Under the pieces are notes generated by a model, which did not search any database, was not told the DNA's origin, and was given only the letters and a program-made list of their open reading frames with translations. The position numbers and the translations under genes are program-made. A stretch of DNA of 64,000 nt, taken from assembly GCA_040219515.1 (NCBI GenBank), contig JAVJSI010000018.1, positions 62,001 to 126,000 on the forward strand. The letters run 5' to 3'. Shown here in pieces: positions 1-64,000 of this stretch. The DNA comes from Acidimicrobiales bacterium (lineage in GTDB: Bacteria; Actinomycetota; Acidimicrobiia; Acidimicrobiales; Aldehydirespiratoraceae). Numbering within the stretch: position 1 is the first letter of the stretch; each line of letters starts with the position of its first letter.

Positions 1-740
1 CGCTCGCCCGACGCTTCGCCGGGGTCGGCGCCCGCGTCGCCGTCAACGATGTCGACCGGGATTCGGCCGACACCATCACTGCGGCCATCAACGACGACGG
101 CGGCACCGCCTTCGCCATTGCCGCCGACGTGGCCGACGGCGGCGAGGTGGGTGCGATGTTCGAGACGCTGACGGAGCAGTTCGGCACGATCGACGTGCTC
201 GTGAACAATGCCGGTCTGGTCGGGCCGATGCTGCACTTCTTCGAAGCCGACGAGGCCTGGTGGCGCAGGATCGTCGACGTGAACCTGACCGGTCACTTCC
301 TGTGCTGCCACCAGGCCGCCCGCATCATGGCCAAGGCCGGTGGCGGTTCGATCATCAACATGTCGTCGGGCGGCGCCACGCGCGCCCATCGGTCGTTCAC
401 CGCCTACGACGCCACCAAGGGCGGCATCGAAGCCTTCACCCGGGCCCTCGCCCTCGACCTCGGTCCCTACGCCATCCGGGTCAACGCCCTGATGCCCGGC
501 TCGATCGACACCAGCGGCCTCACCGTCGAGGAACGCCGGCTGCGGGGCGAGAACGTCCCCCTGGGCCGCATCGGCGAACCGTTCGACATGACCGGTGCCG
601 CCCTCTTCCTGGCCTCCGACGACGCGTCCTACATCACCGGCGACGTGATCCGGATCGACGGCGGCATGCTCGCCCAACAGCGATCCGCCACCGTCGACAT
701 CATGCCGCCGTCGGGCTTCCCCCGGGTCGAGGACCTGTAG
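1..740 (+). CDS. SDR family oxidoreductase (5' end outside window)
   Basis: The frame is open from the first bases to the TAG at 738-740, so the N-terminus with the glycine-rich NAD(P) motif lies upstream. Visible short-chain dehydrogenase hallmarks are the NNAG motif (VNNAGLVG, about 30 residues after the ATG at 129), the catalytic serine region (IINMSSGG), the YDATK active-site Tyr/Lys (YxxxK), and the C-terminal ITGDVIRIDGG strand typical of classical SDRs. It probably oxidises or reduces a hydroxyl/keto group with NAD(P). It ends 2 bp before a hydantoinase/acetone-carboxylase-type subunit and so looks like the first visible gene of the catabolic operon. An alcohol-to-ketone step feeding the downstream enzymes is an inference. 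Substrate unknown. Confidence 0.88.
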   Translation, partial: LARRFAGVGARVAVNDVDRDSADTITAAINDDGGTAFAIAADVADGGEVGAMFETLTEQFGTIDVLVNNAGLVGPMLHFFEADEAWWRRIVDVNLTGHFLCCHQAARIMAKAGGGSIINMSSGGATRAHRSFTAYDATKGGIEAFTRALALDLGPYAIRVNALMPGSIDTSGLTVEERRLRGENVPLGRIGEPFDMTGAALFLASDDASYITGDVIRIDGGMLAQQRSATVDIMPPSGFPRVEDL

Positions 741-742
741 CC

Positions 743-2833
743 ATGGGCGCCCGCATCGGGGCCGACGTGGGCGGCACGTTCACCGACATCGTTCTGGAAT
801 CCGACGGCGCGCTGCACAGCACCAAGGTGCTCACCACCCACGATGCGCCCGAGCGCGGCATCCTCGACGGAATCGCCCGAGTCGCGACTGAGGCCGGGGT
901 CGACCTGGCCGACGTCGAGCAGGTGATCCACGGCACCACGCTGGCCACCAACGCGCTCATCGAACGCCGTGGCGCAACGACCGCGCTCGTCACCACCGAA
1001 GGGTTTCGCGACGTCATCGAGACCCGCACCGAGAGCCGCTACGAGCAATACGACCTGAACATCGTGCTCCCGCGCCCGCTCGTCGAACGCAAGGACCGCT
1101 TCGTCGTCGCCGAGCGGCTCAATGCCCGCGGCGAAGTACTCGTGCCGTTCGACGAAGCGGGGGCGCGAGACGTGATCGGCCGGCTCCGTGACGGCGGCTA
1201 CGAGGCCGTCGCCGTGGGGTTTCTGCACAGCTATCGCAACCCGGTGCACGAGCAGCGTTTCCGTGACCTGCTGCTCGCCGAACTCCCCGACATCGCCGTG
1301 TCGATCAGCAGCGAAGTGTCACCGCAAATGCGTGAGTACGAGCGCTTCAACACCGTGTGCGCCAACGCCTACGTGCAACCGCTGATGGCGTCCTACGTCG
1401 TGCGGCTCCGCGACCAGCTGCGCGAACGGGGAGCCACCTGCCCGCTCCATCTGATCCACTCCGGTGGCGGCCTCATCGACGTCGACACCGCAGCTGCCTT
1501 CCCGGTCCGCCTCGTCGAATCGGGCCCAGCCGGCGGCGCGATCTTCGCGGCCGACCTCGCCCAGCGCTACGGCCGCGATCGGGTGCTCTCCTACGACATG
1601 GGTGGCACCACGGCGAAGATCAGCCTGATCGAGGACTACACGCCGCAGACGGCGAAGACCTTCGAGGTCGATCGCACGGCCCGCTTCAAGAAGGGCAGCG
1701 GCATGCCGATCTCGATCCCGGTGATCGACATGATCGAGATCGGTGCCGGCGGCGGCTCCATCGCGAGCGTCGACGGGCTCGGTCAGATCCGCATCGGACC
1801 CAGGAGCGCGGGTAGCGAGCCAGGGCCCGCCGCGTACGACCGCGGCGGCACCGAGGCCACCATCACCGACGCCAACGTCGAGCTCGGTCGGCTGCACCCC
1901 GACACGTTCGGCGCCACCGACATCACGCTCTCGCCCGACCGGGCGCTCGAGGCGATCGCCGCGGGCGTCGGTGCGCCCCTCGACATGGAGGCCCACCTCG
2001 CCGCCGTCGGCATCGTCGAGGTCGTCGACGAGAACATGGCCAACGCAGCCCGCGTGCACGCCGTGGAGAACGGCAAGGACCTCGCCGGCTACTCCATGAT
2101 CGCGTTCGGTGGTGGCGCGCCGCTCCACGCCGCCCGTCTGCTCGACAAGCTCGGACTCGACGAACTGATCGTGCCGCCCGGCGCCGGGGTCGGTTCGGCC
2201 ATCGGGTTCCTGCGGGCGCCGTTCAGCTACGAGGCCGTGCGCAGCTTCTACACGACCACGACGGACTTCGACGTCGTCGGCGCCAACCGGGTGCTCGACG
2301 AGCTGACCCGCGAAGCGACCAGCTTCGTGCGGGCCGGCACCGACGCCGAGGTGACCGTCCAGCGGCAGGTGGCGATGCGCTACAAGGGCCAGGGTTGGGA
2401 GATCCCTGTCACGATCGAGACCGACACCTTCGACGACCTCGCCGCCGAATCGCTGCGCCACGCGTTCACGAAGGCCTACGTCGAGTTCTTCGGCCGGGCC
2501 ATCGACGACGTGGTCATCGAGGTGGTGAGTTGGGCGGTGCGGGTCGCGTCGGTCGTAGCGGCCACTCCCCCGATCGAGCTCACGACGAGCCACGACCACG
2601 ACATCGTCCCCGATTCGACCCGCCCCATCCACGACGCCGTCCTGGGGCACGATGCCGACGCCGCCATCGTCCAGCGCGACGCGCTGCCCGCGGGCGCCCG
2701 CCTCGCCGGCCCTGCGGTCATCGTCGAACCCCAGACCACCACCGTGCTGGCCGGCCATCACCAGGCCGTCGTGCAGACCGACGGCTCCCTGCTGATCACC
2801 ACCCAGCCGCGAGCAGCGACGATGCCCCGATGA
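743..2833 (+). CDS. Hydantoinase/oxoprolinase A-type subunit (HyuA; acetone carboxylase beta-like)
   Basis: A 696-residue protein starting at ATG 743, just after the SDR stop. Residues 8-15 read DVGGTFTD, the actin-like ATPase phosphate-1 motif of the HyuA family. HGTTLATNALIER lies at 63-75, a second phosphate motif DMGGTTAK at 285-292, and GAGGGSI near 333. The family includes N-methylhydantoinase A, the ATP-dependent 5-oxoprolinase half and the beta subunits of acetone and acetophenone carboxylases, so the reaction is ATP-driven activation of an amide or enol substrate. The stop overlaps the start of the B subunit (ATGA), as expected for an obligate pair. The neighbouring SDR, ThDP enzyme and branched-chain-type ABC transporter suggest uptake and breakdown of one substrate, which cannot be named from sequence. 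Confidence 0.92.
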   Translation: MGARIGADVGGTFTDIVLESDGALHSTKVLTTHDAPERGILDGIARVATEAGVDLADVEQVIHGTTLATNALIERRGATTALVTTEGFRDVIETRTESRYEQYDLNIVLPRPLVERKDRFVVAERLNARGEVLVPFDEAGARDVIGRLRDGGYEAVAVGFLHSYRNPVHEQRFRDLLLAELPDIAVSISSEVSPQMREYERFNTVCANAYVQPLMASYVVRLRDQLRERGATCPLHLIHSGGGLIDVDTAAAFPVRLVESGPAGGAIFAADLAQRYGRDRVLSYDMGGTTAKISLIEDYTPQTAKTFEVDRTARFKKGSGMPISIPVIDMIEIGAGGGSIASVDGLGQIRIGPRSAGSEPGPAAYDRGGTEATITDANVELGRLHPDTFGATDITLSPDRALEAIAAGVGAPLDMEAHLAAVGIVEVVDENMANAARVHAVENGKDLAGYSMIAFGGGAPLHAARLLDKLGLDELIVPPGAGVGSAIGFLRAPFSYEAVRSFYTTTTDFDVVGANRVLDELTREATSFVRAGTDAEVTVQRQVAMRYKGQGWEIPVTIETDTFDDLAAESLRHAFTKAYVEFFGRAIDDVVIEVVSWAVRVASVVAATPPIELTTSHDHDIVPDSTRPIHDAVLGHDADAAIVQRDALPAGARLAGPAVIVEPQTTTVLAGHHQAVVQTDGSLLITTQPRAATMPR

Positions 2834-4455
2834 GCGAACGCGAACTCCAGAACCAGGTGATGTGGAACCGGCTGATCTCCGTGGTCGAAGAGCAGGCCGT
2901 CACCCTCGTGCGCACCGCATTCTCCACCTCGGTGCGCGAGGCCGGCGACCTCAGCGCCGGTGTGTTCGACCGCGACGGCCGCATGATCGCCCAGGCCGTC
3001 ACCGGGACACCCGGCCACGTCAACACGATGGCGGCCGCGCTGGCCCACTTCATCGACGACATCGGGCTCGAGCGGATCTTTCCCGGCGATGTCTACATCA
3101 CCAACGATCCGTGGAAGGGCACCGGCCATCTCCACGACATCACCGTGGCCACCCCCGTGTTCCATCGCGACACCATGATCGGTTTCTTCGCCTCCACTGC
3201 CCACGTCGTCGACGTCGGCGGCCGCGGCTACGGGCCCGACGCACACGAGGTCTACGAGGAAGGCATCTGCATCCCGATCATGAAGTGGGCCGAACGGGGC
3301 GCACTCAACCACGACCTCGTCACGATCATCCGCAACAACGTGCGCGAGGCCGACCAGGTCGTCGGTGACGTCCACGGACTGGCGGCGTGCAACGAGACCG
3401 GCCGACGACGGCTGCTCGCCATGCTCGACGAATTCGATCTCCCCGACCTCGACGAGCTCGCCGACTTCGTCTTCGAGCGCACCCGCCGGGCCACGCTCTC
3501 CGCGCTCGCCCCCGTACCGAAGGGTGTCTATCGCAACGAGATGACGGTCGACGGCTACGACCACACCCTCACGCTTGCCGTCACCTTGACCATCGACGAC
3601 GACGGCATGCACGCCGACTTCACGGGCACCTCCCCCACCAGCGCGTTCGGCATCAACGTGCCGCTCACCTACGCCCAGGCCTATTTCACCTACGGCATGC
3701 TCGTGGCCCTCGCCCCGGAGCTGCCCAACAACTTCGCCTCGCTCGCCCCCTTCACCGTCTCGGCCCCACCCGGCGTGATCCTCAACGCGCAGCGCCCCGA
3801 ACCGGTGGCGGTGCGCCATGTGATCGGCCACTTCGTCACCGACCTCTGCCTCGGCGCCATCGCCCAGGCGCTTCCCGACATCGTTCCCGCCGAGGGCGCC
3901 GGGGCCCTGTGGAACTTCCAGGCCAGCGCCCGCAGCGCCTCGGCCGACGACCCGCAACCGCCCGTCGAGATCCTGATGTTCAACAGCGGCGGCACCGGTG
4001 CCCGGCCGACGCTCGACGGCCTCGCCGCCACGGCGTTCCCCTCCGGCGTGCGCACGATGTCGACCGAGGCCACCGAACAGGTCGGACCCATCATCGTGTG
4101 GCGCAAGGAGCTACGCCCCGATTCCGGCGGCGCCGGACAGCACCGGGGCGGGCTGGGCCAGATCATCGAGGTCGGGCCGGCCGACGGCTACCTCTTCGAG
4201 TTCTCGGCCATGTTCGATCGCGTCGCCAATCCCGCCCGGGGTCGCGCCGGCGGCGGCAACGGCGCCCCCGGCAATGTCGCGCTCGACGACGGCACCCCGT
4301 TCGCGACGAAGGGTCGACAGACCGTGCCCGCCGATCGCCGTCTGGTCATGCACCTGCCCGGCGGTGGCGGCTTCGGCGATGCCGCCGACCGCGACCCCGA
4401 CGACATCGCCCACGACCGCCTGCAGGGCTACGTGACCGACGACGGCTCAGGATGA
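2830..4455 (+). CDS. Hydantoinase/oxoprolinase B-type subunit (HyuB; acetone carboxylase alpha-like)
   Basis: A 541-residue HyuB-family protein. ATG 2830-2832 overlaps the hyuA stop (2831-2833). Near residue 90 it has the family block GDVYITNDPWKGTGHLHD, with conserved Asp and His residues that bind metal in acetone carboxylase relatives. The C-terminal glycine-rich GGGNGAPG and LPGGGGFGD segments are also typical of HyuB. It should form a complex with the A subunit encoded upstream. Its length matches stand-alone HyuB rather than the fused 5-oxoprolinase. The stop overlaps the ATG of the ThDP-dependent enzyme, so translation is probably coupled through the cluster. No gamma subunit of acetone carboxylase is visible, which leaves hydantoinase, oxoprolinase or acetophenone-carboxylase-like activity open. 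Confidence 0.9.
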   Translation: MSERELQNQVMWNRLISVVEEQAVTLVRTAFSTSVREAGDLSAGVFDRDGRMIAQAVTGTPGHVNTMAAALAHFIDDIGLERIFPGDVYITNDPWKGTGHLHDITVATPVFHRDTMIGFFASTAHVVDVGGRGYGPDAHEVYEEGICIPIMKWAERGALNHDLVTIIRNNVREADQVVGDVHGLAACNETGRRRLLAMLDEFDLPDLDELADFVFERTRRATLSALAPVPKGVYRNEMTVDGYDHTLTLAVTLTIDDDGMHADFTGTSPTSAFGINVPLTYAQAYFTYGMLVALAPELPNNFASLAPFTVSAPPGVILNAQRPEPVAVRHVIGHFVTDLCLGAIAQALPDIVPAEGAGALWNFQASARSASADDPQPPVEILMFNSGGTGARPTLDGLAATAFPSGVRTMSTEATEQVGPIIVWRKELRPDSGGAGQHRGGLGQIIEVGPADGYLFEFSAMFDRVANPARGRAGGGNGAPGNVALDDGTPFATKGRQTVPADRRLVMHLPGGGGFGDAADRDPDDIAHDRLQGYVTDDGSG

Positions 4456-6104
4456 GCCGATGGTCGGGTGGTCGGGCCATCGCCGAGAGCCTGGTCGTCC
4501 ACGGTGTTCGGGCCACGTTCGGCGTACCCGGTGAGAGCTACCTGCCGGTGCTCGACGCGCTGGTCGACACCGACATCCGCGTGGTCACGTGTCGCCACGA
4601 GGGCGGCGCGGCCTTCATGGCCGAGGCATGGTGCAAGCTGACCGGCGAGCCCGGCGTGTGCCTCGTCACCCGGGGACCGGGAGCGACCAACGCCGCCATC
4701 GGCGTGCACGCCGCCCGTCAGTCGTCGACCGCGATGGTGCTTCTCGTCGGCCAGGTCGCTTCGGCGTTCCACGGCCGCGAGGCCTTCCAGGAGGTCGACT
4801 ACCGGCAGATGTTCGGCGGATTGGCGAAATGGGTGACCGAGCTGCGGTCAGCCGACGATGCCGCCCCGATGATGGCCGAAGCATTCCATCGCGCCCAGGA
4901 GGGCCGCCCCGGACCCGTCGTGGTGTCGTTGCCCGAGGATGCGCTCGCCGGTGAAACCGACCCGACGGCGGCAGCACCCATACCGGTCGTCAGGGGCCGA
5001 CCCACCGGGACCGAGGTCGAGGCGATCGCCGCCCGCCTGACGGCGGCTCGGCGGCCCGTGTTCCTGGTCGGCGGCGGCGCCTGGACCGACGACGACCGTC
5101 GAGTCCTCACGCGTCTGGCCGAGCATCTCGAGGCGCCGGTGGTGGCCGCTTTCCGCCGCAACGACCTCATCGACAACCACAGTCGTGTCTACGCCGGTGA
5201 GGCCGGCACCGCGATGCCCACGGCCGTGCGCGACACCCTGACGAGCGCCGATTGTGTCGTGGCGCTGGGCGTGCGCTTCGGCGAGATCACCACCTCGTCC
5301 TGGACTCTGTGGCCGGCCCCTCGGCCCGACGTCGACCTCATCCACGTCCATCCTGATGCCGACCAGCTCGGGAAGATCTACGAGCCGGCACTCGGGGTGG
5401 CGGCGCACCCGGGCGCGGTCCTCGCCGATCTTGCGAGCCGCGAGATGACGCCGGCGGACCCCGCATGGTGCCGGGACCGGCGACGCGCGTTTCTTGCCAC
5501 GCTCGACGTGCCGGCGCGGCCGGGCTCGCTCGACATGGGAGAGGTCATCGCCCGGTTGCAGGGGCTCCTCCCGGGTGACGCCATCGTCACCAACGGGGCC
5601 GGCAACTTCACGGTCTGGCCGAACAAGTACCTGCTCTACGGGCCCGACGGCCGGCTCCTCGCGCCGCAGAGCGGCGCGATGGGCTACGGACTGCCGGCCG
5701 CGATCGCGGCGAAGGTGGCCCACCCCGACCGCACCGTCGTGTGTTTCGCGGGTGACGGTGATCTCCAGATGACCATCGCCGAGCTCGGCACCGCACTCCA
5801 GGCGGACGCGCAGCCGATCGTGCTGTTGATCGACAACGGCATGTACGGCACCATCCGCATGCACCAGGAACGGCAGTTCCCGGGTCGGGTGATCGGTACC
5901 GACTTGGAGAACCCCGACTTCGTTGCGCTCGCACGGGCCTACGGCATGCACGCCGAGAGGGTCTCGCACACCCCCGAGTTCGCTCCGGCCTTCGCTCGAG
6001 CGGTCGATTCGTCCAGTGGCGCGTTGCTCCACCTCGTGGTCGATCCACGACAGCTGACGCCCACGCAGTCCGTCGAGCAGGCACGGGCGACCGCCACGAA
6101 GTGA
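4452..6104 (+). CDS. Thiamine diphosphate-dependent enzyme (acetolactate synthase/decarboxylase family)
   Basis: A 550-residue protein with the three-domain POX/ALS-type layout. The catalytic glutamate that activates ThDP is seen as RHEGGAA (E50). The ThDP/Mg-binding GDG motif is at residues 434-436 (AGDGDLQM) and is followed about 25 residues later by IDNG, where many relatives have NN. TRGPGATNA near residue 75 is also family-typical. The start ATG 4452 overlaps the hyuB stop. It lacks an obvious catalytic small-subunit neighbour, so a biosynthetic acetolactate synthase is unlikely. A 2-oxoacid decarboxylase, ligase or C-C lyase acting on the product of the HyuA/B step is the contextual guess. 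Exact substrate not determinable. Confidence 0.85.
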   Translation: MSRWSGGRAIAESLVVHGVRATFGVPGESYLPVLDALVDTDIRVVTCRHEGGAAFMAEAWCKLTGEPGVCLVTRGPGATNAAIGVHAARQSSTAMVLLVGQVASAFHGREAFQEVDYRQMFGGLAKWVTELRSADDAAPMMAEAFHRAQEGRPGPVVVSLPEDALAGETDPTAAAPIPVVRGRPTGTEVEAIAARLTAARRPVFLVGGGAWTDDDRRVLTRLAEHLEAPVVAAFRRNDLIDNHSRVYAGEAGTAMPTAVRDTLTSADCVVALGVRFGEITTSSWTLWPAPRPDVDLIHVHPDADQLGKIYEPALGVAAHPGAVLADLASREMTPADPAWCRDRRRAFLATLDVPARPGSLDMGEVIARLQGLLPGDAIVTNGAGNFTVWPNKYLLYGPDGRLLAPQSGAMGYGLPAAIAAKVAHPDRTVVCFAGDGDLQMTIAELGTALQADAQPIVLLIDNGMYGTIRMHQERQFPGRVIGTDLENPDFVALARAYGMHAERVSHTPEFAPAFARAVDSSSGALLHLVVDPRQLTPTQSVEQARATATK

Positions 6105-6140
6105 GCATCGGTCCACTCGTCGGCCCCGTATCGAGAGATG

Positions 6141-6146
6141 TATGCT
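6141..6146 (+). promoter_or_regulatory. Possible internal -10 box ahead of livH
   Basis: TATGCT lies 8 nt before the ATG at 6155. The same TANNNT-to-start spacing is seen ahead of many genes in this window, so the transporter genes may have their own leaderless promoter in addition to read-through from upstream. No clear -35 was identified. Confidence 0.35.
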
Positions 6147-6154
6147 CCGGCCGA

Positions 6155-7441
6155 ATGTCACGCGCCCTGTCTGCCCTCTTGTTCGTCCTCGGCGTGCTCC
6201 TCGTGTTTCCCGGCCACGCCTCGGCTCAGGAAGAGGAAGGGGAAGAACCTGCGGCACCGGCATTCAGCGGGGTGCTCCTCAACGGCGAGGACCCGGTCGA
6301 AGGGGCCACGATCGACGTCCGCGGGAGCGACGGTGATTTCACCGGGAGCGTCGTCACCGAGGTCGACGGAAGCTGGCGGGTCGAGCTCCCGCCGCGCGGC
6401 GGCGTCTACGAGGTCGAGCTCGACCTGACCACCCTGCCGGAGGGCGTCGAGCTCAGCAACGCCGCGAGCGCCATCGCCTCCCCGCGCATCTCCCAACCCG
6501 GCCAGCAGCGGGTGGTGAACTTCCTGCTCGGGTCCGGGCTCACCGGGGGGACCTCGAACGCGGACCAGTTCGCCCAAGCCCTCGTCAACGGCCTGAAGTT
6601 CGGCCTGATCATCGCGATGAGTTCCATCGGACTGTCACTCATCTTCGGGACCACCGGTCTCATCAACTTCGCGCACGGTGAACTCGTCACGTTCGGTGCC
6701 GCGCTCGCGTGGTGGCTCAACACCCAGACGATCGAGGCCACGCTCATTCTCGCAACCGTCATCGCGGTGATCGGTGGTGCGGCGCTCGGCGGTGTCGCCG
6801 AGCTCGGACTGATGCGACCGCTCCGACGACGAAAGCTCGGTGCGTTCCAGTTCGTCGTCGTCACGATCGGCTGTTCACTGGTCGGGCGTCAGCTCATCCA
6901 GATCTGGATCGGCGAGGGCAACGAGAGCTATCGGCAGTACCAGATCCAGAAGCCCTGGGACATCGGCCCATTCGACCTCACCCCGCGCGACGCCTCGATC
7001 ATCGGCGTGTCTCTGGTCGTCCTGATCGGCGTCGCCACCGTCCTCCAGCTCACCCGGATGGGCAAGGCGATGCGGGCGGTGTCCGACAACGCCGACCTCG
7101 CGTCGTCGTCGGGCATCGCGGTGAACCGCGTCATTCTCAGCGTGTGGGTCTCGGGCTCGGCGTTGGCCGCACTCGGCGGCGTGCTCTTCGGTCTGTCCGA
7201 AGTGGTCGAGTTCGACATGGGCTTCCGCTTCCTCCTCCTCATCTTCTCGGCCGTCGTTCTCGGTGGACTCGGCACCGCCTACGGGGCCATGGCCGGCGGC
7301 GTCGTCATCGGCCTCGTCACCGAGGTCAGCACCGTGTGGGTGCGTCCGGACCTGAAGTTCGTCTGGGCCCTACTGGTCCTCATCATCGTGTTGCTGGTGC
7401 GACCGCAGGGCATCCTCGGGAGCAAGGAGCGGGTCGGCTGA
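6155..7441 (+). CDS. livH: Branched-chain amino acid-type ABC permease LivH with N-terminal secreted beta domain
   Basis: A 428-residue protein, about 130 residues longer than ordinary LivH. ATG 6155 is preferred over GTG 6101 because it begins a clean signal peptide (residues 1-25, ending HASAQ). Residues 36-105 form a carboxypeptidase-regulatory-like/Ig-like beta domain (FSGVLLNGEDPVEGATIDV, then VTEVDGSWRVELPP). The LivH permease core starts near residue 138, with the family motif GLINFAHGELVTFGA and about eight hydrophobic helices. The permease would pass branched-chain amino acids or related carboxylates with LivM. The stop overlaps the first base of livM. The extra exported domain is unusual and might dock the binding protein or the cell wall (inference). 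Confidence 0.9.
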   Translation: MSRALSALLFVLGVLLVFPGHASAQEEEGEEPAAPAFSGVLLNGEDPVEGATIDVRGSDGDFTGSVVTEVDGSWRVELPPRGGVYEVELDLTTLPEGVELSNAASAIASPRISQPGQQRVVNFLLGSGLTGGTSNADQFAQALVNGLKFGLIIAMSSIGLSLIFGTTGLINFAHGELVTFGAALAWWLNTQTIEATLILATVIAVIGGAALGGVAELGLMRPLRRRKLGAFQFVVVTIGCSLVGRQLIQIWIGEGNESYRQYQIQKPWDIGPFDLTPRDASIIGVSLVVLIGVATVLQLTRMGKAMRAVSDNADLASSSGIAVNRVILSVWVSGSALAALGGVLFGLSEVVEFDMGFRFLLLIFSAVVLGGLGTAYGAMAGGVVIGLVTEVSTVWVRPDLKFVWALLVLIIVLLVRPQGILGSKERVG

Positions 7442-8442
7442 TGGACATCGTCACGATTCTTCTCGATGGGCTTCGCGCCGGGGTCGGACCCAACGCCGCG
7501 ATCTTCGCCCTCCTCGCCATCGGCCTCAACATCCACTACGGCTACACCGGCCTCAACAACTTCGGCCAGGTCGGCTTCATGATGGTCGGTGCCTACGGCA
7601 CCTCGATCGCCGTGGTCACCTGGGGATGGAGCCTCTGGATCAGCATCCCCTTCGGTCTGGTCGCGGCCGCCGGGTTCGCCCTCCTCCTCGGCATCCCCAC
7701 CCTCCGACTGCGCTCCGACTACTTCGCCATCACCACCATCGCCGCGGCCGAGATCATCCGATTCCTGATTCGTTCTCCGGCCTCGACCGACCTCACCGGC
7801 GGCCCGTTCGGCCTCCAGGGGGCCGCCGGGGCCTTCCGCGACATCAACCCCTACCCCGAGTCCTGGGCGATCCGGTGGCGAAACTTCAACTTCGCCAACC
7901 CCGACCTGTGGTTGCTCACCGTCGCATGGATCACCGTGATCGTGATCACGATTCTCCTCGCTCGCCTCACCAGCAGCCCGTGGGGCCGGGTGCTCCGTTC
8001 GATCCGTGAGGACGAGGACGCGGCGCGCAGCCTCGGCAAGAACGTGGTCGGCTACAAGATGCAGGCCCTGGTGCTCGGCGGGATGATCGGTGCGCTCGGT
8101 GGCGTGGTCGACGTTCTCCAGACGGGCGGTGCGGTGCCCGAGGGGTTCCGGGCCGAGACCACGTTCTTCGCCTACGCCGCGCTGATCCTGGGTGGTGCGG
8201 CGAGCCGACTCGGCCCGGTCGTGGGGGCGATGCTCTTCTGGTTCATGCGCATCGGGATCGAGAGCATGGTGCGCGACGTGTCCGAACGGTCCTGGCCTCC
8301 CGACTTTCTCACCGATTTCCTGGCCGGGCGCGAGGGTCTCATCTCCATCACCTGCATGGGGATCATGCTCGTGCTCCTGATGGTGTACCGACCGCAGGGA
8401 CTGCTCGGCAACCGCGAAGAGGTGGTCCTCGATGCCCGCTGA
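7441..8442 (+). CDS. livM: Branched-chain amino acid-type ABC permease LivM
   Basis: A 333-residue multi-spanning permease. The family sequence NIHYGYTGLNNFGQVGFMMVGAYG lies near the N-terminus, LRLRSDYFAITTIAAAEIIR follows, and the cytoplasmic coupling loop reads GRVLRSIREDEDAARSLGKN. It would pair with LivH to form the membrane channel of a Liv/urea/amide-type importer. The start ATG 7441 overlaps the livH stop by one base, and the 3' end overlaps the ATPase start by 11 bp. Such overlaps imply coupled translation. Specificity in this family is set by the binding protein, so leucine-type substrates are not certain. Confidence 0.93.
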   Translation: MDIVTILLDGLRAGVGPNAAIFALLAIGLNIHYGYTGLNNFGQVGFMMVGAYGTSIAVVTWGWSLWISIPFGLVAAAGFALLLGIPTLRLRSDYFAITTIAAAEIIRFLIRSPASTDLTGGPFGLQGAAGAFRDINPYPESWAIRWRNFNFANPDLWLLTVAWITVIVITILLARLTSSPWGRVLRSIREDEDAARSLGKNVVGYKMQALVLGGMIGALGGVVDVLQTGGAVPEGFRAETTFFAYAALILGGAASRLGPVVGAMLFWFMRIGIESMVRDVSERSWPPDFLTDFLAGREGLISITCMGIMLVLLMVYRPQGLLGNREEVVLDAR

Positions 8443-9253
8443 CACCTTCGCCGGCGTTGCGCCCGAACCGGGGGTGGCCAAGCCCGATCCGATCCTCGTG
8501 GTCGATGGGGTCGTTCGCCGCTTCGGCGGGCTCACGGCCGTGGACGTCGACCATCTCGAGATACCCCGCAACGCGATCACGGCGCTCATCGGCCCCAACG
8601 GCGCCGGGAAGACGACGTTCTTCAACCTCCTCACCGGGTTCGACACCGCCGACGAGGGCGAATGGTCCTTCGACGGGATCCCGCTCGCCGGCGTGGCCCC
8701 CCATCGTGTGGCCAAGCACGGCGCCGTACGAACCTTCCAGCTCACCAAGGCGCTCACCCGCCTGTCGGTGCTCGAGAACATGATGCTCGGCGCGGTCGAT
8801 CACCCGGGCGAGCGATTCACCCGGGCAATGTTCCCCACCACGTGGCGTTCGACCGAACACCGCGTCGAGCAGCGGGCCGAGGCGATGCTCGAACGCTTCA
8901 ACCTCTCACACATGCGCGACGAGTACGCGGGCACCCTCTCCGGCGGACAACGCCGGCTGCTCGAGATGGCTCGGGCGATGATGACCGAACCGACGCTGCT
9001 CATGCTCGACGAGCCGATGGCCGGGGTGAACCCTGCGCTCGTGCAGTCGCTGCTCAGCCATGTCACCGACCTTCGGGATCAGGGCACCACGGTCGTGTTC
9101 GTGGAACACGACATGGACGTCGTGATGAAGATCAGCGACTGGGTCGTGGTGCTGGCGCAGGGTTCGGTGATCGCCGAGGGCACGCCGGCCGACATCGTGA
9201 CCAACGAGCGGGTGATCGACGCCTATCTCGGCGACCCCACGGAGGACAGCTGA
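8432..9253 (+). CDS. livG: ABC transporter ATP-binding protein LivG
   Basis: A 273-residue ATPase with Walker A GPNGAGKTTFFN, the LivG-type Q-loop region AVRTFQLTKALTRLSVLENMM, signature LSGGQRRLLEMA, Walker B LLMLDEPMAGVNP and the H-loop VEHDMDVV. The first 25 or so residues are an extra non-conserved N-terminal extension. It starts inside the end of livM (11-bp overlap) and its TGA overlaps the livF ATG. It powers the Liv-type importer from the cytoplasmic face together with LivF. Confidence 0.93.
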   Translation: MPADTFAGVAPEPGVAKPDPILVVDGVVRRFGGLTAVDVDHLEIPRNAITALIGPNGAGKTTFFNLLTGFDTADEGEWSFDGIPLAGVAPHRVAKHGAVRTFQLTKALTRLSVLENMMLGAVDHPGERFTRAMFPTTWRSTEHRVEQRAEAMLERFNLSHMRDEYAGTLSGGQRRLLEMARAMMTEPTLLMLDEPMAGVNPALVQSLLSHVTDLRDQGTTVVFVEHDMDVVMKISDWVVVLAQGSVIAEGTPADIVTNERVIDAYLGDPTEDS

Positions 9254-9975
9254 TGGCGCTCATCGAAGCAACGGATCTCGTGGCCGGCTACGTGCCCGAT
9301 GTCAACATCCTCAACGGTGCATCGCTCACCCTGAACGAGGGCGAGATCGTCGGCATCATCGGTCCGAACGGCGCGGGCAAGTCCACCCTGCTCAAGTCCA
9401 TGTTCGGCCTCGTCGACATCCGCGAGGGTGAACTGACCCTGCGGGGACAATCGATCCGCCGGAAGCGGGCCGACGAACTCGTGGGTCTCGGAATCGGCTA
9501 CGTGCCCCAGAGCGACAATGTGTTCCCCCGTCTCACGGTTCGCGAGAACCTGGAGATGGGTTGCTTCCAGAAGCCGAAGATCTTCGTCGAGCGCTTCGCG
9601 GCGGTCGTCGAGCTCTTCCCCCTCCTCGCCGACCGAGCGGGCCAGCGCGCCGGGTCGCTCTCCGGCGGCGAGCGGCAGATGGTGGCGATGAGTCGCGCCC
9701 TGATGATGGATCCCTCGGTGATCCTGCTCGACGAGCCGTCGGCCGGTCTCTCTCCGGCCTTCCAGGCGCAGGTCTTCAAGCAGGTGACAGTGATCAACGC
9801 GGCCGGGGTTTCGGTCATCATGGTCGAACAGAACGCGCAGCGTTGCCTCGAGATCTGCGACCGCGGCTACGTGCTCGATCAGGGTCGCAACGCCCACACC
9901 GGCAGCGGTCAGGAACTGATGCACGACGAGAAGGTCATCGAGCTCTACCTCGGGTCCCTCGCCGCCCGAGGCTGA
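9253..9975 (+). CDS. livF: ABC transporter ATP-binding protein LivF
   Basis: A 240-residue ATPase with Walker A GPNGAGKSTLLKS, the LivF-typical IGYVPQSDNVFPRLTVRENL segment, signature LSGGERQMVAMSRALM, Walker B VILLDEPSAGLSP and switch region MVEQNAQRCLEICDRGYVLDQGR. It overlaps livG by one base and is the last gene of the plus-strand cluster. A perfect-stem terminator follows. The matching binding protein is encoded convergently on the other strand, so the transporter and its binding protein are not in the same transcript. Confidence 0.93.
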   Translation: MALIEATDLVAGYVPDVNILNGASLTLNEGEIVGIIGPNGAGKSTLLKSMFGLVDIREGELTLRGQSIRRKRADELVGLGIGYVPQSDNVFPRLTVRENLEMGCFQKPKIFVERFAAVVELFPLLADRAGQRAGSLSGGERQMVAMSRALMMDPSVILLDEPSAGLSPAFQAQVFKQVTVINAAGVSVIMVEQNAQRCLEICDRGYVLDQGRNAHTGSGQELMHDEKVIELYLGSLAARG

Positions 9976-10002
9976 CGCCGGCGATCCGCCCAACACGCGA
10001 AA

Positions 10003-10028
10003 GAGCCCGGTGGCGAACCACCGGGCTC
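10003..10028. terminator. Bidirectional intrinsic-type terminator
   Basis: A perfect 11-bp inverted repeat (10003-10013 with 10018-10028) around a CGAA tetraloop. It is preceded by a short A-run on the plus strand and followed by CTCTCGTTTC. It sits between the convergent ends of livF (9975) and the substrate-binding protein (10075), so it can terminate both transcripts. Confidence 0.85.
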
Positions 10029-10074
10029 CTCTCGTTTCAGTCGATTCGGGCCGACCGCAGCCGGCCCGTCACGA

Positions 10075-11391
10075 TCAGAAGTTCAGGTCGATGTCCTGGG
10101 AATCGACCGCGGTGAGGACGCCGTCCTGGAACTCGGCGATGGCGTAGCGCCCGAAGGTCGGGTCGCCTCCCTCGTCGAGATCGATCGGACCGGCCACACC
10201 GTCGTAGTTGATGCCTTCGCCGGCCTCGATGGCTGCAGCACAATCGGCATAGGTGGTGCAGGTGGTGTCGCCACCGTCGTCGTTGGTGACCTCGATGGCT
10301 GCGGCGATGAGCGCATCACCATCGGTGCTGCCGGCCTGGGCGTAGGCGAGGGCCAGCGTGATCACACAGTCGTAGACCTGACCGCCGTAGATCAGGTTGC
10401 CGTCGGTGCGCTCGGTGAGACGGGCGTTGAAGTCCGCACCACCAGAGGCGCCGATGAGCGTCATGCCGTCGATGACGTTCGGGTTCGACTCGTCGATCGA
10501 GGCGTTCAGTGTGTTCGAGAACACGCCGTCGGCGCCGTACATGGCATCAGGGGTGACGCCCGCCTCGAGGGCGGCCTGGATGATCGGGAACGCCTCGTCG
10601 AAGCCGATGATGACGACGGCATCGGCGCCGGCATCGCCGACCTGACCGACGACGGCGTCCGATGCGACGTTCTCCGGGTCGTAGCTGACCGTCGTGTTGG
10701 CCACGCCGAGACCGTCGAGCTCACCCGCAACGAGGCCGGCGAGCGCGTTGCCGTAGTCGTCGGCGCGCGCCACGATGGCCACGTTGGTGTGACCGGCACC
10801 GGCGACGACGTCGGCGATGATGGGCGAGACAGCCTCGTCCGGCGGCACGGTACGGAAGTAGTAGCCGGCGTTCTCCTGGCCGGTGAAGGCCGGCGACGTG
10901 TTGGATCCCGAGCACTGCGGGATCTTGTTGTCGAAGAGCGTCTGGATGATGTCCTGGGACACACCCGAAGCCGCGGCACCAACGATGGCGTTGGCGCCTT
11001 CGCCGAGCAGTCGGGCCACGGTTTCCTGGGCGACGGCACCGTCGGTGCCGGAGTCACCCGTGATCAGACGAACGTTGGCACCGGCCGCAGCGAGGTCTTC
11101 CGCGGCGAGCGCAGCACCCTCGGTCTGGGGTGGGCCGAGGAACGCGAGTCCGCCGGTCTCGGGCAGGACGGTGCCGATGACGAACTCGTCGCCGGAGGCC
11201 GTGCCCTCGTCGTCCATGTCGCCTTCGTCGTCGGCCATGTCGCCTTCGTCGTCGGTGGCGTCCTCGTCGGTGGTGTCAGTGGTGTCGTCGCCGGTGTCTG
11301 CCTCGTCGTCATCGTCGCCACATGCGGCAGCGATGAGCGAGAACGAGAGCAGCACGGCAAGCAACATCAACAGCTTGCGTGAAAGCTTCAT
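10075..11391 (-). CDS. Liv-type ABC transporter substrate-binding lipoprotein (LivK-like)
   Basis: A 438-residue protein with a lipoprotein signal peptide (hydrophobic MLLAVLLSFSLIAAAC, lipobox AAC). A strongly acidic Asp/Thr/Glu linker (DDDDEADTGDDTTDTT and following) runs to about residue 60. A type-I periplasmic binding fold follows (FVIGTVLPETGGLAFLGPP, then GDSGTDGAVAQETVARLL). It should capture the ligand outside the cell and deliver it to LivHMGF. The start ATG 11391 is set by a strong Shine-Dalgarno GGAGGGG 6 nt upstream. It is transcribed convergently to the transporter genes, with its own promoter, which permits a higher level than the membrane components. Confidence 0.92.
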   Translation of the reverse strand: MKLSRKLLMLLAVLLSFSLIAAACGDDDDEADTGDDTTDTTDEDATDDEGDMADDEGDMDDEGTASGDEFVIGTVLPETGGLAFLGPPQTEGAALAAEDLAAAGANVRLITGDSGTDGAVAQETVARLLGEGANAIVGAAASGVSQDIIQTLFDNKIPQCSGSNTSPAFTGQENAGYYFRTVPPDEAVSPIIADVVAGAGHTNVAIVARADDYGNALAGLVAGELDGLGVANTTVSYDPENVASDAVVGQVGDAGADAVVIIGFDEAFPIIQAALEAGVTPDAMYGADGVFSNTLNASIDESNPNVIDGMTLIGASGGADFNARLTERTDGNLIYGGQVYDCVITLALAYAQAGSTDGDALIAAAIEVTNDDGGDTTCTTYADCAAAIEAGEGINYDGVAGPIDLDEGGDPTFGRYAIAEFQDGVLTAVDSQDIDLNF

Positions 11392-11459
11392 AGTGATTCC
11401 CCTCCATCGGGATCTTGCGCGGAAGGTCGGCTCCGCGCGGCCGTGTATCTGGTGTCGAG

Positions 11460-11486
11460 AGTGTAGGGCAGCCCGATCACGATCAA
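11460..11486 (-). promoter_or_regulatory. Likely promoter of the LivK-like gene
   Basis: On the minus strand a -35-like TTGATC (11481-11486) is spaced 15 nt from a -10-like TACACT (11460-11465). This places the start of transcription roughly 60 nt before the ATG at 11391, whose SD is GGAGGGG. Spacing is short of the optimal 17, so the -35 assignment is tentative. Confidence 0.45.
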
Positions 11487-11516
11487 CGCGCACTGTCACT
11501 CTCGCCGCATGCGTGT

Positions 11517-12194
11517 TCACGCAGTGCGCGCAACGATTTCCTCGACCGACCCGACCATTCCCGTGTAGAACGCGCCGAACTCCGCGTAGATCGCCGACGC
11601 CGTGTCGTAGCGCATCGTGTAGACGGTGTCCTTGAGATCGTCGAGGTGGACGCCGAAGAGCGTGACGCCCCATTCGAAGTCGTCGAGGCCGGTCGACGCG
11701 GTGATGAGCTGCACGATGCGGCCGGCGAACTTCCGACCCGACGTGCCGTGTTCCATCATGAGCGCCTTGCGGTCGTCATAGGGCAGCTCGTACCAGTTCT
11801 GCTCGACGTTGCGTCTCTTCGTCATCGGGTAGAAGCACCACGCGTCCTTGCCCTCCGGTGGCAGATCGGGATGGAGGCGCATCCTGGCCATCTCCTCGGG
11901 GAGACCCTGGGCGTACTCGGAGAGCTCGGTGATCGAGACATAGCTGTCGATCACGAACAGCCCGGCCCGCACGAGACCACTCTGGAGATCGCGCAGTCGC
12001 CACCCGTCGGCGTGCAGCGCCATGAAACACAGCGAGGCCTTGTGGCCGAGAAGGGCAACGGTGACCACCTGGACATCGGCAGCCTGCGCCTCCTTCACCG
12101 CGGCGATGACCGCCGCCTCATCGGTGTCGGGGGTGCGCTCACAGAACAGATGGACGACGGCGACGCCCTCGGACGTGGTGACAGGTTCGAGCAT
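11517..12194 (-). CDS. chdC: Coproheme decarboxylase, chlorite dismutase family (ChdC/HemQ)
   Basis: A 225-residue protein of the chlorite-dismutase-like fold. It carries the ChdC signature WCFYPMTKRR with the catalytic tyrosine Y122, the axial heme histidine in MMEHGTSGR (H149), and a conserved C-terminal block LFGVHLDDLKDTVYTMRYD. It lacks the distal arginine context expected of true chlorite dismutases, so it should decarboxylate coproheme III to protoheme in the coproporphyrin-dependent heme route used by actinobacteria. ATG 12194 was chosen over GTG 12224 because the GGGGGG tract just upstream can act as SD and the extra residues are not conserved. No other heme genes are in the window. 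Confidence 0.9.
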   Translation of the reverse strand: MLEPVTTSEGVAVVHLFCERTPDTDEAAVIAAVKEAQAADVQVVTVALLGHKASLCFMALHADGWRLRDLQSGLVRAGLFVIDSYVSITELSEYAQGLPEEMARMRLHPDLPPEGKDAWCFYPMTKRRNVEQNWYELPYDDRKALMMEHGTSGRKFAGRIVQLITASTGLDDFEWGVTLFGVHLDDLKDTVYTMRYDTASAIYAEFGAFYTGMVGSVEEIVARTA

Positions 12195-12223
12195 GCCCCC
12201 CAGCCTACGAAGTCGAACCCCCA

Positions 12224-12289
12224 CCCGTCCCTGCGGTGTCAGACACCCGTCCCGACCGGGGGACGGGTGTCTGACACCGCAGGGACGGG
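12224..12289. repeat. Perfect 30-bp inverted repeat carrying the GTGTCTGACACC palindrome
   Basis: Arms 12224-12253 and 12260-12289 are exact reverse complements with a 6-nt loop. Each arm contains a nested 12-bp palindrome, GTGTCTGACACC. The element lies between chdC and the 3' end of the amino acid ABC operon, both minus strand, so it can form a very stable hairpin and end the ABC transcript. Related copies at 14944-15003 show that it belongs to a repeat family. Confidence 0.85.
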
Positions 12290-12290
12290 A

Positions 12291-13022
12291 TCAGAGAATC
12301 TGGTCGAAGAACGCCTTGGTCCGGGGTTCGGCGGGATTCTCGAACACCTCGGCGGGCGGACCCTCTTCCACGATCTGACCCTCGTCGATGAACACCAGCC
12401 GGTCGGCAGCGGCGCGGGCGAAACCCATCTCGTGGGTGACGACCACCATGGTCATCCCCTGTTCGGCCAGCGCGAGCATGACGTCGAGCACTTCCTTGAT
12501 CATCTCCGGATCGAGAGCCGACGTGGGCTCGTCGAACAGCATCACCTTCGGGTTCATGGCCAGCGAGCGGGCGATGGCCACACGCTGCTGCTGCCCCCCA
12601 CTCAGCTGCCGGGGGTACGCGTCGATCTTCTCGGGGATGCCGACTGTCGCGAGTTGTTGCTGCGCGATGACGAGGGCCTCGTCCTTGTTCTTGCCGAGCA
12701 CCTTGCGCAGTGCCAGCGTGATGTTGTCGCCCACCGTCAGGTGAGGAAAGAGGTTGAACTGCTGAAAGACCATCCCCACGTCGGTGCGTACACCGTTGAT
12801 GTCGGTCGTCTTGCTCGTAAGCGTGGCGCCCTCGAAGACGACCGTGCCCAAGGTAGGGATCTCGAGGAGGTTCATGCACCGCAACAGCGTCGATTTCCCG
12901 CAACCACTCGGCCCGACGATCACCACAACCTCTCCTGCGTCGACGGCGAGGTCGACGCCGCGCAGCGCGTGGATGTCATCGCCGAACCATTTGTGAAGGC
13001 CGCTGACCGAAATGATGCTCAT
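12291..13022 (-). CDS. Polar amino acid ABC transporter ATP-binding protein (GlnQ/HisP family)
   Basis: A 243-residue ATPase with Walker [16 protein letters not shown], the family Q-loop [16 protein letters not shown], signature [16 protein letters not shown], Walker [14 protein letters not shown] and the H-loop [15 protein letters not shown]. These motifs place it in the polar amino acid (glutamine/histidine/arginine-type) subfamily. ATG 13022 overlaps the permease stop (ATGA). It energises uptake with the permease and binding protein upstream. A long inverted repeat immediately downstream probably terminates the transcript. Confidence 0.93.
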
Positions 13023-13837
13023 CGCGCCCCGACCCGATCGCGGGTCATCCACCGTTCGAACTGGGTGAGCGCAAGCGACAGGGCGATCACCATCACGATG
13101 TACGTGAACGTCAACACGATGTACGTCTCACGGGGCTGGAAGCTCGTGTTCACGTAGAGCTTCGAGTTCTGCGTGATCTCGCGGATGGCCAGCAGCGAGA
13201 GGAGCGACGAATCCTTCAGCATGGCCACGAAATCGTTGCCGAGCGGCGGCAGCACATTACGCACGGCCTGGGGCAGCACGATCGAACGCATGGTGGCCCC
13301 GTACGACAGGCCGAGACTGCGACCCGCCTCCATCTGGCCGCGATCGATCGACTGGATACCGCCGCGTATCACCTCGGCGATGTAGCCGCCGTACACCATC
13401 GCGAGCCCGGCGATGCCCCGCCATTCCTTGTCGATGCTCTTGTTGTCGATCCCCAGGGCACCCGCACCGTCGGGCACGATCACGAAGGCGATGAAGAAGA
13501 GCAACGGCAATGTCGGCACCCCCCGGATGAACTCGATGTACGTCCGGGACAGGTTGCGCGCGACGACATTGCGGGACACCCGCCCGAACCCGGCGATGAG
13601 TCCGATGATCATCGCGAACAGGAACGCCCACAGTGTGGTGGTGATGGTGATCCCGATGCCCGGCGAGATCGCCTTCCATGCCCGGTTGTAGTCATCGACG
13701 AAGAACGTGAAATAGCCGAACATGCCGATGATGCTGCCGAGCAGGATCGCCCACCACGGAAACGAGTCCCACCACGGTGATCGGTCCTGGCGTCGGTCTC
13801 TTGACGCGGCGGCCGCGCTCGGTTCGGTGACCGTCAT
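13019..13837 (-). CDS. Polar amino acid ABC transporter permease (GlnP/HisM family)
   Basis: A 272-residue inner-membrane permease with about five to six helices. It carries the HisMQ-type motif [17 protein letters not shown] and the EAA coupling loop ([45 protein letters not shown]). The first 25 residues are polar and cytoplasmic. Only one permease gene is present, so it probably works as a homodimer. It overlaps the ATPase gene and is separated from the binding-protein gene by a hairpin. Confidence 0.92.
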
Positions 13838-13862
13838 CGTCGAATCCTCGCAGACGCGGGAC

Positions 13863-13885
13863 GGGGGCGCCCTGGCAGCGCCCCC
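13863..13885 (-). terminator. Intercistronic hairpin (attenuator/stabiliser) in the amino acid ABC operon
   Basis: A perfect 8-bp GC stem (13863-13870 with 13878-13885) with a 7-nt loop, in the gap between the binding-protein stop (13929) and the permease start (13837). There is no U-tract, so partial termination or 3'-end protection of the binding-protein mRNA is more likely than full termination. Confidence 0.55.
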
Positions 13886-13928
13886 ATCCTCACGTACTCA
13901 TGCACCGATGTTCACGGTACGGAAACGA

Positions 13929-14810
13929 TCACCCGTCGTACTCGACCTCGGCGATGTCGTCGGAGGTGATGGTGAACGAGTCACCGAAGTACTCGGTGGA
14001 GATCGACTCGAGGCTGCCATCGGCCTTCATCGCCGCGATCGCAGCGTTGAACGGTTCGACGAGGTCAGATCCCTTCGGGAAGATGAAGCCGAGCTGGTCG
14101 GAGGAGAGGCTCTCACCGATCAGTTCCACATCGTCGGCGTTCTCGCCGACGTAGCCCTGGCCCGCCGTCTCGTCCATGATCACCGCATCGACGTCGCCGG
14201 CGATGAGGGCCTGGACGGCGAACCCGAACTGCTCGAAGGCATCGACGCGGTCTTCGCCGGCGAGTTCGACGGCGGTGTCGTAGTTGGTGGTGCCGACCTG
14301 GCTGCCGATGCGCAGCGAATCGTCGGCCGCCAACGAGGCCGAATCGGTGAAGCGGTCCTCGCCGACACGAACCAGGATCCGCTGATCGAGGTTGATGTAG
14401 CCATCGGAGAAGTCGACGACCTCGGCGCGTTCGTCGGTGATGGTGATGCCGTCAGCGGCCATGTCGTACTGGCCGTCCGCGACGGCGACGATCATGCCGT
14501 CCCATGCGGCCGCCACGTACTCGGGGGTGCAGTTGATCAGCGCGCACATCGCATCGATGGCGTCATAGTCCCAGCCACCCGGCTCGCCGGTCTCGGCGTC
14601 GATGTAGTTGAACGGCAGGTAGGCGTTCTCGATGGCCACGGTGACGGTGCGGCCTTCGAGATCGGGAAGTTCACCGTCGGCCAGATCATCGCTGTCATCG
14701 CTGTCATCGCTGTCATCGCCGGCCGCGGTGTCGTCATCGTCACCGCAGGCTGCGGCGAGCAGACCGAACGTGAGCAAGAGCGCGAGTAGCGCCAGTAGTC
14801 GCTTGGACAT
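13929..14810 (-). CDS. Polar amino acid ABC transporter substrate-binding lipoprotein (SBP_bac_3)
   Basis: A 293-residue lipoprotein. The signal is MSKRLLALLALLLTFGLLAAAC, with lipobox AAC. A DDSDDSDDSDD linker follows, then a type-II periplasmic binding domain with VAIENAYLPFNYIDAETGEPGGWDYDAIDAM, the classic start of the family-3 fold, and GDVDAVIMDETAGQGYV in the second lobe. It would bind a polar amino acid outside the cell for the downstream permease and ATPase. The SD GGAGGGG and the following 6 nt are the same as in front of the LivK-like gene. It is first in its operon, ahead of an intercistronic hairpin, which fits the usual excess of binding protein. Confidence 0.92.
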   Translation of the reverse strand: MSKRLLALLALLLTFGLLAAACGDDDDTAAGDDSDDSDDSDDLADGELPDLEGRTVTVAIENAYLPFNYIDAETGEPGGWDYDAIDAMCALINCTPEYVAAAWDGMIVAVADGQYDMAADGITITDERAEVVDFSDGYINLDQRILVRVGEDRFTDSASLAADDSLRIGSQVGTTNYDTAVELAGEDRVDAFEQFGFAVQALIAGDVDAVIMDETAGQGYVGENADDVELIGESLSSDQLGFIFPKGSDLVEPFNAAIAAMKADGSLESISTEYFGDSFTITSDDIAEVEYDG

Positions 14811-14830
14811 GGTGATTCCCCTCCAGGAAC

Positions 14831-14854
14831 GGATCAGTTCGTTTCGAACGATCC
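14831..14854 (-). promoter_or_regulatory. Imperfect inverted repeat in the leader of the amino acid binding-protein gene
   Basis: Ten-base arms (with one extra A in the left arm) surround a TTT centre and lie 20 nt upstream of the start at 14810. It could be an operator or a leader hairpin. A TACGCT -10-like box lies just upstream on the minus strand. Confidence 0.45.
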
Positions 14855-14943
14855 AAAAGCGTACCCATTCACCGCCGCACGCGTGATTGCGATACGAAAA
14901 CCAGTGTCTGACGCCATCCGTCAGATTCGTGACCCTACGCAGG

Positions 14944-15003
14944 ACAGGTGTCTGACACCGCAGGGAACCGCAGGGACGGGTGTCTGACACCGCAGGGACG
15001 GGG
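14944..15003. repeat. Two direct copies of the GTGTCTGACACC repeat
   Basis: Two copies of a roughly 23-bp unit centred on the palindrome GTGTCTGACACC followed by GCAGGGA start near 14944 and 14975. They match the arms of the inverted repeat at 12224-12289. They occupy the spacer between the amino acid transporter promoter region and the 3' end of fdhD. A degenerate copy may lie at 14904-14926. Confidence 0.8.
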
Positions 15004-15022
15004 GACGGTCGGTCGAGGGCGA

Positions 15023-15817
15023 CTACTGCGCGTAGATGGTGAGGCTGCCGTCTCGGGCGAACCCGGCGAGTTGCAGGCCGGCCCGTTCTGCCGTCGCCAC
15101 CGCCAGGGCTGTCGGCGCGCTCACTGCCACCAGCGCCCGACATCCTGCGGCCCAGGCCTTGTGCACCAGCTCGAAGCTGGCCCGCCCGCTGACCACCAAG
15201 CCGCAACCGGTGAGCGGGAGTCCGGCATCGAGCAGTCGCCGCCCGACCAGCTTGTCGACCGCGTTGTGCCGACCGACGTCTTCGCGAACGAGCGACACCG
15301 TCCCGTCGGCTTCGATCACCCCGGCTGCGTGCACGGCACCGGTCTCGTCGAACAGGTCCTGTTCGGTGCGAAGCATCTCCGGCGCGGCGGCCAGGTCCGC
15401 CCACTCCAACGGTGGTCCCGACACCGGATCGAGGCGCGCCGCGAGCTCGTCGATGTCGTCGGTGCCGCAGAAGCCGCACGACGACGTGGTGGTCGCCAAC
15501 CTCGGTACCGGCGCTGGCGCCGAGCCCCCGGTCGACACCGTCACGATGTTGAACGCCGTCGACGCGGCCGACCCGTTGGCGCAGTACTTCACCTCGGTCA
15601 CCGGATGACCGTCGAGGAGTCCCTCGCCGTGGCAGAAACCCACCGCCAACTCGAAGTCGTGGCCCGGCGTGCGCATCGTCGTGGCGACCCGCACGCCGTC
15701 GAGCTCGATGGCCAGCGGTTCCTCGGTGGCGAGCATCGCCGGCGCCCGTCCTGCATCAGGCGCGGCGGGTGACCATCGCCGCACGAGGCGCTGTTCGCGA
15801 CGGGCGCGGGAGCTCAC
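15023..15817 (-). CDS. fdhD: Formate dehydrogenase sulfurtransferase/accessory protein FdhD
   Basis: A 264-residue FdhD-family protein. It contains the cysteine loop CGFCG (C114 and C117) that carries persulfide sulfur to the molybdenum cofactor, plus VGFCHGEGLL and the conserved VREDVGRHNAVDKLVG block (EDVGRHNA is diagnostic). It is needed for activity of formate dehydrogenases, none of which is encoded in this window. The GTG start at 15817 overlaps the stop of the upstream nitrobindin-like gene (GTGA), indicating translational coupling. Longer in-frame starts would intrude into that gene. Confidence 0.92.
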   Translation of the reverse strand: MSSRARREQRLVRRWSPAAPDAGRAPAMLATEEPLAIELDGVRVATTMRTPGHDFELAVGFCHGEGLLDGHPVTEVKYCANGSAASTAFNIVTVSTGGSAPAPVPRLATTTSSCGFCGTDDIDELAARLDPVSGPPLEWADLAAAPEMLRTEQDLFDETGAVHAAGVIEADGTVSLVREDVGRHNAVDKLVGRRLLDAGLPLTGCGLVVSGRASFELVHKAWAAGCRALVAVSAPTALAVATAERAGLQLAGFARDGSLTIYAQ

Positions 15818-16302
15818 GCTCGTTCGAGCTCGGCGCGCAGATGATGGGTCAGCGGTTGGCCCATCGCCGCCATCCACATCTCGGTGACGAGCCGGTCGCC
15901 GTCGACCTCGATCCGCCGACGAACCTCGGTGATCGGCTTCGCCGTGCGGGTCCCCTCCACACGTTCGGTCCGCAGATCGACCACGAGCTTGCCGCCGACA
16001 TCGGCCACCGAACCGATGTGGATCTCGACGACACCCGTCGGCTGGGTGAGCACGAGCTCCATCGCCGCGTGCGGTTGCGGCCGTAGATACCCGACCTCGG
16101 TGTGTAGCGGCGCGTCCGACTTCGGATCGCGGGTGCGCTGCATCATCGACAGGAACGGCTTGCCCACGTGACCGAAGGTCAACTCCTCGAGATACGAGAA
16201 ATCCGGGATCGTCGGATAGTGACCGTCACCCGGGCCTCGCCATGTCCCCACCAGGGGAGCCAGGGCCTCGCAGGCCGCGTGCAGTTCAGCGCCGGTACTC
16301 AT
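15814..16302 (-). CDS. Nitrobindin-like heme-binding beta-barrel protein (DUF1794/THAP4 C-terminal family)
   Basis: A 162-residue protein with the nitrobindin N-terminal signature LVGTWRGPGDGHYPTIPDFSYLEELTFGHVGKPFLSM. A histidine in PLHTEVGYLRP is at the expected axial heme position, and AMELVLTQPTGVVEIHIG follows. The family forms 10-stranded barrels that bind ferric heme and react with NO or peroxynitrite. ATG 16302 is supported by a TAGCGT box 8 nt upstream (leaderless pattern). It overlaps fdhD by 4 bp; a functional link to Mo-enzyme maturation or NO is speculative. Confidence 0.85.
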   Translation of the reverse strand: MSTGAELHAACEALAPLVGTWRGPGDGHYPTIPDFSYLEELTFGHVGKPFLSMMQRTRDPKSDAPLHTEVGYLRPQPHAAMELVLTQPTGVVEIHIGSVADVGGKLVVDLRTERVEGTRTAKPITEVRRRIEVDGDRLVTEMWMAAMGQPLTHHLRAELERA

Positions 16303-16344
16303 CACCCAGCACGCTACCGAACGCGACGCCCCCAAAACGGCGAA

Positions 16345-16366
16345 CGGCCCCGCCGCAGCGGGACCG
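16345..16366 (-). terminator. groEL terminator
   Basis: In minus-strand RNA, a 9-bp stem (with one G-U pair) closes a UGCG tetraloop and is followed by a short UUUU run. It lies 42 bp past the groEL stop. Confidence 0.65.
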
Positions 16367-16408
16367 TCCGTATTCATTCCGCAGATGCTGCGGGACTTCT
16401 TCGCAAGC

Positions 16409-18077
<1,669 letters not shown>

Positions 18078-18143
18078 TTCAACCCGCCGGAGGACGGTTT
18101 CGCAACCAGATCGCGCGAACAGATCGCGCGATCTCCGACCGTT

Positions 18144-18419
18144 TCAGCCGCCGGCGACCGCCGGAACGATGCTGAGGGTCTCGCCCGCCGGCACGGGGGT
18201 GCCCAGGCCGTCGAGGAAACGAACGTCGTCGTCGCTCACGAATACGTTGACGAAACGACGCAGCGACCCGTCGTCGGCCAGGATCCGCTCCTTGAAGCCG
18301 GGGTGGGCGCCTTCGAGGTTGTCGAGCACGGCCGCGACGGTGTCGCCCTCGACCGCGATCTCGGACTCGCCGGCGGTGAGGGTACGAAGGGTGGTCGGAA
18401 CTCGGACGGTGACGCTCAT
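18144..18419 (-). CDS. cysO: CysO-like sulfur carrier protein (MoaD/ThiS ubiquitin-like family)
   Basis: A 91-residue beta-grasp protein ending in AVAGG, the diglycine tail that is activated and thiocarboxylated. The sequence (start MSVTVRVPTTLRTL, then LRRFVNVFVSDDDVRF and the VPAGETLSIVPAVAGG end) matches actinobacterial CysO more closely than MoaD or ThiS. CysO thiocarboxylate donates sulfur to O-phosphoserine in cysteine synthesis by CysM, with release by the Mec+ protease. Neither partner gene is adjacent here, which is unusual because they are clustered in mycobacteria. An inverted repeat lies about 70-95 bp upstream. Confidence 0.85.
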   Translation of the reverse strand: MSVTVRVPTTLRTLTAGESEIAVEGDTVAAVLDNLEGAHPGFKERILADDGSLRRFVNVFVSDDDVRFLDGLGTPVPAGETLSIVPAVAGG

Positions 18420-18693
18420 GTTGTGCTCCATCTCGTTACACGAAGGGTGTCGCTGGAGGGCGACATGATCGACGAACAGGGAAACCAGTAAATCCCGACC
18501 AACTTTATCGGGATAACTCCGTCGACTCCAACCACCTGCTCGACAACGGGACAATTGTCACTGCTGGTCGGGAGAACACACAATCGACTTCAGGAGGGCG
18601 TCAGATGTCCCGATGCCACTAGTGACCGCCGGCTGATGCCACGGTCGCAAGCACCCCGCCCCACCCGAGTTCCCCCGTACCCAGGAGATCGAA
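18420..18693. other. Intergenic control region between cysO and a small plus-strand gene
   Basis: A 274-bp non-coding spacer with locally lower GC. It holds the inverted repeat at 18492-18514, a 10-bp palindrome GACAATTGTC near 18550, and a strong AGGAGGG followed 7 nt later by a five-codon reading frame (18605-18622). No larger gene is supported. Confidence 0.5.
18492..18514. promoter_or_regulatory. Inverted repeat ATCCCGA-N9-TCGGGAT, candidate operator
   Basis: A perfect 7-bp inverted repeat with a 9-nt AT-rich centre, 73-95 bp upstream of the cysO start. Its size and symmetry suit a dimeric regulator. Which protein binds it cannot be told from sequence. Confidence 0.5.
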
Positions 18694-18894
18694 ATGAGCA
18701 CTGATTCACGCGCCCTCGTACACGACCGCCTTGCCGAACTCGTCGTCGAGCTGAGCGGCGCCCGCCACGCGAACGCCCGCGTCGCCCTCGAGGACGCCCT
18801 CGCCCGCAATGGCGACACCGGCGACCAGCTCCTCAACATCGCCGACGCCATCATCACCCTGCGCAACGGCACCGCCGAGGTCACGACCGAGTGA
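18694..18894 (+). CDS. Small hypothetical protein
   Basis: A 66-residue soluble, acidic protein, mostly helical by composition (LVHDRLAELVVELSGARHANARVALEDALARNG). No recognisable family. ATG 18694 is preceded by AGGAG at a suitable distance, and the codon usage (GC-rich third positions) matches neighbouring genes, which supports it being real. No cysteines and no membrane segment. Confidence 0.6.
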   Translation: MSTDSRALVHDRLAELVVELSGARHANARVALEDALARNGDTGDQLLNIADAIITLRNGTAEVTTE

Positions 18895-18914
18895 GCTTCG
18901 TCCGCCGAGCGGTC

Positions 18915-18920
18915 TAACCT
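18915..18920 (+). promoter_or_regulatory. -10 box of a leaderless small membrane-protein gene
   Basis: TAACCT lies exactly 7 nt upstream of the GTG at 18928. This is the spacing expected when transcription begins at the start codon. Confidence 0.55.
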
Positions 18921-18927
18921 CGGTTGC

Positions 18928-19137
18928 GTGGCAATCGAACGGCAAGAGAACTCACCACAACGACAGGGCCTGCCGCTGCCGGCGCGGGTCGCGCTGGGCG
19001 CGGTGGCCATCCTCGCGGCCATCACGGTCGTGCAGTGGGTGATCGGTGCGCTCATCGCCGTCGTGAAGGTCGCGTTGGTCGTCGTGGTCGCCGTGGCCGT
19101 CGCGGTGTGGGTCGTCGGCGCCAAGAGCTCACGCTGA
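18928..19137 (+). CDS. Small membrane protein
   Basis: A 69-residue protein. A polar N-terminus (about 18 residues) is followed by two closely spaced hydrophobic stretches (VALGAVAILAAITVVQWVIGALIAVV and ALVVVVAVAVAVWVVG), then a short basic tail. GTG 18928 follows a TAACCT box by 7 nt. It overlaps the end of the convergent glycerate kinase gene by 9 bp. No known family recognised; one or two transmembrane helices are all that can be stated. Confidence 0.6.
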   Translation: MAIERQENSPQRQGLPLPARVALGAVAILAAITVVQWVIGALIAVVKVALVVVVAVAVAVWVVGAKSSR

Positions 19138-20112
19138 GACGAGGGACGACACCACCTCGGTGATGCACGCCCGGGTGTCACCCATCGCCCGCTGCGCACC
19201 GAATCGTTCGCTGAGATCCACGATCGGGATCGGTGACGTGATGCCGTCATCGGCCCGCCCCACGATCGCGATCGCGTCGACACCTGCGGCGGCCGCGAGG
19301 TCGGCGACCCCGCCGACCACCTTTCCCTCGAAGGACGTGGCATCGAGCCGACCCTCGCCGGTGATCACGAGATCCGCGGTCTCGATGAGGTCGTACAGCT
19401 CCACTGTGTCGGCGATCAGTGTGAAGCCGTCGGCCAGCGTGGCACCGATCGCGGCAAGGCCTCCGGCGAGACCGCCGGCCGCGCCGCCGCGCTCGAGCGC
19501 CGTCACGTCGACGCCGTGTTCGGTGGCGTAGACCTGCGCCAGGCGTTCGAGCCGACGTTCGAGCAATCGCACCTGGGCGGGAGTGGCCCCCTTCTGGGGC
19601 GCGAAGACCGCGGCCGCATCGACGAAACGGGTACGCACGTCGCACGCCACGTCCAGGCTCACACCTCGATAGCGGGCCAGCGGGGCCATCGCCCGGAGCG
19701 CCCCCAGGCCGCCGTCGGTGGTGGCCGACCCGCCGAGGCCGACAATGACACGCTGGGCGCCACTCTCGGCGGCCGCCGCGATCAGCTCGCCCGTGCCGGC
19801 GGTCGTGGCCTCCATCGGGTCGTTGCCCTCCGCGCCACCGGCGAGCTCGAGTCCGGAGGCGCGGGCCATCTCGATCACCGCGACCCCGTCGCGAAACGCC
19901 CAGTCGGCATCGACGGGCGCACCGAGCGGACCGGTCACCGTCGAGGTGCGGTTGGGGCCGCCGAACGCGTCGAGCGTGCCCTCGCCGCCGTCGGCCATCG
20001 GCTGGACGATGCACTCGCTGCCGGCGGCGTGCACCGCCACGGCGACCGCGTCGCCGACCTCGCGCGCGGTCGCGGTGCCTCGATACTTGTCCGCGCACAC
20101 GACAACCCGCAT
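19129..20112 (-). CDS. Glycerate kinase (GlxK/GarK family, glycerate 2-kinase type)
   Basis: A 327-residue protein starting MRVVVCADKYRGT, equivalent to the family start (APDSFKGS-like). It has PMADGGEGTLDAF, GTGELIAAAAE, VGLGGSATTDGGLGALRAM, ERGGAAGGLAGGLAAIGA and LVITGEGRLDATSFEGK, all typical of the glycerate kinase family PF02595. It phosphorylates D-glycerate, linking glyoxylate or serine breakdown to glycolysis. The gene is divergent from the trehalose-phosphate synthase gene, with only about 50 bp between the starts. Confidence 0.9.
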   Translation of the reverse strand: MRVVVCADKYRGTATAREVGDAVAVAVHAAGSECIVQPMADGGEGTLDAFGGPNRTSTVTGPLGAPVDADWAFRDGVAVIEMARASGLELAGGAEGNDPMEATTAGTGELIAAAAESGAQRVIVGLGGSATTDGGLGALRAMAPLARYRGVSLDVACDVRTRFVDAAAVFAPQKGATPAQVRLLERRLERLAQVYATEHGVDVTALERGGAAGGLAGGLAAIGATLADGFTLIADTVELYDLIETADLVITGEGRLDATSFEGKVVGGVADLAAAAGVDAIAIVGRADDGITSPIPIVDLSERFGAQRAMGDTRACITEVVSSLVSA

Positions 20113-20150
20113 CCGCCCATCGTGGCCCACAAGTCCCGGTCTGCGACAAC

Positions 20151-20156
20151 TACCGT
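20151..20156 (+). promoter_or_regulatory. -10 box deciding the otsA start
   Basis: TACCGT lies 7 nt upstream of GTG 20164, the leaderless spacing repeated elsewhere in the window. This favours GTG 20164 over GTG 20155. Confidence 0.5.
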
Positions 20157-20163
20157 GAACGTC

Positions 20164-21534
20164 GTGTCTGCTCCTGTCGTGCTCGTCTCCAACCGCGGCC
20201 CGCTCTCGTTTCGCGACGACGGCGGGGAGCTCGTGGCCACCCGGGGCGCCGGCGGTCTCGTCTCCGGTCTCGCGCCGCTCGTCGCCGGTACCGGCGCGGT
20301 CTGGATCGCCGCGGCCCTCAGCGACGCCGATCGCACTGCGGCCGCCCGCGGAGTCATCGAAGCCGACGGCATCCGCGCTCGCACCCTGGCGATCGACCCC
20401 GACATCCTCGCCCGCGCCTACGACGGGGTCTGCAACTCGATGCTGTGGTTCCTCCACCACGCGCTCCACGACCTGAGCCGACGGCCGGTGATCGATGCCG
20501 GGTTCCGCTCTGCGTGGGACGCCTATCGCACGTACAACCGGGCCTTCGCCGACGTCGTCGCCGACGAGGCGCCCGACGGCGCCGTGGTTCTCGTGCAGGA
20601 CTACCACCTGTCGTTGATGGGCCCGCTGCTGCGAGACCGCCGTCCCGACGTGCGGGCCGTGCACTTCTCCCACACCCCGTTCGCGCCACCACACCTGATG
20701 CGGGTGCTGCCCGACGACCTCGCCGTCGAGCTGCTCGAGGGCATGGCCGGCCACCATGCCTGCGGCTTCCACTCGGCCCGCTGGGCCAATGATTTCCAGC
20801 GGTCGTGTGAGGAGATCGCGGGCATCGAGCCCCGGACCTTCGTCGCTCCACTGGCCCCCGACGCGACCGACATCCGTGGCGTCGCGTCGGGCGAACGCTG
20901 CAACGCGGAGGTCGAGGCGATCGAGCGCGAACTCGGCGATCGCCGCCTCATCGTGCGGGTGGACCGCATCGAGCTCTCCAAGAACCTGCTGCGGGGCTTT
21001 CGCGCCTACGACACCATGCTGCGCGACCGGCCCGACCTGCGCGGCACCGTCGTCTTCCGGGCCCTCGGTTACCCCAGCCGGGAAGGGCTCCCCGAGTACC
21101 TCGCGTATCGAGCCGAAATCGAGTCGCTGGCCGACGTCGTCAACCGCCGCTGGGGCACCGACGACTGGCAGCCGATCGAGCTCGACCTTGTCGACGACTT
21201 CCCGAAGTCGGTCGCCCATCTGCGCCGCTACGACGTCCTGCTAGTGAACCCGATCCGTGACGGCCTCAACCTCGTCGCCGAGGAAGGTCCGCTCGTCAAC
21301 GAACGCGATGGCACCGTGGTCCTCAGTCGCGAAGCCGGAGTTCACGACGTGCTCGACGGCGCGGTGCGTTCGGTCAACCCGTTCGACATAGAGGATCAGG
21401 CCGCGGCCCTGGCCGAGGCGCTCGACCTCGATGCCGACACCCGGCGCGACCGAGCGGCCGAACTCCGTCGGCGAGCGGAAGCGCGGGGACCGGGCGACTG
21501 GCTGGCCGACCAACTGGCTGCGGCCGAGTCCTGA
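20164..21534 (+). CDS. otsA: Trehalose-6-phosphate synthase-like glycosyltransferase (GT20)
   Basis: A 456-residue GT20 protein. Near the N-terminus is VLVSNRGPLSF and the glycine-rich acceptor-site loop RGAGGLVSGLAPL. VQDYHLSLMGPLLR and HFSHTPFAPP follow, then the UDP/ADP-glucose-binding VDRIELSKNLLRGFRAYD (usual motif VDRLDYSKG), and VNPIRDGLNLVAEE in the donor site. It would make trehalose-6-phosphate from nucleotide-glucose and glucose-6-phosphate. VDRIELSKN departs from the common LDYTKG, so donor or acceptor preference could differ. The start at GTG 20164 is chosen by a -10 box 7 nt upstream. It converges with the phosphatase gene 6 bp downstream, so the two are not co-transcribed. Confidence 0.88.
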   Translation: MSAPVVLVSNRGPLSFRDDGGELVATRGAGGLVSGLAPLVAGTGAVWIAAALSDADRTAAARGVIEADGIRARTLAIDPDILARAYDGVCNSMLWFLHHALHDLSRRPVIDAGFRSAWDAYRTYNRAFADVVADEAPDGAVVLVQDYHLSLMGPLLRDRRPDVRAVHFSHTPFAPPHLMRVLPDDLAVELLEGMAGHHACGFHSARWANDFQRSCEEIAGIEPRTFVAPLAPDATDIRGVASGERCNAEVEAIERELGDRRLIVRVDRIELSKNLLRGFRAYDTMLRDRPDLRGTVVFRALGYPSREGLPEYLAYRAEIESLADVVNRRWGTDDWQPIELDLVDDFPKSVAHLRRYDVLLVNPIRDGLNLVAEEGPLVNERDGTVVLSREAGVHDVLDGAVRSVNPFDIEDQAAALAEALDLDADTRRDRAAELRRRAEARGPGDWLADQLAAAES

Positions 21535-21540
21535 CTCGTC

Positions 21541-22317
21541 TCAGCGTCCGGCTGCGGTGGCGGCCCGGTCGAGGATCTGCCGCAGCAGGACCTCGGCACC
21601 GGCGGGACCGCCCACGACGAGATCGGCCCGATGCCGGAGAACCGGCGGTGCCTCGGCGGAGTCCACGGCGACCCGGAGCGTGGTCACGCCATCGGCCGCC
21701 AACCGGTCGAGTCCGTCGAACGCGGGGAGATCGCCGAGGTCGTCACCGAAGTACGCAACCGGATCGAGGTCCTCGGCCAACTCCACGAGGGCCGTGCCCT
21801 TGTCGCGCTGGATCGGCGGGTGAAGCTCGTAGGACCGCTTGGCCGGGCGCGACTCCATGCCGGTGCGCTCGGCCTGGTCGTCGACCCATTCGCCCATGGG
21901 CGCGGCGAGCGACTCGTCGCTGCGATAGTGGATCGTGAGCGAGAGCCCCTTCGGCTCCACCACCGCGTCGCCGAACCGGGATGTTGCGTCATCGACGAGG
22001 TCGTGGACGATCGCTCGAAACGCCTCGGCCTCGTCGAGGGTGCGGTGCACGGTGTCACGGCGCCACTCGAGTCCGTAGAGACCCACGATGTCGACCTCGG
22101 CCGGCACCATCGCATCGAGATAGGCGACCGGTCGACCCGAGATGACGGCCACTCGCCCGAGGTGGCCACTGAGGTCGACGAGCAGGTTCGCGATGCCTGG
22201 TCGGATGCGGGCTGCGTCGGGCTCGGGCGCGATGTCGGCCAGCACCCCGTCGAAGTCGAGAAACAGTCCTGCCCGGGCCGGCGCCCGCCCGAATGCCTCG
22301 AGCGGGTCTGCGTGCAC
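21541..22317 (-). CDS. otsB: Trehalose-6-phosphate phosphatase (HAD family)
   Basis: A 258-residue HAD phosphatase with catalytic motif I DFDGVLADI (nucleophile and general acid aspartates), motif II VISGRP, the OtsB-typical GLYGLEWR loop, a basic segment around K184-R186, and motif IV FGDDLGDLPAF. It dephosphorylates trehalose-6-phosphate made by the convergent otsA product. The GTG start at 22317 coincides with the last base of the upstream LytR_C gene stop, so it forms an operon with the cell-wall-related gene rather than with otsA. Confidence 0.9.
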   Translation of the reverse strand: MHADPLEAFGRAPARAGLFLDFDGVLADIAPEPDAARIRPGIANLLVDLSGHLGRVAVISGRPVAYLDAMVPAEVDIVGLYGLEWRRDTVHRTLDEAEAFRAIVHDLVDDATSRFGDAVVEPKGLSLTIHYRSDESLAAPMGEWVDDQAERTGMESRPAKRSYELHPPIQRDKGTALVELAEDLDPVAYFGDDLGDLPAFDGLDRLAADGVTTLRVAVDSAEAPPVLRHRADLVVGGPAGAEVLLRQILDRAATAAGR

Positions 22318-22976
22318 TACAACGCTTCGTCGGTACCGAGCACGACGATGATGTTGGCCGTGCCGGTCTCGGCCTGGGTGCCGTCTTCGAGCGCGGCCGG
22401 GTCGGCCGGGGCGAGTTCGAGCACGCTCGGTGCGCCGCCCAGGGCCTCGGCGACGACCTTGGCCTCATCGCCGTAGCCGGTGGCGAAGTAGACCTTGGAT
22501 TCGGCGATCGGCGTTCCGGCGGCATTGCCCGCCAGGGTGACGTAGTTCAACGCACCGAGTGTCGTGGCCCGCGTGCCGGCGAGACCGGCGACCTGCGCGC
22601 CGTTGAGCACCGAGATCTTGATCGTCGACGGGTCGTCGAGCACGACGTCGTCGGTGCCGGTGCTGTCGGTCGGAACCGAGTCGCCGGTGCTGTCGGTCGG
22701 GACCGAGTCGTCGGTCGCCCCGTCGGTGCTGTCCGTCGGGTCGGTGCTGTCGGTGGGCGTGGTATCGGTGCCGTCGCCGGTGTCGCCGCCATCGTCGGAC
22801 GAACTCGTGTCGGGCCCGACCGCCGCATCGGTGTCGCCGCCATCGAATCCCCAGGCCAGCAGCACGAGGCCGATGACGATGGCGATGGCGATCAGGATTC
22901 CCCCGCGGGCGGCGGCTGAACCAGCCGATTTCGCGAATGATCCGTCGGATGCGGCATAACGCCCTGGTGAAGTCAT
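22317..22976 (-). CDS. Membrane-anchored LytR C-terminal domain protein
   Basis: A 219-residue protein. It has a short cytoplasmic N-terminus and one transmembrane helix (residues about 25-44, GGILIAIAIVIGLVLLAWGF). An Asp/Thr/Ser-rich external linker with nine-residue DSVPTDSTG repeats follows. The C-terminal domain (IKISVLNGAQVAGLAGTRATTLGALNYV to the end) matches the LytR_C fold found after LytR-CpsA-Psr enzymes. The LCP catalytic domain itself is absent. It probably acts at the cell wall, role unknown. It overlaps the DUF3263 gene (ATGA) upstream and touches otsB downstream. Confidence 0.78.
   Translation of the reverse strand: MTSPGRYAASDGSFAKSAGSAAARGGILIAIAIVIGLVLLAWGFDGGDTDAAVGPDTSSSDDGGDTGDGTDTTPTDSTDPTDSTDGATDDSVPTDSTGDSVPTDSTGTDDVVLDDPSTIKISVLNGAQVAGLAGTRATTLGALNYVTLAGNAAGTPIAESKVYFATGYGDEAKVVAEALGGAPSVLELAPADPAALEDGTQAETGTANIIVVLGTDEAL
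22657..22710. repeat. Tandem 27-bp repeat (two units) in the linker of the LytR_C protein
   Basis: Two adjacent 27-bp units (22657-22683 and 22684-22710) differ at one base and encode the nine-residue linker repeat. Partial further units follow to about 22756. Confidence 0.75.
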
Positions 22977-23236
22977 CGGCTGTGTTCCTCGCTGGTCGCG
23001 CCCACGTGCTCGGCACGTGATCGGCGACGCCGGTCACGCATGCGCCGGAGTCTACGGACCACGAGCGGATCGTGGGCTTCGGCTTCGGGTCGATCGATGA
23101 GGTCGTTCAACAGCTCGTAGTAGCGCGTCGTCGACATTTCGAGGTGCTCGTTGATCGCCGTTTCCTTGGGACCGGGCTCGGTCCACCACGATCGCTCGAA
23201 ATCGAGCATTGCGCGTTCGCCCTCGTTCAGCTCCAT
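22973..23236 (-). CDS. DUF3263 family protein
   Basis: An 87-residue protein matching the actinobacterial DUF3263 family. Its sequence includes LNEGERAMLDFERSWW, GPKETAINEHLEMSTTRYYELLNDLIDRPEAEAHDPLVVRRLRRMRD. The middle looks like a helix-turn-helix (ETAINEHLEMSTTRYYELLN), and the tail is arginine-rich, so nucleic-acid binding is plausible. ATG 23236 gives the family start (MELNEGER). It overlaps the LytR_C gene by 4 bp; the pairing of DUF3263 with LytR_C proteins is a known actinobacterial arrangement (recalled, not searched). Confidence 0.82.
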   Translation of the reverse strand: MELNEGERAMLDFERSWWTEPGPKETAINEHLEMSTTRYYELLNDLIDRPEAEAHDPLVVRRLRRMRDRRRRSRAEHVGATSEEHSR

Positions 23237-23299
23237 CGGCACAGCCTTGCAGAAACCGGGGCATGGGTGGAGCCGGGCACGCTCTAACCTGTCGGGCAC

Positions 23300-23372
23300 G
23301 CCCGAGTAGCTCAGTTGGTAGAGCAGCTGTCTTGTAAACAGCAGGTCGCAGGTTCGATCCCTGTCTCGGGCT
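23300..23372 (+). tRNA. tRNA-Thr (anticodon UGU)
   Basis: A complete cloverleaf: 7-bp acceptor (GCCCGAG/CTCGGGC), D stem GCTC/GAGC, anticodon stem GCTGT/ACAGC with loop CTTGTAA (anticodon TGT at DNA level), 5-nt variable region, T arm GCAGG-TTCGATC-CCTGT with one G-U pair, and discriminator T. No CCA is encoded. A TAACCT box lies 9 nt upstream. Confidence 0.97.
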
Positions 23373-23383
23373 CGCAGCGTCGT

Positions 23384-24325
23384 TCAGGTCGACGTCGCGG
23401 CTCGGCGGCGGGCGACCTCGAAACAGGCCACCGCCGCGGCGGCCGAGACGTTGAGCGAATCGAGTACGCCGAGCAGCGGGATCGAGGCGACGGTGTCGCA
23501 GCGCTCACGCACGAGCCGTGACAGGCCCGGACCCTCCGCGCCCAGTACGAGCGCGACGGGTTCGGCCGCCACGGCCAGGTCGTGGATCGGACGATCGCCC
23601 CCCGCGTCGAGACCGACGGTCCACACGCCCGCGGCCTTGAGGGTCTTCATGGCCGACGGCAGCCCGGCCACCAACGCCATGGGCAGGTGCTCCACCGCAC
23701 CGGCGGCCGCCTTGGCGACCGTCGGCGTGATGTGGGCGGCCCGATGGCGCGGCAGCACCACTCCGGTGACGCCGGCGCACTCGGCGGTGCGCAGGATCGC
23801 GCCCAGGTTGCCGGGGTCGGTGATGCCGTCGAGCAGCAGGAGGAAGGGCAGCGTGCCGTCGAAGCCGGGCACGAGCAGGTCGTCGAGCGGGGTGGGGCGC
23901 AGCGGTTGAGCGAGCGCCATCACCCCCTGGCTGCCCTCGGTGCGCGTCATCGACTCGAACTTCACCCGGTTGATCTCGGTGATGGTGACCTTGGCCTCGT
24001 CGGCGAGGTCGATGATCTCGTCGAGGATCGGGGCCGGGTCGAGGTCACCGGCGAGCACGACCTCGCGAGTACGACGGGTGCCCGCCATCAGCAGTTCACG
24101 CACGGCGTGACGACCCTCGACCTGGTCGCCACCCAACGACTCGCCCTTCGACTGGCCCGCGTCGCCGTCACGGATCGGCGTCGTGCCCCGTTGGCCGTCG
24201 CGGCTGCGGCCGCCCTTGGCGCCGCTGCGGGCGCGAGGGTTGCGGGGCTGCCCCTTGCCGCGACCGCTCGACTTCGGACGACGGGGCCCGCCCTTCGGGC
24301 CCTTCTGCGGTCCACGGGAGCTCAT
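23384..24325 (-). CDS. rlmB: TrmH/RlmB-type 2'-O-ribose RNA methyltransferase
   Basis: A 313-residue SpoU-family protein. Residues 1-60 are a basic, glycine/arginine-rich extension, probably RNA-binding. An N-terminal substrate-binding domain follows (VEGRHAVRELLMAG). The knotted methyltransferase domain carries motif 1 LDGITDPGNLGAILRTAECAG, motif 2 LVLGAEGPGLSRLVRERCD and motif 3 IPLLGVLDSLNVSAAAAV. It methylates 23S rRNA at a guanosine (RlmB, equivalent to G2251 in E. coli) or a related position; the exact target is inferred. ATG 24325 overlaps the ispF stop. The order ispD-ispF-rlmB fits actinobacterial gene order, with a cysS gene absent between them. Confidence 0.9.
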   Translation of the reverse strand: MSSRGPQKGPKGGPRRPKSSGRGKGQPRNPRARSGAKGGRSRDGQRGTTPIRDGDAGQSKGESLGGDQVEGRHAVRELLMAGTRRTREVVLAGDLDPAPILDEIIDLADEAKVTITEINRVKFESMTRTEGSQGVMALAQPLRPTPLDDLLVPGFDGTLPFLLLLDGITDPGNLGAILRTAECAGVTGVVLPRHRAAHITPTVAKAAAGAVEHLPMALVAGLPSAMKTLKAAGVWTVGLDAGGDRPIHDLAVAAEPVALVLGAEGPGLSRLVRERCDTVASIPLLGVLDSLNVSAAAAVACFEVARRRAATST

Positions 24326-24807
24326 CGCGCCACCAGGGCCACGGCCCACGCGACGATGCCTTCGCCGCGACCGAGGGCGCCGACGCCTTCCGTGCGCCGA
24401 CCGGTCACGGTGACGGGTGCGCCCGCGGCGGCCGACAGGTTCGCTTCCATCTCGGCCTTCACCGGCGCGAGCTTGGGTCGATCGAGCACGACGGAGCAAT
24501 CGACGTTGCCCGGGCGCCATCCCGCGTCGCGCACCGCGGCGGCTGCTCGCCGCAGCAGTTCGATGCTGTCGGCGCCGGCGAGGTCGGGATCGGTGTCGGG
24601 GAACATCTCGCCGATGTCACCCAGACCGGCCGCGCCGAGCAGCGCATCGATGCACGCGTGGGCGACCACGTCGGCATCGCTGTGACCGGCCAGGCCGGGT
24701 TCGTCGGGAAATGACACCCCACCGAGCACGAGGGAGCGGGCCGGGTCGTCGGCGCGGGCGTGCACGTCGAAGCTCTGCCCCACCCGGAAGGGGATGGTGT
24801 CGGTCAT
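24322..24807 (-). CDS. ispF: 2-C-methyl-D-erythritol 2,4-cyclodiphosphate synthase
   Basis: A 161-residue IspF with metal-binding FDVHA near the N-terminus, the substrate loop GHSDADVVAHACIDALLGAAGLGDIGEMFPDTD, and C-terminal TVTGRRTEGVGALGRGEGI. It forms the cyclic diphosphate of the non-mevalonate isoprenoid pathway, directly after the IspD and IspE steps. It overlaps ispD upstream (stop and start share bases at 24804-24807) and rlmB downstream, so the three genes are one translation-coupled unit. Confidence 0.96.
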   Translation of the reverse strand: MTDTIPFRVGQSFDVHARADDPARSLVLGGVSFPDEPGLAGHSDADVVAHACIDALLGAAGLGDIGEMFPDTDPDLAGADSIELLRRAAAAVRDAGWRPGNVDCSVVLDRPKLAPVKAEMEANLSAAAGAPVTVTGRRTEGVGALGRGEGIVAWAVALVAR

Positions 24808-25499
24808 GCCGTGTCGTCCTCGAGGAAGTGGAGAGCAAGGTCCATGTCGAGCGGCGTCGTGAGCTTGAGATTGCGTCGGTCGCCGTCCACGACCACCACT
24901 GTGCCACCGTCGTTCTCCACAACGGTCACGTCGTCGGTGGCTTCTTCGCCGCCGGCATGGGCTCGGCGCAGCGCCTCGGCCGCGAAGCCTTGCGGTGTCT
25001 GCACGGCCACGACATCGTCACGGTCGACCACTCCCCCACTGCGGCGGCGCAACGAGTCCGCCACCGACACCGCCGGCGTGACCGCATCCGCGCCCCCGGC
25101 GACAGCCGCGATCACCCGCGCATAGACGGCGTCCGAGGCCAGCGGACGTGCCGCGTCGTGGACCAGGATCACCGCCGCCGACTCGGGCACCGCGGCCAGT
25201 CCTCGCCGAACCGATCCGGTCCTGGAGTCGGCACCGGTGACCGAACGGAACTCGACCCCGGGCGGCGCGGTGATCGGGGTCATCCCCTCGGGAGGTTCGA
25301 CGGGGGTCACCACGACGACACCGTCGCTGTGTCGGGCGGCCGTGGCGACCGACCGTTCGACCACGGGGATCCCGGCGAGGTCGAGAAACTGCTTGGGTGC
25401 TCCGAAGCGGGCACCCGACCCCGCCGCCACCACGATCGTCCACACCGGACCCGGCGTACGGCCACTCTTCGGGTTGACTGATGCACGCGGTGAGGTCAC
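24804..25499 (-). CDS. ispD: 2-C-methyl-D-erythritol 4-phosphate cytidylyltransferase
   Basis: The cytidylyltransferase core begins with VWTIVVAAGSGARFG-PKQFLDLAG (nucleotide-binding signature). It continues with VILVHDAARPLAS and the C-terminal VVAVQTPQGFAAEAL and DVTVVENDGG typical of IspD. It makes CDP-methylerythritol for isoprenoid synthesis. The start is uncertain: GTG 25499 gives 231 residues, a normal IspD length; GTG 25445 gives 213 residues beginning right at the core; ATG 25523 would overlap the divergent regulator start. GTG 25499 is the compromise. Confidence 0.9.
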   Translation of the reverse strand: MTSPRASVNPKSGRTPGPVWTIVVAAGSGARFGAPKQFLDLAGIPVVERSVATAARHSDGVVVVTPVEPPEGMTPITAPPGVEFRSVTGADSRTGSVRRGLAAVPESAAVILVHDAARPLASDAVYARVIAAVAGGADAVTPAVSVADSLRRRSGGVVDRDDVVAVQTPQGFAAEALRRAHAGGEEATDDVTVVENDGGTVVVVDGDRRNLKLTTPLDMDLALHFLEDDTA

Positions 25500-25521
25500 C
25501 TGTCTAGTGTGGTGCTCGCTC

Positions 25522-26181
25522 ATGTCTGACACCAGCACTCTCCGCGCCACGTTGCTCTTCTCCGAGGTCGGAGAGGCACAGCTCACCACGATTGCCGCCG
25601 CCGCCGAGGAGCGAGCCCTGCGGCGGGGTGACGTGCTCTTCACCGAAGGCGAGGAGCCCGATCAGATCTACATCGTCACGTCCGGACGCATCGCCATCGC
25701 GAACAAGTCCATCGACGGCCGCGAATCGGTCGTCGCTCTCATGGAGTCCGGCGACCTGTTCGGCGAGATGCCGTTGTTCGACGGCCTGGGTCGATCGGCC
25801 GAAGCCCGCGCCCTCGAGCCCTCGTCCGTTCTCGCCATTCCCTACGGCCCGGTGCGAGCGCTCTACGAGAACGAACCGGCCGAGCTCTGGAACGTGGTCA
25901 AGCTGCTGGCCAAACGCCTGCGGTCGATGGACGAGACCCTGGCCGACAGTGTGTTTCTCGATGTCACCGGTCGCACCGCCAAGCGGCTGCTCGAACTCGC
26001 GGGCGACAGCGACGAGTTCATCCTGCCGATCACACAGGAGGAACTCGCCGGCATGGTCGGCGCCAGCCGCGAACGCGTCAACAAGGCCATCGCGTCGTTC
26101 GTGAAGTTGGGCTGGCTCGATCAGAGCGACCGGCGCTACGTGATCACGAACCGCGAGCAGCTCTCGATCCGTTCGCGGTAG
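25522..26181 (+). CDS. Crp/Fnr-family transcriptional regulator
   Basis: A 219-residue regulator. The N-terminal cyclic-nucleotide-binding beta-roll (residues about 10-125) includes GDLFGEMPLFDGLGRSAEARAL, in which the FGE and RSA elements that bind the phosphate of cAMP are retained. A dimerisation helix follows. The C-terminal winged helix-turn-helix reads ITQEELAGMVGASRERVNKAIASFVKLGWL. It has no cysteine cluster, so it is Crp-like rather than an FNR oxygen sensor. ATG 25522 is used; ispD is divergent with a very short shared upstream region. The targets are unknown. Confidence 0.9.
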   Translation: MSDTSTLRATLLFSEVGEAQLTTIAAAAEERALRRGDVLFTEGEEPDQIYIVTSGRIAIANKSIDGRESVVALMESGDLFGEMPLFDGLGRSAEARALEPSSVLAIPYGPVRALYENEPAELWNVVKLLAKRLRSMDETLADSVFLDVTGRTAKRLLELAGDSDEFILPITQEELAGMVGASRERVNKAIASFVKLGWLDQSDRRYVITNREQLSIRSR

Positions 26182-26207
26182 CCCGGAGCCCTACCCCCCA
26201 GAGTTCT

Positions 26208-26855
26208 TCACCCCCAGAGCCAGTCGCCCACCCGTCGCCAGGCGTCGGCGGCGTCGGCGGCGCGATGGGCCGGACGATCGGGGTCGTGCACGAACCCGTG
26301 ATCGGCCCCCTCGTAGGCGGCGATGGACGCGCCGGTCGCGGCCAGCGCAGCGACCTCGTCGGGCCGTGTGTAGGGATCGTCCGTCCCGATCACCGCCAGC
26401 AAGGTCCTCGGATCACCCTGGCCGAGGTGGTCGAGCGGCTCACCCTGTCCGTCGGCGACCCAGCCATCGGGCACGTGGATCATTCCGTAGAAGGACGCGA
26501 GCCGGTCGAAGCGACCGGTCGATACGGCCTTGTTGACGTACATGCCACCCATGCAGAACCCGATCGCGCCGACGCTCGCCGCACCGGTGGCATCGGCCGC
26601 GGCGACCATGTCACCGAGCACGTCGTCGTCGCGGAGACCGGACGCGGCCGCGAATCGGCCCTGCAGGTCGAGATCGGTCTGACCCGCGTAGAGATCAGGG
26701 GCAACGACGGTGCAGTCCCACTCGGTGGCGAGTCGTTCGACCAGGTCGTCGAACAGCGGACGCAGACCCATGATGTCGGGGACCACCACCAGGCCCCGCT
26801 CGGTGGATGAGCCCGCGGTTTCCGCGAGGTTGCCGGACGGGAGAGTGATGCGCAT
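26208..26855 (-). CDS. Dienelactone hydrolase family protein
   Basis: A 215-residue alpha/beta hydrolase with the dienelactone-hydrolase cysteine nucleophile elbow GFCMGGMY and a conserved early GLVVVPDIMGL (oxyanion region). VIGTDDPYTRPDE carries the acid residue and EGADHGFVHDPDRPAH the catalytic histidine. The Cys/Asp/His triad is thus complete. Substrates of this family range from dienelactone to small esters, so a role in aromatic breakdown is not proven. It converges with the Crp gene. Confidence 0.88.
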   Translation of the reverse strand: MRITLPSGNLAETAGSSTERGLVVVPDIMGLRPLFDDLVERLATEWDCTVVAPDLYAGQTDLDLQGRFAAASGLRDDDVLGDMVAAADATGAASVGAIGFCMGGMYVNKAVSTGRFDRLASFYGMIHVPDGWVADGQGEPLDHLGQGDPRTLLAVIGTDDPYTRPDEVAALAATGASIAAYEGADHGFVHDPDRPAHRAADAADAWRRVGDWLWG

Positions 26856-26888
26856 CGGCGCATCTTCGCATGCGGGAACCGGTCGGGG

Positions 26889-28244
26889 CTACGACGGCCC
26901 GACGTCGGCCAACTGCACCGCGGCGGCGAGCGTGGGCGCTCGCAGCACGGTGAGACCGGCCGGCGCCTCGCCGGTGGCGTGGGGAACGATGGCTCGCCGA
27001 AACCCCATCCGGGCCGCTTCACCGAGCCGGCGGTTGATGTGGCTCACGTGGCGCAGCTCGCCACCGAGACCGACCTCTCCGACGACGACGAGATCGTCGG
27101 CCAGCGGGTGACCGGTGAGTGACGACGTGATCGCCAGCGCCAGACCGGCATCGGCTCCGGGGTCGCCGATGCGGGCACCGCCGACCGCGAGGGCGTAGAC
27201 CTCGGCGCCCGACACCGGCAGCCCGACCCGACGCTCGAGTACGGCCAGGAGCATGGCCAGCCGACCATGGTCGAGGCCCTGGGCGCTGCGCCGCGGGGTG
27301 GCGAGCTGGGAGGGGGCCACGAGGGCCTGCACCTCCACGAGCAGGGGACGGTTGCCGTCAACCGTGGGCACCACCGCCGAACCCGACACGCCGGTGACCC
27401 GGTCGGCCAGGAAGAGCCCGCTCGGGTCGTCGACCGGCGCAAGGCCCAACTCGTCCATCTGGAGCAGGCCGACCTCGGACGTGGGGCCGAAACGGTGCTT
27501 CGACGCCCGCAGGAGCCGGAGCCCGTGCTGGCGGTCGCCGTCGAACTCCAACACGGTGTCGACCACGTGTTCGAGCACACGCGGCCCGGCCAGCGTGCCC
27601 TCTTTCGTGACATGACCGACGAGCAACAGCGCGATGCCGCGCCGTTTGGCCTCCTGCACCAACGCATGGGCGCATTCACGGACCTGCGACACCGAACCGG
27701 GCGCCGAGGTGAGATCGGGATTCACCAGGATCTGTACCGAGTCGATCACGACGACCTCGGGCTTCACTTCATCGAGATGACCGAGGACGTGCGGCAGTAC
27801 GGTCTCACCCACGAGCCACAGGTCGTCGTGGAGAGCGCCGAGACGATCGGCCCGACTCCGCACCTGCGAGGCCGACTCTTCGCCCGACACGTAGAGCGCC
27901 TTCTGCCCGCCGCCGGCCACCGAGCCGACGAGCTGGAGCATCAGCGTGGACTTGCCGATGCCGGGTTCGCCGCCGACGAGCGTGACCGAACCAGGGACGA
28001 GCCCACCACCGAGCACCCGGTCGACCTCGGCGAGACCGGTCGGTCGCAGCAGGTTGGACTCGTCGGGAACGTCGGCGATCGGCATCGCCACGCTGTTGGC
28101 GCCGGCCACGATGGTCGACGGCTCGCGCACATCAAGCTCTTCCACCAGGGTGTTCCACTCGCCGCAGCCGTCGCAACGCCCTGCCCACTTGGGTGCCCCT
28201 GCGCCACACGACGTGCAGCGGTGAACCGTTCTGATCCGTGCCAT
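26889..28244 (-). CDS. radA: DNA repair protein RadA (Sms)
   Basis: A 451-residue RadA. The N-terminal four-cysteine zinc finger is CTSCGAGAPKWAGRCDGC, then come Walker A GGEPGIGKSTLMLQ and Walker B VVIDSVQ. The RadA-specific KNRFG motif is present as KHRFG (Asn to His), and the C-terminal Lon-like domain has VGEVGLGGELRHVSHINRRLGEA. RadA helps branch migration during recombination. The start ATG 28244 has a TAGGGT box 6 nt upstream, so it is probably leaderless. The KHRFG substitution is worth checking because this motif is functionally important. Confidence 0.94.
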   Translation of the reverse strand: MARIRTVHRCTSCGAGAPKWAGRCDGCGEWNTLVEELDVREPSTIVAGANSVAMPIADVPDESNLLRPTGLAEVDRVLGGGLVPGSVTLVGGEPGIGKSTLMLQLVGSVAGGGQKALYVSGEESASQVRSRADRLGALHDDLWLVGETVLPHVLGHLDEVKPEVVVIDSVQILVNPDLTSAPGSVSQVRECAHALVQEAKRRGIALLLVGHVTKEGTLAGPRVLEHVVDTVLEFDGDRQHGLRLLRASKHRFGPTSEVGLLQMDELGLAPVDDPSGLFLADRVTGVSGSAVVPTVDGNRPLLVEVQALVAPSQLATPRRSAQGLDHGRLAMLLAVLERRVGLPVSGAEVYALAVGGARIGDPGADAGLALAITSSLTGHPLADDLVVVGEVGLGGELRHVSHINRRLGEAARMGFRRAIVPHATGEAPAGLTVLRAPTLAAAVQLADVGPS

Positions 28245-28250
28245 GCGAGC

Positions 28251-28256
28251 ACCCTA
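28251..28256 (-). promoter_or_regulatory. -10 box of leaderless radA
   Basis: On the minus strand TAGGGT lies exactly 6 nt before the radA ATG (28244), within a 51-bp gap to the neighbouring gene. A nearby GGTGTGACACC palindrome (about 28261-28276) resembles the repeat family at 12224. Confidence 0.5.
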
Positions 28257-28295
28257 GGTGCCGGGTGTGACACCCGGGTGAGGCGGTGGCTGACG

Positions 28296-29762
28296 TCAGC
28301 TGGTGCGGCTGCGGAGCAGGTCCTCGAACCCTCGCACGACCGTGTGGCTCGTGTCGGGCGCCTCTTCGTCGCCGGCGACGAAGAGACCCGTGGCCATGCC
28401 CAGCTTCTCCGCGACGTCGAGATGCTCGGGCACGTTCGAGAGATAGAAGCAATCGAAGAGATCGACGGACAGTGTGCGACGCGTGGCCTCGAACAGCGCC
28501 GGTTCGGGAAGGGCCGAGCCCACATCACCGCTCACCATCCACGACGCGATCGAGTCGTCGAGCGCCGCCATGCGCCGGAGTCGGTCGCCCCAGGCTCTCG
28601 GCTGATTGCCCACCGCCGCCACAGGGAGACGGCTGGCCGCCATCCGGTCGAGGAACGGATGGAGCCCGGGCACCAGACGGAACGTGGACAGGTATTTGGT
28701 CTCGATCTCCTCGGCGATCGGCCCGAGGCCGACCTCGGCCCAGAACTCCTCGACCGACATCCGCCCCAGCGTGAGGCGCCGGTGCAGGTCGCGCACCCGT
28801 TCGGCGGACGCGTCGGGGCGTTCGGCCAGAATCAACGGGAGCAACACTCCCTCGAGCGGGTCCGACGGTCGCACCAGTACACCGTGGACATCGACGATCA
28901 GCAGACGGAGCATCCGCCGACGGGGACGGTTGGCCTCTTCGGCCCGGCTGGCCGCGTTCTGTTGACGGCGGCGCACATCACGACGGCGGCGACCCTTCGG
29001 CGTGCGCAGCTTGGCCAGCAACAGGCCGGCGAGACGCGAGAGCAGGATGCCGGCGAACAGCAGGAATGCCAGCAGCGCGACCATCGCCCAGACCCGCGGC
29101 AAGATGTCGTCGGTCGTCGAGGTGGCATCGAGCTGAATGGTCGAGGTGGCGCCGAATACCGTCTCCCACGCCACGGCCTCGGGCTCTTCCACGCCCGTCT
29201 CCGACGATTCGCGATCGGGTAGCCGCACCCGCACGATCACCTGGTCGTCCCCGTTGCGCTGCTCGTCGATGAGCCCCTCGCGGGCATCGATGCCGACCAG
29301 CTCGAGGAGGTCCGCGTCGGCGAAGGCGGCCAGGTCGGGGTTCGGGTCGACCGTGCCGGTGAGCCGGTACTCGGTGTGCGCCGGACCCAACCCGATCCGG
29401 TCAAACGAGTGCATCTTCTCGAGCGTGACGCCATCGAAGATCACGCCCTCGCCCGCGATCTCGGCCAGGACGTCGGGCAGCGCGTCGGCATTGACGAACG
29501 GCTTCGACAGGGCGACGGTCATCGCCCCTGATGCATCGATGTCGGGCCCGTCGACGACCCAGCCGGAGGCCTCGAGGTCGTCGAAGCGCAACCCGTCGGG
29601 CGCGTCCGGTACTGCCGCGACCGCGGCGGCGTCGGCCACCACAGTGACGGCGACGACACCGGACCCGTTCTCTTCGACGGTGATGTCGACCGTGGTGTCG
29701 ACACGACACGCGCTCGCCACGAGGACGAGTATCCCCAGAAAGAGCAGACGGACCCGACGCAT
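28296..29762 (-). CDS. LppM-like lipoprotein domain - transmembrane helix - degenerate HAD domain fusion
   Basis: A continuous 488-residue frame. Residues 1-19 are a lipoprotein signal (LVLVASAC, Cys19). The external part to about 215 resembles the LppM/DUF3153 beta-rich domain (VDITVEENGSGVVAVTVVADAAAV). A hydrophobic helix spans about 225-247 and is followed by a basic stretch (KGRRRRDVRRRQQ). From residue 284 there is a HAD-like domain, but motif I reads VDVHGV (the second Asp is His) and motif IV LSNVPEHLDVA lacks the usual GDxxxD, so it is probably inactive. ATG 29762 has TAGCGT 7 nt upstream. Met284 could also start a separate 205-residue protein. Confidence 0.75.
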   Translation of the reverse strand: MRRVRLLFLGILVLVASACRVDTTVDITVEENGSGVVAVTVVADAAAVAAVPDAPDGLRFDDLEASGWVVDGPDIDASGAMTVALSKPFVNADALPDVLAEIAGEGVIFDGVTLEKMHSFDRIGLGPAHTEYRLTGTVDPNPDLAAFADADLLELVGIDAREGLIDEQRNGDDQVIVRVRLPDRESSETGVEEPEAVAWETVFGATSTIQLDATSTTDDILPRVWAMVALLAFLLFAGILLSRLAGLLLAKLRTPKGRRRRDVRRRQQNAASRAEEANRPRRRMLRLLIVDVHGVLVRPSDPLEGVLLPLILAERPDASAERVRDLHRRLTLGRMSVEEFWAEVGLGPIAEEIETKYLSTFRLVPGLHPFLDRMAASRLPVAAVGNQPRAWGDRLRRMAALDDSIASWMVSGDVGSALPEPALFEATRRTLSVDLFDCFYLSNVPEHLDVAEKLGMATGLFVAGDEEAPDTSHTVVRGFEDLLRSRTS

Positions 29763-29769
29763 TGCGACG

Positions 29770-29775
29770 ACGCTA
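29770..29775 (-). promoter_or_regulatory. -10 box of the leaderless lipoprotein-HAD gene
   Basis: Minus-strand TAGCGT lies 7 nt before the ATG at 29762, in the 68-bp gap following the clpC stop. Confidence 0.5.
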
Positions 29776-29830
29776 GACGCCAGAGGCCGAGCGCGGCGAC
29801 CAGGATCGATCACGACCCCGGCCGACGCAG

Positions 29831-32389
29831 CTAGAAGGATTCGCCGCCGTCGACCGCGTCGGCGAGCTCGGGCTCCGGTGGCTCGAAGCCCTCGATCGCC
29901 CGGAAGACGACCATGAGTTCGTTGTCATTCTCGGGGTCGGGCTCGACGTCGACGATGATGATCTCGCCGGCCCGGAACTCCTTGTAGAGGAGCTTCTCGG
30001 ACAACGGATCCTCCACGAGACGCTGAAGGGCACGCCGCAGCGGGCGAGCACCGAGGGTGGGGTCATAGCCCTTGTCGGCCAGATGGTCCTTGGCGGCATC
30101 GGTGAGCTCGAGGCCCATTCCCTGCCCACCGAGCTGGATCGCCGTGCGGCCGACCATGAGGTCGACGATCTGGCGAACCTCGGGCTGGCTCAGCTCGTGG
30201 AACACGATCGTGTCGTCGATGCGGTTGAGGAACTCGGGCCGGAAGTGCGCCTTGAGCGCGTCGTTGACCTTTTCCTTCATCTTCTCGTAGTTGACCGCCT
30301 CGCTGCCCGAACCGAACCCGATCTGCGCCTTGCGCAGGTCGGCGGTGCCGAGGTTGGAGGTCATGATCAGCACGGTGTTGCGAAAGTCGACCGAGCGACC
30401 CTGCGAGTCGGTGAGACGACCCTCCTCGAGGATCTGCAACAGCGTGTTGAAGACGTCGGGGTGGGCCTTCTCGACCTCGTCGAAGAGCACGACGGAGAAC
30501 GGCTTGCGGCGCACCTTCTCGGTGAGCTGGCCACCCTCTTCGTAACCGACGTAGCCAGGGGGCGAACCCACCAGGCGGCTGACGGTGTGCTTCTCCATGT
30601 ATTCCGACATGTCGAGGCTGATGAGGGCGGTCTCATCGCCGAACAGGAACTCGGCGAGCGTCTTCGCGAGCTCGGTCTTGCCGACGCCCGACGGGCCCAG
30701 GAAGATGAACGAGCCGCTGGGGCGCTTGGGGTCCTTCAGACCGGCCCGGGTGCGACGGATCGCCTGCGACACGGCCTTGATGGCGTCCTGCTGGCCGATG
30801 ACCCGCTTGTGCAGCTCGTCCTCCATGCGGAGGAGCTTCTCGGTCTCTTCCTCGGTGAGCTTGTAGACCGGGATGCCCGTCCACAGCGAGAGCACCTCGG
30901 CGATGGCCTCTTCGTCGACCTCGTCGAACAGATCGAGACCGGACGCCTTGGCTTCGCCTTCCATGGACTCGCGGCGAGCGAGGAGTTCCTTCTCCTTGTC
31001 GCGCAGGCGGCCCGCCTCTTCGAACTGCTGGCCTTCGACGGCGTCCTTCTTCTGGCCGACGACAGCGGCGATCTCGGCTTCGAGTTCCTTGTATTCCGGC
31101 GGGGTCTCCATGCGCTTGATCCGCAGACGCGAACCGGCCTCGTCGATCAGGTCGATGGCCTTGTCGGGCAGGTGACGATCGGCGATGTAGCGATCGGCCA
31201 GGTTGGCCGCGGCCACGAGCGCCTGATCGGTGATGGTGACCCGGTGGTGCGTCTCGTAGCGATCGCGCAGACCCTTGAGGATCTCGATCGTGTGGCCCAC
31301 GGTCGGCTCGTCGACGACGACCTTCTGGAAACGGCGCTCGAGGGCGGCGTCCTTCTCGAGGTGCTTGCGGTACTCGTCGAGCGTGGTGGCACCGATGGTC
31401 TGGAGCTCACCACGGGCGAGCATCGGCTTGAGGATCGACGCGGCGTCGATGGCTCCCTCGGCCGCACCGGCACCGACGAGCGTGTGGATCTCGTCGATGA
31501 ACAAGATGATGTCGCCGCGGGTCTTGATCTCCTTGAGCACCTTCTTGAGGCGCTCCTCGAAGTCGCCGCGGTAGCGGCTGCCGGCGACCAGCGCGCCCAG
31601 ATCGAGGGTGTAGAGCTGCTTGCCCGTGAGGGTCTCCGGCACATTGTCCGCCGCGATCGACTGGGCGAGGCCCTCGACGATGGCGGTCTTGCCGACGCCG
31701 GGCTCACCGACGAGCACGGGATTGTTCTTGGTGCGGCGCGACAGGATCTGCATGACCCGTTCGGCCTCGCGGCTGCGACCGATGACCGGATCGAGGCCCT
31801 TCTCGCGTGCGAGCTGGGTGAGGTTGCGGCCGAACTGGTCGAGCACGAGCGAACCCGACGCGCTGTCCCCACTCGAACCGCCGGCGGTGGCACCGGCCTT
31901 GTCGCCGCCGCCACCACTGCTGCTGCCGGCTTCGCCGCTGCCGCCGGAACCCGAGTAGCCCGAGAGCAACTGGATGACCTGCTGGCGCACGCGACTCAGG
32001 TCGGCGCCGAGCTTGACGAGCACCTGCGCCGCCACGCCCTCGCCCTCACGGATGAGGCCGAGGAGGATGTGTTCGGTGCCGATGTAGTTGTGGCCGAGCT
32101 GCAGTGCTTCGCGCAGGCTCAGCTCGAGGACCTTCTTGGCGCGAGGGGTGAAGGGGATGTGACCACTGGGCGACGAGCCGCCCTGACCGATGATCTCCTC
32201 GACCTGGTTGCGCACCGCCTCGAGGCTGATGCCGAGCGACTCGAGTGCCTTCGCGGCAACTCCCTCGCCCTCGTGGATCAGTCCGAGAAGGATGTGCTCC
32301 GTCCCGATGTAGTTGTGATTGAGCAGACGCGCTTCCTCCTGCGCCAGCACCACCACTCGTCGAGCCCTGTCGGTGAACCGCTCGAACAT
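29831..32389 (-). CDS. clpC: ATP-dependent Clp protease ATP-binding subunit ClpC
   Basis: An 852-residue Hsp100. Two N-terminal Clp repeats (both with [14 protein letters not shown]) are followed by a Gly/Ser-rich linker (about 150-190). AAA module 1 has Walker [14 protein letters not shown] and Walker [16 protein letters not shown]-containing middle domain follows ([19 protein letters not shown]), then AAA module 2 ([33 protein letters not shown]) and the C-terminal D2-small domain. It unfolds substrates for ClpP. ATG 32389 starts the family sequence [14 protein letters not shown] and has SD GGGAGGG 8 nt upstream. It is divergent from a polyprenyl synthase gene. Confidence 0.97.
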
Positions 32390-32424
32390 CGGTATTTCCC
32401 TCCCACATCTGGGTCGTCCAAGTG

Positions 32425-32430
32425 AGTGTA
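32425..32430 (-). promoter_or_regulatory. Candidate -10 box of clpC
   Basis: Minus-strand TACACT lies about 36 nt before the clpC ATG, giving a leader of roughly 30 nt that contains the GGGAGGG ribosome-binding site. No confident -35 or ClgR site was identified. Confidence 0.4.
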
Positions 32431-32552
32431 CCGGGGTGACTCGGCCTGAAACGGTCGAATCCGGCAACTACTCTCGTCACCATCGGCAGGTCGGTGGTCC
32501 ACGTGAACCCCCCCACTGCGTCTCCACTGCGTCGTGGGCGGTGTTTTTCACG

Positions 32553-32558
32553 TAGCCT
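32553..32558 (+). promoter_or_regulatory. -10 box of the leaderless polyprenyl synthase gene
   Basis: TAGCCT lies exactly 6 nt before GTG 32565. It is preceded by a T-rich GTGTTTTTCACG segment. Confidence 0.55.
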
Positions 32559-32564
32559 CACGAC

Positions 32565-33584
32565 GTGGCTGCGTCTCCACTCGCCATCCTCCCGAGCATG
32601 GAAGCCGACCTCGATCGGGTCGAGCAGGAACTGTTGCGCGTCGTCGCCTCCGACGGCGACTTCCTCACCGAAGTCGCCAGTCACCTGATCCTCGCCGGCG
32701 GGAAGCGGGTCCGGCCCGGCTTCTCGATCGCCGCATCATCGGTGCTCGACCCCACCGGCTCGGCCGCCACGATCGACGTGATCCGCGGCGGTTGTGCCGT
32801 CGAACTGGTCCACATCGGCTCGCTCTACCACGACGACGTCATGGACGAAGCCACCAGTCGACGCAGCGTCAAGAGCGTCAACGCCCAGTGGGGCAACCTG
32901 CGGGCCATCCTCGCAGGCGACTACCTCCTCGGTCGGTCGTCGGAGATCGCCGCGGGCCTCGGCACCGAAGTGGCCGGCATTCTCGCCACCACCATCACCG
33001 AGCTGTGCGAGGGCCAGATCCTCGAACTCGAGTCGGCCTACGAGCCCGATCGCACCATCGACACCTACGAGCGGTCGATCTCGGGCAAGACCGCCTCGCT
33101 CCTGGCCACGGCCTGCCGCATCGGGGCGATCGTCGGCGACCTGCCCCGCCCGGTGGTCGAGGCGATGACCGAGTTCGGCGCCGCCTACGGCATGGCGTTC
33201 CAGATCGTCGACGACATCCTCGACATCATCGCCACCGACGAGCAGATCGGAAAGCCCGCCGGCAACGATCTCATCGAGGGGATCTACACCCTGCCGGTCA
33301 TCCACGCCCTCGGCGAACCGGCCATCGCCGCCGAGCTGCGACCACTGCTGACGCCCGACATCACGATCGCCGATCGCGACCGGGCCCGCGAGCTCGTGCG
33401 CCGCAGCGACGGTGTACGTCTCTCGCTCGACGCGGCCCAGTCCTGGGCCGACAAGGCCGCCGCCACGCTCACCGATCTGCCCGACACACCGGGTGCCCGG
33501 GCGCTGCGCGCCGCCGCCGATCACCTGATCGAACGAGCCGCCGCCCCTCTCGGCCGCAAGCGCTTCAGCCGCAAGCCCCGCTGA
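32565..33584 (+). CDS. Polyprenyl (trans-isoprenyl) diphosphate synthase
   Basis: A 339-residue protein with GGKRVRPGFS, the first aspartate-rich motif in LYHDDVMDEATSRRS (DDxxD) and the second in FQIVDDILDIIATD. These bind Mg-diphosphate in chain-elongating prenyl synthases. The residues just before the first motif (HIGSLYHDD) are small-to-medium, favouring a long-chain (quinone side-chain type) product, though the exact length is uncertain. GTG 32565 follows TAGCCT by 6 nt. It stands alone, divergent from clpC and convergent with lysS. Confidence 0.93.
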   Translation: MAASPLAILPSMEADLDRVEQELLRVVASDGDFLTEVASHLILAGGKRVRPGFSIAASSVLDPTGSAATIDVIRGGCAVELVHIGSLYHDDVMDEATSRRSVKSVNAQWGNLRAILAGDYLLGRSSEIAAGLGTEVAGILATTITELCEGQILELESAYEPDRTIDTYERSISGKTASLLATACRIGAIVGDLPRPVVEAMTEFGAAYGMAFQIVDDILDIIATDEQIGKPAGNDLIEGIYTLPVIHALGEPAIAAELRPLLTPDITIADRDRARELVRRSDGVRLSLDAAQSWADKAAATLTDLPDTPGARALRAAADHLIERAAAPLGRKRFSRKPR

Positions 33585-33630
33585 CCCTCACCCCAACCGT
33601 TCTCGGTGGAGTTGACCACCGCAGAGGTGG

Positions 33631-35064
33631 CTAGTCCGCCTCAATTTCGGGGGGTTCGGGGGGTTCGGGGCGCAGGGTGGGGAACAGGACCACGTCGCGG
33701 ATGGTGGTGGTACCGGTGAGGAGCATGATCAGACGATCGATGCCGATGCCGAGACCGGCGGTGCCGGGCAGGCCGTACTCGAGCGCCCGCAGATAGTCCT
33801 CGTCGACGACCATCGCCTCGTCGTCGCCCGCCGCGCCCTCGGCCTCCTGGGCCTCGAAACGTTCCCGTTGCACCACGGGGTCGGTGAGCTCGGAGAAGCC
33901 GTTGCACAGTTCACGACCGGCGACGATGGCCTCGAAGCGCTCGGTGTAACCGGGACGTTCCCGGTGCTCGCGCGACAACGGCGACACTTCGACCGGATAG
34001 TCGGTGACGAAGATCGGACCCCACAGCTCGGACTCGGTGGTCTTCTCGTAGATCTCGAGGATCAGCTTGCCCGGGCCGTAGTGGTCCTTCACCTCGACGC
34101 CGAACTTCTCGCACAGGGCGCGCAGCTCGTCGATCGGCGTGTCGAGGCTCACCTCGACGCCGGCGTGTTCGAGGATCAGCTCGTCCATCGTGGCCCGTCG
34201 CCAGGGAGTCGACAGGTCGACGTCGCGACCGTCGTAGTCGATCGTGGTGGTGCCGATGACCTCGGTGGCGGCAGCCGCCACGAGCTCCTCGGTGAGCGTC
34301 ATCATGTCGTGGTGGTCGTGGTAGGCCCAGTAGAGCTCGAGCATCGTGAACTCGGGGTTGTGCCGGGTCGACATGCCCTCGTTGCGGAACACCCGACCGA
34401 TCTCGAAGACCCGTTCCATGCCGCCGACCACGAGGCGCTTCAGGTAGAGCTCGGGGGCGATGCGCAGGTACAGCTCGGTGTCGAGCGCGTTGTGGTGGGT
34501 CGTGAACGGCTTGGCCAGCGCGCCACCGGGTATCGGGTGCAGCATCGGGGTCTCGACCTCGATGAAGTCGCGCTCGCCGAGCCAGCGTCGGATCGAGGCG
34601 ACGATGGCCGACCGCTGCCGGAACGCCGTGCGCGCTTCGTCGGTGACCCACAGGTCGACATAGCGCTGGCGGTAGCGGACGTCGGGGTCGCTGATGCCGT
34701 GCCACTTGTCGGGGAACGAGCGCTGCGCCGGGGCCAGCACCGTCCACTCGTCGACGCGCACCGAGAGCTCGCCACGCTTGGTGTTCATCACGATGCCGGT
34801 GACCAGAATCCAGTCGCCGATGGACAGACCGGTGAAACCGTCGAAGTCGGGTGTGCGCTTCGCCATCGCGAAGAGCTGGATGCGGCCAGTCGGGTCCTGG
34901 AGCACACCGAACGCGAGCTTGCCCTGATCGCGCCGCAGCATGAGACGACCGGCGATGGACACGACGACGTCGGTCTCGGCCCCCGCCTCGAGATCGGCAT
35001 GGTCGTGAATGATCTGCGCGGTCGTGGCAGTGACGTCGGCGCGGTACGGGACGGGATCGGTCAT
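33631..35064 (-). CDS. lysS: Lysyl-tRNA synthetase (class II)
   Basis: A 477-residue class II enzyme. The N-terminal OB-fold anticodon-binding domain (about 30-140) includes VSIAGRLMLRRDQGKLAFGVLQD. Motif 2 in the catalytic core is FEIGRVFRNEGMSTRHNPEFTMLE and motif 3 is GLGIGIDRLIMLLTG. GDDEAMVVDEDYLRALEYG is the conserved C-terminal helix. It charges tRNA-Lys. The start overlaps the coaX stop (ATGA), making it the last gene of the panC-coaX operon. A short GC hairpin between it and the convergent prenyl synthase gene may terminate both. Confidence 0.96.
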   Translation of the reverse strand: MTDPVPYRADVTATTAQIIHDHADLEAGAETDVVVSIAGRLMLRRDQGKLAFGVLQDPTGRIQLFAMAKRTPDFDGFTGLSIGDWILVTGIVMNTKRGELSVRVDEWTVLAPAQRSFPDKWHGISDPDVRYRQRYVDLWVTDEARTAFRQRSAIVASIRRWLGERDFIEVETPMLHPIPGGALAKPFTTHHNALDTELYLRIAPELYLKRLVVGGMERVFEIGRVFRNEGMSTRHNPEFTMLELYWAYHDHHDMMTLTEELVAAAATEVIGTTTIDYDGRDVDLSTPWRRATMDELILEHAGVEVSLDTPIDELRALCEKFGVEVKDHYGPGKLILEIYEKTTESELWGPIFVTDYPVEVSPLSREHRERPGYTERFEAIVAGRELCNGFSELTDPVVQRERFEAQEAEGAAGDDEAMVVDEDYLRALEYGLPGTAGLGIGIDRLIMLLTGTTTIRDVVLFPTLRPEPPEPPEIEAD

Positions 35065-35855
35065 CGTTCGTTTCGTTGGTGGACGATCCGGAGACCGTGG
35101 AGGGTGAGGAACGGTTCGACGTGTTCGATCGAGTTGGCGACCGGGGAGATGAGGTGGGCGAGACCGCCGGTGGCGACCACGTTGATGTCACCGAGTTCGC
35201 CTCGGAAGCGCTCGACCATGCCGTCGATCATCGCCGCGAATCCATAGACGGCGCCCGACTGGATCGACTCGACGGTGGACTTGCCGATGACACTGCGGGG
35301 TTCGACCAACTCGATGGCTCGCAGCTGCGCCGCCCGTCCGAACAGCGCGTCGAGGCTGACCTCGATGCCGGGCGCGATCGCCCCGCCGAGGAACTCGCCG
35401 TCGGCCGAGATCACGTCGAAGTTGTTGCCGGTGCCGAAATCGACCACCACGGTGGGGCCGCCGTAGAGGTCGTGGGCGGCGATCGCGTTGGCAATCCGGT
35501 CGGCGCCGACCTCCTTGGGGTTGTCGTAGAGGATCGGCATGCCGGTCTTCACTCCGGGCTCGATCACGATCGGATCGAACGACAGGTAGCGGGCCACCAT
35601 CTGGCGCAGGTTCGCGAGGATGCGCGGCACGCCGGAACAGATGGCCACGCCGATCAGGTCGTGTTCGAGGTCGACGTCGGCGGTGTCGAGCAGCGAGCGG
35701 ATGGCGATCGCGTACTCATCGGACGTGCGGGCCGGATCGGTCGAGAGTCGCCAGTGGTCGACGAGACCGACACCCGCCCCGTCGCCCGACTCGCTCTCGA
35801 GGTCGTAGAGGCCCAGCACGTTCTGCGTGTTGCCGACGTCGATCGTGAGAAGCAC
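35061..35855 (-). CDS. coaX: Type III pantothenate kinase
   Basis: A 264-residue CoaX with the ASKHA phosphate-1 motif TIDVGNTQNVLGLYD at the start, ICSGVPRILANL, and PKEVGADRIANAIAAHDLYGGPTVVVDFGTGNNFDVI, which contains the GADR and DFGT signatures of type III kinases. It catalyses the first committed step to coenzyme A. It lies between a scramblase-like gene and lysS and overlaps the latter. PanD, often located next to coaX in actinobacteria, is not present here. Confidence 0.95.
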   Translation of the reverse strand: MLLTIDVGNTQNVLGLYDLESESGDGAGVGLVDHWRLSTDPARTSDEYAIAIRSLLDTADVDLEHDLIGVAICSGVPRILANLRQMVARYLSFDPIVIEPGVKTGMPILYDNPKEVGADRIANAIAAHDLYGGPTVVVDFGTGNNFDVISADGEFLGGAIAPGIEVSLDALFGRAAQLRAIELVEPRSVIGKSTVESIQSGAVYGFAAMIDGMVERFRGELGDINVVATGGLAHLISPVANSIEHVEPFLTLHGLRIVHQRNER

Positions 35856-35872
35856 GCCGAAACGCTACCGGG

Positions 35873-36694
35873 TCAGCCCAGGCCTCGTGAATCCTGTTTC
35901 AGGGCGAGGTCGACCGACACTGCGGATGCCACCACGAGGCTGCGCAGCGGCTCCTCGAGCGGACGGTGGATCTGCAGCACATAGTTGTCGGCGGTCGTGA
36001 ACATGGTCTTGGCCAGGCCTTCCCAGGTCTTGGTGATCCGGGCGACCTCGTTGCCCTCGGCGTCCTGCAGGTTGAAGTTCCAGGCCCGCCAGTTCTCGCC
36101 GTTGAGCGTGCCGATCTCGCCCTGCGGACCCTCGAGGGAGAAGCGGATCTTGCCGATCATGTTCTTCTGCACGATCGACCCCACCGGATTGCCCGACGCG
36201 TCGGCGACGTGCACCTTCGACTTCGCGAACTTGGCCGGCCGGGTGACGGTGAGTTGCACCGCGCCGCCGGCGTCGACGAGCTGCAGCGAATGGGTCATGA
36301 ACTGATCGAGGCTGCTGACGAACCGGGCGACCTTCTTCAGGTTCGACTGACCGACCTGGCGGATGGCGCCGATCTGGGTGCCGTGCTGGTCGAAGACCGC
36401 ATACTCGGTGTTGATCTCGAGCAGCTTGGCCTTCTGGTTCACCACCAGGACGGGCTCGCTGAACATCGTGCCGCCGCCCGCGCCGGCCGAGACCACACCG
36501 GCCTTCTCCGCCACCTGGCGTTGGATCTTCTCGGTGCTCATGCCGGTCGTGGGAACTGCGCCCGGCCCGGCCAGCGGCTCGACGGACTGGCGTCCGTGGT
36601 CCGAGACGTGCTCGGTCCACTCGGTACCGTCGTGATAGCGCAGCTCGTGCTTCCCGCCCGGATCGGGATACCAGTCGGCCTTGTAGTCGGTCAT
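35873..36694 (-). CDS. DUF2510 plus scramblase/LURP-one-like protein
   Basis: A 273-residue protein. Residues 1-30 are a DUF2510 motif (KADWYPDPGGKHELRYHDGTEWTEHVSDHG), a small Trp-rich segment often found with membrane-linked actinobacterial proteins. From about residue 75 there is a phospholipid scramblase/LURP-one-type tubby-like beta-barrel. Two half-repeats each contain VVNQKAKLLEINTEYAVFD-like and VHVADASGNPVGSIVQKN-like strands. No strong transmembrane helix is present. The function in bacteria is unknown. It sits between panC and coaX in the CoA-precursor operon. Confidence 0.78.
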   Translation of the reverse strand: MTDYKADWYPDPGGKHELRYHDGTEWTEHVSDHGRQSVEPLAGPGAVPTTGMSTEKIQRQVAEKAGVVSAGAGGGTMFSEPVLVVNQKAKLLEINTEYAVFDQHGTQIGAIRQVGQSNLKKVARFVSSLDQFMTHSLQLVDAGGAVQLTVTRPAKFAKSKVHVADASGNPVGSIVQKNMIGKIRFSLEGPQGEIGTLNGENWRAWNFNLQDAEGNEVARITKTWEGLAKTMFTTADNYVLQIHRPLEEPLRSLVVASAVSVDLALKQDSRGLG

Positions 36695-36722
36695 GTTCCC
36701 GAGGATACGCAGGCGGGAGCGA

Positions 36723-37574
36723 TCAGTTCCCGACGGTGGCGCCCAGATTGTCGATCAGCCGGGCCTTGCTGAACCTCACCGCCACCAGCAGTCGGACCTC
36801 GCCGGTCAAGGGGCCGGCGGCCACGAGCGAGTCGGCCGGCACCGCGGCGACATAGTCCGGCGCTCCGAGGGACGCCTCGGCGAGCACGCCGCGCATCACC
36901 GCCTCGACGGCGGCCGGGTCGCGCTCCCCCGCGTCGATCGCGTCGAAGCCCGCGCCGAGCGCTCGTCGCAGCGTGGGCGCCTGGGCCCGCTCCTCGGCGG
37001 AGAGGTAGACGTTGCGGCTCGACATCGCGAGACCGTCGGGCTCCCGCACGATCGGACACGGCACGACCTCGACGGGCATGCTCAGGTCGTCGACCATCCG
37101 GGTCACCACGGCCACCTGCTGCCAATCCTTCGCCCCGAAGTAGGCCCGGCACGGACCGACGATCGCGAAGAGCTTCGCGACGACCGTGGCGACGCCCGCG
37201 AAGTGGGTCGGCCGATGCTCCCCTTCGAGGGGCGCGGCGACGCCGGGGACCGTGACCACGGTGTCGATCGGTCGGGGATACATCTCGTCGACCGCTGGCG
37301 CGAACACATAGTCGACCCCCGCCCCCTCGCATCGGCGCCGATCGGCGTCGAAGTCGCGTGGATAGTCGGCCAGGTCCTCGCCCTCGGCGAACTGGAGCGG
37401 GTTCACGAAGATCGACACCACGGTGCGGTCGTTGGCGGCGACCGATGCCTCGATGAGTGACTCGTGACCGTCGTGCAGGTAGCCCATCGTGGGGACGAAC
37501 CCGACGGCACCGCCCGCGGCGCGATCACCATCGAGCACCATGCGAAGTTCGGCGATCGTGCGGAGGACCTGCAT
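36723..37574 (-). CDS. panC: Pantothenate synthetase (pantoate-beta-alanine ligase)
   Basis: A 283-residue PanC with the nucleotide-binding FVPTMGYLHDGHESLI (HxGH-type), VVSIFVNPLQF, the FGAKDWQQ motif and the MSSRNVYLS loop near the KMSKS position. It joins pantoate and beta-alanine using ATP to make pantothenate. It starts 2 bp after the DUF2520 gene and is followed after 28 bp by the DUF2510-LURP gene, forming the CoA-precursor operon with coaX further on. Confidence 0.96.
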   Translation of the reverse strand: MQVLRTIAELRMVLDGDRAAGGAVGFVPTMGYLHDGHESLIEASVAANDRTVVSIFVNPLQFAEGEDLADYPRDFDADRRRCEGAGVDYVFAPAVDEMYPRPIDTVVTVPGVAAPLEGEHRPTHFAGVATVVAKLFAIVGPCRAYFGAKDWQQVAVVTRMVDDLSMPVEVVPCPIVREPDGLAMSSRNVYLSAEERAQAPTLRRALGAGFDAIDAGERDPAAVEAVMRGVLAEASLGAPDYVAAVPADSLVAAGPLTGEVRLLVAVRFSKARLIDNLGATVGN

Positions 37575-37576
37575 TG

Positions 37577-38296
37577 CTATCCCTCGAGTGGTTGCGGACG
37601 TCCGGCCAGCCGACGGGCAGCCGCGGCCAGTGCTTCATAGCCGGTGCGCTCGTCATCGCCCAACGCGGCGAGGTGTCGCCGGATGGTGGCCTCGTCACCC
37701 CGGGCGGCCGGTCCCGTGAGCGCGGCGGCCGGGCCGAGGGCTCGCACGTTGGCGAGTGACCCGTCGGCCAGATCAAGCAGCGCGTCGAAGGGCACACCGA
37801 TACCGGCGGCGATCACTTCGACCTGCCCGAGCAGGGCCACGAGATGATTGGAGGCCACCACTGCGGCTGCGTGATAGCGCGCCCGGTCGGCGTCGGCGAC
37901 GGTGAACGACCGCCCCGCGAGCGCGTCGACGATCTGCTGGACGGCCTCGTCGCCCGCCGTGGCGAACCAGGCCCCGACGAGCCGGGCCGCCCCGGTCTGC
38001 GGGTCGGGAAGCGCCACGAGCGGGTGCAGCGCACCCACCCGCCGGCGGTCGCCGAGCTCGCCGAGTCCGCGTGATCCGGCGAGGTGCACGACCAGCGCGT
38101 CGGTGTGGGGCAGCGCCGACGCGACCTCGGCGATCACGTCATCAGGCGTGGCGATCACGACCATGTCCGCGTCGCGCCCGGCCGGACCGAGGTCCTCGCC
38201 ACGGCCGAAATACCTCGGTTCGGGCCAGCCCGCGTCCTGCAGCGCGATACCGAGCGAACGACCGGCCCGCCCCGGTCCGACGATGTGGATCTGCAC
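37577..38296 (-). CDS. Rossmann-like/DUF2520 oxidoreductase-like protein
   Basis: A 239-residue protein. The N-terminal Rossmann dinucleotide fold reads IHIVGPGRAGRSLGIALQDAGW. VVIATPDDVIAEVASALPHTDALVVHLAGSRG and GALHPLVALPD follow, and a helical C-terminal half (DUF2520) has ASNHLVALLGQVEVIAAGIG. Family members sit beside panC in many bacteria and resemble pyrroline-5-carboxylate or ketopantoate reductases. A role in pantoate supply is plausible but unproven. GTG 38296 has TACCGT 6 nt upstream, which favours it over ATG 38320. Confidence 0.85.
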   Translation of the reverse strand: MQIHIVGPGRAGRSLGIALQDAGWPEPRYFGRGEDLGPAGRDADMVVIATPDDVIAEVASALPHTDALVVHLAGSRGLGELGDRRRVGALHPLVALPDPQTGAARLVGAWFATAGDEAVQQIVDALAGRSFTVADADRARYHAAAVVASNHLVALLGQVEVIAAGIGVPFDALLDLADGSLANVRALGPAAALTGPAARGDEATIRRHLAALGDDERTGYEALAAAARRLAGRPQPLEG

Positions 38297-38302
38297 CCAT
38301 TC

Positions 38303-38308
38303 ACGGTA
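38303..38308 (-). promoter_or_regulatory. -10 box of the DUF2520-panC-coaX-lysS operon
   Basis: Minus-strand TACCGT lies exactly 6 nt before GTG 38296, marking a likely leaderless start of the operon. Confidence 0.5.
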
Positions 38309-38377
38309 ACCGGTGGTCATCGACGGATGGTCCGTTCGAATCATCAGGCCCGGCTCGGGCGCCGCCGATGGAACTAC

Positions 38378-40267
38378 ATGGGGACAGCACGACGGCCCCG
38401 CGACCGGTTTCGCGACGCATTCACGATTCGACGTCGTCTTCTCGCGTTCGGCGTGACCGCGATCGCCTTCGCCGGTTGGGCGTCGTGGAGTTCGATCCAG
38501 GCCCTGCAGACCTCCGGTGCGGCCACCGAGGACGCCGCTGCGCTCGCCAGCCTCCAGACCTTCCACCAGGACTCGGTGATCCAGCTCTCGATCATGCAGA
38601 GCGCCGTACTCGAATCGGTGCTCGCCGCCCAGGGAGTGACGGCTCGCACCCCCGCCGAGGTCCGGGCCGACCTCGACGATGCGGCCGATGCGCTCACCCG
38701 GAACGAGGAGGCGATCTCGGCCCTCGATCCGGCGGTCTCGCCGGGGCTCGCGCTTCCCGATGTGGAGCTCGCCACGGCGCGCTACGTGGAGGACGCCGCT
38801 CGTCTCAGTGCGCTCGCGGCCGACGATCAGGCCACTGCCGTCACCCGGCTCGACGCCTTCCTCACGACGGCCGAGCCCCTCTTCGCCGACATGGCCGAGA
38901 TCACCTCGATCACTTCAGGCGCGGCCGAGCGTGCCGCGATCACGGCCGAGAACGCCGAGCAGTCGGCGACGGACGGCATCCTCGTCACGTCGGCCTTCGG
39001 CACGGCGATGATCATCGCCATCACGGCACTGGTGGCCTACTCGATCGCCAAGCAGCTCCGACAGCTCTCCAAGATCGCTCGTGCCATGGCCGCCGGCGAG
39101 CTCCACGTGCGCAACGAGATCCGCAGCGCGGACGAGCTCGGCGGACTGGCCCGGAGCTTCGACGCGATGGCCGACAGTTTCGAAGACCTCGTCGGGAAGC
39201 TCGAGCGCGAGGCATCGCAGGATGCGTTCCGTCGCCAACTGTTCGACGCCTTCGACATGGCCGCCGATGACAGCGACGTCCAGCACATCGTCGAGGAGGC
39301 CATGGTGCTCATCGGCGAGCACCCGAGCGAGATGCTCCTCTCGGACTCGAGCAAACACCACGTGACACAGGCCGTCACTCATCCCGAAGCCGGTGCACCC
39401 GACTGCCCCGTCGGTTCCACGGGACAGTGCGTCGCCGTCCGCCGCGGGCACCGCCTCGTGTTCGAATCCAGCAACGCAATCGATGCGTGCCCTCACCTCA
39501 AGCGGCGCGGGGAACCGTGTTCGGCGGTCTGCGTGCCCGTGACGTTCAACGGACAGGCGATGGGAGTGATCCACGCGACCGGTCCGGACGGCGAGAAGCC
39601 CGACGCACTCACCGTCGACCGTCTCGCGGCGCTGGCCAGCCAGACCGGGGCGCGGCTGGGCACCATCCATGCATTCCAGGGTGCTCGAGAACAGGCATCG
39701 ATCGACGGGTTGACCGGGCTAGTGAATCGGCGGACGCTGGAGAACGAGGCTCGCGCCTTCGCCGCCGCCGACATGGACTACGCCGTCATCATGTGCGACC
39801 TCGACCACTTCAAGAACCTCAACGACCACTATGGCCACGAAATGGGGGACCGGGCTCTGCGGCTCTTCGGTCAGGTCCTGCGGTCGAGTGTGCGGGAGGG
39901 CGATGTCGCTGCCCGCCTCGGCGGTGAGGAATTCGTCCTGCTCCAGCCACGGATGACCGCCGTCGACGCAGTGGCCACGATCGAACGGATCCAGCTCTCG
40001 CTGGCCGCCCGTCTCGGGGTCAGCGACGGTCCGAGCTTCACGTCGAGCTTCGGCGTGAGCGACACACTGATGGCGCCCGGTTTCGATGCGGCGCTGCGGG
40101 TCGCCGACGCCGGCCTGCTGGCCGCCAAGGATCAGGGGCGCAACTGTTGGGTCATGGGCGACCCCGAGATGGCCAACGAGCTCGCGGGCCGCGGTCGGCC
40201 CCGGGGTTCGGCCGGCGATCTGATGACGTCGCCCCACGGCCCTACCGTGCTGCCCGAGCGCATCTGA
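38378..40267 (+). CDS. Membrane diguanylate cyclase with HAMP, cysteine-rich GAF-like and GGDEF domains
   Basis: A 629-residue sensor. TM1 is at about 20-40, a helical external domain at 41-200, TM2 at about 201-224 and HAMP at 225-278. A GAF-like domain at about 290-440 has clustered cysteines (DCPVGSTGQC, then ACPHLKRRGEPCSAVC). The C-terminal GGDEF domain has active-site GGEEF at 515-519 and an intact inhibitory RxxD (REGD, 506-509), so it should synthesise c-di-GMP under product inhibition. The Cys cluster may bind metal, Fe-S or heme, or sense redox state (inference). ATG 38378 lies 81 bp from the divergent DUF2520 start. It is convergent with folK. Confidence 0.9.
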   Translation: MGTARRPRDRFRDAFTIRRRLLAFGVTAIAFAGWASWSSIQALQTSGAATEDAAALASLQTFHQDSVIQLSIMQSAVLESVLAAQGVTARTPAEVRADLDDAADALTRNEEAISALDPAVSPGLALPDVELATARYVEDAARLSALAADDQATAVTRLDAFLTTAEPLFADMAEITSITSGAAERAAITAENAEQSATDGILVTSAFGTAMIIAITALVAYSIAKQLRQLSKIARAMAAGELHVRNEIRSADELGGLARSFDAMADSFEDLVGKLEREASQDAFRRQLFDAFDMAADDSDVQHIVEEAMVLIGEHPSEMLLSDSSKHHVTQAVTHPEAGAPDCPVGSTGQCVAVRRGHRLVFESSNAIDACPHLKRRGEPCSAVCVPVTFNGQAMGVIHATGPDGEKPDALTVDRLAALASQTGARLGTIHAFQGAREQASIDGLTGLVNRRTLENEARAFAAADMDYAVIMCDLDHFKNLNDHYGHEMGDRALRLFGQVLRSSVREGDVAARLGGEEFVLLQPRMTAVDAVATIERIQLSLAARLGVSDGPSFTSSFGVSDTLMAPGFDAALRVADAGLLAAKDQGRNCWVMGDPEMANELAGRGRPRGSAGDLMTSPHGPTVLPERI

Positions 40268-40280
40268 CGCCCGGCCCGCA

Positions 40281-40760
40281 TCAGAGCTCGGCGAGCTCGC
40301 CCACGTTGGCGATCTCGTCGGCGGCCGCCACCGCGGCGACGTCGTATCCCTCGGGGAGCAAGTCGGCGCCCACGTCGGCGAGGGGCACGAGCACGAACGA
40401 CCGCTCGAACATGCGGGGATGCGGCACCAGCAGGTCCGGCGGGTCGTCGACGGTCTCGCCGTCGACCCACAGCACGTCGACATCGAGCGTTCGGGGCCCC
40501 CAGTGGACGACCCGCACGCGGTTGGCCGCGGCCTCGCGCTCGCGACACACCTCGAGCAGCTCCCGGGCATCGAGCGTCGTGCGGAGCCGGACCACCATGT
40601 TCAGGAACCGATCCTGCTCGACCTCGCTCACCGGCGGGGTCTCGTACACGGACGACACCGCGTCGAGATCGGGCAACGCCTCGACCGCCGTGCGCAGGTG
40701 CGCCACCCGGTCGCCGATGTTGGAGCCCAGCGCGAGAAAGGCCCGATGCGACTCGGTCAT
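40281..40760 (-). CDS. folK: 6-hydroxymethyl-7,8-dihydropterin pyrophosphokinase
   Basis: A 159-residue HPPK: FLALGSNIGDRVAHLRTAVEAL, the conserved YETPPV, then FLNMVVRLRT, GPRTLDVDVLWVDG (Asp pair binding Mg-ATP) and LLVPHPRMFERSFVLVPLADV. It pyrophosphorylates the pterin made by FolB for use by FolP. It overlaps folB by 4 bp and is the last gene of the folate operon. Confidence 0.96.
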   Translation of the reverse strand: MTESHRAFLALGSNIGDRVAHLRTAVEALPDLDAVSSVYETPPVSEVEQDRFLNMVVRLRTTLDARELLEVCREREAAANRVRVVHWGPRTLDVDVLWVDGETVDDPPDLLVPHPRMFERSFVLVPLADVGADLLPEGYDVAAVAAADEIANVGELAEL

Positions 40761-41122
40761 CGCCGACGGGTCAGGCGCATTCCGCTCGACGCGACGTCCT
40801 GCGGCACCGGCGGACGGAGCTTGCGCACCTCGACCGTGACCTCTTCGATCCGTGGGTCGGTGAGCACGGCGTCCGCGACCCGCTGCGCCATGCGTTCGAA
40901 CAACTGGAACGATTCGTCGCGGGTGACCGCCTGGATGCGGTCGAGTACTGCGCCGTAGTCGATGGTGTCGTCGAGCACGTCGGTGTCGGTGGCCGGGAGG
41001 TCGGCCACGATGTCGATGTCGAACTCATAGGGCTGGCGACGATCCTGCTCCTCGGGCAGCGCGCCGCAGATGCAGAGGGCGCGGATGCCGCGGAGCTGGA
41101 TGACGGCATCGTGCGAGGCCAC
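40757..41122 (-). CDS. folB: Dihydroneopterin aldolase
   Basis: A 121-residue FolB: VIQLRGIRALCICGALPEEQDRRQPYEFDIDI, with the catalytic Glu of the GxxxxE motif. DDTIDYGAVLDRIQAV follows, then SFQLFERMAQRVADAVL and the VTVEVRKLRPPVP end, which carries the catalytic Lys. It cleaves dihydroneopterin to hydroxymethyl-dihydropterin. It starts 10 bp after the phosphatase-like gene and overlaps folK. Confidence 0.95.
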   Translation of the reverse strand: MASHDAVIQLRGIRALCICGALPEEQDRRQPYEFDIDIVADLPATDTDVLDDTIDYGAVLDRIQAVTRDESFQLFERMAQRVADAVLTDPRIEEVTVEVRKLRPPVPQDVASSGMRLTRRR

Positions 41123-41132
41123 GGCCCTGCGC

Positions 41133-41735
41133 TCAGTCGCTCTCGCCGTCGGCGGAATCGGGCGAGCCGGCGTCGGCAGCCTCGTCGTCGAGCGGCCCGG
41201 CTTCCACGGTGAACGCGTCGACTTCGACCTCGGCCGACGGTGCGCACTTGGCCACCATGGCCACGAGTTCGCGAGCCACCGGACCCAGTTCGCGCTCGAA
41301 CAGCCGCTCGGTGACGTTGACCGCCCGGGGGCCGTCGGGCACGAGACCCATCCAGAGCAGGTAGGCGGCCATCAGGCCCGACACACGCTCGCCGAGTTCC
41401 TCACGGTGCACGACGATCCTGTGGCCGCGATCGACATGGTCACGAATCGAGGCCATCGCCCGCGTGAGGCCCAACGGACCGTCGCCCGGCCCGGAGAACG
41501 GGACGTGATGGAACGGAAGGCCGAGCTCTTCGTAGTTGTGGAGATTGTGGGTGGAACCGATCAGTGAGACGACGAAATCGAACTCGTGTTGCCGCAGCCA
41601 GATGATCTCTTCCTGGCGGCGCACCTTGCGATGACTGTCGCCGTAACCACCGGGCCGTTCACAAACGGCGATGCGATCCTTGATCACCCACCGAAAGTGT
41701 CGGGGCTGGATGCCTTGGGCCCATTTGCCCCTCAT
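41133..41735 (-). CDS. Dual-specificity phosphatase-like protein lacking the catalytic cysteine
   Basis: A 200-residue protein with a protein-tyrosine/dual-specificity phosphatase layout. FDFVVSLIGSTHNLHNYEELGLPFHHVPFSGPGDGP corresponds to the acid-loop region (candidate acid Asp85). The signature loop is IVVHREELGERVSG, where the invariant HCX5R is HRX5R: His110 and Arg117 are kept but the nucleophile Cys is Arg111. The C-terminal 60 residues are acidic. It is therefore probably a pseudophosphatase. ATG 41735 overlaps the folP stop, so it is made together with folate enzymes. Its role is unknown. Confidence 0.7.
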   Translation of the reverse strand: MRGKWAQGIQPRHFRWVIKDRIAVCERPGGYGDSHRKVRRQEEIIWLRQHEFDFVVSLIGSTHNLHNYEELGLPFHHVPFSGPGDGPLGLTRAMASIRDHVDRGHRIVVHREELGERVSGLMAAYLLWMGLVPDGPRAVNVTERLFERELGPVARELVAMVAKCAPSAEVEVDAFTVEAGPLDDEAADAGSPDSADGESD

Positions 41736-42523
41736 GACTGCACAACTCGCACGGCGTGGACCGTAGCCCGCACATCGTGCACTCGGACGATGTCGGCACC
41801 CAAGTGTGTGCTCCACGCGGCCAACGCGACCGATCCGGCCAGTCGATCGTCGGGTGGCGTCACCGGCGTTTCCGGCGCTATTCCGTCGCTCCGGGCATGG
41901 ATCTCACCGATGAACCGCTTGCGGCTCACGCCCACCAGCACCGGCGCAATCTCCGAAAAACGATCGAGATTCCCGACCAATTCGAGGTTGTGATCCGTCG
42001 TTTTCCCGAAGCCGATGCCCGGATCGACCCAGATCCGGTTCACGCCGGCGGCTCGACCCCGGGCCGCCGCGTCGGCGAGATGGGCATGGATGTCCTCGAC
42101 AACATCGTCGTAGTGCGGGTCGTCCTGCATCGTCGCGCTCGGCCCTGGCGAATGCACGGCCACCCAACCGGCGCCCGTCTCGGCCGCGATGCCCTCGAGG
42201 CGGGCGCTCACGTCGTTGATGATCGTGGCCCCGGCGGCGACCGCGGCGACAGCGACGCCGGGCTTGGTGGTGTCGATCGAGATCTCGACCGCGCCGATCG
42301 TGCCGGCCAGCGCCTCGATGACCGGGATCGTGCGGGCCAGTTCGGTCGACTCGTCGACGGGCGACGAACCGGGCCGGGTGCTCTGGCCACCGATGTCGAT
42401 GAGGTCGGCTCCCTCGTCGATCAGCGTGCGGGCGTGACGGACCGCCTGGTCGGGATCGAGCCATCGACCCCCGTCGGAGAACGAATCGGGCGTGACATTG
42501 ACGATGCCCATCACGCGGGTCAT
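41732..42523 (-). CDS. folP: Dihydropteroate synthase
   Basis: A 263-residue DHPS: MGIVNVTPDSFSDGG at the N-terminus, the phosphate loop DIGGQSTRPGS, ISIDTTKPGVA, INDVSA, WVDPGIGFGKT and the C-terminal VGVSRKRFIG and VRVHDVRATVHAVRV. All substrate-binding motifs, including the sulfonamide-target loops, are present. It condenses the pterin diphosphate with p-aminobenzoate. It is followed by an overlapping pseudophosphatase gene and preceded by folE with a 10-bp gap. Confidence 0.96.
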   Translation of the reverse strand: MTRVMGIVNVTPDSFSDGGRWLDPDQAVRHARTLIDEGADLIDIGGQSTRPGSSPVDESTELARTIPVIEALAGTIGAVEISIDTTKPGVAVAAVAAGATIINDVSARLEGIAAETGAGWVAVHSPGPSATMQDDPHYDDVVEDIHAHLADAAARGRAAGVNRIWVDPGIGFGKTTDHNLELVGNLDRFSEIAPVLVGVSRKRFIGEIHARSDGIAPETPVTPPDDRLAGSVALAAWSTHLGADIVRVHDVRATVHAVRVVQS

Positions 42524-42533
42524 GGCGGAACCC

Positions 42534-43166
42534 TCAGCGCCGCTCGAGGAAGCGCATGGCCTCGGCCCGCGTGGCGGCGCTCTCGCGGAAGATGCCGGTG
42601 ACGCTCGAGGTGACGGTGCTCGACCCCGGCTTGCGCACGCCCCGCATGGACATGCACAGGTGCTCGGCCTCGATCACCACGAGCACGCCCTGGGGCTCCA
42701 GGCTGATCTCGATCGCGTCGGCGATCTGGCGGGTGAGTCGTTCCTGCACCTGCGGACGCTTGGCGTAGCCGTCGACGAGGCGAGCCAGCTTCGACAGACC
42801 GGTGACGCGACCGTTGCTGTTGGGGATGTAGGCGACGTGGGCCTTGCCCAGGAACGGGATGAGGTGGTGCTCGCACAGCGAGTAGAGCGGAATGTCACGG
42901 ACCATCACCATCTCGTCGTGACCCGCTTCGAAGGTGGTGCTGAGATGCTCGGCCGGCTCCTGGTGGAGCCCCGCGCACACCTCGGCGTACATGCGAGCGA
43001 CGCGAGCGGGGGTGTCGTGCAGGCCATCCCGGGACGGGTCCTCGCCGATCGCTTCGAGGATCTCGCGCACGGCGGCGGCGATCCGGGGTTGGTCGACTTC
43101 GGCGGCGTGCACGCCCGGGATCAGCGGGCGGGTGGCGTCGAAATCGTCATCGTGTGTGTGGCTCAC
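42534..43166 (-). CDS. folE: GTP cyclohydrolase I
   Basis: A 210-residue [18 protein letters not shown], the zinc site [21 protein letters not shown] (Cys and two His) with the second Cys in [17 protein letters not shown], and [30 protein letters not shown]. It opens folate biosynthesis. GTG 43166 is preferred because TAGCTT lies 7 nt upstream (leaderless pattern). An in-frame TTG at 43175 would overlap this box. It lies between hpt and folP; ftsH, often found between hpt and folE, is missing. Confidence 0.95.
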
Positions 43167-43173
43167 GCATCGC

Positions 43174-43179
43174 AAGCTA
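43174..43179 (-). promoter_or_regulatory. -10 box of folE
   Basis: Minus-strand TAGCTT lies 7 nt before GTG 43166, in the 24-bp gap after hpt. It suggests an additional internal promoter for the folate genes. Confidence 0.45.
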
Positions 43180-43190
43180 GCGACTGGGAA

Positions 43191-43724
43191 TCACTCTGCG
43201 GGTTCGAACACCCGGATCGAGTCGAGCTCGCGATAGTGCTGGGCCACGTCGAGGCCGTAACCGACCACGAAGTCCGGAGGGATGGGGAACCCCACGTAAC
43301 GCACGTCGTCGGAACGGGCGCCCTCTCGCACGAGCAACGCGCACACCTCGAGGCTGGCCGGCTTGCGGTCCTGCAGCAGCTGGCGCAGATAGCGCAGCGT
43401 GAGGCCGGAGTCGACGATGTCCTCGACCAGGATGACGTCGCGACCGCGGATGTCGGTCTCGAGGTCCTTGACGATGCGGACGATGCCGCTGGTGGTGGTC
43501 GAATCGCCGTACGACGACACCGCCATGAAGTCGAACTCGACCGGCAGGTTGATCGCCCGCCCCAGATCGCTCATGAAGATGAACGCGCCCTTCAACACGC
43601 CGACCAACAGCGGCTGACGGTCGGCGTAGTCGTGGGTGATCTCGGTGCCGAGATCTCGCACCCGCGTGGCGAGTGCGTCGGCGCCGATCACCGTCTTGCC
43701 CAGCGTGCCCTTCGGAATGCTCAT
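43191..43724 (-). CDS. hpt: Hypoxanthine phosphoribosyltransferase
   Basis: A 177-residue type I PRTase: LLVGVLKGAFIFMSDLGRAI, the PRPP loop DVILVEDIVDSGLTLRYL, and the C-terminal YVGFPIPPDFVVGYGLD typical of bacterial Hpt. It salvages hypoxanthine/guanine. It is placed 11 bp after the phosphotransferase-like gene and downstream of tilS, the standard tilS-hpt order with one gene inserted. Confidence 0.96.
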   Translation of the reverse strand: MSIPKGTLGKTVIGADALATRVRDLGTEITHDYADRQPLLVGVLKGAFIFMSDLGRAINLPVEFDFMAVSSYGDSTTTSGIVRIVKDLETDIRGRDVILVEDIVDSGLTLRYLRQLLQDRKPASLEVCALLVREGARSDDVRYVGFPIPPDFVVGYGLDVAQHYRELDSIRVFEPAE

Positions 43725-43735
43725 CGGCGCCGACC

Positions 43736-44590
43736 CTACCTGCGTCGTCGAGCGAGTGCGGCTGCCGCGTAGGCCGCATGTTCATCGCCCAACTCGAGCA
43801 CGAACATCTGTCCCCAGATACCGCCCCAGGCCTCGCGTTGCTCGACATGCTCGGCCACCGCTGCACCGTCGACATCGATGCCGAGCCGTTCGCCGGCGAC
43901 CATTCCCGCGGCAGGCCACGAGCGGAACAGGGTCGCCACGTCGACGAGCCTCGAGTCGCACACCGCATCGTCGAAGTCGAACCACACGAGCTCGCCATCG
44001 GCACGGCGCCCGATGTTCCTGCGATGCGGATCCGCATGCACGGGCTGGGCGTCCTCCGCAGCAGGGAGGAACGCCTCGTCTCGCCATTCGAGCAGCAGTT
44101 GTCGGTCGCCCTCATCGATACGGCCCTCGAGGCGAGCGAGCACCACGTCGGCCTCGTCGGCCAGCGAACGATCGAAGAGTCCGTCGGGATCCTGGAACGT
44201 CGCCATGGCCTCGATCACGTCGGCGAGCGCGTCGCCGGCTCGCGCTGCGTCGTCGTCGACGACCGGGGCGAGCGACACGTGCTCGATGAAGCTGACCCAT
44301 CGGCCCCCGATCTCGTGGGGACCGGGCGGGAGCTCGGCCGACGGCGCCGTGGTCGGAATGTGGAGCGACGCGAGGTGGGCGGTGAGGGCCAGTTCCCGGG
44401 CCAACGAGCGGTCGGGCCGATCTCGGCCGGCGGCGGTGACATTGGCGATCCGAGCCACCACCGGCGCCGGCGCGAGGTGCACGACGATGTTCGACGAGTG
44501 CGACATGACCACCGGTGCCTCGGCCCGCACGCCGTGGCCCGCAGCGAACCGGGCGACGGCGTCGAGCACGCCGGCCACGTCGTGCGTCAC
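43736..44590 (-). CDS. Aminoglycoside phosphotransferase (APH)-family protein
   Basis: A 284-residue kinase-like protein with the catalytic loop VHADPHRRNI (HxDxxxxN) and the metal-binding DFDD of the APH/choline kinase family. The N-terminal lobe is atypical and lacks an obvious glycine-rich loop. Members phosphorylate aminoglycosides, choline, macrolides or sugars; nothing here shows a resistance role. The GTG start 44590 overlaps the tilS stop (GTGA), inserting it between tilS and hpt. This context suggests a housekeeping metabolite kinase (inference). Confidence 0.82.
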   Translation of the reverse strand: MTHDVAGVLDAVARFAAGHGVRAEAPVVMSHSSNIVVHLAPAPVVARIANVTAAGRDRPDRSLARELALTAHLASLHIPTTAPSAELPPGPHEIGGRWVSFIEHVSLAPVVDDDAARAGDALADVIEAMATFQDPDGLFDRSLADEADVVLARLEGRIDEGDRQLLLEWRDEAFLPAAEDAQPVHADPHRRNIGRRADGELVWFDFDDAVCDSRLVDVATLFRSWPAAGMVAGERLGIDVDGAAVAEHVEQREAWGGIWGQMFVLELGDEHAAYAAAALARRRR

Positions 44591-45459
44591 GTGGCTCGCT
44601 CGATGCGCAACACCCCTGCGGTGCGGGCGACACGGTGGCCGCCCGGCAGCTCGGCCGCGATGTGGGTGCCGTCGGCGACCAGGAGGACCCGGTCGATGGC
44701 GGCCCGATCGATCCCGTCGGCCGATCCGAGCTCGCGGGCCATCCAGGATCGCAGCGCCTCGCCCGCCACCGAGCGGGGGGCATCGCTCACCGCTGCCGCA
44801 TCGGTCGCGTCGAGGGCGGCGGCATCGCGCTCGATCACGACCAGCGCGTCGGCCACCAGGTCGGCGTGGCGGTTGAGCAACGGCACCGGGTCGCGTCCGA
44901 ACTCCGCCTCGATCGCCGGCAGCAACCGGTCGCGCACTCCCACGCGCCGATAGGCCGGGTCGTGGTTCATCTCGTCGTCACGCGCTTCGATCCCGGCAGC
45001 GGCACACACCGCGACGGTCTCGTGACGACGCAGCCGGATGATCGGCCGGGCCACACGGGCCATGCGCGCCGCGACGCCGGCCAGGCCCGCGCCCCGGAAC
45101 AGGTTGAGCAGCACCGTCTCGGCCCGGTCGTCGGCCGTGTGACCGACACACACATCGGCCGGCAGTGCGTCGTAGCGGGCGGCCCGGGCCCGCGCCTCGA
45201 GATCGCCGCCCGGCGCCAAGTCGACGCGCCGGAGCTGGAACGTCGCGTCGAGCCCGTCGGCGAACGCCCGCACGAACTCGGCGTCGTCGTCGGCCGCGGC
45301 GCGAAGGCCGTGGTGGACGTGCCACACCACGATGTCGCGGCCGGCCTTGCGGGCCAACAACGCCATCGCGACGCTGTCGGCTCCCCCGCTCACGGCCATC
45401 GGCAGCGGCGCGTCACTCGCGGGAAACGAACACCGGTCGAGCATCTCGACCGCGCCCAC
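44587..45459 (-). CDS. tilS: tRNA(Ile)-lysidine synthase
   Basis: A 290-residue TilS with the PP-loop MAVSGGADSVAMALLA (SGGxDS), HVHHGLR, LEARARAARYDALP, VGHTADDRAETVLLNLFRGAGLAG and a PAYRRVGVRDRLLPAIE segment. It converts C34 of tRNA-Ile(CAU) to lysidine so that AUA is read as Ile. The start is ambiguous: GTG 45459 (2 bp after the metalloprotease stop) or ATG 45444; no clear SD separates them. Confidence 0.93.
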   Translation of the reverse strand: MGAVEMLDRCSFPASDAPLPMAVSGGADSVAMALLARKAGRDIVVWHVHHGLRAAADDDAEFVRAFADGLDATFQLRRVDLAPGGDLEARARAARYDALPADVCVGHTADDRAETVLLNLFRGAGLAGVAARMARVARPIIRLRRHETVAVCAAAGIEARDDEMNHDPAYRRVGVRDRLLPAIEAEFGRDPVPLLNRHADLVADALVVIERDAAALDATDAAAVSDAPRSVAGEALRSWMARELGSADGIDRAAIDRVLLVADGTHIAAELPGGHRVARTAGVLRIERAT

Positions 45460-45461
45460 GT

Positions 45462-46532
45462 TCAGGCTGCGGCGTCGGCGCCCACGCGAGCGATCCACAG
45501 GGTGGGCTCGCGGATCTCGTCGATCGACGGCACGTTGGCCGGCTCGGCCCACGCCCGGTCGAGCAGGGCCGCACCGCCGTGGTCCTCGACGACCGAGATG
45601 AAGTGCTCACCCTCGGCATACTGCTTGAGCTTCGCTTCGAGTCCGGCCAGGCGCTGGAACACCCGGGTGAAACCACTCGAGTTCTGGCGGCGTTGGCGCA
45701 GCACCCGGGCGAAGCGTTCCTGTGAGGGCACCAGTCCCTTGCCGGCGCGGTCCATCGTGACGTCGCCGTGACCTTCGAGCAGGCTCATGAGACCGGCGAC
45801 CTCGTTGATCACCGAGAGCTGATCCTCGGACGCGAAGAGCGCCATCATGCCGCCCTGGTCCATGGGGTCCTCGCCCCGCTTGCGGGCCTCCATGAGGCGC
45901 TGCACGGCGGCCACGAAGCGCTGCGGATCGGGGTCGACCGACTCCATCGTGGAGTTGACCAGACCCAGGAAGTGCTCACGCATCCAGGGCACGCCGGTGA
46001 ACTGCGCCCGGTGGGTCACCTCGTGCAGGGCCAACCAGAGCCGGAACTCCTGCTTGGGGAACGCGTAGCGGCGTTCGAGGGCCAGCACATTGGGGGCGAC
46101 GTAGTAGACGATGTCCTGCTCGTCGGGGTTCTCGTCCTCGATCACGAGCAGGTCGTACTGACCGAGCACGCGGGTGGACATCCAGCCGAGCATCATCCCG
46201 AGCTCGGCACCGGCGACCTTGCCACCCAGGTTCGGGCCGGCCCCCTCGTCCATCTTCTCGCCGAGCTTCGTGGTGATCGGACGCAGCAGCCGGGCGAACG
46301 AGTTGAGGTTGGCGTCGATCCAACCATTGCGATCGGTGACACGACCGCGAGCGTTGCCGCTCAGCGAGCGCAGGCCGGTCTCGGCTGCGACCAGGTCCTC
46401 GGCCATCGCCGTGTAGCGGTCGAAGTCCTCTTCGAGGCCGTCGCGGTGCTGAGCACCGGTGAACGGCTCCTTGCCCGCGACACGACGCGCGACCTTGCGC
46501 GCGATCTCCCAGTCGACGGGGTCGGCCGCCAA
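45462..46532 (-). CDS. Zinc-dependent metalloprotease-like protein (actinobacterial zincin/DUF2342 type)
   Basis: A 356-residue protein with the zinc-binding HExxH in LALHEVTHRAQF and the typical family opening VDWEIARKVARRVAGKEPFTGAQ. LGQYDLLVIEDENPDEQDIVYYVAPNVLALERRYAFPKQEFRLWLALHEVTH and NEVAGLMSLLEGHGDVTMDRAGKGLVPS also follow the family pattern. Members are common in actinobacteria, often next to tilS, and some are labelled as associated with coenzyme F420 by phylogenetic profile. No ATG fits: TTG 46532 is used, with GAGG 8 nt upstream, because upstream codons lie inside the small membrane-protein gene. Confidence 0.82.
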   Translation of the reverse strand: MAADPVDWEIARKVARRVAGKEPFTGAQHRDGLEEDFDRYTAMAEDLVAAETGLRSLSGNARGRVTDRNGWIDANLNSFARLLRPITTKLGEKMDEGAGPNLGGKVAGAELGMMLGWMSTRVLGQYDLLVIEDENPDEQDIVYYVAPNVLALERRYAFPKQEFRLWLALHEVTHRAQFTGVPWMREHFLGLVNSTMESVDPDPQRFVAAVQRLMEARKRGEDPMDQGGMMALFASEDQLSVINEVAGLMSLLEGHGDVTMDRAGKGLVPSQERFARVLRQRRQNSSGFTRVFQRLAGLEAKLKQYAEGEHFISVVEDHGGAALLDRAWAEPANVPSIDEIREPTLWIARVGADAAA

Positions 46533-46542
46533 AGGATCCGCC

Positions 46543-46668
46543 TCAGTCCCGCGGGTAGCGGGCGCGGCTGACCGTGCCCACATAGCCGGCGATGAGCATG
46601 ATGGCGACGAGCAGCGCGCTCGCCGCGAGCGGAACCGCGATCCAGAAGTGCCACACAACAGCAGTCAT
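46543..46668 (-). CDS. Small single-pass membrane protein
   Basis: A 41-residue protein of which residues 8-31 are a strongly hydrophobic helix (FWIAVPLAASALLVAIMLIAGYVG), ending in a basic tail (SRARYPRD). ATG 46668 has TACACT 7 nt upstream, the same leaderless spacing as other genes here. It is the first gene of the metalloprotease-tilS-hpt-folate operon and ends 10 bp before the TTG start of the metalloprotease. No family is recognised. Confidence 0.6.
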   Translation of the reverse strand: MTAVVWHFWIAVPLAASALLVAIMLIAGYVGTVSRARYPRD

Positions 46669-46675
46669 GACCCCG

Positions 46676-46681
46676 AGTGTA
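46676..46681 (-). promoter_or_regulatory. -10 box at the head of the tilS-folate operon
   Basis: Minus-strand TACACT lies exactly 7 nt before ATG 46668. The 93-bp divergent region to 46762 also carries a GGGTGTCACACCC palindrome at about 46729-46741. Confidence 0.5.
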
Positions 46682-46761
46682 GAACGTCCGGCACCGGTGT
46701 CCGCAGCCGGGTCGGTTCGCGGGCGGCGGGGTGTCACACCCCCTCCGCATACTACGAACAT

Positions 46762-48042
46762 ATGTTCGATCTATCCGAGGAGCCCGAGAGCATGGAGGCG
46801 GCACTCCACGACGCGCTCGACGCCATGCTGCGGGAACCGGTCTCGCTCGGATCGGCCCGTGAGGCGGCTCGTTTGATTCGTTCGCTCGAGTCGTGCGGTC
46901 GTCGTCTTCGGGCCGTGCAGCTGCAGGTGCAGGCCGAGCTCGATGCGTCGGGCGTCTACGCGGGGGACGCCCACGCCTCGGCCAAGGTGATGACTCGCCA
47001 TTGCGCCCGGCTGTCGCCGGCCGCGGCAGCTGCCAGAGAGCGCGGCGCGCGCATGTGCAAGGGGCTGCCCGACGTGCGCGATGCCCTCGAGCGAGGCGTG
47101 CTGGGTGTCGACCAGTTCGACCTGCTCGGGCGGGTGTGGGCCAATCCCCGGGTGCGCGACCACATGGAGGCCGCCCAGGGCTGGTTCCTGCGAATTGCGG
47201 CTCGCTTGTCGTACCGGGACTTCGAGACGGAAGTCCGCACGTGGGAGCGACTCGCCGACGAGGACGGGGCCGAGCCTGCGAACTCACGCAACCACGACAA
47301 CCGCGACCTCCGTCTCGTGCAGGATCCGGTCGACCTGGGGTGGCAATGGGGCGGCGGCTGCGGCGCGATGCAGGGCGCCCAGATGTCGGAGATCCTCGAG
47401 CACTACCTCTCGGCCGAGCGCCTCGCCGACTGGGAGAAGGCCCGCGCCGAACTCGGCGACGCGACCACGGCCGCCGATCTGCCCCGCACCGAGGCCCAGC
47501 GCCGGGCCGATGCCGTCTGGCAGGTCTTCCAGGATGCGGCCGCCAGCCCCGATTCCGGCTGTCCCGAGATCGTGCACAACATCGTGTGGGACGCCGACAC
47601 CATCACCGAACTCACCCGCCGGTTCAGCGGCGAGGGCGCCCAGCCGTTGGATCCGACCTCCTCGGTGTGTCGCACGCTCGACGGTGTCGCGCTCGATCCG
47701 ACCGAAGCGTTCACGTCGGTGTTCGTCGACAAGCTGCGCCGGGTCGTGGTCGACGCGTCCGGTGTCGTCATCGATCTCGGCCGGGCCCGGCGTTTCACCG
47801 GCGGGGCTCGCCTCGCCGCGCGGCTGTCCGACGCCCACTGCACCTGGCCGGGCTGTGGGGTGCCAACCTCAGGGTGTGAGATCGACCACTCGATCGACCA
47901 CGCCGACGGTGGCGAGACCCATCCACACAACGGCGGCCCGCTCTGCGGGCGCCACAACCGCCACAAACAGAAAGGGTTCGCCGTATGGCGCGACCCCGAA
48001 GGGGTGTGGCACACCTACCGGCCCGATGGGTCGGAGATCTGA
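46762..48042 (+). CDS. DUF222/13E12-type HNH endonuclease domain protein
   Basis: A 426-residue protein of the actinobacterial DUF222 plus HNH family. A long helical N-terminal region (ALDAMLREPVSLGSAREAARLIRSLESCGRRLRAVQLQVQAELDA and on) is followed by a C-terminal HNH nuclease: CTWPGCGVPTSGCEIDHSIDHADGGETHPHNGGPLCGRHNRHKQ, with Cys-His zinc ligands and the IDHSIDH catalytic His. Such genes occur in many copies in actinobacterial genomes and may be mobile; their role is unknown. ATG 46762 follows a CATACT box by 8 nt. Codon use matches the neighbours, so recent acquisition is not evident. Confidence 0.87.
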   Translation: MFDLSEEPESMEAALHDALDAMLREPVSLGSAREAARLIRSLESCGRRLRAVQLQVQAELDASGVYAGDAHASAKVMTRHCARLSPAAAAARERGARMCKGLPDVRDALERGVLGVDQFDLLGRVWANPRVRDHMEAAQGWFLRIAARLSYRDFETEVRTWERLADEDGAEPANSRNHDNRDLRLVQDPVDLGWQWGGGCGAMQGAQMSEILEHYLSAERLADWEKARAELGDATTAADLPRTEAQRRADAVWQVFQDAAASPDSGCPEIVHNIVWDADTITELTRRFSGEGAQPLDPTSSVCRTLDGVALDPTEAFTSVFVDKLRRVVVDASGVVIDLGRARRFTGGARLAARLSDAHCTWPGCGVPTSGCEIDHSIDHADGGETHPHNGGPLCGRHNRHKQKGFAVWRDPEGVWHTYRPDGSEI

Positions 48043-48060
48043 GCGCCCGGGCCGGGTGCC

Positions 48061-48762
48061 CTAGGCGGCGAACACCGGCGTGGGGGGATTCGCCGCGGCG
48101 TCGCGCTCGCGGGGCTGGCCGGTGAGAACCGCGATCGTGTCCATCACCTCGTCGGTGATCTCGCGCTTCACCGCGCCGGTGGGGCGGCAGCCGGTCCAAC
48201 GACCGAGATCGATCGGAGCGCCGAAGCGGACCGTGATCGGCGAGCGCCGTGGCAGCAGCGAGTCGGCCGGCATCGCCGCGTCCGAGCCGATGATGCCGAC
48301 GGGAACGATCGGCGCGCCGCTCTTCAGCGCCAAGTGGGCAACGCCGACGTGGCCCTCGTGCAGCAGGCCGTCGCGGGAGCGTGTGCCCTCGGGGAAGATC
48401 CCGACGATCTCACCGGCCTTCAGACGGTCGATCGCGAGTCCAAGGCTGCGACCCACGCTCTTGCCGGAACGATCGACGGGGATCATCCCCGCGGCCGGGA
48501 AGAGTCGCCGGGTGGCCGGCATCGTCAGGTACTCGGCCTTGCCGAGGAAGGTCACCTGACGGCGGCACGAGTACATGAGCAGCACCGAGTCGATGAAGGA
48601 CAGATGGTTGGCGGCGAAGATCACGCCACCGTGGGTCGGCACGTTGGCGAGACCCTGTCGGTCGACGTTGAGCCAGCCTCGATGAAGCGGCGCCGTCGCT
48701 CGGCGAACACTCCAGTAGCGCCGACCGATCCGGTCATTCTCGAGCACACCGGTGAGTTCCAT
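48061..48762 (-). CDS. 1-acyl-sn-glycerol-3-phosphate acyltransferase (PlsC family)
   Basis: A 233-residue acyltransferase with the catalytic NHLSFID (HX4D), a glycerol-phosphate-binding block FPEGTRSRDG and VVPVGIIGSD. It would acylate lysophosphatidic acid to phosphatidic acid at the membrane. ATG 48762 is used (GGTGGG just upstream) rather than an in-frame TTG at 48783. It converges on the HNH gene and lies 89 bp downstream of a small zinc-binding-type gene. Confidence 0.88.
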   Translation of the reverse strand: MELTGVLENDRIGRRYWSVRRATAPLHRGWLNVDRQGLANVPTHGGVIFAANHLSFIDSVLLMYSCRRQVTFLGKAEYLTMPATRRLFPAAGMIPVDRSGKSVGRSLGLAIDRLKAGEIVGIFPEGTRSRDGLLHEGHVGVAHLALKSGAPIVPVGIIGSDAAMPADSLLPRRSPITVRFGAPIDLGRWTGCRPTGAVKREITDEVMDTIAVLTGQPRERDAAANPPTPVFAA

Positions 48763-48784
48763 GGGCCCACCGTGACGGCTCAAC

Positions 48785-48806
48785 GTGGCGGGCGTATCGC
48801 CGCCAC
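48785..48806. repeat. Short hairpin between plsC and the small zinc-type gene
   Basis: A 7-bp GC stem (48785-48791 with 48800-48806) with an 8-nt loop. There is no U-tract, so terminator function is uncertain. Confidence 0.35.
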
Positions 48807-48851
48807 ATGAACAACAGATTTCAGCTCGCTGTCACCCGGTCTCGGGCGGGC

Positions 48852-49034
48852 TCAGTCGTCGAGGATCTTCCCTCGCATGCGGGGTACGACCATGACCGCG
48901 TGCAACGCGCAGAACTCCTGCTCGTTGTAGACGCTGAGCTGGGTCGTGCAACCCGCTTCGTCGCACACTCGGCCACCGTCGGCGAGGGGGAGATTCCGTT
49001 CGATACTGGTGAAGCGCTCGGCTTGAACTCGCAT
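48852..49034 (-). CDS. Small protein with four potential zinc ligands
   Basis: A 60-residue protein containing C24-x4-C29 and C42-x2-H45 (VCDEAGCTTQLSVYNEQEFCALH), a compact zinc-knuckle-like arrangement, with a basic C-terminal end (PRMRGKILDD). Similar short Cys-rich proteins are common in actinobacteria. It lies 57 bp after the anti-sigma gene in the same direction, so co-expression with the sigma pair is possible. ATG 49034 has no obvious SD. Function unknown. Confidence 0.6.
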   Translation of the reverse strand: MRVQAERFTSIERNLPLADGGRVCDEAGCTTQLSVYNEQEFCALHAVMVVPRMRGKILDD

Positions 49035-49091
49035 ACCGTCGACAACGTCACGAGCCGCCGAAGAGTTCCCCTCGAGCGAGAAAAAGTCGGG

Positions 49092-49361
49092 TCAGCGACC
49101 CATCTCGTTGCGGATGGCCTCGGCGATACGGAGACGCAGCGCATCGGGCACCCTTTCCTGACAGCGCATCGAGATGACCTGGCGTAGCTCGGTCTCGAAA
49201 ACGTAGCGATCACCGCAGGGCGGACAGCGATCGAGATGCGTGCGGATGATGGTGCGACGATGCACAGTCAACTCGCCGTCGAGATACGTGTAGAGCTCGG
49301 CCAACGCCTGCTGGCAGTCGGGGTCCCCCGCACACGGATCGGGCTCTGGAGTGTTTGCCAT
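49092..49361 (-). CDS. rsrA: Zinc-binding anti-sigma factor (RsrA/RshA type)
   Basis: An 89-residue ZAS-domain protein. H42-x3-C46-x2-C49 (HLDRCPPC) plus the upstream C16 make the redox-sensitive zinc site of RsrA/RshA. It would hold the adjacent sigma factor inactive until disulfide formation under oxidative stress releases zinc. It starts 2 bp after the sigma-factor stop, so the two are co-translated. Confidence 0.88.
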   Translation of the reverse strand: MANTPEPDPCAGDPDCQQALAELYTYLDGELTVHRRTIIRTHLDRCPPCGDRYVFETELRQVISMRCQERVPDALRLRIAEAIRNEMGR

Positions 49362-49363
49362 GA

Positions 49364-49972
49364 TCAGTTCTCGTCGCTCGACTCGGCACCGACGGCGGCG
49401 GGCTCCGGATCATCCGGGAGCAACCTTCGCTGTGCGGCGAATTCGTACAACCGCTTCTGGAGCTGCTTTCTTCCACGATGCAGACGACTCATCACCGTGC
49501 CGATCGGGACATCGAGGATCTCGGCGATCTCCTTGTAGGCGAAGCCTTCGACATCGGCGAGCAGGATCGGCATCCGATAGTGCTCGGGGAGGTCCTCGAC
49601 CGCGTCCTTCACCTCGGCTTCGCCGAAGAGATCCATCAGCTCGTCCTCCGCGCTGCGTCCGAGCGCGGCGCCTTCGAGTCCACCGATGCGGCGGTACAGG
49701 TAGAGGTCCTCGACCTCGCCCAGGTCCTGCTCGTCGGGACGACGTTGCTTCTTGCGGTAGGCGTTGATGTAGGTGTTGGTGAGGATGCGGTACATCCACG
49801 CCTTGAGGTTGGTGCCCGCCTCGAAACGCTCGTAGGCGCGATAGGCCTTGAGATAGGTCTCCTGCACGAGGTCCTCGGCATCGGCCGGGTTGCGGGTCAT
49901 GCGCAGGGCCGCGCCGTACAGCGACGGCATCAAGTCCATCGCGTCGTCTGCGAAGGTGGCTGGATCAGCCAC
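49364..49972 (-). CDS. sigH: ECF sigma factor (SigH/SigR group)
   Basis: A 202-residue group 4 sigma factor. Region 2 has [37 protein letters not shown] and region 4 [28 protein letters not shown], both very close to actinobacterial SigR/SigH. It would direct the thiol-oxidative-stress regulon. The GTG start 49972 has a strong GAGGAGG SD 5 nt upstream. A tRNA-Thr gene lies just upstream on the same strand. Confidence 0.92.
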
Positions 49973-50007
49973 GGGGGCCTCCTCAATGCTCCCGAGGGAG
50001 CGAGTGG

Positions 50008-50080
50008 AGCCCGAGACGAGAGTTGAACTCGTGACCTACGCTTTACGAGAGCGTTGCTCTACCAACTGAGCTACTCGGGC
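50008..50080 (-). tRNA. tRNA-Thr (anticodon CGU)
   Basis: A complete cloverleaf on the minus strand: acceptor GCCCGAG/CTCGGGC, D stem GCTC/GAGC, anticodon stem ACGCT/AGCGT with loop CTCGTAA (anticodon CGT at DNA level), T arm ACGAG-TTCAACT-CTCGT, and discriminator T. The acceptor stem and D arm are identical to those of the tRNA-Thr at 23300. No CCA is encoded. Confidence 0.97.
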
Positions 50081-50142
50081 AGGACACAGAAGGTACCAAA
50101 ACCGCCTCGCCGATCCTCCTCGGAACTCGGGGCGCGGCGTCG

Positions 50143-51222
50143 TCAGCCGAGGGGCGCGAGGCGGACGAACAAGGCCTGCAGTAGCAGCGCTTCGTTGGGG
50201 TTGCGGATGAGCGACTCGGCGGTGTGGCGGATGCGATCGACGGCATCGAGCGGGCCCTGGCGGGGGTCGCCGGCGGCGATCGCCTCGTGGTAGCGGCGGG
50301 CCAGTGTGGCCAGTCCGAACCGGAGCTCGTCGGTGCGGTACTGGCGGAGCTCGCGCCGGTGGCGCGTCTCCATCTCGCGACGACCCGACCCCCGGGTGCC
50401 GAGCTGCTCCTCGCGCGCATCGAGCGCGGCGAGCTCCTCGTCGTGGCGGGCGACCCGGGCCGTCGCGGCATCGTCGATCATCATCCGCAGCTCTTCCACC
50501 AGGGCGCCGGCCGCCGCGCCGGTGCCGTCGAGGCGGTCGGGCACGGACCACCAGGCGTCGCGGCGTGCCGCGAGTCGTTCGTCGAGCACCAGCACCCGGG
50601 CGCGGCCGAGATCGCCGTTGGCCGCCGCGGCCACCACCCGGGCCCGTTCGGGGTCGGCCAGACCCTCGACCACCAGGGCATCCGCGATGGCCTCGACCGA
50701 CAGCGCGGCGAAGTCGACCCGGGTACACCGCGACTCGATGGTGATCTGATGTGGTGGTACGTCGGTGCCCAGCAGCACGAAGATCGTGCTCGCCGGCGGC
50801 TCCTCCACCAGCTTGAGCAACGCCGACGACGCGACCGCCTCGGCCGTCTGGAACTGTTCGACCACGACGATCTTTCGGGTGCCTTCGGTGGGCGAACGGC
50901 TCGCTTCCTTGATGATCGCGGGGATCTCCCCGGGGTCGGTCGACGACCCGATCCGCAGCGCGTTGCCGCTGGGTGCGAAGACGACGATGTCGGGGTGGAT
51001 CAGACCGGCGGCCAGACGGCGATGGCGCTCGGCGCCCGCCGGATCGGCCGCGGCGAGCACCTCGCCGCCGAAAACCCCTGCCGCCTGACGCTTCCCGGCA
51101 CCCGTCGGGCCGACGAACAGATACGCATGGACCGGCGACGCGGCGGCCGCCGCCAGTCGTCGGACCGCGTCGGGCTGGCCGACGACGGTGGCCCAGGGAT
51201 CGGTGGTGATCTGGTCGCTCAT
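50143..51222 (-). CDS. holB: DNA polymerase III subunit delta' (HolB)
   Basis: A 359-residue clamp-loader-like AAA+ protein. It has WATVVGQPDAVRRLAAAAASPVHAYLFVGPTGAGKRQAA (P-loop with R after K, as the delta' subunit need not bind ATP), RKIVVVEQFQTAEAVASSALLKLVEEPPASTIFVLLGTD, and PHQITIESRCTRVDFAAL. The usual zinc cysteines are not evident. It acts in loading the sliding clamp. ATG 51222 overlaps the tmk stop, the standard tmk-holB arrangement. Confidence 0.9.
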   Translation of the reverse strand: MSDQITTDPWATVVGQPDAVRRLAAAAASPVHAYLFVGPTGAGKRQAAGVFGGEVLAAADPAGAERHRRLAAGLIHPDIVVFAPSGNALRIGSSTDPGEIPAIIKEASRSPTEGTRKIVVVEQFQTAEAVASSALLKLVEEPPASTIFVLLGTDVPPHQITIESRCTRVDFAALSVEAIADALVVEGLADPERARVVAAAANGDLGRARVLVLDERLAARRDAWWSVPDRLDGTGAAAGALVEELRMMIDDAATARVARHDEELAALDAREEQLGTRGSGRREMETRHRRELRQYRTDELRFGLATLARRYHEAIAAGDPRQGPLDAVDRIRHTAESLIRNPNEALLLQALFVRLAPLG

Positions 51223-51827
51223 GTCGATCGAGCCAACCAGCCGTCGAACGCGTCGTCGACCCGGGCCTCGACCTCCTCGACGGTGCCATCGGCGTCGACC
51301 ACGAGCCACCGGTCCGGGTCGGCGGCCGCCATCTCCAGATAGCCGTTGCGCACCCGCTGATGGAACGCCGCGCCGGCGCCCTCGATGCGGTCCATACGGT
51401 CGCCGAGCCGGGCGCGGGCGACGTCGAGTTCGACATCGAGCAGCACCGTGACATCGGGCTCGGTGCCGTGGGTGGCGAACTCCATCGCCGTCCGCAGGAA
51501 GTCGAGGTCGAGGCCGCGGCCGTAGCCCTGATAGGCGAGCGCCGACGCGGTGAACCGGTCGGAGATGATGGTGCGACCGGCAGCCAGCGCCGGACCGACG
51601 ATCTCGGCGACGTGCTGGGCCTTGTCGGCGATGATCAGCAGCGCCTCGGCCCGGTCGTCGAGATGGTCGTTGGTCGGATCGAGAACGACGGTCCGGATCG
51701 CCGCGCCCACATCGGTCGCACCGTGCTGGAAGGTGACCTCGACGTCGAGCCGCTGTCCGAGCCGGCGGGCCTGGGTGGACTTCCCCGATGCATCGGCGCC
51801 CTCGAAGACGATGAGCCGTCCGCTCAC
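51219..51827 (-). CDS. tmk: Thymidylate kinase
   Basis: A 202-residue kinase with P-loop FEGADASGKSTQARRL, IISDRFTASALAYQGYGRGL (DR-Y/Q motif) and VTVLLDVELDVARARLGDRMDRIEG. It makes dTDP from dTMP. The GTG start 51827 overlaps the MFS gene stop, and the 3' end overlaps holB, so MFS-tmk-holB is one operon. Confidence 0.95.
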   Translation of the reverse strand: MSGRLIVFEGADASGKSTQARRLGQRLDVEVTFQHGATDVGAAIRTVVLDPTNDHLDDRAEALLIIADKAQHVAEIVGPALAAGRTIISDRFTASALAYQGYGRGLDLDFLRTAMEFATHGTEPDVTVLLDVELDVARARLGDRMDRIEGAGAAFHQRVRNGYLEMAAADPDRWLVVDADGTVEEVEARVDDAFDGWLARST

Positions 51828-53281
51828 GAGCGATCCTCGACCAATGGCGGCGCGTCGACCGGATCGGCGGGCTCCGGCGCGAGGTAGGCACCGCTGCCGG
51901 CTCGAAGGCTCCACGACGCGAGAAGCCCCGCACCGATGATCGTCAGCGACGACAACCAGAGGGTGAGCCGCACGCCCGGGGCCAGGACGGTGAGACCGAA
52001 GATGTGGATGTCGCCGTCCCACCAACGGTTGGACAGGGTGTCGAGGCCCTCGGAGACGAGGGGCGCCACCGCCAACGACAGGAGCATGCTGAAACGCACC
52101 AGCACCAGCAGGGCCGAGAAGATGCGGCCCCGGAGCTCGTCGTCGACGTTCTCGTGCAGCAGGGTGAAGCCGAGCACGTAGATCGGGCCGGCCGCGAAGC
52201 CGACGACGCCGATGACCGGCACGACGACCGAGAGATAGGGCGACGAGGACGCCACCAGCAATGCGCCGCCGGCCAGCACGAGGACCGCCGGGAAAACGGC
52301 GGCGCGGTTGATGCGGTTCTGCAGCAGTGACGCGGTGATGACGCCCAGCGCCATGCCGAGGCCGAGCGCGAACAGCACGAGGTTGAAGTCGGCGTCGTTG
52401 CCCACGATCAGCTCGTCGACGTAGAGCGCACCGAGCGGGACGAGCATGCCGCCGCCGATCACCCCCACGCCGAGGCCCACGTTCACCGCCCTCACGATCG
52501 GGTTCACGGCGATGAACCGCCAGCCCTCGCGCAGCTCGCGCCAGGCGCCGCCGAGATCGAAGCTGCCATTTTCGCGACCGCTGCGTTCTGCTCGGGAACG
52601 CACGGGAAACGAGATGCGCCAGATGATGAGCGCGGTGATCAGGAACGAGATGCCGTCGACGTAGAACGCCAGGCCTTCCTCGTTGAGCCGCCAGGTGTCG
52701 ACCCAGCCCTCGTCGGCGAGCGAGTCGGCCGCCTTGGCGAGTAGTGCGGCGAGACCGGCGGCCACCGGGAACATGCCGTAAGCGGCCGCGACGTTGAGCG
52801 AATTGGCGGTGGTGAGCTTCTCGTTCGGCACGAGGTTCGGGACGATCGCCTCCTTCGCCGGCGACCACAACATCGTGAACAGCTCGAGGAGGAACGACGC
52901 GATGACCAGCCCGAGCAGTGAGTCGACGAACGGCAGGGTGAAGAGCACCAGCGCCCGACCGATGTCGCACACGAGCAGCAGGCGTTTGCGGTTGAACCGA
53001 TCGACGATCACGCCCGCCGCGGTGGCGAGGAAGAACCCCGGTGCGATACGGGTGGCCAACACCAGCGCGATGGCGGTGCCCTCCGTGCCCTCGCTCAAGC
53101 GGCTGGCCAGCGAGATCGTGGCGATCAGGCCGAGCCAGTCACCTGTCGCGGAGATGACCTGAGCGATCCAGAGACGAAAGAATTGCTGCGAGCCGAACCA
53201 TGACTCGATGCGCCCACTCGGTCGCGTCTGCGACATCGCCTGGTCCATACGGGACGCGCTGTTCGACGGCCGGTTCCCCAC
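51824..53281 (-). CDS. Major facilitator superfamily transporter (MFS_3-like)
   Basis: A protein of about 485 residues with roughly twelve hydrophobic helices and the MFS loop motif GVIVDRFNRKRLLLVCDIGRALVLF after helix 2 (motif A-like DRFNRK). LLELFTMLWSPAKEAIVPNLVPNEKLTTANSLN is typical of the MFS_3/enterobactin-exporter group. The substrate is unknown; export of a lipid or small molecule is possible. GTG 53281 is used because TAGGGT lies 7 nt upstream; ATG 53248 or 53236 would give shorter N-termini. It precedes tmk by overlap. Confidence 0.87.
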   Translation of the reverse strand: MGNRPSNSASRMDQAMSQTRPSGRIESWFGSQQFFRLWIAQVISATGDWLGLIATISLASRLSEGTEGTAIALVLATRIAPGFFLATAAGVIVDRFNRKRLLLVCDIGRALVLFTLPFVDSLLGLVIASFLLELFTMLWSPAKEAIVPNLVPNEKLTTANSLNVAAAYGMFPVAAGLAALLAKAADSLADEGWVDTWRLNEEGLAFYVDGISFLITALIIWRISFPVRSRAERSGRENGSFDLGGAWRELREGWRFIAVNPIVRAVNVGLGVGVIGGGMLVPLGALYVDELIVGNDADFNLVLFALGLGMALGVITASLLQNRINRAAVFPAVLVLAGGALLVASSSPYLSVVVPVIGVVGFAAGPIYVLGFTLLHENVDDELRGRIFSALLVLVRFSMLLSLAVAPLVSEGLDTLSNRWWDGDIHIFGLTVLAPGVRLTLWLSSLTIIGAGLLASWSLRAGSGAYLAPEPADPVDAPPLVEDRS

Positions 53282-53288
53282 CAGGATC

Positions 53289-53294
53289 ACCCTA
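53289..53294 (-). promoter_or_regulatory. -10 box of the MFS-tmk-holB operon
   Basis: Minus-strand TAGGGT lies 7 nt before GTG 53281, between this gene and the end of topA. Confidence 0.45.
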
Positions 53295-53323
53295 GGCGGA
53301 ACCAACCCCGCCAATGCGATGGC

Positions 53324-56065
53324 TTATTCGGCCGACTTCTTCTTCGTGGCCTTCTTCTTGGCCGACTTCTTCTTCGCAGCCTTCTTCTTGGTGCTCTTCC
53401 TCGCCGACTTCTTCTTGGCCTTCTTGGCCGGACCCTTGGCCCGACGGTCGGCCAACAGCTCGGCGGCACGATCCACCGTCAGCTCCTCGACCGTGTCGCC
53501 CTTGCGCAACGACGCGTTGTACTCACCATCGGTGACGTAGGGGCCGAAGCGTCCGTCCTTGACGACCATCTCGTTGCCCGACTCGGGGTCGGGTCCCATT
53601 TCGCGCAACGGCGGCTTCGCCGTCTGCCCCCGCCCGCGCTTCGGCTCGGCCAGGATCTTCAGGCATTCCTCGAGCGTGATCGTGAGCATCTGCTCCTCGG
53701 TCTGGAGGCTGCGGCTGTCCTTCCCCTTCTTGAGATAGGGGCCGTAGCGGCCGTTCTGCACGGTGATGACCTCGCCGTCGGCGGGGTCGGCGCCCACCGT
53801 GCGGGGCAGGGACAGGAGCTTCAGTGCGTCCTCGTAGGTGACCCCCTCGAGGGTCATCGTCTGGAAGAGCGATGCCGTCTTCGGCTTCTCGTCGGTGCCG
53901 TCGAAGTCCTCGAAGTTGCCCACCTGCACGTAGGGCCCGAATCGTCCGGCCTTGGCGTAGATGTCCATGCCCGTCTCGGGGTCCTGGCCGAGAACGCGAC
54001 CCTCCTTGGGCTGCGACAGGTACTCCATCGCCTTGTCGAGGGTGAGCTCGTCGGGCGGGATGTCGTCGGGAATCGAAGCGGTGTCGTTCTCGTCCTTGTT
54101 CTCGCTGTCGCCCTTCTGCACGTAGGGCCCGAACTTGCCGACACGCGCCACCACGGGTTGACCGTCGTCGGTCATCCCCAACGGGATGGTGTTGACCAGG
54201 CGAGCGTCGATGTCGGGCAGACGGTTCGACACCTTCTCCTTGAGTCCGGGCTCGCCGTCCTCGCCGCCCTCTCCGAAGTAGAAGCGGGTGAGCCACGGCT
54301 CGGTGAACTCGGTGCCGCTGGCGATCTTGTCGAGGTCGTCCTCCATCTTGGCGGTGAACGCGTAGTCGACGAGGTTGGGGAAATGGCCCTCCATCACGTT
54401 GACCACCGAGAACGCGGTGAACGACGGCACGAGGGCCGAACCCTTCTTCCACACGTAGCCGCGGTTCTGAATGGTCTCGATGATCGACGCGTAGGTCGAC
54501 GGACGACCCACGCCGAGCTCCTCGAGCCGCTTCACGAGCGATGCCTCGGTGAAGCGGGACGGTGGCTGGGTCTCGTGACCCTCGAACTCGAGCGGACCGG
54601 CGGCGCGGGCCGCGTCGCCCTTGTCGAGCGGCGGCAGGCGGCGTTCGTCGGCGGACTCCTCTTCCGCGCTGTCCCGGGCCGGCGCCGCAGCGGTTTCTTC
54701 GTAGACCTCGCGAAAGCCTCGGTGCGTGATGACGGTGCCGCTGGCGCTGAACTCGACGTCCTTGCCGCGAGCGCTCGTGGCGCCCAGTCGGAGCTGCACG
54801 GTCTCGCCCGTGCAGTCGGTCATCTGTGAGGCGACGGTGCGCTTCCAGATGAGTTCGTAGACCCGCGCTTCGGAGACGGGCACCTCGTTGGCCACGTCGT
54901 CGGGCAGCCGGAACGCGTCGCCCGCCGGCCGGATGGCCTCGTGGGCCTCCTGGGCGTTCTTCGACTTCTTCGTGTAGAGGCGGGGCCCGTCGGGCAGGAA
55001 CTCCTTGCCGTAACGCTCGGTGATCATCGTGCGGGCGGCTTGCAATGCGGTGTCGGACAGCGTGGTGCTGTCGGTTCGCATGTAGGTGATGTAGCCCTTT
55101 TCGTAGAGCCCCTGGGCCGCGCGCATCGCCATCGCCGACGACAGGCCGAGCTTGTTGCCCGCCTCCTGCTGGAACGTCGAGGTGATGAACGGGGCAGCCG
55201 GACGGCGCCGGTAGGGCTTCGACTCGCGGGACCGCACTTCGTAGGGCACCCCGTCGAGATCGCCGACCAGTTCGGTGGCGCCGGCCTCGTCGAGCACGAC
55301 CACGTCGTCGCGCGAGAGCCGTCCGTCGTCGCCGAAGTCACGGCCGCTGGCGAGGCGGACACCGTCGATCTGGACGAGCGCGGCCGAGAACTCGGAGGAA
55401 CGCGAACCGTTCCCGGTGTCAGCCTCAACCGCGGCGAACTGTCCCTTGACGTCCCAGTAGCCGGCCGACACGAACGCCATGCGTTCACGCTCGCGCTCGA
55501 CCACCAGACGGGTGCCGACGCTCTGGACTCGGCCTGCCGACAGCTGCGGCATGATCTTCTTCCACAGCACCGGCGAGACCTCGTAGCCATAGAGGCGGTC
55601 GAGGATGCGGCGGGCTTCCTGGGCGTCGACCATCTTGCGGTCGAGTTCACGGGGGGAGTCGATGGCGGACTGGATGGCCTTCTCGGTGATCTCGTGGAAC
55701 ACCATGCGCTTGACCGGCACCTGCGGATTGAGCACCTCGATCAGGTGCCAGGCGATCGCCTCGCCCTCGCGATCCTCATCCGTTGCGAGATAGAGCTCGT
55801 CGGCGTCCTCGAGCAACGACTTCAGCAGCCGGATGTGCTCCTTCTTGTCGGCGTTCTCGACGTAGAGCGGCTTGAAGCCGTTGTCCACGTCGATGCCGGT
55901 GCGCGCCCACTTCTCGCCCTTGAAGGCCTTGGGCACGTCGGCCGCGTTGCGCGGAAGGTCGCGGACGTGCCCGATCGACGACTCAACGGTGTAGCCGTCG
56001 CCGAGGTACTCGGCGATCTTCTTGGCTTTCGCCGGGGATTCGACGATGACGAGAGCATTGGCCAC
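53324..56065 (-). CDS. topA: DNA topoisomerase I (type IA)
   Basis: A 913-residue enzyme. The TOPRIM domain starts at ALVIVESPAKAKKIAEYL with a DEDREGEAIAWHL acidic site. The catalytic Tyr328 lies in GYITYMRTDST. A C-terminal array of topoisomerase-type repeats (FGPYVQKGD-, GPYVQVGNFE-, YGPYLKKGK-like) lies without zinc cysteines, as in other actinobacteria. The end is a Lys/Ala tail (about 850-913, AKKK and KSAKKKA repeats) that binds DNA non-specifically and promotes processivity. The start codon is GTG 56065. It relaxes negative supercoils. Confidence 0.96.
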   Translation of the reverse strand: MANALVIVESPAKAKKIAEYLGDGYTVESSIGHVRDLPRNAADVPKAFKGEKWARTGIDVDNGFKPLYVENADKKEHIRLLKSLLEDADELYLATDEDREGEAIAWHLIEVLNPQVPVKRMVFHEITEKAIQSAIDSPRELDRKMVDAQEARRILDRLYGYEVSPVLWKKIMPQLSAGRVQSVGTRLVVERERERMAFVSAGYWDVKGQFAAVEADTGNGSRSSEFSAALVQIDGVRLASGRDFGDDGRLSRDDVVVLDEAGATELVGDLDGVPYEVRSRESKPYRRRPAAPFITSTFQQEAGNKLGLSSAMAMRAAQGLYEKGYITYMRTDSTTLSDTALQAARTMITERYGKEFLPDGPRLYTKKSKNAQEAHEAIRPAGDAFRLPDDVANEVPVSEARVYELIWKRTVASQMTDCTGETVQLRLGATSARGKDVEFSASGTVITHRGFREVYEETAAAPARDSAEEESADERRLPPLDKGDAARAAGPLEFEGHETQPPSRFTEASLVKRLEELGVGRPSTYASIIETIQNRGYVWKKGSALVPSFTAFSVVNVMEGHFPNLVDYAFTAKMEDDLDKIASGTEFTEPWLTRFYFGEGGEDGEPGLKEKVSNRLPDIDARLVNTIPLGMTDDGQPVVARVGKFGPYVQKGDSENKDENDTASIPDDIPPDELTLDKAMEYLSQPKEGRVLGQDPETGMDIYAKAGRFGPYVQVGNFEDFDGTDEKPKTASLFQTMTLEGVTYEDALKLLSLPRTVGADPADGEVITVQNGRYGPYLKKGKDSRSLQTEEQMLTITLEECLKILAEPKRGRGQTAKPPLREMGPDPESGNEMVVKDGRFGPYVTDGEYNASLRKGDTVEELTVDRAAELLADRRAKGPAKKAKKKSARKSTKKKAAKKKSAKKKATKKKSAE

Positions 56066-56145
56066 GGAGGGGAACCAAACCTGTTCTTTGGAGGGCTGTC
56101 AACTGAAGCTGTCGACCCATACTGGCCGCAGTTGAACGAAAACCG

Positions 56146-57510
56146 TCATGAGGGGGTCGGGACCAGCTCGTCCATCTCGACCTCGGGGACCACCTTCGAG
56201 CGAGAGAGAATGGCTGCGCCGAACACCGCCGCGATGGCCGAGGCCGCCAGGATGCCGATGCGTGCCTCGTCCGCCAACAGCGGCTCGTCGAACGCCAAAC
56301 CGGTGACGAACAGCGACACCGTGAACCCGATACCGGCCATCGCGGCCAGGCCGATCACGTCGACCCACGAGGCGCCCCTCGGGAGCGACGCGAGACCGCT
56401 CCTGATGGCGACCCAGGTGAAGAACGAGATGCCGATCAGCTTGCCGAACACGAGGCCGATGACGATGCCGAGGGTGACCGGCGACGTCACCGCCCCGGAG
56501 AGCGTGTCGGTCGAGAGCATCACGCCGGCATTGGCCAGGGCGAAGACCGGGATGATGATGTAGCTCGAGAAGGGGTGCAGGACATCATCGAGCCGGGAGG
56601 CCACGGAGACCTGCTCCTTGAGTTCGAAGTTGACCCGCCGCACCACCGGTGCCGAGGCGGTGCCGGCTGCGACTTGGCGCACCAACTCGTCGGCTCCGTC
56701 CTCGATGGACGATTTCAGCGGCACGGCGGGGGTGATGAGTCCGAGGATCACGCCGGCGATCGTGGCGTGGATGCCGGACTCGAACACGGCCAGCCAGATG
56801 AAGGTACCCGCAACCACGTAGGCCGGGATCCACCAGATCTTCACGATGCGCATGGCCACCACGACGAGGATTCCGGCGATGGCGAGCAGGAACCAGATCG
56901 AAGAGAAGTCATCGGTGTAGAAGAACGCGATCACCGCGATCGCGCCGATGTCGTCGACGATCGCCAGGGTGAGAAGGAACACCTTCATGGCGCTCGGTAC
57001 GCGATCGCCGAGCAGCGACACGACGCCGACGGCAAAGGCGATGTCGGTGGCCATGGGAATGCCCCAGCCCTGGGCGCCGTCGCCGCCCGCATTGATGAGG
57101 AGATAGATGAGCGCGGGCACGGCCATGCCACCCACCGCAGCAATTGCCGGGAGCGCCGCCGCTCGTGGGTCACGGAGTTCGCCGGTGACGAGTTCGCGTT
57201 TGATCTCGAGGCCCACCACGAAGAAGAAGATCGCCATCAACGCGTCGTTGACCCAGTCGAGGATCGACTCGTCGAGCTCGAGGAGATCGCCGACCTGGAA
57301 GCTGATGTGCGTCTCGAGGATGGTGTGGTACGACTCGCTCCACGGCGAGTTCGCCCAGACGATCGCGACCAACGTCGCGATCAGCAGCAGGATGCCGCCG
57401 GCCGCTTCGACGCGGAGAAAGTTGCGCACGGGTCGGCCCACTCGGCGGGCGAGCGTGCGGTCGCCGCCGAGCCAGGTCAGCGTGGAGAGTGGGAGGTCGT
57501 TGCCAGCCAT
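56146..57510 (-). CDS. nhaA: Na+/H+ antiporter NhaA
   Basis: A 454-residue NhaA with about twelve helices. It has VWANSPWSESYHTILETHISFQVG, the FFFVVGLEIKRELVTGELRDPRAAALPAIAAVGGM block, MATDIAFAVGVVSLLGDRVPSAMKVFLLTLAIVDDIGAIAVIAFFY (containing the DD ion-binding pair), and GFTVSLFVTGLAF. It exports sodium in exchange for protons. It is 15 bp downstream of the anti-sigma-like gene in the same direction. Confidence 0.95.
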   Translation of the reverse strand: MAGNDLPLSTLTWLGGDRTLARRVGRPVRNFLRVEAAGGILLLIATLVAIVWANSPWSESYHTILETHISFQVGDLLELDESILDWVNDALMAIFFFVVGLEIKRELVTGELRDPRAAALPAIAAVGGMAVPALIYLLINAGGDGAQGWGIPMATDIAFAVGVVSLLGDRVPSAMKVFLLTLAIVDDIGAIAVIAFFYTDDFSSIWFLLAIAGILVVVAMRIVKIWWIPAYVVAGTFIWLAVFESGIHATIAGVILGLITPAVPLKSSIEDGADELVRQVAAGTASAPVVRRVNFELKEQVSVASRLDDVLHPFSSYIIIPVFALANAGVMLSTDTLSGAVTSPVTLGIVIGLVFGKLIGISFFTWVAIRSGLASLPRGASWVDVIGLAAMAGIGFTVSLFVTGLAFDEPLLADEARIGILAASAIAAVFGAAILSRSKVVPEVEMDELVPTPS

Positions 57511-57525
57511 AGACGAGACGAGACG

Positions 57526-58023
57526 CTATCCGTGGGAATCGCGTCGCCGACGCTTCGACGAATAGACGACCAGACGGACGTCGGTGCCATCGTCGGTGGC
57601 CGAGAATTCCGACTCGTCGGCGAGCATCCGTATCAGGTGGACGCCCAGGCCCGATTCGTGGAGCAGGCGCTCGGGCGCGTCGGGCTCGGGCAACTCGGGA
57701 ACGGCGTCGGGCTCGAAGCCCATCCCCATGTCGTGGACGACGACGGCGATCTCCTCGTCGGCGAGATTGCACTGGATGCGGATCCGATCGGTGACGCCGT
57801 GAAGGTCGTGCGACTCGATCGCGTTGGTGGTCGCTTCGCTCACTGCGACGCGAAGGTCGTCGATGCGCGACGACTCGATGTCGGGTTCGATCTCGGCGGC
57901 GGCGGCAACCACCACGCGAACGAGCGAGACGTACTCTGTGCGGGCCGGGATCTCGAGCACGATCTCACCGGGACGGAAGTCCGCCACCGCCATCTCGTCG
58001 CCCGACGGCCCGTCGCCGTTCAC
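57526..58023 (-). CDS. RsbW-like anti-sigma/serine kinase (HATPase_c)
   Basis: A 165-residue GHKL ATPase of the anti-sigma kinase type. DDLRVAVSEATTNAIESHD is the N-box with Glu and Asn, DMGMGFEPDAVPE the G1 box and ESGLGVHLIRMLADESEF the G2 box. Such proteins phosphorylate STAS antagonists and bind sigma factors. The GTG start 58023 overlaps the STAS gene stop (GTGA). No sigma factor gene is adjacent, so its target is encoded elsewhere. Confidence 0.87.
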   Translation of the reverse strand: MNGDGPSGDEMAVADFRPGEIVLEIPARTEYVSLVRVVVAAAAEIEPDIESSRIDDLRVAVSEATTNAIESHDLHGVTDRIRIQCNLADEEIAVVVHDMGMGFEPDAVPELPEPDAPERLLHESGLGVHLIRMLADESEFSATDDGTDVRLVVYSSKRRRRDSHG

Positions 58024-58370
58024 GCTGATGCCACCGTGCCGGCCACCGCATCGTCGACGGTCGGGTGCAGCACGAAGACGCGGTCGAGGTCGCACACCTC
58101 GAAGACGCGGCGGACCCGGGGTTCGGGCACCACCAGCCGCACGTCGCCGTCGAGAAGCCGGGAGCGTTTGAGCGCCCCCACGACCACGCCGAGCCCGAAC
58201 GAATCGATGAAGTCGACACCGGTGAGATCGAGCACCAGATGGTGGTGTCCGGCCCGCACTTCTCCCATCACGACCTGACGGAGTTCGGGACCGCCGACCA
58301 CGTCGAGTTCGCCCGCGATCGTGATGACGGTCCACGAACCCTCACGATGCGAGTGCGTCACGATCTGCAC
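58020..58370 (-). CDS. Anti-sigma factor antagonist (STAS domain)
   Basis: A 116-residue STAS protein with a beta-start TVITIAGELDVVGGPELRQVV and the phosphorylatable serine in LDLTGVDFIDSFGLGVVVGALKRSR (DSxG). It would be inactivated by phosphorylation by the kinase encoded by the next gene. GTG 58370 is supported by TACCGT 7 nt upstream. It is divergent from the helicase gene. Confidence 0.88.
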   Translation of the reverse strand: MQIVTHSHREGSWTVITIAGELDVVGGPELRQVVMGEVRAGHHHLVLDLTGVDFIDSFGLGVVVGALKRSRLLDGDVRLVVPEPRVRRVFEVCDLDRVFVLHPTVDDAVAGTVASA

Positions 58371-58377
58371 AGAGGTG

Positions 58378-58383
58378 ACGGTA
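58378..58383 (-). promoter_or_regulatory. -10 box of the STAS gene
   Basis: Minus-strand TACCGT lies exactly 7 nt before GTG 58370. Confidence 0.5.
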
Positions 58384-58455
58384 ATACGGCCAGCCGGCGG
58401 AGACACCGAACCCCCGACCAAACCCCATCGTTGTGATTCGGCCACACCCGACCCG

Positions 58456-58461
58456 TAGTCT
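58456..58461 (+). promoter_or_regulatory. -10 box of the leaderless helicase gene
   Basis: TAGTCT lies exactly 6 nt before ATG 58468. Confidence 0.5.
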
Positions 58462-58467
58462 GCGGGC

Positions 58468-60840
58468 ATGGCCCTCGCTCCCGAGCCGCTTCCGCATCCC
58501 GCGGATGTCGCCCCGGAGCGCGACGCGGCCGGCCTGCGCATCGCCGCTCCGCCGCTGCCGCGCACGCCCGCCTTCGAACAGCTGCTCACCGAACTCGCCG
58601 ACGACGGCCGTCTCGTGCATGTCGAACATCTCCCCGAGCGCGCCGAACGCTTCGCCGCTCTCGAGCGACCCCTGCCGCCGGCACTGCTCGCCGCGGTCGG
58701 CGACGAGCCGTTGTGGAGCCACCAGGCCGAGGCCATTGATCTGGCTCGGCGGGGCGAGAACGTCGTCATCGCCACCGGGACGGCGTCGGGCAAGTCGCGC
58801 TGTTTCCAGCTGCCGATCGCCGAGGCGGTCATCGATCCCATCAAGCCGGGCACGGCGATGGTCCTCTATCCCACCAAGGCACTGGCCCACGATCAGCTGC
58901 GGGCCCTCAGCGCCATGGGTTTCCCCGAGCTGCTGGCCGGCGCCTACGACGGCGACGCCACCCCCGAGGAGAAGACGTGGATCCGCGACCACGCCAACGT
59001 CGTGCTCACCAATCCCGAGATGCTCCACGGCGGGCTCCTTCCCCGTCATGGCAAATGGGACGGGTTCCTGATGCGGCTTCGCTATGTGGTGGTCGACGAA
59101 CTCCACGTGCTGCGGGGCATCTTCGGCACCCATGTCGCGCACATCCTCCGGCGGTTGCGGCGGATCTGTCGCCACTACGGGAGCGACCCCACGTTCATCT
59201 TCTGTTCGGCCACCATCGGTGATCCCGCTCGTCTCGCGTCGGCGTTGTGCGCCGCACCGGTCACCGCCGTCACCGACGACGGGTCGCCGGCCGGCCCGCG
59301 CCGCTTCGCCCTCCTCGACCCGCCCGTCGTCGACGAATCGACGGGCGTGCGTTCAGCGGCCAACTCCGAGTGCGCGTCGGTCACCGCCGCCCTCGTCGCC
59401 TCGGGTCACCGCACCATCACCTTCTGCCGCTCGCGCAAGGGAACCGAACTCGTTGCCGGTGATGTCCGGGGCCGGCTGCCGGCCGAACTCCGCGAGTCGG
59501 TGGTGGCGTATCGTGCCGGCTACCTGGCCGACGAACGCCGAGCGATCGAACACGAATTGTTCGGCGGCGACCTCCGCGGGGTGGTGTCCACCTCCGCCCT
59601 CGAGCTGGGTGTCGACATCGGCGGGCTCGACGCATGTGTGATGAACGGGTTCCCCGGCACCATCGCCTCGATGTGGCAGCAGGCCGGCCGGGCCGGGCGG
59701 CGCAGCGCCCCGTCGGTCACGGTGCTGGTGGGCGGCGACGACCAACTCGACCGCTACCTGATGGCCCACCCCGACGAGGTGTTCCAGCGCCCGCCCGAGC
59801 CATCGGTGGTCAACACCGCCAACCCGTTCATCCTCGACCCTCACCTGGCGTGCGCGGCCTACGAACTGCCGATCAGCTACGACGACCGGCGGTGGTGGAC
59901 CGAGGAAGAACTCCACAACGGGGTCCGCGACCTCGTCCGGGCCGACGAACTCCGGCTGCGACGGCGGTGGCGCAACGGCACCGAGGAGCCGTTCGCCCAC
60001 TGGTGCGGTACCGGCTATCCGTCGCGGGGCATCAGCCTGCGATCGGGTTCGGCCGGCGAGGTCCGCATCGTCGACCACGCCACCAACCGATTGATCGGCA
60101 CCGTCGACGAGAGTCGGGCCCACAGCTCCGTCCACGACGGCGCCATCTATCTCCACCGCGGCAACGCGTTCGAGGTGGTGCGCCTCGACCTCGATGCGCT
60201 CGAGGCCCGCGTGGTCGAGGCCGACGGCGGCGAGTACACCCAGGCCCGCAGCGGCACCGACATCCGGGTGCTGTCCACCGAGTCGTCGCGACCCGTCGGC
60301 GCGGCCACGCTCCACCTCGGCTCGGTCGAGGTCCTCACGCAGGTGACCGGCTACCAGCTGCGCGATTCCCGCTCCCGCAAGATCCTGTCCAACGAGACGC
60401 TCGACCTCCCCGAGCAGCGGCTGATCACCCGCGCGTTCTGGTACACGATCGACGCCGACCTGGTCGCGGCGGCCGGCCACGACGTGCCCGGCACGCTCCA
60501 CGCGGCGGAGCACGCGGCGATCGGGCTCCTTCCCCTCTTCACGATCTGTGACCGTTGGGATGTGGGCGGCGTGTCCACCGCCGGCCACGCCGACACCGCC
60601 AGCCCCACCATCTTCGTCTACGACGGCTACCCCGGCGGCGCCGGCATCGCCGAGCTGGGGTGGGAGGCGGGCGCCGACCACCTTCGCGCCACCCGCGACG
60701 TGATCAACGCGTGCCCGTGTCGAGATGGCTGTCCGTCGTGCGTGCAGTCGCCCAAGTGCGGCAACGGCAACGAACCACTCGACAAGCACGGCGCTTCCAC
60801 CCTTCTGGACTCGATTCTTCGCACCATCGAGACTGAATAG
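58468..60840 (+). CDS. DEAD/DEAH-box helicase with C-terminal DUF1998 cysteine cluster (MrfA/YprA-like)
   Basis: A 790-residue superfamily 2 helicase. It has a Q-motif-like WSHQAEAID, motif I ATGTASGKSRCFQ, motif Ia YPTKALAHDQ, motif II VVVDELHVLRG (DELH), motif III FCSATIGDP, motif V STSALELGVDIGGLDACVMNGFPGT and motif VI QQAGRAGRR. A C-terminal domain ends in NACPCRDGCPSCVQSPKCGNGN, the four-cysteine metal site of MrfA-type repair helicases. Such 3'-5' helicases act in DNA crosslink repair. The gene is monocistronic and divergent from the STAS gene. Confidence 0.92.
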   Translation: MALAPEPLPHPADVAPERDAAGLRIAAPPLPRTPAFEQLLTELADDGRLVHVEHLPERAERFAALERPLPPALLAAVGDEPLWSHQAEAIDLARRGENVVIATGTASGKSRCFQLPIAEAVIDPIKPGTAMVLYPTKALAHDQLRALSAMGFPELLAGAYDGDATPEEKTWIRDHANVVLTNPEMLHGGLLPRHGKWDGFLMRLRYVVVDELHVLRGIFGTHVAHILRRLRRICRHYGSDPTFIFCSATIGDPARLASALCAAPVTAVTDDGSPAGPRRFALLDPPVVDESTGVRSAANSECASVTAALVASGHRTITFCRSRKGTELVAGDVRGRLPAELRESVVAYRAGYLADERRAIEHELFGGDLRGVVSTSALELGVDIGGLDACVMNGFPGTIASMWQQAGRAGRRSAPSVTVLVGGDDQLDRYLMAHPDEVFQRPPEPSVVNTANPFILDPHLACAAYELPISYDDRRWWTEEELHNGVRDLVRADELRLRRRWRNGTEEPFAHWCGTGYPSRGISLRSGSAGEVRIVDHATNRLIGTVDESRAHSSVHDGAIYLHRGNAFEVVRLDLDALEARVVEADGGEYTQARSGTDIRVLSTESSRPVGAATLHLGSVEVLTQVTGYQLRDSRSRKILSNETLDLPEQRLITRAFWYTIDADLVAAAGHDVPGTLHAAEHAAIGLLPLFTICDRWDVGGVSTAGHADTASPTIFVYDGYPGGAGIAELGWEAGADHLRATRDVINACPCRDGCPSCVQSPKCGNGNEPLDKHGASTLLDSILRTIETE

Positions 60841-60844
60841 AGTC

Positions 60845-60873
60845 TCACGGGTAGGCCGTTCGGCCCACCCGTG
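60845..60873 (+). repeat. Hairpin after the helicase gene
   Basis: An outer 7-bp stem (CACGGGT/ACCCGTG) and an inner GGCC/GGCC stem around a short GTTC loop. It sits between the helicase stop and the HD-GYP start without a U-tract, so it is either a weak terminator or a leader structure. Confidence 0.4.
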
Positions 60874-60919
60874 CAATGACAAACCTCATTTCCCTTCCCG
60901 CCACACCGACGGGAGAGAG

Positions 60920-62854
60920 GTGAAGACCGAGAACGAGACGGCCGAGCGCGAGTGGACGGGCCGACCGGTTCTCGCGCGCGTGGTGCGCGTCCTCGTTCTC
61001 GCCGTTCCTTTCGTCGCCGTCACCGCCGGGGCCTGGCGACTGAACCGGCAGCTGGGGCTACCGGCGTCGCTGATCGAGGCGACCGCCCGCTGGGCGGTGC
61101 TCTCCGTCATCTCGACGATGGTGCTGATCGCGATCGACCGGGCCGCCCGACGGCACCTCCCGCTCTCGACTCTCCTGCAACTCTCGATCGTCTTTCCCGA
61201 CCACGCCCCGTCACGGTTCAAGATGGCGCTGCGACGCGGCACGACGAAACAGCTCGCCCAGGAAGTCGCGTCGCTGGACAACGACTCGGCCCAGGAAGCG
61301 GCCGAGTGCATGATGCAGATCGTCAGCCGGCTCACCGCCCACGACCGACTGACCCGCGGCCACACCGAGCGGGTCCGCGCCTACACCGACCTCATCGCGG
61401 CCGAGATGGAACTCCTCCCTGAGGAACGACTCAAGCTCCAGTGGGCGGCGCTGCTCCACGACATCGGCAAGCTCACCGTTCCCTCCGACGTCCTGAACAA
61501 GCGCGCGAAGCTCAGCGACCGCGAGTGGAAACGACTCCAGACCCATCCGGCGGAGGGTTGGAAAATGGTCCAGCCGATGCGCGGCTGGTTGGGTGAGTGG
61601 GCGCGCGGGGCGCGCGATCATCACGAACGCTGGGACGGCACCGGCTACCCGAGGGGCACGAACGGAACCGAGATCTCCCGGGCCGGCCGCATCATCAGCG
61701 TCGCCGACGCCTTCGACGTGATGACGAGCGTTCGGGCCTACAAGACCGCGATGGACCACGACGACGCCCGGGCCGAACTCGCCGCCTGCGCCGGCACGCA
61801 GTTCGACCCCGACGTGGTCCGTGCGTTTCTCTCCGCCTCGCTGGTCCCCAAGAACCGAGGTCGAATCGGCGCTTGGCTGGCCAACTCGCCTGTCGCCGTG
61901 CAGGCCAGTGGCGCAGCCAGCGTGCCGGCCGCGGCAACCTCCGCCGTCGCCGCCCTCTTCGCCGCCACGAGCGTGATGCTGCCGGCGATGGACACGCAAC
62001 CCGATCAGGCTGCAGCCGAGCGAGTGGTCGAAGAGGTCACCACGACGACCACGTCCGTCGACGACGTCGTCACGACGACGGTCGTGCCCACGACCCCGAC
62101 GACGACCACGGCCGACACCACCTCGACGACGGTCACCGTGACCACCACCACGAGCCCTCCCCGGACCACCGTGCGACCGGCGACCCCGGCAATCGCAGCG
62201 GTACCCACGATCCCGGTGACCCCAACCACTGCGGCCCCTCCCCCGTCGACGACGGCCGCGCCGCCGACCACGACCGAGGCCCCCATCGAGTCGACGACCA
62301 CGACCACCACGACGCTGGCGCCGTCGACCTTTGCCGGCGGCTTCCTCGGCGGCGGCAGCGGGTCGCCACGAGCGCTCGTCGGTTCGGTGTCCGGGTCCGG
62401 GGCGACCAACTGGGACAGTGCCGCCAACACCGACCCCGGGATCACCCTGACATCGGGCCCGTCGGGACTCGCCGAGCTCGACGCCGCGCACGTCGCCGCC
62501 TGGTCGCTGCCGATCGCGGCCGACACGCGCCTGGTCGGCACCGGATCACTGCGGCTTCACGTGGCCACCCCTGACTTCGCCACCGGTCCGCCCGGCGGTC
62601 TCGCCGCCGGCATCTCCGACTGCGCATCAGGCCTCAGCTCGTGCACCACAATCGCAAGTGGCCAGGTGATCTTCACCCAGGACTCGTTCGGCGCCGACTT
62701 CGGCGTCGCAACGGTGAACTTCGGCGCGATCGACTACACGGTCCCCGCGGGACACAGCTTGGTCGTGAGCATGACGGTGCCCCAGGCGATGGCCAACGAC
62801 ACCTGGCTCGCGTTCGGCACCGCCGACCACCCCTCGCAGTTCCGTCTCACATGA
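60920..62854 (+). CDS. Transmembrane HD-GYP phosphodiesterase-type protein with Thr-rich arm and C-terminal beta domain
   Basis: A 644-residue protein. Two helices (about 16-36 and 50-68) precede a cytoplasmic HD-GYP domain with HDIGKL (H180/D181), DHHERWDGTGYPRG (GYP motif) and SVADAFDVMTS. A third hydrophobic segment (about 330-352) is followed by a Thr/Pro-rich low-complexity stretch (about 370-470) and a beta-rich C-terminal domain (about 475-644). The domain should hydrolyse c-di-GMP or a related dinucleotide, and the topology predicts an outside C-terminus. GTG 60920 follows GGGAGAGAG. The C-terminal domain is not confidently assigned to a family. Confidence 0.85.
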   Translation: MKTENETAEREWTGRPVLARVVRVLVLAVPFVAVTAGAWRLNRQLGLPASLIEATARWAVLSVISTMVLIAIDRAARRHLPLSTLLQLSIVFPDHAPSRFKMALRRGTTKQLAQEVASLDNDSAQEAAECMMQIVSRLTAHDRLTRGHTERVRAYTDLIAAEMELLPEERLKLQWAALLHDIGKLTVPSDVLNKRAKLSDREWKRLQTHPAEGWKMVQPMRGWLGEWARGARDHHERWDGTGYPRGTNGTEISRAGRIISVADAFDVMTSVRAYKTAMDHDDARAELAACAGTQFDPDVVRAFLSASLVPKNRGRIGAWLANSPVAVQASGAASVPAAATSAVAALFAATSVMLPAMDTQPDQAAAERVVEEVTTTTTSVDDVVTTTVVPTTPTTTTADTTSTTVTVTTTTSPPRTTVRPATPAIAAVPTIPVTPTTAAPPPSTTAAPPTTTEAPIESTTTTTTTLAPSTFAGGFLGGGSGSPRALVGSVSGSGATNWDSAANTDPGITLTSGPSGLAELDAAHVAAWSLPIAADTRLVGTGSLRLHVATPDFATGPPGGLAAGISDCASGLSSCTTIASGQVIFTQDSFGADFGVATVNFGAIDYTVPAGHSLVVSMTVPQAMANDTWLAFGTADHPSQFRLT

Positions 62855-62858
62855 GCGG

Positions 62859-63092
62859 CTACTCGCGCTGCATGACGGCCACACCGACCAGTTCGACGTC
62901 ACCGATCATCGAGCCGACCATGGCCACGTCGGTGGGGTCGCGGTAGCGCACGGTGACCACCACGGTGTCGGCGCGGCGATCGATGGTGACGGCGACCCGA
63001 TCAGCCGCAGCCACCGCCAGCGTGGACGGCTGGGCGCACGGCTTCGATCTCGACGCTGCTCTGAACCCGCTCGAACCGAGGAGCCTGCTGAT
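62859..63092 (-). pseudogene. 5'-truncated TadE-like pilus assembly gene fragment
   Basis: A 77-codon frame without a plausible start, closed at the upstream end by a stop at 63093-63095. The translation after about residue 25 reads STLAVAAADRVAVTIDRR, then VVVTVRYRDPTDVAMVGS, MIGDVELVGVAVMQRE and stop. This resembles the C-terminal half of actinobacterial TadE/TadG-like proteins. The N-terminal membrane helix is missing and no other Flp/Tad genes are present, so it is interpreted as a remnant. Confidence 0.5.
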
Positions 63093-63150
63093 CTAGCGAT
63101 CGGCCGCCTGCGCTGGACGGCCTCGCTCACGCCAGGGGGTCGTCGCGTCC

Positions 63151-63534
63151 TTACTCCCCCACTGAGGCCGTACCGCTCCAGAAACTGTCGAACGTCTCAC
63201 ATGTGAACGAAGTGGTGATGTCCGGGCCATCCGAGTATTCGTTCCAGTAAGGAGCCGTGTATCCCCCGTCGTTGTTGTCATTCGACTCTGGACGCACTCT
63301 CGACTGGACCAGATCGCCTTGAGCAGTGACGTTCACAAGACGCAAAGGCGTATCCGCACAGAGGGAGTCCACCCGCAGATACGAAACTAAGTTCTGCTGG
63401 GACCTCTCTCCAGCATCCTCGCGGTAGATGTAGACCTCGACCGGCGGGAGGGATGCTCCTCTATCATCCGACTCATCCGCACAGGCGGGAGCCAGATAGA
63501 CCAAACCGACTCCGATCGCAGTCACGACTCTCAC
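63151..63534 (-). CDS. Hypothetical secreted protein
   Basis: A 127-residue protein with an N-terminal hydrophobic segment (VVTAIGVGLVYLAPAC) that could be a signal peptide or a weak lipobox (Cys18), then an acidic, Tyr/Asn-rich region with two further cysteines (LCADTPLR and FTCETFD). No family is recognised. GTG 63534 has TACCGT 8 nt upstream. The base composition is clearly less GC-rich than the rest of the window, consistent with foreign origin. Confidence 0.55.
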   Translation of the reverse strand: MRVVTAIGVGLVYLAPACADESDDRGASLPPVEVYIYREDAGERSQQNLVSYLRVDSLCADTPLRLVNVTAQGDLVQSRVRPESNDNNDGGYTAPYWNEYSDGPDITTSFTCETFDSFWSGTASVGE

Positions 63535-63542
63535 GGCTGACG

Positions 63543-63548
63543 ACGGTA
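63543..63548 (-). promoter_or_regulatory. Possible -10 box of the hypothetical secreted protein
   Basis: Minus-strand TACCGT lies 8 nt before GTG 63534. Confidence 0.35.
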
Positions 63549-63596
63549 GCCGAAGCAGTCACCAGTTGACCGGGGTCCGCTCCAAGTCCGCATCGA

Positions 63597-64000
63597 TCAA
63601 GGCACGGAAGCCCGAGCGTCAAAGCCAGCGACATCCTCGTCACGCTCGCGGGCAGGGCGCACGTACCACTTTCCCGTCTCGGGGTCCTCCACAGCGGGTG
63701 GAGTCCGAGACGGGGTCGCTGACCTCGATGCCGGCGACACTACCGCCGGGGTCGTGATGCGGGTGTCGCCAGAACCAGCCTGATCGGTTCGCCATGCCAC
63801 AACGGTGTCGATCTTCTTCTGGTCGATGTCTTCGAGGAGTTGGTCCCGATCCGGCCGAAACGCATCACGGTCGCAGCCACTGACTGCTGGGTCCGTCTTC
63901 GTCGTCGCGACGACCGATCGCCCTCCTCCGTCCGCTCGTTGATGAGCTTCTCGCACACCGCCTGCTGTCGATCGACCGCGGTGTTCGCACCGCTGGTGCT
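63597..64000 (-). pseudogene. Frameshifted serine site-specific recombinase remnant (5' end outside window)
   Basis: On the minus strand one frame entering from the window edge reads TAVDRQQAVCEKLINER (to about 63932). A second frame continues with RSVVATTKTDPAVSG, then FRPDRDQLLEDIDQKK, then IDTVVAWRTDQ. Together they match the N-terminal catalytic domain of large serine recombinases (RQxxxCExLIxxRGW then LLEDIDxGxIDxVVAWRxDRL). A frameshift near 63920-63930 breaks the gene, and the sequence after WRTDQ diverges quickly. The catalytic serine region would lie beyond the window. It indicates a decayed mobile element. Confidence 0.65.

Follow-up and report, generated by a model that had tools for sequence, protein, structure and literature searches.

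Why would a putative lipoprotein, encoded between clpC and radA, carry a HAD-fold domain in which nearly all catalytic residues have been replaced? The gene that raises this question occupies positions 28296-29762 on the minus strand of the window, the whole 64,000-nucleotide stretch of DNA that was analysed. It is a single open frame of 488 amino acids, read from an ATG at 29762 to a stop codon at 28296-28298; frame, strand and coordinates had been given correctly in an earlier, sequence-only reading of the locus. The encoded parts follow each other as a signal peptide with a lipobox, a beta-rich LppM-like outer domain, one transmembrane helix, an arginine-rich stretch and a HAD fold. Directly upstream lies an ORF (29831-32467, minus strand) that we take to be clpC, listed with a TTG start; its true start is probably further downstream. 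The gene directly downstream (26889-28244, minus strand) is presumably radA, both neighbours having been named from their sequences, with the ORF list and synteny as the basis. A plasmid search returned no match. A Pfam search with the window protein gave just a sub-threshold HemY_N match, weakly recurring in 11 of 39 fusions. This match sits over the transmembrane stretch and is regarded as an artefact of its composition. Modelling of the entire protein by AlphaFold with 39 fusions resulted in a mean pLDDT of 83.9 and a pTM of 0.47, the latter being uninformative on domain arrangement or coupling.

The fusion is a genuine one. A sequencing or frame-merging error is ruled out by its recurrence, since the window's family, represented by 37 genomes (the window's own and 36 others), has the one-frame fusion in 35, including the single-contig genome G004. 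The two remaining cases are a fragment at a contig end (G036) and a gene split by unread bases (G018), and every genome of the family with a complete locus has the fusion. Among the matches listed, it occurs in at least 89 of the 297 genomes of the order, belonging to at least 14 families, and the gene mostly follows clpC directly. This number was counted by hand from 81 single full-length matches, seven two-piece matches in one frame and one genome (G070) in which the second piece was found separately; two broken cases (G195 and G117) were excluded. The sequence-only reading knew of no described protein with this architecture. No description of an LppM-HAD fusion was found in the open-licence PMC literature covered, but the architecture itself is common in the order.

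Elsewhere in the order, the LppM part occurs without a HAD, in most cases again at the clpC-radA locus. Samples of the class (198 genomes) and of the phylum (296 genomes), both of which include genomes of the order, yielded no fusion beyond the order; the matches outside it (E <1e-20) were either to LppM without a HAD or to a standalone HAD. Of the 90 loci, 78 show the end of clpC and 59 the start of radA; the neighbour lies on the same strand in 77 and 57 of these, respectively. Four LppM-only loci of the same class outside the order (L096-L099) also have clpC and radA matches nearby, the radA match in L099 being partial. Because LppM-only genes are found near clpC and radA outside the order as well, the LppM locus is probably older than the fusion.

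Seven nucleotides before the ATG, the hexamer TAGCGT (29770-29775, minus strand) resembles a -10 element and is probably a promoter of the gene itself, from which an mRNA with little or no leader would start. A TAnnnT pattern at 6-8 nt before the candidate start was counted in 26/36 loci of the window's family, 31/43 other fused loci and 1/11 unfused loci, compared with 1/36, 1/43 and 0/11 at a spacing of 3-5 nt. Counts in the window's family are also elevated at 15-17 nt (13/36) and at 30-32 nt (9/36), an effect of later in-frame start codons, for which this one hexamer is counted again. All 90 loci were used for these counts, including five in which the script found no lipobox. Translation probably starts at 29762 from an own, leaderless transcript, as judged from a pattern count rather than a mapped promoter. 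A second start inside the frame had been named as a point to check. Initiation near Met284, which sits at the domain edge, would yield a separate soluble HAD, and hence two proteins from one frame. However, of 30 family members, no more than 16 have Met at this residue (Leu in 13, Thr in one), so a HAD made separately is not a conserved feature; we consider this explanation hardly credible.

The signal peptide with its lipobox (29706-29762, minus strand) ends in Cys19, which is nearly invariant (at least 90%) across 39 aligned fusions. This degree of conservation rules out a chance lipobox. From the motif, we infer that Cys19 is lipidated, in line with the lipidated external domain that had been predicted. 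The region that follows (residues 20-219; 29106-29705, minus strand) was folded alone as the N-terminal part with 32 aligned members, resulting in a pLDDT of 89.0. The best VIA-align match of this model is the LppM protein of M. tuberculosis (2nc8), with a Z of 10.8 over 157 residues versus 6.7 for the next entry, and 17% identity over the aligned part. Of the 32 aligned relatives, 14 match PF21946 (best E 9.2e-6), while the window protein has no hit at E 0.1. A PDB profile search with the LppM alignment gave no match. Foldseek placed unrelated chains on top for the N-terminal domain, none at E <=0.001, the LppM match coming from VIA-align only. As in PF21946 members, a lipobox is present at the N-terminus and a transmembrane helix at the C-terminal side of the domain. 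On the evidence of the predicted model and the family matches, the outer domain is LppM-like, as the sequence-only reading had proposed. The mycobacterial LppM is described in a passage of a review as binding a phosphatidylmyoinositol mannoside and as being linked to phagosome blocking (PMC6151718). Such a host-related role should not be transferred to the window protein.

A transmembrane helix is predicted by AlphaFold at residues 221-253 (29004-29102, minus strand), and is followed by a basic juxtamembrane linker (PKGRRRRDVRRRQ..., residues 254-283; 28914-29003, minus strand). The 25-residue flanks of the helix differ clearly in charge: across 79 fused proteins, the HAD side has a mean of +6.7 and the LppM side of -1.7, and the HAD side is the more positive one in 77 of the 79. 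The positive-inside rule is well established. As the HAD-side flank is positive and the N-terminus would be lipid-anchored, the HAD domain is predicted to be inside the cell, which agrees with the orientation given earlier.

The length of the connection between helix and HAD varies strongly, from 19 residues (f12) to 280 residues (f55). In f55 (L090, L091), approximately 270-280 acidic low-complexity residues separate the two. The window's family has a short and partly helical linker, with a helix at residues 259-276 soon past the transmembrane helix (AlphaFold model and alignment), and coupling of the domains across the membrane is possible there. These features bear on the proposal that the protein is a transmembrane receptor, with the LppM domain as sensor of an envelope ligand and the pseudo-HAD as signalling output, the shape or the pairing of the latter being altered via the helix. 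Having a folded domain at either side of the helix would suit such a receptor, as would the short linker of the window's family. Linkers of 19-280 residues, including the low-complexity ones, are nevertheless ill-suited to a rigid signal, and within the window's genus, conservation is lowest in the LppM domain. A receptor is therefore considered unlikely. Since a stiff signal is not expected to pass through such linkers, a tether is the simpler reading for the fused family. Of the signalling or scaffolding role first suggested, scaffolding is compatible with these data, and conformational signalling is disfavoured for the fused family.

The C-terminal domain (residues 284-488; 28299-28913, minus strand) was characterized by fold, motif and constraint comparisons. 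The predicted model of residues 283-486 superimposes on 3cnh with a Z of 21.4 and an rmsd of 2.5 over 191 residues. Its closest solved folds are HAD-IA hydrolases (3cnh, 4dcc and YihX), and haloacid dehalogenases are among the close matches. The degenerate HAD domain that had been read from the sequence is thus borne out at the level of the fold, and structure prediction has matched both folded parts of the protein. Motif I reads DVHG (28881-28892, minus strand), in which Asp291 is kept and the second Asp is replaced by His293, both being invariant in 36/36 family members. Motif IV has Ser442-Asn443 (28434-28439, minus strand) in place of the acidic pair that serves Mg2+ binding, Ser442 again being invariant in all 36. 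These two motifs had been read correctly at the outset, but two further losses were overlooked: in motif II, GNQP by alignment (28599-28610, minus strand), the Ser/Thr has become Gly385, and in motif III, the Lys has become Leu418 (28509-28511, minus strand), invariant in 36/36. The whole family (36/36) shows the same pattern of D-x-H, G (Ser in one member), L and S-[N/S/A]. Among the motif I-IV positions examined, the nucleophile Asp291 is the sole canonical catalytic residue that is left. No Pfam HAD model matches the window HAD, whereas intact fused and standalone relatives pass.

The substitution of the second Asp is a poor indicator of inactivity when taken alone. This residue is not used by every active HAD; haloacid dehalogenases work without it, and retain Ser and Lys. 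It is missing in 81/81 aligned HADs (79 fused and two standalone, rather than one from each of the 89 fusion genomes), for which six catalytic positions were tabulated. It is also absent from four other HADs of the window's genome, namely those that a standalone HAD query retrieved there besides the window HAD. D-x-H as proof of inactivity was rejected on these grounds. The four control proteins keep the nucleophile, the Ser/Thr, the Lys and the motif IV acids, and the losses in the window HAD are therefore its own and not a habit of the genome. It is the joint loss of Ser/Thr, Lys and acidic pair, the residues of Mg2+ binding and phosphoryl transfer, that marks the domain, as far as its sequence can tell, as dead as an enzyme. 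The pseudoenzyme suggested by the sequence-only reading is thus supported, and on firmer grounds than were first offered.

Could the domain have become a hydrolase of another kind? An active membrane-bound enzyme might use Asp291, with His293 as acid-base, and act independently of Mg2+ at the inner face, its substrate being lipid-linked or of another kind. Both residues are invariant in 36/36 family members, DxH is accompanied by a kept Lys in three of four sampled f27 members, and the dehalogenases demonstrate that a close fold can work without the second Asp. They do so, however, with the Ser and Lys in place, while the window's family has lost the Ser/Thr (bar one of 36), the Lys and both motif IV acids, and the window HAD fits none of the Pfam HAD models, which intact relatives do fit. 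We hold such an altered hydrolase to be quite improbable. Because Asp291 is invariant, and would be unneeded in a purely structural module, the window HAD may still perform some chemistry or bind a metal.

The dead domain is under purifying selection. Comparison of seven members of the window's genus (21 pairs) gave a pN/pS of 0.16 in the HAD, 0.24 in the transmembrane helix with the linker and 0.49 in the LppM domain, so that the HAD is the most constrained domain and the LppM domain the least. Across the 36 family members, 53 HAD residues are invariant, and the former catalytic loops are less variable than the rest of the HAD, with a mean entropy of 0.51 versus 0.86 (p 0.004, with columns treated as independent and loops picked by the analyst). 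No stop codons are present in the 30 loci read. A decaying gene, in which the HAD part is a remnant heading for loss, would explain the repeated loss of catalytic residues and the LppM-only versions that other families, and the class beyond the order, have at the clpC-radA locus. Such a remnant is strongly disfavoured by the pN/pS of the HAD, the lowest of the three regions, and equally at odds with the invariant residues and the lack of stops; we regard it as very improbable. A dead pocket that is so strictly kept suggests a binding site.

The other fused HADs place this loss in a wider history. At the nucleophile position of the 81 HADs, Asp was found in 62, Gly in eight, Glu in seven, Asn in three and His in one, the losses occurring variously in f53, f43, f55, f35, f39, f12 and part of f17 and f51. 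Of the 79 fused HADs, 16 retain the nucleophile together with the Lys and the acidic pair, and these are confined to three families (f18, f25 and f28). As predicted from their motifs, these HADs may well be active, for which reason the ancestral role of the fusion may have been enzymatic. In f27 (L075-L077), DxH with a kept Lys is possibly an intermediate or a convergent state. A tree of 60 fused proteins requires a minimum of seven changes for the nucleophile, seven for the Lys and four for the acidic pair, indicating repeated, independent losses of catalytic residues. All trees are of the 'quick' kind. The 60-protein tree includes the catalytic columns (6/510) and keeps 17/36 rows of the window's family, the HAD tree keeps eight, and the window-family rows of the ClpC tree are those of 12 chosen with at least 350 aligned residues.

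The ClpC tree implies at least five changes between the fused and the unfused state, gain and loss being indistinguishable. The best HAD tree splits standalone from fused HADs with a support of about 69. At this modest level of support, we take it as likely, but no more than that, that the fusion arose once. Intact fused forms and standalone relatives read DAMG or DGMG, S/T, RKP and DD. From this shared pattern, the parent of the fusion was most likely a D-x-M-type HAD that already lacked the second Asp. Standalone relatives were found in 2/24 genomes of another class. A standalone D-x-M subfamily with the other motifs intact (L052, L092, L094 and L095) is present both within the order and in a different class of the phylum.

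We consider it rather probable that the window protein is a membrane-tethered pseudo-HAD, kept as a binding or docking module at the inner face of the membrane. The lipid anchor and the LppM-like domain would lie outside the cytoplasmic membrane, which is crossed by the single helix, and the basic linker would position the HAD-fold domain at the inner face. The outer domain would probably bind an envelope lipid, in analogy to its mycobacterial counterpart LppM. The HAD would not hydrolyse a substrate; its old active-site pocket would instead bind a ligand or a partner protein, serving as a dock or scaffold. After the fusion, lineages would separately have lost catalytic residues, and some may have lost the whole HAD domain. 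ClpC is a candidate partner on adjacency alone. A broader proposal is put forward tentatively: an ancient LppM-HAD module next to clpC, present order-wide, would repeatedly have been made into a pseudoenzyme, with catalysis dispensable early. Its HAD would mainly serve binding at the inner face; one possibility is that it acts as an adaptor, linked to the envelope, through which ClpC is offered substrates.

Kinases and some phosphatases include well-studied pseudoenzymes. For HAD pseudophosphatases or pseudoenzymes, the open-licence PMC literature covered offered protist or amoeba phosphatases but no bacterial membrane protein. At this one locus, in at least 14 families, fused HADs that look active, half-decayed or dead form a natural series in which to study how an enzyme might turn into a binding module. 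The joining of an LppM-type lipoprotein to a cytoplasmic domain is also a possible lead to the role of such lipoproteins away from a host.

Compared with known systems, the window protein resembles LppM (Rv2171, PF21946, 2nc8) in being a lipoprotein with the same fold of the outer domain; it differs in its HAD, as the class and phylum samples contained no LppM joined to a cytoplasmic HAD beyond the order. With the HAD-IA hydrolases 3cnh, 4dcc and YihX, the window HAD shares the fold, but it lacks the Ser/Thr, the Lys and both motif IV acids. The standalone HADs L052, L092, L094 and L095 belong by profile match to the same HAD subfamily as the fused HAD, and L094 retrieves YihX and 3cnh by sequence. 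No in-frame lipoprotein or transmembrane part was found in them. Both of those tested (L052 and L094) score above the Pfam cut-offs for Hydrolase and HAD_2, and the group has kept its catalytic residues save the second Asp.
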